Shown here: positions 1-25,467 of the stretch, piece by piece | Layout: the number at the start of each line of letters is the position of its first letter | How positions within the stretch are numbered: position 1 is the stretch's first letter | IMG/VR virus record: IMGVR_UViG_3300025308_000332 | Location: 1-25,467 of that record | DNA length: 25,467 nucleotides | Source: a virus | Direction: 5' to 3' (one strand) | Program-made: the position numbers and the translations under genes | Notes under the pieces: model-generated | Database searches by the model: none | Seen by the model: the letters and a program-made list of their open reading frames with translations, nothing else | What the model was told of the DNA's origin: nothing

Positions 1-996
1 ATGCACAAAGTTTCTGAAATTTATACCCGCAAAGATAAGAGTGGATTTTGGCTTCGTTGGTTTGAAAATCGCAAAAGAAAACACAAAAGTTTCTTGACCA
101 AAGACGAAGCGAAAATGTTTCGCAAAAAGAAGTACATCGAATTGAATGTGGACGTGTACGGATGTGCTGATATGCCTTTTGTATCGGCCAGAGACGAGTA
201 TCTGCAAAAATACGATTTACAGGGATTGTCCCCGGCCTCGAAGTATAGAGCTAAGAGAGTTTTAGAGTTATTCGAGGAAAATTGTAGCCCGCGGAAAATA
301 TCGGACATTAACCAAAGAACGGTTGATAGCTTTATACAGAGCCGAATAAAGGCACTCAAAAGCCCATACAGCGTTAATCAGGCCATTGGCCGGCTCAAAG
401 CCTTTATAAACTGGCTCGTCAAGCGTGGATACCACAAAGGTCATATTGATATTTCAATGATGAAAACTGTCCGAGTAGTAAAAAAAGCCTTGACCACCGA
501 GCAAATCAAGGCGTTGCTCAAAGCCTGCCCTACAAAAATATGTTATATGCGGATATTGCTTTCGCTTGTTACTGGACTGCGTGCCAGCGATATTGATAGA
601 TTACCTTTGGATATTGTTGATTTAAAACGCTCCTGTCTCGATTCCAAGAGCGGCAAGACCGGAAAGACGTATTTAGATAGGCCGTTGCCAGAAAGCCTTA
701 TCCCCGCCTTAACTGAATACATAGAAAGTCTGCCTAAAAACACCGTCAAGCTGTTGCCGGACAATAATATCCGTAAGACGTGGGATACGATTCGAGAGAC
801 AGCCGGCGTGAATTGCACAAGGCAAGATTTTAGAGTTACCCATAGTACCCTCTTACAGAAAATAGGCGGTATCAATGCCGCACAAATAAGCCTGGAACAT
901 TCAGACAAAAGAACTACGACAGATTTTTATAGCGATATTGAAGTAATTCAGCGTTGGAAAATAAACCAACTGCCGGTAAAGGAGTGGTTGGAGTAA
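1..996 (+). CDS. Tyrosine recombinase (phage integrase)
   Basis: This 331-residue protein is a site-specific recombinase that would integrate and excise the prophage. It has an N-terminal arm-type DNA-binding part (about 1-55), a core-binding SAM-like domain (about 60-150) and a C-terminal catalytic domain (about 160-325). Visible catalytic residues are R194 in TGLRASD, K219 or K222 in SGKTGK, R278 in QDFR, H300 in LEHSD and the nucleophile Y310 in FYSD. The first His of the usual HxxR box appears as Gln275. The ATG sits at the first base of the window, so an upstream start cannot be excluded and no ribosome site can be judged. It is transcribed toward the phosphodiesterase gene and opposite to the virion genes, a usual position at the edge of a prophage. 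No attachment site could be identified because only one end is present. Confidence 0.93.
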   Translation: MHKVSEIYTRKDKSGFWLRWFENRKRKHKSFLTKDEAKMFRKKKYIELNVDVYGCADMPFVSARDEYLQKYDLQGLSPASKYRAKRVLELFEENCSPRKISDINQRTVDSFIQSRIKALKSPYSVNQAIGRLKAFINWLVKRGYHKGHIDISMMKTVRVVKKALTTEQIKALLKACPTKICYMRILLSLVTGLRASDIDRLPLDIVDLKRSCLDSKSGKTGKTYLDRPLPESLIPALTEYIESLPKNTVKLLPDNNIRKTWDTIRETAGVNCTRQDFRVTHSTLLQKIGGINAAQISLEHSDKRTTTDFYSDIEVIQRWKINQLPVKEWLE

Positions 997-1008
997 ATCA
1001 ACTTTTTC

Positions 1009-1037
1009 TTGCAAATGACGATTTATTGTGGTAATAT
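1009..1037 (+). promoter_or_regulatory. Possible promoter for the phosphodiesterase gene
   Basis: A -35-like TTGCAA (1009-1014) and a -10-like TAATAT (1032-1037) are 17 bases apart, and the -10 is preceded by TG in the extended position. The site lies just after the integrase stop and 41 bases before the phosphodiesterase ATG. Each hexamer matches the sigma-70 consensus at four of six positions, so this is only a moderate candidate. An own promoter would fit a moron gene expressed from the lysogen. Confidence 0.35.
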
Positions 1038-1078
1038 CACCGATTGAAGATTTAAAAACATTTTTGGGAGCAGGAATT

Positions 1079-1996
1079 ATGAAGCCTTTGCATTGTCTAT
1101 CTTTGATTCTGTTTTCAATTTTAATCTTTACAGAAATTCAGGCTAATGAATGTGGGGACTGGGGATATTCGCAAATGGATTTCAACAGGGACTGTTATGT
1201 CAATCTCGCAGACTTTGCTGTGTTTTGCGACAATTGGCTTGTTTGCTCTAATCCGGCCGGCTTGGATTGTATAAAACTTAACAAGGCGATAGTAGTTGCT
1301 CACAGGGGATATTCAGGGATAGCACCGGAAAACACCCTTTCAGCATTTAACGCGGCTCGCGGCTATGCTGATATGGTTGAGCTTGACGCTTATTCATCGG
1401 CTGATGGTGTTTTGGTGGTAATACACGATTCTAACGTAGCCAGAACAACAGATGGAGAAGGCTATATATACAATATGACCCTTTCGCAAATAAAACAATT
1501 AGATGCCGGCTCGTGGTTCTCGCCTGCATTTACCGGCGAGCGAATCCCAACGCTTCAGGAATCTATTAACGCTATTCTGCCTGATATGACACCTTGCATT
1601 GAACAGAAAGGCGGCACAGCACAGCAGTATGTGGATTTGCTTACTTCGATGGGCGTTAGGGATAAGGTGGTTGTTATATCGTTCACCGAAAGTTTCCTGA
1701 ATCAGGTACACGCCATTGCTCCGGAAATTAAATTAGGCTTCCTCGGAAGCTCTGCTTCTGCTATTACCGACTCTTTATTGGTAAGATTAGCTGTCAACGG
1801 CATAGATATTGTTGATTGGTCGTATGGCAGCATCGCCGATGCTAATGTTATGAAAATACAAGCCGTGGGTTTGGAGGTTGGTGTTTGGACGGCAAATACT
1901 GCCGCTGTTATACAAACGCAAATAGACAGAGGAGCCGACTATATAACAACAAATTATCCCGCATTAACAAGACAACTTGTTGAGCAGTACTATTAG
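1079..1996 (+). CDS. Secreted glycerophosphodiester phosphodiesterase with dockerin-like segment
   Basis: The protein (305 residues from the ATG at 1079) would hydrolyse glycerophosphodiesters to glycerol 3-phosphate and an alcohol outside the cytoplasm. Residues 1-22 form a signal peptide. Residues 34-55 (DFNRDCYVNLADFAVFC and following NWL) form a single dockerin-like calcium loop typical of secreted planctomycete proteins. The GDPD barrel runs from about 70 to the end, with H75-R76 in VVAHRG, PENT at 83-86, E101 and D103, H116-D117 in VVIHD, E175 in CIEQKG and W270-T271. I chose ATG 1079 over the in-frame GTG at 1028 because GGGAG lies 8 bases upstream and the signal peptide starts there. 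It sits between integrase and a holin-like gene and ends 8 bases from the convergent gene. This suggests a cargo gene within the prophage; a host gene beside a degenerate element is the alternative. Confidence 0.88.
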   Translation: MKPLHCLSLILFSILIFTEIQANECGDWGYSQMDFNRDCYVNLADFAVFCDNWLVCSNPAGLDCIKLNKAIVVAHRGYSGIAPENTLSAFNAARGYADMVELDAYSSADGVLVVIHDSNVARTTDGEGYIYNMTLSQIKQLDAGSWFSPAFTGERIPTLQESINAILPDMTPCIEQKGGTAQQYVDLLTSMGVRDKVVVISFTESFLNQVHAIAPEIKLGFLGSSASAITDSLLVRLAVNGIDIVDWSYGSIADANVMKIQAVGLEVGVWTANTAAVIQTQIDRGADYITTNYPALTRQLVEQYY

Positions 1997-2012
1997 AGGA
2001 TTATTTACTGCT
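1983..2012. terminator. Weak hairpin between convergent genes
   Basis: AGCAGTA (1983-1989) and TACTGCT (2006-2012) are perfect 7-base arms around a 16-base loop. They span the facing ends of the phosphodiesterase and holin-like genes, which are only 8 bases apart. There is no clear T-run on either side, so function as a bidirectional terminator is a guess from position. Confidence 0.25.
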
Positions 2013-2325
2013 TTAACTGCTCGTCTTTTAAACACGGTTTTTTGATTAAGGCATCTATCAATCGGTCAAACGCTGCTGTGTTTTTTTCAACAACATTTTC
2101 TCTTTTATCAATCTCGGTTTTTAAGGCATTAACAATCTCGCCCCTCTCTTGTCGATGTTGGTCTGTAATTTTTTCCTGATATTGAAATTGTTTGTACACC
2201 ATAAATGCGGCAAGACCCAATGCTCCATATTGCACATAGGGCGGCAAATTTAATTCACTTGCAGCCAAAGAAACTCCTGCTAAACTTATAGCGGTCATTC
2301 CTACAATCTTTAAAGTCAAAAACAT
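2005..2325 (-). CDS. Small membrane protein with coiled-coil tail, holin-like candidate
   Basis: This 106-residue protein has a hydrophobic N-terminal half with two possible membrane segments (about 3-22 and 31-46) followed by a charged, helical tail (about 48-100) rich in Glu, Lys, Arg and Gln. Size, topology and position at the end of the virion gene block resemble holin or haemolysin-XhlA/BhlA type lysis proteins. I see no family-defining motif, so lysis is an inference. The start has AGGAG upstream with suitable spacing. No endolysin gene is recognisable next to it, which weakens the lysis-cassette reading; it could instead be an accessory membrane protein. Confidence 0.6.
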   Translation of the reverse strand: MFLTLKIVGMTAISLAGVSLAASELNLPPYVQYGALGLAAFMVYKQFQYQEKITDQHRQERGEIVNALKTEIDKRENVVEKNTAAFDRLIDALIKKPCLKDEQLKQ

Positions 2326-2354
2326 AGTTGTTGCTCCTACTGTTAAAATTTCTG

Positions 2355-2951
2355 CTATTCCTGTGGATGAATACTTTCTCTTATTGCATTGTCAGCCTCT
2401 ATTGCCGGATTAATAGTATCAGGTGAATCTGGAAGATTAGTTGTTTTAGCGTTGATTGCTTCGAGCAAGGTATTGTTGTCTGCACTTTGATTGACTGATG
2501 CCACAGTCAAGACTGGTACTGCCACATCAAATAATTTTTTGAATGCCGTTGACAGATAACCTGATTCAGTTTCAGTTAAAACAGTGCCAAGAATACTGCC
2601 TAAGGCAGTGTATCCAGCAGCCGTAAACGGTAATGCCTCAGATGTACCTGTCCACAGAACACACTGATAATTATATATTATAGTGCCAGATAAATCTGTC
2701 AAATACATCCAATACCTACCAGGGGTAGCAAAAGCAAATGGAACACCTAATATGAATCCATTCAGGTCTGTTGGTGTTATCAGATAATCTGTAACAACTC
2801 TCCCATCAGTTCCCCATACTTCTAAAGCATTGCCAGTTGGGTAATATACTTTTGGAGCACCAGCCACCTTATCATCTACTGCTCGCATTAATACCCTTAA
2901 AGAAGTATATGCTAAATCCGTAGTATTTAATATCACCAGTTCATTTGCCAT
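2355..2951 (-). CDS. Tail-associated beta-sandwich protein of unknown function
   Basis: The protein is 198 residues from ATG 2951, preceded by GGAG 8 bases upstream; an in-frame TTG at 2963 is less likely because that GGAG would then lie inside the coding region. Residues 1-105 are rich in beta strands and aromatics (for example GRYWMYLTDLSG), suggesting a beta-sandwich. Residues 115-198 look helical and linker-like (GYLSTAFKKLFDVAVP, then many Asn and Ala). The architecture loosely parallels the protein at 4557-5228, so both may be accessory baseplate or fibre components. It follows the beta-propeller/LamG gene after a short gap and is AT-richer than the virion genes. I do not recognise a named family. 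Confidence 0.6.
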   Translation of the reverse strand: MANELVILNTTDLAYTSLRVLMRAVDDKVAGAPKVYYPTGNALEVWGTDGRVVTDYLITPTDLNGFILGVPFAFATPGRYWMYLTDLSGTIIYNYQCVLWTGTSEALPFTAAGYTALGSILGTVLTETESGYLSTAFKKLFDVAVPVLTVASVNQSADNNTLLEAINAKTTNLPDSPDTINPAIEADNAIRESIHPQE

Positions 2952-2963
2952 AATAATCTCCAA

Positions 2964-4433
2964 TTACCATTTAGAAACATCTTTAGTTACAACTTCACGA
3001 CAGTCCTGATATACGGCACTGTTCCATATCTTCAAGGAAGCTACATCAATCTGGGCAGATTCTGTAGTCAACCACGGGTCGCCACCTATCACAAATTCAT
3101 CGAATTTCTCTTGTGCTATAGTAGTAATTTCATCTTGATAGGTAATTATTTTATTGCCAACATAGCACTTGATTCCCCTAAATGCGGTAAATTCCCAACG
3201 ATACTTATACCAGACACCTAACTGAGGATAAAATAGGCCATTTTCCTCATGCCCACCCCATGCTGACCATACTGACAATGCACGTGGATAGATACCACCA
3301 ACTAATCGTCTGACACCGGAAGACCATCTACAATTTGTTATATCAGCTGAGTTCCTCATACTGACGAGCGTGGAGTTTAATCCAGACCTACTATGGGCAC
3401 GAAGTCTTATCCAGGCTTCTACAGTTATTCCACTATTGAAACCGTTTGTAGGAGGAGTTATCTGATACACTCTAACAGCTACTCCCTGCCCCCCAGGCTC
3501 TCTACATATCCAATAACACTTATTAAATGAATCATAACAGTGGCCTTCTATATTACCGCTTCCAGTAACCGCATGGTCAACAAACGCTCCGACATGATTC
3601 CCATACTTATCAATTATTATATAACTTTTACCATCTCCAGCAGTTCCGCAGGATACTGTGAAAATTTCACTATCTGGATTCCAAGACAATCCTTGTATCC
3701 TGGATGCTCCTAAGGTTATAGGAAATTTACCCAAATAATTTCCTGAAAAATCATATTTCCAAAAACAAACCTGCGTATTCCAACTGGCTATATATATCAC
3801 ACCATCGCGAACTGTTACAGAACAACACTCATTTACTCCATCTTCCATAACTGTTAATGGAAATGCTCTGATAAACTCCAGAGTAGTAGCATTGTATATT
3901 GCACAATGCATATCAGCACCAGGAGTAAAGCCATCTTCTACCGGAGCTAACAAAACCTCTGCACCCGTGATTGGGTCTATCGCAAATGTTGGGTCGCCAA
4001 TATGGTCTAAATCTAATCCGTCAAACATAGGAGCAGAATAAGGGCTTGTATTTGAAGCTAATATCGCCTCTTTATCAGCCATGTTAACTAAATCTATCCT
4101 ATGTCCAGCACTACTCGACTGGATAATAGCCATCTTTGTACCATCAGCAGATACAGAACATCCTTGAAGATGTCCTACAAATAATGTCGATGGCCAAAAA
4201 TCTAACGGAGATACACATATATTATTAAGTGGTAATTTACCAATAATTCTATCATAATAAATAGCTGTATTATAAGCATCACTGTTTAAATTGCACTGAA
4301 CACTGTTTCCTACATAAGGAGAACTCTCATTACCTGGTATAAAAGTACAAGTGGTTGCGTTAATAAACGGATGATTGTAAGGTATCGAGTTTGCAAAGCT
4401 ACGATTAAATTTTAAATCTACTATTTTAGCCAC
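2964..4433 (-). CDS. Beta-propeller plus LamG-like protein, probable receptor-binding adhesin
   Basis: This 489-residue protein probably acts in surface binding. Residues about 75-325 contain recurring beta-rich segments with Asp/Gly turns and motifs such as SADGTKMAIIQ, VRDGVIYIASW and LSWNPDSEIFTVS, as in NHL/SMP30-type beta-propellers. Residues about 330-475 resemble a LamG/concanavalin jelly roll (GITVEAWIRLR, GVWYKYRWEF, FDEFVIGGDPW, ASLKIWNSA). Start is GTG 4433, chosen because GGAGG lies 5 bases upstream. No collagen-like or trimerisation repeat is visible, unlike a classical fibre. It lies downstream of the tail fibre gene but after a likely terminator, and codon use is AT-richer than in the tail genes. 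This suggests a recently acquired adsorption or lysogen-expressed gene. Confidence 0.6.
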   Translation of the reverse strand: MAKIVDLKFNRSFANSIPYNHPFINATTCTFIPGNESSPYVGNSVQCNLNSDAYNTAIYYDRIIGKLPLNNICVSPLDFWPSTLFVGHLQGCSVSADGTKMAIIQSSSAGHRIDLVNMADKEAILASNTSPYSAPMFDGLDLDHIGDPTFAIDPITGAEVLLAPVEDGFTPGADMHCAIYNATTLEFIRAFPLTVMEDGVNECCSVTVRDGVIYIASWNTQVCFWKYDFSGNYLGKFPITLGASRIQGLSWNPDSEIFTVSCGTAGDGKSYIIIDKYGNHVGAFVDHAVTGSGNIEGHCYDSFNKCYWICREPGGQGVAVRVYQITPPTNGFNSGITVEAWIRLRAHSRSGLNSTLVSMRNSADITNCRWSSGVRRLVGGIYPRALSVWSAWGGHEENGLFYPQLGVWYKYRWEFTAFRGIKCYVGNKIITYQDEITTIAQEKFDEFVIGGDPWLTTESAQIDVASLKIWNSAVYQDCREVVTKDVSKW

Positions 4434-4464
4434 TTTAGCCTCCGGTAAATATGCAAAACATTCT

Positions 4465-4500
4465 TTATTGAATCGCTAAACAAATAATTATCCTTTTCAT
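4465..4500 (-). other. Eleven-residue micro-ORF with strong ribosome site
   Basis: An ATG at 4500 preceded by AAGAGG with 7-base spacing opens a reading frame MKRIIICLAIQ followed by TAA. The peptide looks like the beginning of a signal sequence. It could be a remnant of a truncated secreted protein or a leader peptide for the downstream adhesin gene at 4433. Being so short, it is reported because of the unusually good ribosome site only. Confidence 0.3.
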
Positions 4501-4514
4501 ATTTTTACCTCTTG

Positions 4515-4542
4515 AAAATGGGGGCGGAATTCAACCCGCCCC
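4515..4542 (-). terminator. Probable intrinsic terminator after 4557-5228
   Basis: On the minus strand, GGGGCGG (4542-4536) pairs with CCGCCCC (4527-4521) around an 8-base loop and is followed by CATTTTC. The GC-rich 7-base stem lies 14 bases after the stop codon of the 4557-5228 gene. The T-run is short (four T), so termination may be partial. It would separate the tail-fibre transcript from the AT-rich adhesin, beta-sandwich and holin-like genes. Confidence 0.6.
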
Positions 4543-4556
4543 GTTGTCGTTACAAT

Positions 4557-5228
4557 TTACTGTTGAACCGTTACGCTGCTCCTGATTTTCTTTAGAGCGT
4601 TGCCCTCGGCGTTCTGATTGTTCGGGTCATACGTCCGCTGGATTGTTGTGCGTTTCAAATTCACAATGGAATTAGGCTCTGCAACCCTGCTCCAATCAAT
4701 ACCGACAACACAGGAATTTACGTCAGTCTTGCTAATGTCATTCAAGGCCGAAAACGCTGATGTCATTTCGGCGAATGTCGGAGCATTATAATCGGTTATG
4801 TCCGAAGTTTTTGCCACACCATAGGCCGTCAATGCAGATTCATCATCTTTGTAAATCTCCACACTCAATGGCACGGTTATAGCATTTGAGCCAGTGATAT
4901 ATAACATCAATTCGGCTTCGTTTGCATCGGCAGGCAAGGCAACCATTCCCGCTTCGTCAATCGCAAGAGAAAATACGCCCTGCATATTCACCGCGTCAAT
5001 GGCCGCTATTGTCGGCGTGGTCATTGCTGTTGCCGTTCCACCATCAATGGAATAATATACTGCTCCCGCCGTCAAACTTGCTACTGTCGTAACTCTGTTT
5101 GCGTCCGTTGCATCATAAGCAACAAATTGAATTTTCCTTGCCACATCGCCGCTTTTAATGCGAATAGCAAACGCCGATGATACAACCAACATCATTACTA
5201 ACATTACGATACTTACTGACTTTTTCAT
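4557..5228 (-). CDS. Signal-peptide beta-sandwich protein in the tail-fibre region
   Basis: The product is 223 residues. Residues 1-21 are a textbook signal peptide: MKKS, a Val/Met/Leu core and a cleavage site after SSAFA. The following domain (about 22-125) is beta-rich (AVYYSIDGG, MQGVFSLAID, ELMLYITGSN) and resembles an immunoglobulin-like or baseplate-upper-protein fold. Residues 130-223 are a polar region without a recognised motif. AGGAG precedes the ATG. Virion structural proteins normally lack export signals, so despite its place after the tail fibre gene the product is probably periplasmic or surface-located. It could be a lysogenic-conversion factor or a fibre protein that has taken up a host export signal. 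Function unknown. Confidence 0.65.
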   Translation of the reverse strand: MKKSVSIVMLVMMLVVSSAFAIRIKSGDVARKIQFVAYDATDANRVTTVASLTAGAVYYSIDGGTATAMTTPTIAAIDAVNMQGVFSLAIDEAGMVALPADANEAELMLYITGSNAITVPLSVEIYKDDESALTAYGVAKTSDITDYNAPTFAEMTSAFSALNDISKTDVNSCVVGIDWSRVAEPNSIVNLKRTTIQRTYDPNNQNAEGNALKKIRSSVTVQQ

Positions 5229-5257
5229 TTTGTAACTCCTAAAAAAATGTTGTTAAA

Positions 5258-6427
5258 TTATGCTTTTATTTCCGTTATTGTCATACTGGATATTCCAGCC
5301 GCTCCGAAAGCTCCATTAAAGGCTACTGTCCCACTTGGCGAACCCACTCTAACTTTAAAAGTTATGGCGTTTGTTGTACCTGCCGTCATATAGTATTTTT
5401 TATTTACAGTTATACCACCTGTTATGGTAGTATCGGAATCGTTAGACCCTGCAATTAAAGCATCGGCATCGTTATTTTTGAATAACGCCGCTATGCAGTA
5501 ATTCGCCGCATCTATACAGGCAAGCATACAATCGAATTCTATCATCAGTTTATTAGTGGCAGATTTTGGAGTAATTGCCAAAGTCATTACTTCCTGACCC
5601 TCGGTGTTTTGCGGAATAGTATTATCAAGTGGAATAACCCAGCTACCACTTGACGCATCGCTCGTTTGAACATTTACTATTTGCTGTATGACTTTATTAG
5701 CGTCAACATAAGTTTTAGTTGCTTTTTGGCTCGCAATTCTCGTATCAGAATTTCCGGCAAGCGTCCCATCGGTATCAAGTTTGCTGGTTAATGCCGCTGG
5801 TGTTATTGCTCTTTCGGTATCTGTGCCGGTGATTGTCTCCGCTCCGGTTGCAAGCTCAACCGCACCTTTAGCAGAATCAGTCGCGGCATTTATGCCTATT
5901 TGCGGATTCACTCCGCCGCTCGATGTTATAGGTGCAGAGCCAGTAACTGATTGAACAACCGTTGCAAGCCCGTCAGTCAACGCCTTTTCGGTTGTGGCTT
6001 TTGTTTGGCTTGTGCCGTTGTATGAATTCGACAACTGGACAACGCCCGATACAGACGTTGAGGCCGCTGATAGGTATATTTTCCAGTAAGTAGCTTCGCT
6101 CACAGGGTCTTTATTTGTACTGTTTTGCAGTGCTTGATAAATGACCATATCACTGCCGATACACAATCCGCCTGTGATGTAGGCAGTTGACGGCGACCAA
6201 GATAAAATGCCCTGCGATTCAATCTGTGCTATCAAAGACGTGCAAATATGCAATGCCTGATTAAACATTTCAGATGTTACGATTGTGTCGAACGGCCAGC
6301 CCGCCGCTATTTCAACTGCTCCAAAATCAGTATCTCTGTACGATGTGCCTTTGACTGGATTTTCTGGTATTACGATTGAAGCCCCAGAAGCCCATATCCC
6401 CGGTAGCGTAAAAGTTCTATTTGCCAT
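5258..6427 (-). CDS. Phage tail fibre protein
   Basis: This 389-residue protein is a likely trimeric tail fibre or collar protein. The N-terminal part (about 1-130) would attach to the baseplate and includes a carbohydrate-binding-like segment with WSPSTAYITGG and ATYWKIY, typical of chitin-binding-type modules in fibres. The middle has two fibre repeats of the T4 gp37/phage_fiber_2 kind: GVVQLSNSYNGTSQTKATTE near 128-147 and GAVELATGAETITGTDTERA near 188-207. The C-terminal region (about 245-389) is a beta-rich domain that could contact the receptor. AGGA lies 9 bases before the ATG and overlaps the stop codon of the upstream baseplate gene, indicating one operon. Confidence 0.8.
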   Translation of the reverse strand: MANRTFTLPGIWASGASIVIPENPVKGTSYRDTDFGAVEIAAGWPFDTIVTSEMFNQALHICTSLIAQIESQGILSWSPSTAYITGGLCIGSDMVIYQALQNSTNKDPVSEATYWKIYLSAASTSVSGVVQLSNSYNGTSQTKATTEKALTDGLATVVQSVTGSAPITSSGGVNPQIGINAATDSAKGAVELATGAETITGTDTERAITPAALTSKLDTDGTLAGNSDTRIASQKATKTYVDANKVIQQIVNVQTSDASSGSWVIPLDNTIPQNTEGQEVMTLAITPKSATNKLMIEFDCMLACIDAANYCIAALFKNNDADALIAGSNDSDTTITGGITVNKKYYMTAGTTNAITFKVRVGSPSGTVAFNGAFGAAGISSMTITEIKA

Positions 6428-6438
6428 ATTTCAGATTC

Positions 6439-7104
6439 CTAACTTGGTTCAACAATTGAATTTATTCTTAATGTTGCCGGATAAGCTATGTAATACGATT
6501 TTTCTGCGATAATAATGCCGTGAGTTTGCGTTAAAAATCCACGCTCAAAAGGTGTTAAAATCTTGTCAACGTGTATATCAACTGCCATTGGTTCGCCGAC
6601 AACAGGCACAAACGAAGCATTTATTCCGGTGATTTCCTTGATAGTATTTTGCAGTTCAGGCACGGACGAGTATTGATTATTGTTGCTGAAAATTCTCGCT
6701 AAAACCTGCAAAGCAAATTGAGAATCCGTTGGCACGCCTGCACCTGAACGCCCGCCGGTAACATACGCAAGCCCTCTATCTGGCTGAACAAATATAGGAT
6801 TCTCTCCTGAATTTGGCTCGTCCGGTGTAAAATAAACACCGTAGTCAACTTCGATGTTTTCTTTTAATTGCCCGATTATCCTGCCGATTGCCTCAAGATA
6901 ATATGTATGAGCATCATAAATTGTTCGGACTTTCATTAACTCGATAATCGCATCGAAAAGCTCTTGAGCTTCATCGGCAAAGGCATAGATTATCGCTTTT
7001 AAGACTGTGGAATTTTTGAACTGATAAAGCAATCTGCTATCAGCCAAAGCTCTAAAGTCTTGAGCGTAATCCGTAAAATCAACTTTGTATTTCGCTGGTA
7101 TCAT
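6439..7104 (-). CDS. Baseplate protein, DUF2612-like
   Basis: This 221-residue protein has the layout of DUF2612 and gpI-like baseplate components. A helical N-terminal part (about 15-80) contains AFADEAQELFDAIIELMKV and LEAIGRIIGQL, and a smaller C-terminal domain (about 120-221) contains the segment ELQNTIKEITG. Its position immediately after the gpJ-like wedge protein (3-base gap) and before the fibre gene is the standard one in contractile-tail phages. It probably joins wedge to fibre. A good Shine-Dalgarno is absent, so translational coupling to the upstream gene is likely. Confidence 0.78.
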   Translation of the reverse strand: MIPAKYKVDFTDYAQDFRALADSRLLYQFKNSTVLKAIIYAFADEAQELFDAIIELMKVRTIYDAHTYYLEAIGRIIGQLKENIEVDYGVYFTPDEPNSGENPIFVQPDRGLAYVTGGRSGAGVPTDSQFALQVLARIFSNNNQYSSVPELQNTIKEITGINASFVPVVGEPMAVDIHVDKILTPFERGFLTQTHGIIIAEKSYYIAYPATLRINSIVEPS

Positions 7105-7107
7105 ATT

Positions 7108-8364
7108 TTATGCCGCTGGTGTCAAAGTTATGGTTATATTATCTGCGTCAAACGTGCTAACTTCGTCCCAGTCAATGTCAATGTTTGCAGTTCCCACGGC
7201 TTCGCCGTGTTTTGCGATTTCCAAGGAAGTTATACTAAAGCCTGATACGCTATTGATTGGCGTATAAAGCTGCGACAAAATCACATCTTCGCCAGGCGGG
7301 AAGCCGTCTCTGTCAAAATTACTTGCCGCTCCTACCGCTCCCGCTCCGCCCGAAACATAAGCAAGAATGGCGGCTTTAATATCATCTTCATAAGTAGCTG
7401 TCGGGAATGTTGTATCCGTCTGCTCAATCGTCAGTTCAATATCAATCGGCACTTCAACAGGCCGGACGAACTGAATGTAATAGTCAACACCCTGTAAGTC
7501 TGTAATTTTTATGCCCTGATTTGTATTGTCAGTCAGGTTGCCGTAATAGCTTAGGCCGGCAGGAGACCGCAAAAACAAAACGTCTGCAACATCAGCGTCA
7601 ATACCGCCCAAAACAATCGCAGCGATAGATTTAGCAGGGATGCCTCTTGCATCTGTTGTGAGCGTATTATTCTGATAAATACGGCAATAAGTTACACCCT
7701 CAACATTGACAATCGCGGCGTAAATAGCCTCGATGTGCCTGTAAGCCGTTGCCGCTGTGGACTTCTGCTGTCGTTCTCTTAATTCTGCGTCTGTTTCGTC
7801 TAACATACCGATAACCGGCATTGCTGTATCTATAACAGCACTCCACCCGCTTATAGGCGTTAAAATTGATATTACAGTACCGGTATCAGGCTCAATCGCA
7901 CCATTTTCGGTACAATTTGCATTCACTGACACCGTACCCCCTGATTCTATTACCGCGACATCCGCAGTTTCAAATTGATAAACTTTATCCTCGGTAGCAA
8001 CCAAAGAGCCTTTGGGAATGACCGTGCCTGCTGTGCCGGTAAGCGTCAAAGTAATTACTGTTGGATAACCCGCAAGACGAGTTATGCCGTTAAGCTGGAC
8101 TGTGCCTGATTGCCCGGCTCCGGTATTTGCCAACGGGTCGAACTGTAAAGCAGCTGCTTCTACACCTTGCCAACACAATGAAAGCTGCTCTGCAAATATG
8201 CCTATAATCTGCGATAGAACAGAGCCGTCATTAAGGTCTATTTGCGGGCTTTCGCCGCTGGCAGGGTCAACTATGGCCTCGACATTGGTCTTGATGTCAG
8301 CCAAAATATCCGCCAGTCTTTTAGCCTTAAATCCTGTTATTAAATTTCCGTATGCCGTTGTCAT
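7108..8364 (-). CDS. Baseplate wedge protein, gpJ/Mu gp47-like
   Basis: The 418-residue product matches the baseplate J family in order of elements. A helical N-terminus (ADILADIKTNVEA, then QLSLCWQGVEAAALQFDP) is followed by a beta-rich domain with GTAGTVIPKGSLVATEDKVY and the motif DETDAELRERQQKS near 190-205. The C-terminal half carries the domain that contacts neighbouring wedges. It would form the wedge ring around the hub. It overlaps the gp25-like gene by 4 bases (ATGA), with GAGG placed upstream, and belongs to the baseplate operon. Confidence 0.9.
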   Translation of the reverse strand: MTTAYGNLITGFKAKRLADILADIKTNVEAIVDPASGESPQIDLNDGSVLSQIIGIFAEQLSLCWQGVEAAALQFDPLANTGAGQSGTVQLNGITRLAGYPTVITLTLTGTAGTVIPKGSLVATEDKVYQFETADVAVIESGGTVSVNANCTENGAIEPDTGTVISILTPISGWSAVIDTAMPVIGMLDETDAELRERQQKSTAATAYRHIEAIYAAIVNVEGVTYCRIYQNNTLTTDARGIPAKSIAAIVLGGIDADVADVLFLRSPAGLSYYGNLTDNTNQGIKITDLQGVDYYIQFVRPVEVPIDIELTIEQTDTTFPTATYEDDIKAAILAYVSGGAGAVGAASNFDRDGFPPGEDVILSQLYTPINSVSGFSITSLEIAKHGEAVGTANIDIDWDEVSTFDADNITITLTPAA

Positions 8365-8723
8365 TGTGTTACCTCAATCGGAATAGCTACATCTTCGCCA
8401 TAAGTGGTCGTTAATTCGATGTAGGCTGTTATTGCTCTCGCTGCATAATCCTGCACAATGTTGAAAGTCTTTATTTTTTCTACGCCATCAATAGTGGCGA
8501 TTTCTTTTCTCAAATATAATTCAATGAGCGTTTTGTCTTTTTGGCCGAGCAATTTTTCAGCATAAGGCACGCCCAAAGTGATATTCAAAAACCATTCGCC
8601 AAACCAACGCTGCAAATGCGTCCTAACTCGCTGTGCAACTTCTTGAGCCGATACAACGGAAACAAAACCGCCGCCAACAATACTCAAGTCATTATTCAAA
8701 TTGTCTAAAGCAAGGTCATACAT
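8361..8723 (-). CDS. gp25/gpW-like baseplate wedge protein
   Basis: This 120-residue protein is a small wedge protein of the T4 gp25 lysozyme-like fold, without enzyme activity in the tail. Recognisable parts are the N-terminal strand DLSIVGGGFVSV, the helix EVAQRVRTHLQRWFGEWFLN and the ending YIELTTTYGEDVAIPIEV. The pattern QRVRTHLQRWFGEWFLNITLG is characteristic of this family. Its stop and start overlap the neighbours by 4 bases and 1 base, so it is translated with the spike and gpJ-like genes. Confidence 0.87.
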   Translation of the reverse strand: MYDLALDNLNNDLSIVGGGFVSVVSAQEVAQRVRTHLQRWFGEWFLNITLGVPYAEKLLGQKDKTLIELYLRKEIATIDGVEKIKTFNIVQDYAARAITAYIELTTTYGEDVAIPIEVTQ

Positions 8724-9415
8724 TATGGTACTGGTACTCCTGTATTGCCGCCGCCCGGTTGAACGCCGCTGTGTAAGTGCGATTTAAGGGATATTGTTCC
8801 TGCCACGACATCGCCGGTCGTATCTATCCCGCCTGTAACGTGTATATCGCCGGTAACATTCACATCGCCCGCTATGATATTTACAGTGGTCGTTTGAACA
8901 TCAACTTTGTCGGCATAAACGGATACTTTTGTCGCTCCGTTCCCACTGCGGACTTCGATTGCTGAATTATTCCAGCCAGTCAAAGTTTGCGGCATTGTGA
9001 TAATGCCCGGAATGCAAATTGCATCCGTCAAGTCGTGATGCCTCACACAGCTTGTCGCCGGACTGTTTCCGACAGGCGGAGTTACAATTCCGCCGAGTTC
9101 AACAAAGTTATCAATCGCCCGCTGCGAAAATATAAGCAGGCATTCATCGCCTGGACAAATCGGGACGGTAAGATATAAACCTGCCGACCGTGAATGCGGC
9201 AGGCAGACAGGAACATTCTCAATAATCGGCAGGTTTATAAATTCCACTTTGTCAGGCTGGACTATTTTTAAAGCTATCGCAGGTCTAACTTTTGCAAGTC
9301 GAGTTGTGGTATCAAACGAAATAATGACCGCAGGAATCGCCGTATTTACGCCGAGCATAAATCTATCGAACTGGATTGCTTCTTGTGTTGCTTTGTCTGG
9401 AATTGCACTGTTCAT
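8723..9415 (-). CDS. Tail spike / membrane-puncturing protein (Gp138- or gpV-like)
   Basis: The 230-residue product is a central spike under the hub. Residues about 1-100 form an OB-fold-like N-terminal domain (PAVIISFDTTTRLAKVRPAI; GDECLLIFSQRAID) as in Gp138-type spikes. Residues about 150-208 are a run of short beta strands with VNVTGDIHVTGGIDTTGDV, expected to make a trimeric beta-helix. The tip has SHLHSG with H213 and H215, the HxH pattern that binds an iron ion in related spikes, followed by a Gly-rich end. ATGA overlaps the hub gene by 4 bases. Confidence 0.86.
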   Translation of the reverse strand: MNSAIPDKATQEAIQFDRFMLGVNTAIPAVIISFDTTTRLAKVRPAIALKIVQPDKVEFINLPIIENVPVCLPHSRSAGLYLTVPICPGDECLLIFSQRAIDNFVELGGIVTPPVGNSPATSCVRHHDLTDAICIPGIITMPQTLTGWNNSAIEVRSGNGATKVSVYADKVDVQTTTVNIIAGDVNVTGDIHVTGGIDTTGDVVAGTISLKSHLHSGVQPGGGNTGVPVP

Positions 9416-10344
9416 ATTGTCCCGACCTCGTAAATAGGCGTTTCGCTTTCAGTTCCAGCCGAAAAATCTTTGAATGACTGTATTATCATTCCCCATTCAT
9501 TCCCAAATAAGTCGCCGTTGTATGCTATTGTATGAGCCATATATACGCCGTCTAATTGAGGATTAACGCTGCTTTGCACGGTAACGGTATCGCCCGGTAA
9601 CAAGCCCGGAACAAGCAATGCGGAAATCGTTACGCCGGTCTGTACCTGCATAGGACTTTGCAGAATCGGAGCGACATTAAAAAGAGTTTTTGCATCGGAC
9701 GAAATCAAGATATTTCGGCCAAAACTCTTGCCATCCTGAATCGCCTGAAAAACTCCGTCCTGAATCGACCAGCTAAAACCATACTGTTTGGCAAGTTTAT
9801 CAAGAAAATCCTTTGTAGAACCCGCAAATGATAATCCCTGCTGCGTTATTTCCCCATCGGCAATTTTCACTCTCGCGGGGTCATATTTAACGCCCGGCAA
9901 TTTCTGCTCAACCATTGTTTTTAAAATATAAGATAGTTTCGTGCCCCTGCTAAAAGTTGCTGATGTTACCGAAACAGACGTAGCCGTAATGCCGGTAAGC
10001 ATTATCAGCTTTGTAATAATGTCCGCTCCTTGCCGCTGATGCGTTGCTGCAACCAGTCCGCCGTTGTATATCTCAAACAGACCGTAATTATCCCACCCGA
10101 CACGCAGCGAACATTTCAACAATGGGCTAAAATAATCCCTTGTTTCTTTTTTCAGATTATAAAGCAAAATCTGGCTGTTGTTCGGTGTGCCTAAAATGCT
10201 TTTATTTATTGCAAAAGACATTCTCAAATGGTCTCTTGTGCCGTCCGAGACTATCTTCATAGCAACATTGTCGCTTGCATTGACCGATTCATTCTGCGGC
10301 CATATCAGCAATTCTGCTCGTCTTAAAACAGGTCTTTCGGACAT
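9412..10344 (-). CDS. Baseplate hub protein (gp27/gpD-like)
   Basis: The 310-residue protein fits the hub family related to phage late control D proteins. Features include the N-terminal beta barrel with FAINKSILGTPNNSQILLYN and SLRVGWDNYGLFEIYNGGLV, the helical SYILKTMVEQKLPG and STKDFLDKLAKQYGFSWSIQ segments, and the C-terminal barrel with VPGLLPGDTVTVQ. It would form the trimeric hub that joins tube, plug and spike. Its start overlaps the stop of the plug gene by one base (TAATG), and GAGGTGG upstream serves as ribosome site. Confidence 0.82.
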   Translation of the reverse strand: MSERPVLRRAELLIWPQNESVNASDNVAMKIVSDGTRDHLRMSFAINKSILGTPNNSQILLYNLKKETRDYFSPLLKCSLRVGWDNYGLFEIYNGGLVAATHQRQGADIITKLIMLTGITATSVSVTSATFSRGTKLSYILKTMVEQKLPGVKYDPARVKIADGEITQQGLSFAGSTKDFLDKLAKQYGFSWSIQDGVFQAIQDGKSFGRNILISSDAKTLFNVAPILQSPMQVQTGVTISALLVPGLLPGDTVTVQSSVNPQLDGVYMAHTIAYNGDLFGNEWGMIIQSFKDFSAGTESETPIYEVGTI

Positions 10345-10682
10345 TATGCCACCTCACTATAAATCGGCGGGATATATTCGTCATTAGAGGCTAATATCAG
10401 AAAGCATTTATTGCCTAAACTTTTTGACGTATTATTTTCAGTGTTATTTTCACTGATAACCCTCAAAATATGGTTTTTTAATACGTTGCGGCCTTTTAGT
10501 AAATTATCAACCGCAATTACAAGATTCAGGCCGGTTACAAGAGCCACGCCGTCTGCGTCTTCAATATCGCAAAGCCACGATTTTATCAGTGTCATATAAT
10601 AGGTCTTAAAGGTTAATATGCCTGCGTCTGTTGTAACGACAACTTTTCGTGAACCGTCTGATGTAAGTGGTATTAACTCCAT
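10344..10682 (-). CDS. Baseplate plug-like protein
   Basis: This 112-residue protein resembles the small plug proteins of Pam3-type simple contractile baseplates: a beta-rich domain with LTFKTYYMTLIKSWLCDIED, then DADGVALVTGLNLVIAVDNLL. The core tryptophan followed by an acidic DA-G turn is typical. ATG 10682 is preferred to the in-frame TTG 10691, because the ATG sits one base after the upstream stop. It lies between the Dit-like and hub genes, the order expected for that baseplate type. Confidence 0.7.
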   Translation of the reverse strand: MELIPLTSDGSRKVVVTTDAGILTFKTYYMTLIKSWLCDIEDADGVALVTGLNLVIAVDNLLKGRNVLKNHILRVISENNTENNTSKSLGNKCFLILASNDEYIPPIYSEVA

Positions 10683-10683
10683 T

Positions 10684-11268
10684 TTAATCAACCCACCCTT
10701 TTTGTTTTGCTATTTTATGGGCGTAACTTTCATTGCCAGTATTGACAGGTATTCCCGCTTGACTACCTGCATCTATTTCGCTTGATGCAGTTTTATTCGT
10801 GCCTTGCTCGTCAACCTTTAATTGTGATTCAGGCACCTCAACATATTCAAGCTGAACGGAATTAACCTGAACAAAATTAACACTGAATTGCAAAGCCCCT
10901 TTGAATGGTGCGGTATGCAACGCCGAAACATTCTGAACAGCCATATTTGTATAAATTTTATGTTCAGTAAAAACAGAAACCAATTTTCGGTCTTTGTGGA
11001 GTTTCTCGAATTGCGTCCAAACATCTCTTGCTCTGGCCTTGCCAAACCAAGTATTTACCTGATGAAAAACTACTGATAATTGACACGGATTATTAAAAAT
11101 ATGGTCTGAAATTTTCGCCCCGTTTTCAATCGTATTCATCGTAACTTCGGACGATAAATTATGGCTGTCGGATTTACGGACATCGACCTGTATTTCGGAC
11201 TGGCCACTACTGTCGGCCTGAACCAAAATGCTTGAACTGAAAAATATGCCGAATAATCCTTTTAACAT
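10684..11268 (-). CDS. Dit-like baseplate/tail protein
   Basis: The 194-residue product matches the N-terminal Dit-like domain found in simple contractile tails: SSEVTMNTIENGAKISDHIFNNP corresponds to the family pattern V-T-x-x-x-hE-x-G-A-x-I-x-DH near 38-62. The domain continues to about residue 140 with a beta-rich segment ending FSVNFVQVNSVQLEYVEVP. The Ser/Thr-rich tail (about 145-194) is likely flexible and ends with AHKIAKQKGWVD. AGGA lies 6 bases before the ATG. It would connect the tube end to the hub. Confidence 0.75.
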   Translation of the reverse strand: MLKGLFGIFFSSSILVQADSSGQSEIQVDVRKSDSHNLSSEVTMNTIENGAKISDHIFNNPCQLSVVFHQVNTWFGKARARDVWTQFEKLHKDRKLVSVFTEHKIYTNMAVQNVSALHTAPFKGALQFSVNFVQVNSVQLEYVEVPESQLKVDEQGTNKTASSEIDAGSQAGIPVNTGNESYAHKIAKQKGWVD

Positions 11269-11276
11269 TTTCTTTC

Positions 11277-12818
11277 CTATTGAGCAACCGGGACAAACTG
11301 CCCTGCATTAAACGAATTATTATTTAAGTGTTCAAATATAAGCCCCGCTGTCTGTTGCGGATTCGATGCACCCTGAACATTTATAACATTATTTACTTTT
11401 TGATTATTATTGACAGTTCCGCCGCCTTTGTTCCCAATAACCATTTTATTCATAACATTATGTCGAGTTGCCGCTATCATATCAATTCCATCAACAGCAA
11501 AGTCTATACCCTCATTCGCGGTTGATTTGTATTTTTTGCGAAGCTCTTTACTTTTATCAGAACCAAAACCAATTTTTTTTAATACCCACTCTATTGCACC
11601 GTAAATAATCTTTAAGTAATCTACCCAAAACTGGAAAGCAGCTTTTACTTGTGCTGTAAAAATCTTAATACCCGCAATAAGTCCAGTTCCAAACATATCT
11701 TTGAGCCAGCCGAAAAAGTCATACAAGGCCGGAAAATGTTCTTCAAAAGATTTAAAGAAGTCTCCGATAACACTCTGCCCGCCGCTGAAATACGCAACCA
11801 AATCGTCAATTACGATACCAAGAGCCACGCAGGCCGCCGCTATCGCCGCAATAGGCCAATGTATGGCTAACCACGCAACAGCCAATGCCGCAAGCCCGAT
11901 TAAGGCTCCGGTTATGAAGCCCTCTGTTGCATCTTTCAGGCTCATTGTAAAGCCGATTGAATCAAACAGCTTTGAGCCATATTCAACAACAGCATCTTTT
12001 ATTTTTTTAATCACACCCCACGCACGCTCAAAGCCCGCTGATATTCCGTCCATAACATCGGACAGTCTTGATTTTATAAGCTCACGATTAACAGTAAGCC
12101 ATTCACGGAATTTATCTATTACTTTTCCGATTGCCGGCAGGAATGAAAGCCCTATCTGTGTCGAAATTCCTTTTATAGAAAACCAGATGTCTTTTAAGCC
12201 CTGATTGAATTTTATTGACGACCGCAAAGCCTCATTCGGAATAATACCGCCGAGCTGCTCTGCCTGTAATTTCAGCTTCGCAATTCCCTCACGTCCTTGC
12301 TGTAATAATCGGATAGTGTCTTGCGATAATCCGAGCTTACTTCCCCATTGTAGAGCCGTTCTGCTATTCATTTTGCTAAGTTTTTCTGACAAATCGCCCA
12401 AAACATCACTAACTGAACGCATCCCCTTACCTGCGATATTTGTCTGTACGCCAAGATATTGCAACGTTTCATTGAACTGGCCGGGGATTGGACTTGTCAT
12501 TGTCTTTTGCAGATTAAGTATGTCGCTCTTTAAAGCCTCTGATGAGCCGCCAAGTTGTTCAACAGCATAGCTAAGACCCTGTATCTCGTTTGTTGACACG
12601 CCGGTCATATCAGCCAGTCGGACAAGTCCCTCGGAATTCTTGCCGATTGTTTTTAGCCAATAAGCAAAAGTGGTTGTTGCCGCGGTAACTGCGATAGTTG
12701 CTTTGACGCTCCACTTTTCGAGTTTTTCCATACCCGATTTTAGAGCATCGACTTTCGCCAATGCCGCTGCGTCTAAATCGACCCCAAGAATAGTTACCAG
12801 TTCGTCAATCACGCTCAT
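11277..12818 (-). CDS. Tail tape measure protein
   Basis: The 513-residue protein would set tail length and help DNA delivery. It has helical and coiled-coil segments at the N-terminus (about 15-110), and a hydrophobic stretch of several membrane-type segments at about 295-350 (GALIGLAALAVAWLAIHWPI and the following Ala/Ile run). The C-terminal part is Asn-rich with NNNQKVNNVINVQGASNP, seen in many tape measures. The motif GVSTNEIQGLSYAVEQLGG is common in Mu-like tape measures. It follows the chaperone frame with a 14-base overlap. The length implies a short tail (about 0.15 nm per residue gives roughly 75-80 nm). Confidence 0.88.
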   Translation of the reverse strand: MSVIDELVTILGVDLDAAALAKVDALKSGMEKLEKWSVKATIAVTAATTTFAYWLKTIGKNSEGLVRLADMTGVSTNEIQGLSYAVEQLGGSSEALKSDILNLQKTMTSPIPGQFNETLQYLGVQTNIAGKGMRSVSDVLGDLSEKLSKMNSRTALQWGSKLGLSQDTIRLLQQGREGIAKLKLQAEQLGGIIPNEALRSSIKFNQGLKDIWFSIKGISTQIGLSFLPAIGKVIDKFREWLTVNRELIKSRLSDVMDGISAGFERAWGVIKKIKDAVVEYGSKLFDSIGFTMSLKDATEGFITGALIGLAALAVAWLAIHWPIAAIAAACVALGIVIDDLVAYFSGGQSVIGDFFKSFEEHFPALYDFFGWLKDMFGTGLIAGIKIFTAQVKAAFQFWVDYLKIIYGAIEWVLKKIGFGSDKSKELRKKYKSTANEGIDFAVDGIDMIAATRHNVMNKMVIGNKGGGTVNNNQKVNNVINVQGASNPQQTAGLIFEHLNNNSFNAGQFVPVAQ

Positions 12819-13421
12819 TTTCGTTAGCCCTTTGTTTGCTCTCTACAAAATCCCGCCAGTCCAACAATTCCAACATTCTGTAAATATCAAAGATGTTGAC
12901 TTTGCACGTTCTAATATCCGTATAACTGCAAAGACCAGCACAACAGATTCGGCTTATTATTGCCTTTACGTCCCAGCCGTCAGGGATTTCTATGCTGATG
13001 CACTCGCAGTCATTTTCAAGTTTCGACCGAGAGTACCCAGCATTGGCAACAAAAAATCCTTTGCAATCTCCACCGTGGCTCTGATAGGGACAAGCATTAT
13101 GTCTTCTGGATGTTTCATAAACCACGCATTGCGAACGCTTGCGTCTCGCAAGTAGGTCATTTCTGGTGTTATGACATAACTTAGGCACTCTTTGAGTACC
13201 TTTTCCGCCATATCAGAATCGAGACCCGCCGATGCCGATGCAATCAATGAGAAAATCTTGTCTTCGGTATTTTTCCCACCAATGTCAAACCCCTGCAATC
13301 CGCCAGCCATTGGAGCGAGCAACTTTGAAATTTTAATACCCAGGCTCAATACATCATCGGGCGGAATTGAATCGATCCGATAAGTCCTGCCGTTCACTGT
13401 GAAACTTTTTAAGTCTGCCAT
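12805..13421 (-). CDS. Long tail assembly chaperone made by -1 frameshift (gpGT-like)
   Basis: A second frame, open through 13188-12805, overlaps the short chaperone in the -1 frame. Joining them at the heptamer T TTT TTG (13056-13050, in-frame TTT and TTG codons at residues 123-124) gives about 205 residues. The new C-terminal part (about 81 residues, VANAGYSRSK to ANENERD) contains GWDVKAIISRICC and FDIYRMLELLDWRDFVESK, the helical pattern of gpT-type chaperone domains. No start codon with a plausible ribosome site was seen for this frame alone. The order G, T, tape measure is the classic one. Confidence 0.65.
12990..13421 (-). CDS. Short tail assembly chaperone (gpG-like)
   Basis: This 143-residue, mostly helical protein precedes the tape measure gene, the position of lambda gpG-type chaperones. 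It begins SFTVNGRTYRIDSIPPDDVL, has a helical middle (KIFSLIASASAGLDSDMAEK) and ends in MTASASA. It would bind tape measure during assembly and be removed before the tail is finished. The ATG is preceded by AAGGACAGGAAAAATGGC, a leader repeated exactly at the 17696 start. About 20 codons before its end lies the slippery run used for the longer form. Confidence 0.75.
   Translation of the reverse strand: MADLKSFTVNGRTYRIDSIPPDDVLSLGIKISKLLAPMAGGLQGFDIGGKNTEDKIFSLIASASAGLDSDMAEKVLKECLSYVITPEMTYLRDASVRNAWFMKHPEDIMLVPIRATVEIAKDFLLPMLGTLGRNLKMTASASA
13050..13056 (-). promoter_or_regulatory. Probable -1 ribosomal frameshift site
   Basis: In the chaperone frame the codons GAT TTT TTG contain the heptamer T TTT TTG. 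Both tRNAs can re-pair after a one-base backward slip (TTT to TTT, TTG to TTT). The -1 frame then stays open to 12805. No other slippery heptamer was seen in the overlap. I did not find a clear downstream pseudoknot by eye. Confidence 0.6.
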
Positions 13422-13435
13422 TTTTCCTGTCCTTT
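13418..13435 (-). repeat. Ribosome-site leader, copy 1 of an 18-base repeat
   Basis: The minus-strand sequence AAGGACAGGAAAAATGGC covers the ribosome site and start of the chaperone gene. An identical 18-base copy is at 17692-17709 in front of another late gene. Duplication of a whole leader may serve to match translation rates, or reflect an old rearrangement. Confidence 0.55.
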
Positions 13436-13445
13436 TTTATTTAGC

Positions 13446-13853
13446 TTACAGATTCGAGCCGGTAAGAACTGTACCGGAAAACTTGTAAGTAATTTTCCCC
13501 ATTTTCTTATCGCCGGTTGCCTTTTCGCCGGGCAGAGAAACAAAAGCTGTCGCAAGAGTATCGACAACATCAACGCCGCTGCGGATAACCACGTTACAAC
13601 CGATGCCGGTCTGTTCCTGTGCGAGCCGCAAAGCGTTGAGGATTATCAAAGACGAGGACATTTCTTTCAGGTCAACTTCAATTTCGCCGCCCTGACGAGT
13701 AGCTATGTTCATCGCCGCCCCGTCTGTTCCCTCGGTAGGCTCTACTTCGCCGCCTCTATGACGAACTCTTATAGAATTTCCGTCTGACAAATCTTTCAGA
13801 GGGATTCCATTTACAAGAACCGTTACATTGCTCTGACTATATGTTTTTTTCAT
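13446..13853 (-). CDS. Tail tube protein
   Basis: The 135-residue product follows the sheath gene and matches small tube proteins of DUF3277-like simple myovirus tails. It begins with strands around NVTVLVNGIPLKDLSDGNSI, then GTDGAAMNIATRQGGEIEVD, and ends GKITYKFSGTVLTGSNL. These beta-rich elements suit a ring subunit of the inner tube. AAGGAG lies 9 bases before the ATG. Gene order sheath-tube-chaperone-tape measure supports the assignment. Confidence 0.82.
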   Translation of the reverse strand: MKKTYSQSNVTVLVNGIPLKDLSDGNSIRVRHRGGEVEPTEGTDGAAMNIATRQGGEIEVDLKEMSSSLIILNALRLAQEQTGIGCNVVIRSGVDVVDTLATAFVSLPGEKATGDKKMGKITYKFSGTVLTGSNL

Positions 13854-13872
13854 ATCTGAAAGCTCCTTATGC

Positions 13873-15357
13873 TTATGGTATTACATCAACATTGACAGTT
13901 ACTTTGTGGATTGCACCGGCCAGATAAGCTGTTATCTGGACAGGCGGGGCTATTCTTGACGCTCTATCGCTTGATGTCGCAGTCTCAATGCCCATCGGTA
14001 CTATTTCAAACGCCGGTAAAACTGACACGCCGCTTTCGTTTGTGGTATCAGTAACCGGCCTATCTGCGAACACGCCATTCGTTACATATCGCTGGCAAAT
14101 CAACTGACAGGCCGAAACGATAAGCAACTGGCCTGCCGGGGTGTACGGTACTTTTTTGTTACGCAGGAATACGTTGAAAACCTCAACCTGCAATTCCTCA
14201 ACGAAGTTATCAAGGTTCACGGTATCATCACTGAAATAATCATCGGACGATTGAACGCCGTCCCTGATTGTTTCGGAATTGTTGCCGATGAGCGTATAGG
14301 TATTGATTCTGCGACCTGCTAAAATCAAAAGCTGTGTCGATGTAATTGCTACCGGGGAAATTCCTGTCATACTCTTAAACTTCGCCGTTATCGCCGAATT
14401 TGTCGCTGCGTAATCGACAGCAAGCATCAGTGCGATATACGAAACATCGGGGTAATACTGTGCATTGTCGTGATAGAATACGCCGACAGCGTCTAAATTC
14501 AGATTGTGGCAATAATAGCCGATATTTGCGGTATCAACCGAAGAATAGGCTGTTGCAAGATTGGTCGTCAAAATACAGAATGAGCTTTCAAGGGCATTGA
14601 CATAATCAGCAAAAGACTTCTGGTCGGCTGTATCACGCCATACTTTGTCCAAAGCCCATCCGTAAATCGGATAGCCCGCATCAACGCTTGCCTGTCTGAC
14701 AATTTCAGCCTCGTCCGCTAATTCAACCGCTGTATGGCCTTGTGATAATGTCGCTCCGGCCAGTGCCGTCAAGCCAAGCAGAGCCGAAACGTCCGTGCCC
14801 GTCTGTCCAGAAGCAAACCACGCATAAGATACAATCGCATCATCGCCGACATTAGTGCCGGTCGAAATTACAACTCCCGTAGCACTTGCCACACACGTTG
14901 CTCCCGCGGGGAATGTAGCCGCCGCTGCGATAACGGCCGCAACATCAGCCAAATCTTCGCAAAGGTGGAAATCTAAGTCGCTTAAAGTAATAACTGTTTC
15001 AGCATCGCCGAGATATATTTTAAGCGAGCCGTCTGTAATCGAAGTCAAATCTCCAATAGTGATTGCCCCACTGGTTACAACACCAGCAATATCAGCCGAG
15101 GCAATAAGACCAACAGCCAATTTTTCAGGGTGAGGTGTTCTCTCAAAGAATGCTTTGCCGGCATAATAGATTGAAGTATTGGACGGATAATCCAACGCAA
15201 AGGCCGCAAAAGTGGTATAGTATTTCACCCTGTCGGCTTCCTGAAAAGTAGCCTTTGGTGTCAATATGCACATCAACGTCATATCAGTTGCAATCTCTGT
15301 CGATGCTTTCGACAATGATATTACAACATCTAAACTGCGTGGTAGGCTTTCGCTCAT
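13873..15357 (-). CDS. Tail sheath protein (DUF3383-like)
   Basis: This 494-residue protein fits the DUF3383 sheath family. It begins with SLDVVISLSKASTEIATD and has YYTTFAAFALDYPSNTSIYYAGKAFFE near 44-70, an inserted domain (about 85-210) and a C-terminal region with NYVNALESSF-like helices. The segment IRDGVQSSDDYFSDDTVNLD near 378-397 and the ending AGAIHKVTVNVDVIP match family features of the C-terminal sheath handshake. It contracts around the tube during infection. AAAGGAG precedes the ATG. It is flanked by neck and tube genes as expected. Confidence 0.9.
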   Translation of the reverse strand: MSESLPRSLDVVISLSKASTEIATDMTLMCILTPKATFQEADRVKYYTTFAAFALDYPSNTSIYYAGKAFFERTPHPEKLAVGLIASADIAGVVTSGAITIGDLTSITDGSLKIYLGDAETVITLSDLDFHLCEDLADVAAVIAAAATFPAGATCVASATGVVISTGTNVGDDAIVSYAWFASGQTGTDVSALLGLTALAGATLSQGHTAVELADEAEIVRQASVDAGYPIYGWALDKVWRDTADQKSFADYVNALESSFCILTTNLATAYSSVDTANIGYYCHNLNLDAVGVFYHDNAQYYPDVSYIALMLAVDYAATNSAITAKFKSMTGISPVAITSTQLLILAGRRINTYTLIGNNSETIRDGVQSSDDYFSDDTVNLDNFVEELQVEVFNVFLRNKKVPYTPAGQLLIVSACQLICQRYVTNGVFADRPVTDTTNESGVSVLPAFEIVPMGIETATSSDRASRIAPPVQITAYLAGAIHKVTVNVDVIP

Positions 15358-15362
15358 AATTT

Positions 15363-15974
15363 TTACTCCTTTGGAATAACTAAACTCAAATCGTAATCGG
15401 TAATCGGCACAGCAGCTTTATCGAAGTAATCTACCTCGGATACCTGCTGAATTTCCGCATAAAAATAAACATTAACAATGGCCTGTTCTTGCGACCTGCT
15501 ATTGACAACAACGCTCACATCTTGAACGCTGTCGGCTCCGCCCAAACCGCAAACAGCCCATAAATCCTTAAATCTGTTTGAAGACCTTAAAAGCGTTACG
15601 AATCTTGACAGCTTTGAAAATGCGTCCTTACCGACAATTTTTATTTGCCCTTTGATATACTGGACATCGCTTATTGTTTCGTCAAATCTTGCCGGTATTT
15701 CGGGTATAGCAGGGACAGCCGGTATTTCTGGTGTTTCCTCGGTCGCTGGTACTGCTGGCACTCCGGGGATTCCAGGCACAGCCGCAATTTCCTGATTAGT
15801 TATTTCAGGGTAAGCCTGTTGCTCGATGTCGAGCTTTCGCCAACTCGCATAAGCTCCTGTCGGCAATGCTCCGGGATTGCGTTCATTGATAACATTATCC
15901 GCCACAAACCCGGTTACACTGGCAATCGCTTTGCAAATCTCAATTTCAAGAGCATCTAATGTTGTCGCTGCCAT
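15363..15974 (-). CDS. Neck/tail-terminator-like protein with proline-rich insert
   Basis: The 203-residue protein lies between neck components and the sheath and resembles LIC_12616-type terminator proteins. Its N-terminal helix (LDALEIEICKAIASVTGF) is followed by a beta-rich core broken by an unusual insert, about residues 65-95. The insert consists of short Pro-x-x units such as VPGIPGVPAVPA and EIPAVPAIPEIPA. The remainder (IKIVGKDAFSKLSRFVTLLR and IVNVYFYAEIQQV) looks like normal neck protein. It probably caps the tail or joins it to the head. The start ATG has GGAG about 11 bases away, close to the preceding gene's stop. Confidence 0.68.
   Translation of the reverse strand: MAATTLDALEIEICKAIASVTGFVADNVINERNPGALPTGAYASWRKLDIEQQAYPEITNQEIAAVPGIPGVPAVPATEETPEIPAVPAIPEIPARFDETISDVQYIKGQIKIVGKDAFSKLSRFVTLLRSSNRFKDLWAVCGLGGADSVQDVSVVVNSRSQEQAIVNVYFYAEIQQVSEVDYFDKAAVPITDYDLSLVIPKE
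15690..15782 (-). repeat. Proline-rich triplet repeat coding segment
   Basis: About 31 codons encode repeated hydrophobic-Pro-Ala/Glu/Gly triplets (VPG, IPG, VPA, IPA, IPE), interrupted by TEETPE. Similar low-complexity stretches occur in phage tail proteins as flexible linkers. The DNA repeat is imperfect, so the stretch is selected or old rather than a recent slippage product. Confidence 0.7.
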
Positions 15975-15975
15975 A

Positions 15976-16362
15976 TTAGCTGTCGCTCCCGTGTTCTAAG
16001 TATCGGGTTGCAATGTAAGTATCAAAGCCAGCGTTGATGTTTTGAAAACCTTTTGCTATTACTTTGTACAAATAGCCCTCGTAAGTAATAAAAGACTGTT
16101 TGTTTTCGGTAGTTGTAATTTTCGGGTCTTGGAAATACAGCGTTTCCATTGTCTGAATCGCAAGTCCGCCGTCTGATACATCGCCGCCAGTTAAAATCTG
16201 AACTTTTTGTGGGTCTGCATTAAAAACATCAGCCATAATTGTCCTTGCTGTGCCTTTAACTGGAACCCAAAGACCATTACCTCTCGTTCCTGTTGTCTCA
16301 TAAACAGAAATTGGCTGACTGGCATTACTCACAACCTTGCTACAAAGTTTTAATGGTATCAT
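15976..16362 (-). CDS. Head-tail neck protein, small
   Basis: This 128-residue, beta-rich protein lies between two neck proteins with 4-base overlap at its start and a one-base gap at its end. It starts MIPLKLCSKVVSNASQ and has SFITYEGYLYKVIAKGFQ near 89-106, as in small adaptor or connector proteins with a central beta barrel. I cannot name the family from motif alone. Position indicates a head-completion or neck ring component. Confidence 0.6.
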   Translation of the reverse strand: MIPLKLCSKVVSNASQPISVYETTGTRGNGLWVPVKGTARTIMADVFNADPQKVQILTGGDVSDGGLAIQTMETLYFQDPKITTTENKQSFITYEGYLYKVIAKGFQNINAGFDTYIATRYLEHGSDS

Positions 16363-16841
16363 CTTGTTCTATCCCTGACAGCGAAAGTAACTGACTGTCT
16401 CAAATGGCCGGTGTCAATTAACGGGTGGCTCGAACCTTTTGCATCAATCGTTGACTGAGCATTGGGCGGCTCATAAGTATCTGTAATCTGCTCTTGAACC
16501 ATTCCCTTTGCAATCGAACCCCAGCGGCCAAACATTTCATTGGTCGTAATTTTGCCGTCCTTGCAGAGCTTAATATCCGCAGCGTTTTCGGTTTTAAACC
16601 AGTGCTGAATGTCTATTGACGCAAAATCCATAAACGGACGAGCCGGGATATTATGCGTGCCGTAATTGTTCCATATTGCAACTTCAAGAACCGATGCACC
16701 GCCAGAATAATACGGCGTACCTAAACTGCTATTTCCCGCGGGAAAACCAACAGCAACCTCTTTGCCTTTTAGGTCAACTAATTCTTTTTTCAAAGAGCTA
16801 AACCAGTTTCTGTTTTTTCTGGTTACTTTATTCACATTCAC
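16359..16841 (-). CDS. Neck protein resembling HK97 gp10
   Basis: The 160-residue protein has the HK97 gp10-type patterns EVAVGFPAG near 29-37 and SVLEVAIWNNYGTHNIPARP near 50-69, where NYGT-x-x-IPARPF is the family signature. It then has helices around IAKGMVQEQITDTY and a C-terminal segment LIDTGHLRQSVTFAV that matches the usual end. It begins at GTG 16841, which overlaps the previous stop as GTGA. The role is head-tail joining. Confidence 0.8.
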   Translation of the reverse strand: MNVNKVTRKNRNWFSSLKKELVDLKGKEVAVGFPAGNSSLGTPYYSGGASVLEVAIWNNYGTHNIPARPFMDFASIDIQHWFKTENAADIKLCKDGKITTNEMFGRWGSIAKGMVQEQITDTYEPPNAQSTIDAKGSSHPLIDTGHLRQSVTFAVRDRTR

Positions 16842-17242
16842 ACCAACATCGCCGGGCTTATTACCGTGTCCAGCAAGGACAGATATTCAAGCCCATAAAC
16901 CGTCCGGCTCAAATCAGCTTTCAAAGCATTACTACTGCCGACCAAAGCGGACGGCGTTAATGTTGCTGATACGCCATTAGTATTAGACGACTGCTGCGTA
17001 AGAACGCCTGGAGCGTCAACAGCATTCAATTTTGTGTCGGTAATCCTAAAACGAACTGCAAGACGATGTGCAACCAGTAAGCATAATGCCCGGTCTCTGA
17101 AATCGCCAAAAGCAGAATCGCTCATCAAGCTATTTTGGTAAGCAACTTCGGCGGCAACAATCGTCGCTGCGGTTTGTGAAGTCCCGCCGACTAAAGCAAA
17201 TTCAGGATACAAAGTCAAAAATGTTGTGCCTGTTACGGACAT
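16838..17242 (-). CDS. Head-tail adaptor, DUF4054-like
   Basis: The 134-residue protein shows the typical start TTFLTLYPEFALVG, in which the phrase F-x-x-x-YPEF marks DUF4054 adaptors. It is helical in the middle (DFRDRALCLLVAHRLAVRFR) and ends near YGLEYLSLLDTVISPAMLV. GGAG lies upstream of the ATG. It would attach to the portal and start the neck. Confidence 0.8.
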   Translation of the reverse strand: MSVTGTTFLTLYPEFALVGGTSQTAATIVAAEVAYQNSLMSDSAFGDFRDRALCLLVAHRLAVRFRITDTKLNAVDAPGVLTQQSSNTNGVSATLTPSALVGSSNALKADLSRTVYGLEYLSLLDTVISPAMLV

Positions 17243-17246
17243 TCAA

Positions 17247-17696
17247 TTACTCCGTCTTTGCCGGTTCGCCTGCTGGTATCTGTATTGTTTCAGGCTTGAA
17301 CGTTTTTACCGTTGCCGTTTTGTCGCCCTCTTTACCGGTAACATTTTCAGGCTTCAAGTTTTCCGGTGGCTCTGGCTTAGAAACGGTCTCGGACAATTCA
17401 AGGTCTTTCTTATTGTCAACGACAAGAAATTTCTTGTCGAGATAACCGGCGATAATCTTGCGTTTTGATAACTGTGCGAAAATTGTCTTGTCAACCGGAA
17501 TGCTACCGTTAGCCGGAACAGTGATTGAATTTGAATTAGGCACAATAATCAACTTGCTATTGCCTTTGAATATCACAATGTTGGACATCGTGGTATTTCG
17601 CAGCATCACTGCTCCGGGTACATTTGCAACCCCAGTAACCTTTATCGCCACGGACGTTTTTTTGTCAACTTTTTTTACTGCCTTTGCCTTTGCCAT
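17247..17696 (-). CDS. Lysine-rich virion-region protein of unknown function
   Basis: The protein is 149 residues from ATG 17696, chosen because AGGA and the leader AAGGACAGGAAAAATGGC lie before it; an upstream extension to 17738 is less likely. It has a Lys/Ala-rich N-terminus (MAKAKAVKKVDKK), a small beta domain (about 14-95, with IVIFKGNSKLIIVPNSN), and a Pro/Glu/Lys-rich tail (about 100-149). It lies between capsid and adaptor genes, where head decoration or small connector proteins occur. No family recognised. Confidence 0.6.
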   Translation of the reverse strand: MAKAKAVKKVDKKTSVAIKVTGVANVPGAVMLRNTTMSNIVIFKGNSKLIIVPNSNSITVPANGSIPVDKTIFAQLSKRKIIAGYLDKKFLVVDNKKDLELSETVSKPEPPENLKPENVTGKEGDKTATVKTFKPETIQIPAGEPAKTE

Positions 17697-17709
17697 TTTT
17701 CCTGTCCTT
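17692..17709 (-). repeat. Ribosome-site leader, copy 2 of an 18-base repeat
   Basis: Identical to the minus-strand leader at 13418-13435 (AAGGACAGGAAAAATGGC), covering the ribosome site and first codons of the lysine-rich protein gene. Confidence 0.55.
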
Positions 17710-17750
17710 AAAAAAAGTGTTTTTCTATTTTCTGCCAAAACGGTATTTGA

Positions 17751-18731
17751 TTAAATACCGTCAAAATACATCATTGAAGCAGGACGAGGCACAGCATAAG
17801 AGCCGTGTTTCATCTCTGCCGCGAACTCTGCACCAAGCAACATTGGAACAGACGGACACAAGGTGTAAGGCATTGGCATCGGCAGGCACTGATTTTCTTT
17901 GTCCTGCTCAAGGATAACCATTCTGTCTGTACCGTTTGCACCAGCTCCCTTGAGATACCGAACAGGCACAACTTTCAACTCTTTGCCTGTCATTGCACTA
18001 AAGCTGTTGTTGGTTTTCAGGTATGTCAACGCTGAAACCATCGTTGCACTTGCACCCAAAGCCATAAATGTATTGGCGAGCAAGAGGAACTGCGTTACAG
18101 GCAGGCAGACCATACCTGGCTTATGAACCGTAAGGGTTGCGTCAATGATATAACTGATACCAGCATTGACATCAGCAACCATCTGTGCTCCGGTCTTAGA
18201 AGCCCACTCTGTATCGCTGGCTTCATCCGCAGGGTCGTTACCTGCAACCGTGGCAACGTTCACGCCGGCATAACTCAAGAAGCCTCTGAATCCAACGGTC
18301 GTATCTCCGAAAAACGTTGTGGTCTCAATGAGGTTTTCGCAAGCCTTTTTCATCGCCTTGCCAAGCTGCGAAGCAATGTCAAGACGGAAGCCCATACTGT
18401 ACTGGCGGGCATCTTCATTCGTTACCTCGGCAGCAACAGCAGAAGCAGCGAGAGGAAACGTAATCATACCATTGGATACATTCACCTTTGGAACATTCTT
18501 TCCGCCCTTATTGCTCTGGAAACCAGCCGCTCCCTGATGGTCTGTCAGGAAGAAACCGAAATTCTGTGCACCGGGATTGATGTTTGTAATAATCTGGTCT
18601 TCTGCCAGTACGTTACGCCAGTCAAGTTCTGGATACCTGACTTCTAACAAAGCAGAATTTACTTCCGTTGTGATTTCAACGGCCAGATTTACCGCTGATA
18701 CTTGTGATTGACTTCCGTATGTTGGAGCCAT
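17751..18731 (-). CDS. Major capsid protein (DUF2184-like)
   Basis: The 326-residue protein is an HK97-fold capsid subunit of the DUF2184 type. Recognisable parts are the N-terminal arm (residues 1-50, EVRYPELDWRNVLAED), the QYSMGFRLDIASQLGKAM helix near 109-126 corresponding to the spine helix, a glycine-rich loop with DTTVGFRGFLSYAG near 143-156, and the C-terminal PSVPMLLGAEFAAEMKHGSY. It lies next to the cement and protease/scaffold genes. The ATG has AGGAG 8 bases upstream. There is no in-frame proteolytic leader obvious by eye. Confidence 0.88.
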   Translation of the reverse strand: MAPTYGSQSQVSAVNLAVEITTEVNSALLEVRYPELDWRNVLAEDQIITNINPGAQNFGFFLTDHQGAAGFQSNKGGKNVPKVNVSNGMITFPLAASAVAAEVTNEDARQYSMGFRLDIASQLGKAMKKACENLIETTTFFGDTTVGFRGFLSYAGVNVATVAGNDPADEASDTEWASKTGAQMVADVNAGISYIIDATLTVHKPGMVCLPVTQFLLLANTFMALGASATMVSALTYLKTNNSFSAMTGKELKVVPVRYLKGAGANGTDRMVILEQDKENQCLPMPMPYTLCPSVPMLLGAEFAAEMKHGSYAVPRPASMMYFDGI

Positions 18732-18779
18732 TGTCTATCTCCTAAAAAAGAGTGTTTTTATTTCGTTAGCCTTTATGGC

Positions 18780-19367
18780 TTATTGTTTAAACTCAACGAG
18801 AGCCATTCCGTTGACAACGTTGGATATAAACTTTCCGGTCGTCAATTTAACGGTGTCTATTTTCAATGTGCCGTCTGCACCGGACGTGATAACCTTGTTG
18901 CTGAAACTGCCGATGTCGAAGCCGTGAGCAGGCGTAACTTCGTCTTTGATAATCAAATAAACATCATCGTCAGCGGCGACATCACTGTAATTCGCCTTAA
19001 CCCACACTTTGAAGCCGCCACGATTCGGCTTTGCAACAGCGGCAATACGCTTTTGAGCGACATAGCCGTTACCGTTTGCATCACACTGGCCAACTGCCGT
19101 GCGAAGAACGATACCGCCGAAGTCAGCCTCAGCGAAAGCACTGCCCGGCAAAGCTGCCTGATAACCGTTCACGCCCTCGCGGACAGGCGAAGTTACCGGC
19201 GTAAGAACAACGCCGAGACCGAACTTTATGCCGTCTGTTTCCGAAACAGGCACATTCTCAACATTGCTCTGCGACAGCGGGCTTGCCAAGTCGCCAATTA
19301 GGGCTGTACCCATTTGATTTGGATAAGTACTCTGAACGCTTCCGAATTCTGTTCCTGTAAATGCCAT
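18780..19367 (-). CDS. Capsid cement/decoration protein (Gp24-like)
   Basis: The 195-residue protein lies just before the major capsid gene. It starts with GTEFGSVQSTYPNQMGTALIG and PLSQSNVENVPVSE, as in structural cement proteins that stabilise capsids, and contains a beta-rich core with GFKVWVKANYSDVAADDDVY. It ends with FISNVVNGMALVEFKQ. Start ATG 19367 with AAGGAG 9 bases upstream. Between it and the protease gene lies the first copy of a structured terminator-like RNA. Confidence 0.78.
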   Translation of the reverse strand: MAFTGTEFGSVQSTYPNQMGTALIGDLASPLSQSNVENVPVSETDGIKFGLGVVLTPVTSPVREGVNGYQAALPGSAFAEADFGGIVLRTAVGQCDANGNGYVAQKRIAAVAKPNRGGFKVWVKANYSDVAADDDVYLIIKDEVTPAHGFDIGSFSNKVITSGADGTLKIDTVKLTTGKFISNVVNGMALVEFKQ

Positions 19368-19386
19368 TTTTTGTTACTCCTTAAAT

Positions 19387-19447
19387 AAAAAAAGCCCCGC
19401 ACATTCTTGATTTTTCAAGAACATACGGGGCGATTGTCTCGTTGACC
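19387..19447 (-). ncRNA. Structured terminator-like element, copy 1
   Basis: On the minus strand the shared sequence GGTCAACGAGACAA is followed by TC, then a two-part hairpin and seven T. The outer stem pairs GCCCCG (19399-19394 strand side) with CGGGGC (19431-19426 side) and the inner stem pairs TTCTTGA with TCAAGAA, separated by an internal loop and closed by a four-base loop. The outer stem has 6 pairs, the inner 7. It lies between protease/scaffold and cement genes, 20 bases before the cement start. It could act as attenuator, terminator or processing site. Confidence 0.7.
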
Positions 19448-19482
19448 CATTACTTCATATTTAATTTTACTAAAGAACGATG

Positions 19483-20130
19483 CTACTTACTTGCCGGGGC
19501 TTCCTTGCGGCAGAATACCGGATGTTTTGCACCGGCGGCGTTTTCAACTTTTTGGCCGGCAATCGGCAACTGGTTTTCTGTTCTCTGCTGCGTGCCTGTG
19601 TTTTTTGTGGCAAAAGCAACCAGAGTTTTGAAAGTCGTCTTAATAACTTCATCGGACGCTTTCGACAAATCAACGCCTTTTGCGTTCATAACCTTAACGG
19701 TTAAAACTTTCATTCTGGCGTTCATTTTTCGGCCTGTGCTGTTTTTCACCTGCTCGTCAATATCTTTCTTTGTCGCATCACGGTCTTTTTCGGCAACCTC
19801 GGCATTGAGGACGGCTTCCTCGTCCTTTTTGTAGCCCTCTCTCTCGGCCAGTTCGTTATCCTGATGTTCGTCAGACGACAGCTTTGCAATCTGCTCGGTC
19901 AGCTTTGCAATCTCTGTGGTAAGAACCGCAATTTGAGCTTCAAGAGTTGTTTTTGTGTCCGTTGCTTCTGTGGTCTTTGCTGAGAGGTCTTTTTTCAGTA
20001 CGTCTGTTTCCTCGGCGTTCTGCGTCCTGATGTCATTCACCATTTTTTCGGCTTCCGTCCGGTCGGCTTCGGACGTGAAATTGTACGAAACTTCCTGACC
20101 TTTGGAATTTTTGATTTTCACAATAATCAT
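19483..20130 (-). CDS. Scaffolding protein from an internal start in the protease gene
   Basis: The second half of the protease gene can be translated alone from ATG 20130 (protease residue 190), giving 215 residues. The ATG has GGAG 8 bases upstream, a better ribosome site than that of the full-length gene. The encoded part is nearly all helical and coiled coil (residues about 20-110 in its own numbering, with EIAKLTEQIAKLSSDE), as expected for a capsid scaffold. Lambda C/Nu3 and similar genes have the same nested arrangement. A basic C-terminal end (VFCRKEAPASK) could bind capsid. Confidence 0.65.
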   Translation of the reverse strand: MIIVKIKNSKGQEVSYNFTSEADRTEAEKMVNDIRTQNAEETDVLKKDLSAKTTEATDTKTTLEAQIAVLTTEIAKLTEQIAKLSSDEHQDNELAEREGYKKDEEAVLNAEVAEKDRDATKKDIDEQVKNSTGRKMNARMKVLTVKVMNAKGVDLSKASDEVIKTTFKTLVAFATKNTGTQQRTENQLPIAGQKVENAAGAKHPVFCRKEAPASK

Positions 20131-20697
20131 TGTATTGTCTCCGTTATTGTTTTTATTATAAATTCTTACGTCATAACCACAACGCCCTTTGCCCTCTGGC
20201 AATAGCAAAACGTGGTTAAACGACAAATTCCGCTGGATAGCATCGTAAGGCTTGCCCTCAAATTCGCCCGCCGAAACTTCCATTGTCGAAACATAGCCCG
20301 CCGAAACTTCAACAAGGTCTTTATTTTTTATGGCCTCTATTGCTTCCGGGTCTGTGATAATAAAATCACATTCGACAAAGCCGTCTTTTACGTCAGGCGA
20401 ACCAGCAACATTGCCAACAGTCTCAGCGTCAACAACCTCTCGTTTGTCCGGGGTCTGCCATTCGTGAGCATTGCGAACAACTGGCTTGCCCTCTAATGAC
20501 TTTAACGCCTCTGCCGTGAACTCGTCTGCCGGGATATACTGCCTGATTTTATCTTTACCCGCAAATTGGTCTTTAACTTCGTCCGGCAGTTCATCAACAG
20601 AATAGTCGAAAACGCCTGCTTTTAACGGCTTAACGTGAATACGCAAAAAGCCGTCAGCGTCAATTTTCCAGTTTTTGATTTTGCAGATTACTTGCAT
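19483..20697 (-). CDS. Prohead protease with fused scaffold (DUF2213-like)
   Basis: The 404-residue product has an N-terminal protease domain (about 1-180) of the DUF2213 family. Key residues visible are H78 in VVRNAHEW, S132 in EVSAGYVS and H162 in FNHVLLLPEGKGRCG, a set like the herpesvirus-type Ser/His prohead proteases. Residues 190-404 form the scaffold, a long coiled coil with many Glu and Lys. It would direct capsid assembly and then digest the scaffold. The ribosome site before ATG 20697 is weak; the leader runs from a strong promoter through the second structured element. Confidence 0.8.
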   Translation of the reverse strand: MQVICKIKNWKIDADGFLRIHVKPLKAGVFDYSVDELPDEVKDQFAGKDKIRQYIPADEFTAEALKSLEGKPVVRNAHEWQTPDKREVVDAETVGNVAGSPDVKDGFVECDFIITDPEAIEAIKNKDLVEVSAGYVSTMEVSAGEFEGKPYDAIQRNLSFNHVLLLPEGKGRCGYDVRIYNKNNNGDNTMIIVKIKNSKGQEVSYNFTSEADRTEAEKMVNDIRTQNAEETDVLKKDLSAKTTEATDTKTTLEAQIAVLTTEIAKLTEQIAKLSSDEHQDNELAEREGYKKDEEAVLNAEVAEKDRDATKKDIDEQVKNSTGRKMNARMKVLTVKVMNAKGVDLSKASDEVIKTTFKTLVAFATKNTGTQQRTENQLPIAGQKVENAAGAKHPVFCRKEAPASK

Positions 20698-20712
20698 TTT
20701 CGCCCATAAACG

Positions 20713-20777
20713 AAAAAAGCCCTTACCACGCTCGGCTTGTTGGCCGAAAATGATAAGGGCGATTTGTCTCGTTGACC
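20713..20777 (-). ncRNA. Structured terminator-like element, copy 2
   Basis: On the minus strand GGTCAACGAGACAAATC precedes an outer stem GCCCTTA/TAAGGGC (20760-20754 with 20725-20719), an internal loop, an inner stem TCGGC/GCCGA (20747-20743 with 20736-20732) and six T. The upstream consensus is the same as in copy 1, but both stems differ in sequence and still pair, which supports a conserved structure. It lies between the promoter at 20839-20867 and the protease start at 20697, so it could regulate read-through into the head genes. Confidence 0.72.
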
Positions 20778-20814
20778 TTGTTTCGTTATTAAATTTTTAA
20801 GAGCTAATTTTTGC

Positions 20815-20827
20815 GGTCATATTGACC
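20815..20827. promoter_or_regulatory. Palindrome just downstream of the mid-operon promoter
   Basis: GGTCATATTGACC is a perfect inverted repeat (GGTCA, three bases, TGACC) starting a few bases after the likely +1 of the minus-strand promoter. It is well placed as an operator. No regulator gene for it is visible in the window. Confidence 0.45.
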
Positions 20828-20838
20828 TATATAGACAC

Positions 20839-20867
20839 ATTATAGCACAATCAATGTGAAAAATCAA
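20839..20867 (-). promoter_or_regulatory. Strong sigma-70-like promoter with extended -10
   Basis: On the minus strand TTGATT (20867-20862) and a perfect TATAAT (20844-20839) are 17 bases apart, and TG precedes the -10 by one base. The spacer holds the inverted repeat CACA-N5-TGTG (20846-20858). It would start a transcript near 20832 that enters the structured element and the protease/scaffold, cement and capsid genes. It is the best promoter I found in the window. Confidence 0.75.
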
Positions 20868-20886
20868 CACAATTTATATTTTATTA

Positions 20887-21051
20887 TTAAGTATTTGAAT
20901 TTTCAGAGTTTATCGACTCCAAGTATTCAATCTTAACATTCTTTGAAAACTTTGTCAGATTGAACTTCACCGAGCCGAACATATCGGGCAGAATGTCTTT
21001 TATTTGTTGTGCAATTTTCTGAATTTTTTGTCTCTGTTCGTAAGTGGTCAT
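20887..21051 (-). CDS. Tiny conserved-looking phage protein (54 residues)
   Basis: The ATG at 21051 overlaps the stop of the preceding tiny gene (ATGA), and a GGAG lies 8 bases upstream inside that gene. The 54-residue product starts MTTYEQRQKIQKIAQQIKD, then has DMFGSVKFNLTKFSKN and VKIEYLESINS, a helix followed by a small beta element. Short proteins with such G-S-V-K-F-N-L segments are frequent in phages next to head genes, but I can assign no function. The strong promoter begins just after its end. Confidence 0.55.
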   Translation of the reverse strand: MTTYEQRQKIQKIAQQIKDILPDMFGSVKFNLTKFSKNVKIEYLESINSENSNT

Positions 21052-21200
21052 TTTTTATGCTCCTGTTTTCTTTTTTCGTTCATTGCCCGCTGAATGGCAT
21101 AATAGTTTTCTCGATACCGATTTTCCATTTTTTGAACCTTGTCAAAAAACCTGTCGTCCTGCGGCTTCATTCCGGTATCTTCAATAATTTTCGTTGGCAT
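21048..21200 (-). CDS. Tiny charged protein (50 residues)
   Basis: This 50-residue, helical, highly charged protein (MPTKIIEDTGMKPQDDRFFD, ending KRKQEHKK) starts 15 bases after the minor head gene and overlaps the next tiny gene by 4 bases. The ribosome site is weak, so coupling is likely. No family recognised. It could be an RNA- or DNA-binding accessory given its basic end, but that is only composition. Confidence 0.5.
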   Translation of the reverse strand: MPTKIIEDTGMKPQDDRFFDKVQKMENRYRENYYAIQRAMNEKRKQEHKK

Positions 21201-21214
21201 CTACGCTGTCCGCT

Positions 21215-23032
21215 TTAAAGCCCTGATAAACTGTTTTTATTTAAAAACTTTTTTCTATCTAAAATTGGTATTGCTATACAGCGGCAGTTATGTACAATAT
21301 AACTGTTAGCTGAATAATAACCATTATTTGATTGGAGATTGTAAATATGACGATTAGAAAGTTCACAGACGCTTTTCTTAATCACGCGACAAAATTGATA
21401 ACTGAGGGAATCACACTTAAAGACGTTGCCGTCAGAATGGGGTGTAATCCTGACAATCTCAGCCAGTGCCTCCGCAGACGGGGGATTAACACGGACACCA
21501 GAAAAGGCCGCCCCGCCCATAACAGATATAATCACCTTTCTGAAAAGGAGATTGTCCAGCTCTATTCCGAGGGTATGAGTGAAAAAGCTCTTGCTGAAAA
21601 ATTTGGTGTTGAGAGACCGCCCATCACTCGTATTTTGCGGCAACATAACATTCCGCGAAGAAGCCAGAGCGAGAGTATGTTTGTGAGAATGGCAAATACT
21701 TCTATTGACGGCAGAAAAGATATTACAAAAAAGGCTCGTAATGCTCGTAGGAAGATAGCTCAAAACACTGAGCAAAAAAGAGGTCATAGAGGGGGTGTTT
21801 TGGGTCGCGGAGAACTGGAACTGATTAACACTCTTCGCATTCAAGGTTATACCGTTACGCCTCAAAAAGCCTTCGACGTTTATAGTATCGACCTCGTTTT
21901 CAACACCGTCGCCGTGGAAGTCAAGTCTGGAGCAGCGTCCGCTCGAAGCTCCCGCAATTTGGCAAGAATCCCATATATCTTTAAAGCTGGCTACAAATTC
22001 GTTATTGTTCATTTTGCAGACGAAACCGCCCTCAAAAATGGGCTTGATGAGATAATCACCCTCTTGAACTTCATTGATAGGCAACCAACCACGATTAGTC
22101 AATACTGGATGATTAGGTGTGGCCTGCAATCGTCCCCCCTCATTCGTGGTAAGCGTCGTAAAGATTCCACTATACTTGCGTCGCCAGAGCTTGTTACAAC
22201 CATTAGAAAAATCAATTATAGCGTCGCCGAGTAAGCAGTTTATCGCCTGTCCAGGGTGTCCGTCTTTTGGCGGCTTCGACCATAAGAAAACTTTGCCGTC
22301 CCTGTGATAGTGGTCGCCGTGAATGTTTGATGCTTTTGGCCATTTACCGCCCGGCTTACCTACAACCCTGTTATCTTGACTGCTCCGCCATTCATAGGCA
22401 GGGATTCCCGCTTCGGTCTGCTGGAATTCGGTTATCGCGGCATTGGCCTTGCTGGTCTGGTCTCTTGCGATAAATTTCGCTCTGGCTTTTGTGGTATCGC
22501 CGATAAATTGAATCTGCTGCCATAGCGTCCGTCCGGCTGGTAATGGCTGTTGCTTTGTAGCAGTCAAGACCGCTCGGCTCACTTCGCCGATGTATTGGCC
22601 GGGGATTGTTTTAATTAGCTGTGCGGCTTCGACTGTCGCCGTATCCATAACCTGCTGCATTTTCTTGTCGTCAAATAGTACCTCAACGCTCATTTTCATT
22701 TTGTCCGATATGCCGGCAATCAGCTTTGCTTTGTTGTTGTCGAAAATATCTGTTGCAAGTTTCTTGCCTCTGCCCTGCGAGATTGAATCGAAGTGTCGTT
22801 GCCACTTGTCAAGAGCCGTCCAAAGTTCCTGATACTTTTGAGATAGTAAAGTTTGGTCATTCCAACGCCGGGCGGTATTGTGTATGTCGGCACGCATAAT
22901 AGCAATTTCGCGTTCTAACGCCTTGCGAAATTGTTCCTCGGATTTAAACGGCGGTCTTATTGGACGCAATCTGACCTTGCCGGCTTTCGGTTTGCGTTTT
23001 GGGTCTTCGGGACTGGACAAGGCAATAATCAT
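21215..23032 (-). CDS. Minor head / head morphogenesis protein (Mu F-like) carrying an intein
   Basis: The precursor is 605 residues from ATG 23032; this start overlaps the previous stop as ATGA and is preferred to an in-frame TTG at 23041. The extein is residues 1-265 plus 583-605, about 288 residues after splicing. It has a helical N-terminus and then the Mu F/SPP1 gp7 core: ARAKFIARDQTSKANA, AYEWRSSQDNRV, then the GHPGQAIN-CRC motif near the end. The intein interrupts exactly this conserved N-CRC site, between N265 and C583. The role is assembly of the portal/prohead and possibly DNA entry. Splicing is needed to restore the motif, so an active intein is likely. Confidence 0.88.
   Translation of the reverse strand: MIIALSSPEDPKRKPKAGKVRLRPIRPPFKSEEQFRKALEREIAIMRADIHNTARRWNDQTLLSQKYQELWTALDKWQRHFDSISQGRGKKLATDIFDNNKAKLIAGISDKMKMSVEVLFDDKKMQQVMDTATVEAAQLIKTIPGQYIGEVSRAVLTATKQQPLPAGRTLWQQIQFIGDTTKARAKFIARDQTSKANAAITEFQQTEAGIPAYEWRSSQDNRVVGKPGGKWPKASNIHGDHYHRDGKVFLWSKPPKDGHPGQAINCLLGDAIIDFSNGCNKLWRRKYSGIFTTLTTNEGGRLQATPNHPVLTNRGWLPINEVQEGDYLIKPIFEGGFVCKMNNNEFVASFKDIWDSCQIAGASSGRCSRLDFHGDGVENEVDTINVEGFLRRNGITLNAKSVNQFQFSATQNTPSMTSFLLSVLSYLPTSITSLFCNIFSAVNRSICHSHKHTLALASSRNVMLPQNTSDGRSLNTKFFSKSFFTHTLGIELDNLLFRKVIISVMGGAAFSGVRVNPPSAEALAEIVRITPHSDGNVFKCDSLSYQFCRVIKKSVCELSNRHIYNLQSNNGYYSANSYIVHNCRCIAIPILDRKKFLNKNSLSGL
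21271..21298 (+). promoter_or_regulatory. Possible promoter for the antisense endonuclease gene
   Basis: TTGCTA (21271-21276) and TACAAT (21293-21298) lie 16 bases apart, about 49 bases before the ATG at 21347. The -35 would lie in the C-extein and the -10 inside the intein. The -35 matches consensus at four positions and the -10 at five, so it is only a candidate. Confidence 0.35.
21287..22237 (-). mobile_element. Intein in the minor head gene (317 residues)
   Basis: The intein starts with Cys1 (TGC, 22237-22235) and ends with Asn317 (21289-21287), followed by Cys+1. Block A is CLLGDAIIDFSNG, block B has TPNH with T40 and H43, followed by LTNRGWLPINEVQEGDYL. Block F is IYNLQSNNGYYSANS and block G is YIVHN with the penultimate His316. 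All residues of class 1 protein splicing are present. Residues about 63-280 show no LAGLIDADG, HNH or other nuclease motif in this frame. This region is Ser-rich and looks like the shadow of the antisense gene. Compared with mini-inteins of about 130-150 residues, the extra 170 or so residues correspond to that gene. Confidence 0.9.
21347..22234 (+). CDS. Antisense HTH + PD-(D/E)xK homing-endonuclease-like gene inside the intein
   Basis: This gene encodes 295 residues on the strand opposite the intein and lies completely within it. ATG 21347 has GGAG 9 bases upstream; an in-frame TTG at 21332 is less likely. Residues about 15-46 (ITLKDVAVRMGCNPDNLSQC) and 64-102 (SEKALAEKFGVERPPITRIL) are two helix-turn-helix units. 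A basic linker follows (about 105-150). Residues 153-225 resemble a PD-(D/E)xK nuclease: an early helix with E156/E158, D182 in YSIDLVF, then E191 and K193 in VAVEVKSG, then a strand KFVIVHF. Probable role: cut the intein-free minor head gene and promote copying of the intein. Residues after about 236 lie opposite intein blocks A and B and may be constrained by them. Homing is inferred, not shown. Confidence 0.8.
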   Translation: MTIRKFTDAFLNHATKLITEGITLKDVAVRMGCNPDNLSQCLRRRGINTDTRKGRPAHNRYNHLSEKEIVQLYSEGMSEKALAEKFGVERPPITRILRQHNIPRRSQSESMFVRMANTSIDGRKDITKKARNARRKIAQNTEQKRGHRGGVLGRGELELINTLRIQGYTVTPQKAFDVYSIDLVFNTVAVEVKSGAASARSSRNLARIPYIFKAGYKFVIVHFADETALKNGLDEIITLLNFIDRQPTTISQYWMIRCGLQSSPLIRGKRRKDSTILASPELVTTIRKINYSVAE

Positions 23033-23460
23033 TTGTAGCAAATATCCTTTTCTTGCTCAATAGGCTTAGGATTTTTCGGCTCTGCCCCTGATGTTATCTG
23101 TTTCAGCAAATTAAATTCAAAAATCCGCATTGCGTTCATAAGGTCAGTAGTCGAAACACCAGCAAGCTGATGCGTGGTCGTAAGGCTGCCGTTTTCATTC
23201 CACTGGAAAACAACGCTTGCTTGTCGGACGGGCTTTTCGTTCTTTGCCGGTTTGATTTTCATTCTGCGTCTGCGTTCTTCCCACTCTGCGAGCCTGATGT
23301 CATATTCCGCCGATATTTCCACTTGCTGTTTCTTTGACAGTATTTCCGCTGGCATAGGAACTCCGTCAATTAAATACTGATTGCCCTTTACAAATTCAGG
23401 AGCAATAGGAGCGTCAACATTTACGTCAAACGGTTCTGTGTAACACTTGAATTCTTTCAT
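23029..23460 (-). CDS. Virion-region protein between portal and minor head genes
   Basis: This 143-residue protein has no recognised motif. The first half is polar (VDAPIAPEFVKGNQYLIDG), the middle is a charged helix (AEYDIRLAEWEERRRRMKIK) and the C-terminal part has TTDLMNAMRIFEFNLLKQI. AAAGGG lies upstream of the ATG, and its stop overlaps the start of the minor head gene as ATGA. Its place suggests a portal-associated or early head assembly role, by position only. Confidence 0.65.
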   Translation of the reverse strand: MKEFKCYTEPFDVNVDAPIAPEFVKGNQYLIDGVPMPAEILSKKQQVEISAEYDIRLAEWEERRRRMKIKPAKNEKPVRQASVVFQWNENGSLTTTHQLAGVSTTDLMNAMRIFEFNLLKQITSGAEPKNPKPIEQEKDICYK

Positions 23461-23480
23461 CTGTCTGCCCTTTCAAATTA

Positions 23481-24956
23481 TTATTTTTCTGTTTCCTGTT
23501 TCAATTTTTCGAGTTCTGCTTGACCATCAAGCAACTCGTCCTGTGCTTTTTGTTCCTGCTCTGCAACTATCTTTTCAATGTCAATTTCGGTTACAAAGAT
23601 TTTACGGGCTTCAAGTTCTTTTAAAGTTTGTTCCATTGTCAATAATCCGTCAGAATACAGCCCGGCGTATGTCTCAACTATTGACTTGTTCAATTCGGCC
23701 TGCTCTTTTTCATCAAGGTTATGCAGCGGCGGGAATTCAATATCAAACGCCTCGGCTCTTTGTTTCCAGCCCTCAAAACTCCAAAGGCAAGTCCCGGCAA
23801 TCTCAAAAAACTGCAATAGCTTTGGCTTAATCTTGAGCCGTTGTATGCTGTCGATAACATTGTAATAATTTTCAAGGTCGCTTTCGCCGGTTGCATTAAG
23901 ACCGCCCGGAGCCTGTCCCAAAAATCTTGTTGCCGGTATATCACTGCCAGCCGATAGGATAATCAGAAAAGTCATAACCAATTCAGGCACACTACCGAAA
24001 GACGCTGAATGCTGCGTAATCTCTACGCCCTGACCGTCCATAATCGCGGCTCTGTAAAGACTGATTTGTTCTACGACCTGTTGCAATTTTTCCATTGCCC
24101 CGGCATTGCCCGCAACCAATGTTTTCAGGTCGTCAACTTTAGCAAGCAGGACGCTTGCCATATTTACAAGATGATATGCTCCCTCTTGTGTACCATTTAC
24201 TCTTATCAGCAGGTCATAAAGCGGCGTTAAAATGCTTTCGCCAAAACCGGACGGATTAACTCTTTGCGGCTGATAGATATTTGCTGTATTGCGATTGAAC
24301 AGCGGCTCACCATCGAAACAAATTATCCTGCTATGGTCAACTATTGAGCCGTTGATTGTAAGCTGTTGCGGCTTGTCATAGTCCGGGCTGAAAACATCCG
24401 TGATATATTTCGATTGCCATATCTTCTGAATGTCAACCACATTCAATGCCCGCAAGTCTCTTTGACTGCGAAGCATTTTTAAATCAACAGGCTGCTCAAC
24501 AGTCTTTGCATTATCAGCAACGCACATATAAATAACAGAGCCGCCGAGCAAACGCTCCTGCTTCATCGCCCGCTTAAATTGCTTGTCGCCTTTGAGCTGC
24601 TCGAAAATGTTCATCAAGGCTTTGGCATCGTCTTTCGATATACCTGTAAGCTGAAATTGCTTGCGGAGTGCATCTTCAACAGGAATGTCAATAATCTTCT
24701 TGGCCGCCCAGTCCGTAAAATAAAGAGCCGTCAACTCACCCCATTTTGCGAAAAAGTTTGTATTAAAATATGGGTTTAACGTGCGGGAAGCCATACTGTG
24801 CTGAGCCCCTCGGTCTTGCGTGCCGTTAGCTCCGCCGCCTTGAAGCATAGCATTTTTCTGGCGAATGCGATTTTGCTTTGATAGATAGTTCTTCTGCTGT
24901 CTTGCAAGTTCAGCATTTTCCATTCGTTCGCTTTTTTTAGGTAATCCGTTTTTCAT
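23481..24956 (-). CDS. Portal protein (DUF1073-like)
   Basis: The 491-residue protein forms the dodecameric DNA gate. Family marks include LNPYFNTNFFAKWGELTALY, PVEDALRKQF in the N-terminal third, and the signature DIPATRFLGQAPGGLNATGE at about 343-362, followed by ENYYNVIDSIQR. The C-terminal part (about 430-491) is a Glu-rich coiled coil (EKIVAEQEQKAQDELLDGQ). Length and order of segments are typical. The ribosome site is weak (GAAAG). The terminase genes expected upstream are beyond the right edge. Confidence 0.9.
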   Translation of the reverse strand: MKNGLPKKSERMENAELARQQKNYLSKQNRIRQKNAMLQGGGANGTQDRGAQHSMASRTLNPYFNTNFFAKWGELTALYFTDWAAKKIIDIPVEDALRKQFQLTGISKDDAKALMNIFEQLKGDKQFKRAMKQERLLGGSVIYMCVADNAKTVEQPVDLKMLRSQRDLRALNVVDIQKIWQSKYITDVFSPDYDKPQQLTINGSIVDHSRIICFDGEPLFNRNTANIYQPQRVNPSGFGESILTPLYDLLIRVNGTQEGAYHLVNMASVLLAKVDDLKTLVAGNAGAMEKLQQVVEQISLYRAAIMDGQGVEITQHSASFGSVPELVMTFLIILSAGSDIPATRFLGQAPGGLNATGESDLENYYNVIDSIQRLKIKPKLLQFFEIAGTCLWSFEGWKQRAEAFDIEFPPLHNLDEKEQAELNKSIVETYAGLYSDGLLTMEQTLKELEARKIFVTEIDIEKIVAEQEQKAQDELLDGQAELEKLKQETEK

Positions 24957-24989
24957 AGTTTTAACTTTCTGTGATTTTATGGTGATAAA

Positions 24990-25244
24990 TCATTCAATAA
25001 AAACATCTCTTTTATGCCCAAGAGGATATTTCTCAATATACTTTACTGCTTTGCCGTCCGTTCTGATAGTATTGTCTCTTCTCGATATTGGCGGTTCACC
25101 TTTTTTAAATCTTTCGTAATATCTCAAAATGCCACATTCACAGCAAAACCCCAATGCGTGTTCATTCCCATCTGAATCTAAAAAAGACATAGAGGTTTCG
25201 TATTGGTGTTCACAGAACAAAATTTGCCATAATCTTTTTAACAT
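24990..25244 (-). CDS. Small zinc-binding-like protein
   Basis: The protein is 84 residues from ATG 25244, which has GGAG 8 bases upstream; the in-frame ATG at 25262 lies inside the upstream gene's end and is less likely. Residues include CEH near 11-13 and CCECG near 34-38, a possible Cys/His zinc knuckle, in a polar protein with an aromatic segment (LRYYERFKK). Function unknown. It begins just after the stop codon of the gene at the right edge. Confidence 0.55.
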   Translation of the reverse strand: MLKRLWQILFCEHQYETSMSFLDSDGNEHALGFCCECGILRYYERFKKGEPPISRRDNTIRTDGKAVKYIEKYPLGHKRDVFIE

Positions 25245-25245
25245 T

Positions 25246-25467
25246 TTAATTACTCCAATCATCCCAAAATATAAAATACGCTCCTATTTGTATTGTCTTC
25301 ATCACACCAGCCGTTCTTTCATACCCAATACGCCATTTATAATGCCCTTTGGCATATCTTGAGAAATGAAATGGCTTGCAAAATATCCATATATTCCAAA
25401 GACCTAAAGAGTATTTAGCTTTCTTAATATAAATTACTAATGACAAAAATTTACGCAGCTTTGACAT
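25246..25467 (-). CDS. Small hydrophobic/aromatic protein at the window edge
   Basis: The frame runs from ATG 25467 (the last bases of the window) to a stop at 25246, 73 residues. It is rich in Tyr, Trp and Lys (YIKKAKYSLGLWNIWIFCK, IGAYFIFWDDWSN). Because the start is exactly at the edge, the gene may be longer upstream. No family recognised. It overlaps nothing and is followed by the zinc-like gene after one base. Confidence 0.45.
   Translation of the reverse strand: MSKLRKFLSLVIYIKKAKYSLGLWNIWIFCKPFHFSRYAKGHYKWRIGYERTAGVMKTIQIGAYFIFWDDWSN

Follow-up and report, generated by a model that had tools for sequence, protein, structure and literature searches.

In the textbook view the homing nuclease of an intein is part of the polypeptide that is spliced, and homing and splicing therefore share one transcript and one timing. 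The locus described here raises the question of whether one stretch of DNA can instead carry the two functions on its two strands. It lies in the window, by which we mean the whole stretch of 25,467 nucleotides analysed here (IMG/VR record IMGVR_UViG_3300025308_000332), where an intein in a phage head gene on the minus strand faces a long open reading frame on the plus strand. The initial annotation had proposed that this frame is a homing gene made independently of the intein. To accept such a reading one has to ask whether the antisense frame is a gene at all, what kind of protein it encodes, how it would be expressed and whether the element as a whole behaves as a mobile one.

Genomic setting and host gene

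The window is a myovirus-like prophage inside a 2.93-Mb draft bacterial genome. It has an integrase gene (1-996, plus strand), and further genes encode tail sheath, tape measure and baseplate proteins, a major head protein, a portal and a head maturation protease. The intein resides in a gene for a MuF-like minor head protein (21215-23041, minus strand; Phage_Mu_F, E = 3.9e-7; phrog_15127 head protein, 1e-93), whose 608-residue precursor is encoded in a single unbroken frame, as are the precursors of its relatives at the IMG/VR loci examined. Where the host genes of related inteins were examined they encode MuF or minor capsid protein 2. Elsewhere in the window, another long antisense frame (18708-19301, plus strand) faces a virion structural protein gene (18780-19367, minus strand) and is probably due to chance.

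The intein on the sense strand

The intein comprises 317 codons (21287-22237, minus strand) and extends from an initial Cys (22235-22237) to a final His-Asn (21287-21292), directly ahead of the Cys of an NCRC motif that provides the next extein residue (21284-21286). Block B reads TPNHP (22106-22120, minus strand), of which T40, N42 and H43 are invariant in alignment A4, and block F reads HIYNLQ (21332-21349, minus strand); both the borders and the full set of splicing blocks agree exactly with those first assigned. The Pfam Intein_splicing profile matches with E = 2.7e-8 and 34.2 bits, slightly below the gathering score of 35.8. Sequence, Pfam and NCBIfam matches and invariant columns together identify the element as an intein, which is predicted to splice.

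It had also been claimed that the intein has no recognisable nuclease in its own frame, and this was borne out. Profile searches of the sense frame against Pfam, NCBIfam and phrog families matched no nuclease family, and within the intein Pfam and NCBIfam matched the splicing domain only. In the AF2 model the splicing-domain ends reach pLDDT values above 90 and residues ~81-120 are of intermediate confidence (around 70-88), whereas the linker (126-249) lies mostly below 50; fold matches of the model are inteins, and they are made through the splicing parts. A sequence search of viral contigs found no relatives of the sense protein of the window.

The antisense gene and its predicted product

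The antisense gene (21347-22234, plus strand) starts with the ATG at 21347, ends with a TAA at 22232-22234 and encodes 295 residues. The stop lies opposite the Leu codon TTA, the second of the intein, and the ATG opposite the His codon of block F, so that the gene fits exactly within the intein; the two frames are in the register that places sense codon position 1 opposite antisense position 3. Homologues, selection and a confident AF2 model (mean pLDDT 88.3) lead us to predict that its product is a homing endonuclease. The model is laid out as two successive helix–turn–helix (HTH) motifs, a long helix and a nuclease domain. The first HTH spans residues 8-44 (21368-21478, plus strand; AF2 helices 8-19, 24-31 and 35-44) and the second, of the resolvase type, residues 66-99 (21542-21643, plus strand), where the AF2 model is joined by a Pfam HTH_7 match of 24.8 bits against a cut-off of 23.8. 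The extent, strand and length of the gene and the presence of an HTH, all part of the initial annotation, thus stand unchanged.

The nuclease domain occupies residues ~154-260 (21806-22126, plus strand) and includes E156, Q173, D182, E191 and K193. Profile searches matched it to 3r3p, the structure of I-Bth0305I (E 1.3e-4, and 3.1e-4 in a second search), and also to MTES_1575/DUF559, while Foldseek with the antisense model returned NGO0050 (3hrl) and 3r3p with a probability of 1.00 for both and E 0.01 for the latter. The domain had been described as a PD-(D/E)xK-type nuclease; it does appear to be a nuclease domain, but its closest affinity is with I-Bth0305I and its Vsr/DUF559-like fold and not with a generic PD-(D/E)xK enzyme. 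Judged by these profile and structural matches, the antisense protein is a nuclease related to the homing endonuclease I-Bth0305I. E156, D182 and E191 are conserved in the family, and all three, together with K193, are intact in the copy in the window. A WH...H segment present in the A6 group is missing from this copy and the residues after E191 are altered, with K193 kept; the His of the EDxHD set, found as WH in the A6 group, is not evident in the window protein. The BFVD entry A0A3G3BXE8, a viral protein of 297 residues, matches the antisense model structurally over nearly its full length (E 3.9e-19) and is possibly a member of the family.

Chance and selection

From the antisense-stop codon frequency of the other late genes of the window, an antisense frame of 296 open codons would arise by chance with P = 6.4e-5. 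Its length alone is no proof of a gene, because antisense runs of 172 and 203 codons are present elsewhere in the window. That it is a gene follows from near full-length antisense homologues (E about 1e-24) together with substitutions that preserve the antisense protein in 29/29 independent pairs. Single-base codon differences between close relatives, taken as 29 disjoint pairs, were sorted as silent in the sense frame, the antisense frame, both or neither. Within the linker, differences silent only in the antisense frame numbered 768 against 374.6 expected, and those silent only in the sense frame 274 against 367.9, that is, below expectation. The exteins gave the opposite picture, with 244 antisense-only-silent differences against 668.4 expected and 1688 sense-only-silent differences against 678.4. 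Since transitions were weighted in a simple way to obtain the expected numbers, the argument rests on the flip between the two regions rather than on the absolute ratios, and this flip has the same direction in all 29 pairs (odds ratio 19.4). These counts show that selection preserves the antisense protein between the splicing blocks and the sense protein in the exteins.

More divergent relatives can be compared by BLAST of their linkers, and here the antisense bit score exceeds the sense score in 3441 of 3444 pairs. Among 67 non-redundant loci, codons that would stop the sense frame occur 0 times against 478 expected and those in the reverse direction 0 times against 649, figures that are zero partly by construction, as the loci were chosen as open frames. 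The phage of the window is without a close relative; its direct evidence consists of the linker bit scores, up to 117 bits for its antisense linker against relatives and 68 at most for its sense linker, and the selection counts come from other loci.

Relatives and their association with inteins

Antisense relatives are found in Aaphi23, MSW-3 and phages of Klebsiella, Vibrio, Gordonia and Salmonella, each inside a head-protein or hypothetical gene at that position, and an intein surrounds the antisense gene in every phage record examined (about 30). Searches of viral contigs found 198 relatives with a first alignment (A1) and 326 with a second, with some contigs shared between the two sets. 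Among the best 80 of the 198 and the best 80 of the 326, the antisense gene lies inside a longer intein reading frame in 80/80 and 80/80 cases (160/160 IMG/VR matches), and the codon register never differs; the same holds for both of two loci in bacterial genomes. The initial annotation had named two findings that would speak against it: antisense homologues never associated with inteins, and intein homologues that lack the antisense frame while the same linker is conserved at the protein level. The former is contradicted by the counts just given. Nor were inteins of the latter kind found among nine further phage inteins picked from the sense side, including those of Rhodococcus REQ3 and a Helicobacter prophage: 9/9 carry the antisense gene, and by the bit scores above it is the antisense frame of the linker that is better conserved. 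More than a hundred lineages of related phages share the antisense arrangement.

Free-standing full-length homologues were not found among 392 genomes of the same phylum, in which the genome carrying the prophage gave the sole full-length match and the remaining matches were confined to the HTH region or to a DUF559-like segment; plasmids held no homologue of the antisense protein at E ≤ 0.01. Of the copies examined a single one, in Salmonella phage GE_vB_M5, has a broken antisense frame, in a record marked UNVERIFIED in which sequencing errors are possible. In the record of Salmonella phage PK2 the antisense frame (locus L009, 2441-3250, plus strand) is annotated as an overlapping hypothetical protein, which most other records omit.

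Start signals and promoters

The complement of block F supplies both a Shine-Dalgarno sequence and the antisense start codon. In the window the Shine-Dalgarno GGAG (21334-21337, plus strand) lies 9 nt ahead of the ATG, and in general H-[VI]-Y-N-L-[QE], read in reverse, yields yTGGAGgTTaTAaAcATG. The Leu codon of block F is CTC, the one that produces the Shine-Dalgarno, in 69/76 loci against 12.6 expected from extein usage, a contrast whose p-value overstates independence because the loci are related. Upstream of the antisense start, a site with at least 10 of the 12 bases of the sigma-70 consensus is present in 54/121 lineages, against 2.8 expected from dinucleotide shuffles, and a perfect TTGACA-N17/18-TATAAT just upstream in 23/121 against 0.00 expected, the lineage L049 being one example. 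The -10 box is mostly 32, 34 or 38 bases ahead of the start. In this set of 121 lineages the starts were chosen partly by their Shine-Dalgarno, which biases a count of the latter; the Shine-Dalgarno did not enter the promoter score.

In the first promoter set the -35 box often lies opposite the last intein codons. The penultimate intein residue in this set is Ser and not the usual His in 32/65 lineages, a replacement that the needs of the promoter may, as a conjecture, have driven. It is Ser, Lys, Gln or Arg rather than His in 43/65 (L041, L049, L051, L073 and L098 among them). In several lineages the SN codons at the intein C-terminus furnish the antisense TTGACA box.

The window itself has a weak promoter-like site, TTGCTA-N16-TACAAT (21271-21298, plus strand), which matches 9/12 bases and is not significant alone; strong promoters occupy similar places in relatives. 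This weak site and the missing WH...H segment make the nuclease activity of the window copy itself uncertain.

Mobility and empty sites

The joined exteins of other carriers align with many intein-free phages as one unbroken stretch (wksl3, 93.2%; Geezett, 91.1%). Checking the intein borders against intein-free alleles, as had been suggested, thus confirmed them in close relatives of other carriers, and a search for a close intein-free allele of the phage of the window found none. The inteins of PST-H1 and LSPA1 are 97-99% identical, whereas the flanking upstream head-gene DNA is ~70-80% identical, and RCIP0015 and KpTDp1 display the same contrast between intein and flank near the site. Near-identical inteins in divergent phages, side by side with abundant intein-free alleles, form the pattern that homing predicts. 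In Escherichia phage KMB36 an intein (1649-2701 of locus L133, minus strand) occupies another site of the same head gene; its antisense protein belongs to the family but has diverged, and a search of viral contigs with this protein found no relatives.

A dual-coded motif

Within the nuclease domain, the antisense residues VAVE (188-191) face the sense residues FHGD at 21908-21919, and in about 100 lineages both strands keep the motif. A nearly invariant sense [FL]-H-G-D lies opposite the antisense [VI]-A-V-E. The antisense Ala of the motif is encoded by GCC in 101/102 lineages, compared with 44% of Ala codons overall, and the Val that follows by GTG in 97/102, compared with 22% overall. This codon choice indicates that the sense [FL]HGD is conserved beyond what the antisense protein needs. 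The sense linker is thus under constraint as well and may have some role of its own.

Proposed mechanism and alternative explanations

The locus very probably represents a mobile intein that uses one strand of its DNA to encode splicing and the other to encode homing. From one strand, in frame with the minor head gene, would be made an intein that excises itself from the head protein; from the other, an independently initiated nuclease with two HTH motifs and a Vsr/EDxHD-like domain. The target of this nuclease would most likely be a head gene that lacks the intein, carried by a co-infecting phage or prophage and cut at the conserved codons that surround the NCRC site. Repair templated by the intein-bearing copy would then insert the intein; the nuclease gene shares its bases, as does the promoter in many lineages, and so both would be transferred with it. 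The family is thus best read as a widespread type of mobile intein with a homing nuclease that would be expressed independently from the opposite strand.

The most sceptical alternative denies that there is a gene: the antisense frame would be open by chance or through codon bias in register with the sense gene, and its homology would mirror sense conservation. The chance runs of 172-203 codons elsewhere in the window lend it some credit, as does the fact that sense linkers also match one another by BLAST. We rejected it, and give it a negligible probability, on account of the flip in the strand of selection in 29/29 pairs, the excess of antisense over sense bits in 3441/3444 divergent pairs and the stop-codon counts; the matches of the antisense protein to independent HTH and nuclease families and the conserved start signals and promoters also argue against it. 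A gene so established might still encode a DNA-binding nuclease that is not a homing enzyme but serves the phage or prophage in regulation, exclusion or packaging, and is merely sheltered in the intein. Its resolvase-type HTH, the occurrence of DUF559-like domains in many non-homing proteins and the residues of other groups that the window copy lacks would all suit such a role. Yet no full-length relative examined lies outside an intein, the intein spreads among divergent phages at a fixed conserved site of which empty alleles exist, the match among solved homing enzymes is I-Bth0305I, and even the different insertion site of KMB36 bears a diverged antisense protein, all of which renders this explanation rather improbable.

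Mobility could also be driven from the other strand, if the sense linker were a functional domain, for instance a new kind of nuclease centred on FHGD and translated in frame, and if the role of the antisense gene were no more than to modulate it. The near-invariance of [FL]HGD where the antisense code permits change and the intermediate confidence of sense residues ~81-120 (pLDDT around 70-88) are in keeping with this idea, but past the splicing domain no family is matched, the fold matches are inteins by way of their splicing parts, and the linker is mostly of low model confidence and evolves more rapidly in its sense frame than in its antisense frame; we regard the idea as very unlikely. 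Unlikely too, though more plausible than either of the last two, is that the antisense protein is a homing enzyme in the relatives and an inactive, decayed one in the window, where only splicing would be maintained, an explanation compatible with opposite-strand splicing and homing in the family as a whole. Decay is predicted by the homing cycle (PMC7765530) and would account for the weak promoter-like site and the altered residues after E191. Against it, the copy in the window keeps E156, D182 and E191 within a frame of full length, has a Shine-Dalgarno and is modelled with a confident fold, and in relatives the antisense protein is under selection.

Separate genes on opposite strands would allow the nuclease to be made on its own schedule, for example from a sigma-70 promoter, with the head protein made late. 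The locus also represents an unusually long, deep and testable overlapping antisense pair: the overlap extends over about 250-300 codons, recurs in more than 100 lineages, and combines selection that can be measured on the antisense frame with a sense frame that stays open. The antisense gene has been missed by standard annotation even in well-studied phages of Salmonella, Klebsiella and Escherichia.

Comparison with known systems

Inteins are described as full-length, mini and split (PMC7765530), and homing enzymes as either free-standing from introns or fused to an intein (PMC3943268). The premise of the initial annotation, that known full-length inteins carry the nuclease as an in-frame part, agrees with both accounts. 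Full-length inteins such as PI-SceI and PI-PfuI share with the element in the window a self-splicing element with splicing blocks, a conserved site and a homing nuclease; they differ in that their nuclease is in frame with the intein, (PMC3943268; PMC7765530), whereas here it would be the product of a gene apart, antisense to the intein and equipped with start signals. A precedent for the orientation had been sought in group I introns, correctly so: in the nuclear group I intron L2066 of Didymium squamulosum an antisense homing endonuclease gene is expressed and active (PMC9548176). In both cases the homing nuclease gene lies antisense within a self-splicing element, but L2066 is an RNA intron in rDNA with an enzyme of the His-Cys family and no second protein-coding frame to keep open, whereas the host element in the window is an intein, with splicing blocks and a frame open to translation.

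I-Bth0305I resembles the antisense protein in its related nuclease domain, in its separate DNA-binding region and in being housed by a self-splicing element within a phage gene; it sits in a group I intron, however, and not in an intein, and the EDxHD His is not evident in the window copy. Closer in one respect are the 'fractured genes' of split inteins, in which, as reportedly described by Dassa et al. 2009, a free-standing gene for a Vsr-like nuclease lies between the intein halves. There too the nuclease, of the Vsr-like family, is said to be made apart from the intein polypeptide, but the intein is split into two separate genes around the nuclease gene, whereas the intein in the window is one continuous part of a 608-codon frame that the nuclease gene overlaps on the other strand. 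The head-protein inteins of Jerseyvirus and Kagunavirus (Snoke, KMB36 and the UPWr_S phages) are of the same kind as the one described here and are already annotated as inteins; their antisense gene goes unmentioned, apart from a few records that list an overlapping antisense 'hypothetical protein' without comment.

A search of open-access literature found no description of a nuclease gene that lies antisense within an intein. In two intein papers, mentions of the 'complementary strand' concern contig orientation. Beside full-length, mini and split inteins, the present family probably constitutes a fourth natural configuration, in which an intein that splices and a homing gene complete in itself overlap on opposite strands: widespread in the minor head genes of phages (MuF and minor capsid protein 2), with start signals and often a promoter opposite the splicing codons and with both strands constrained at VAVE/[FL]HGD.
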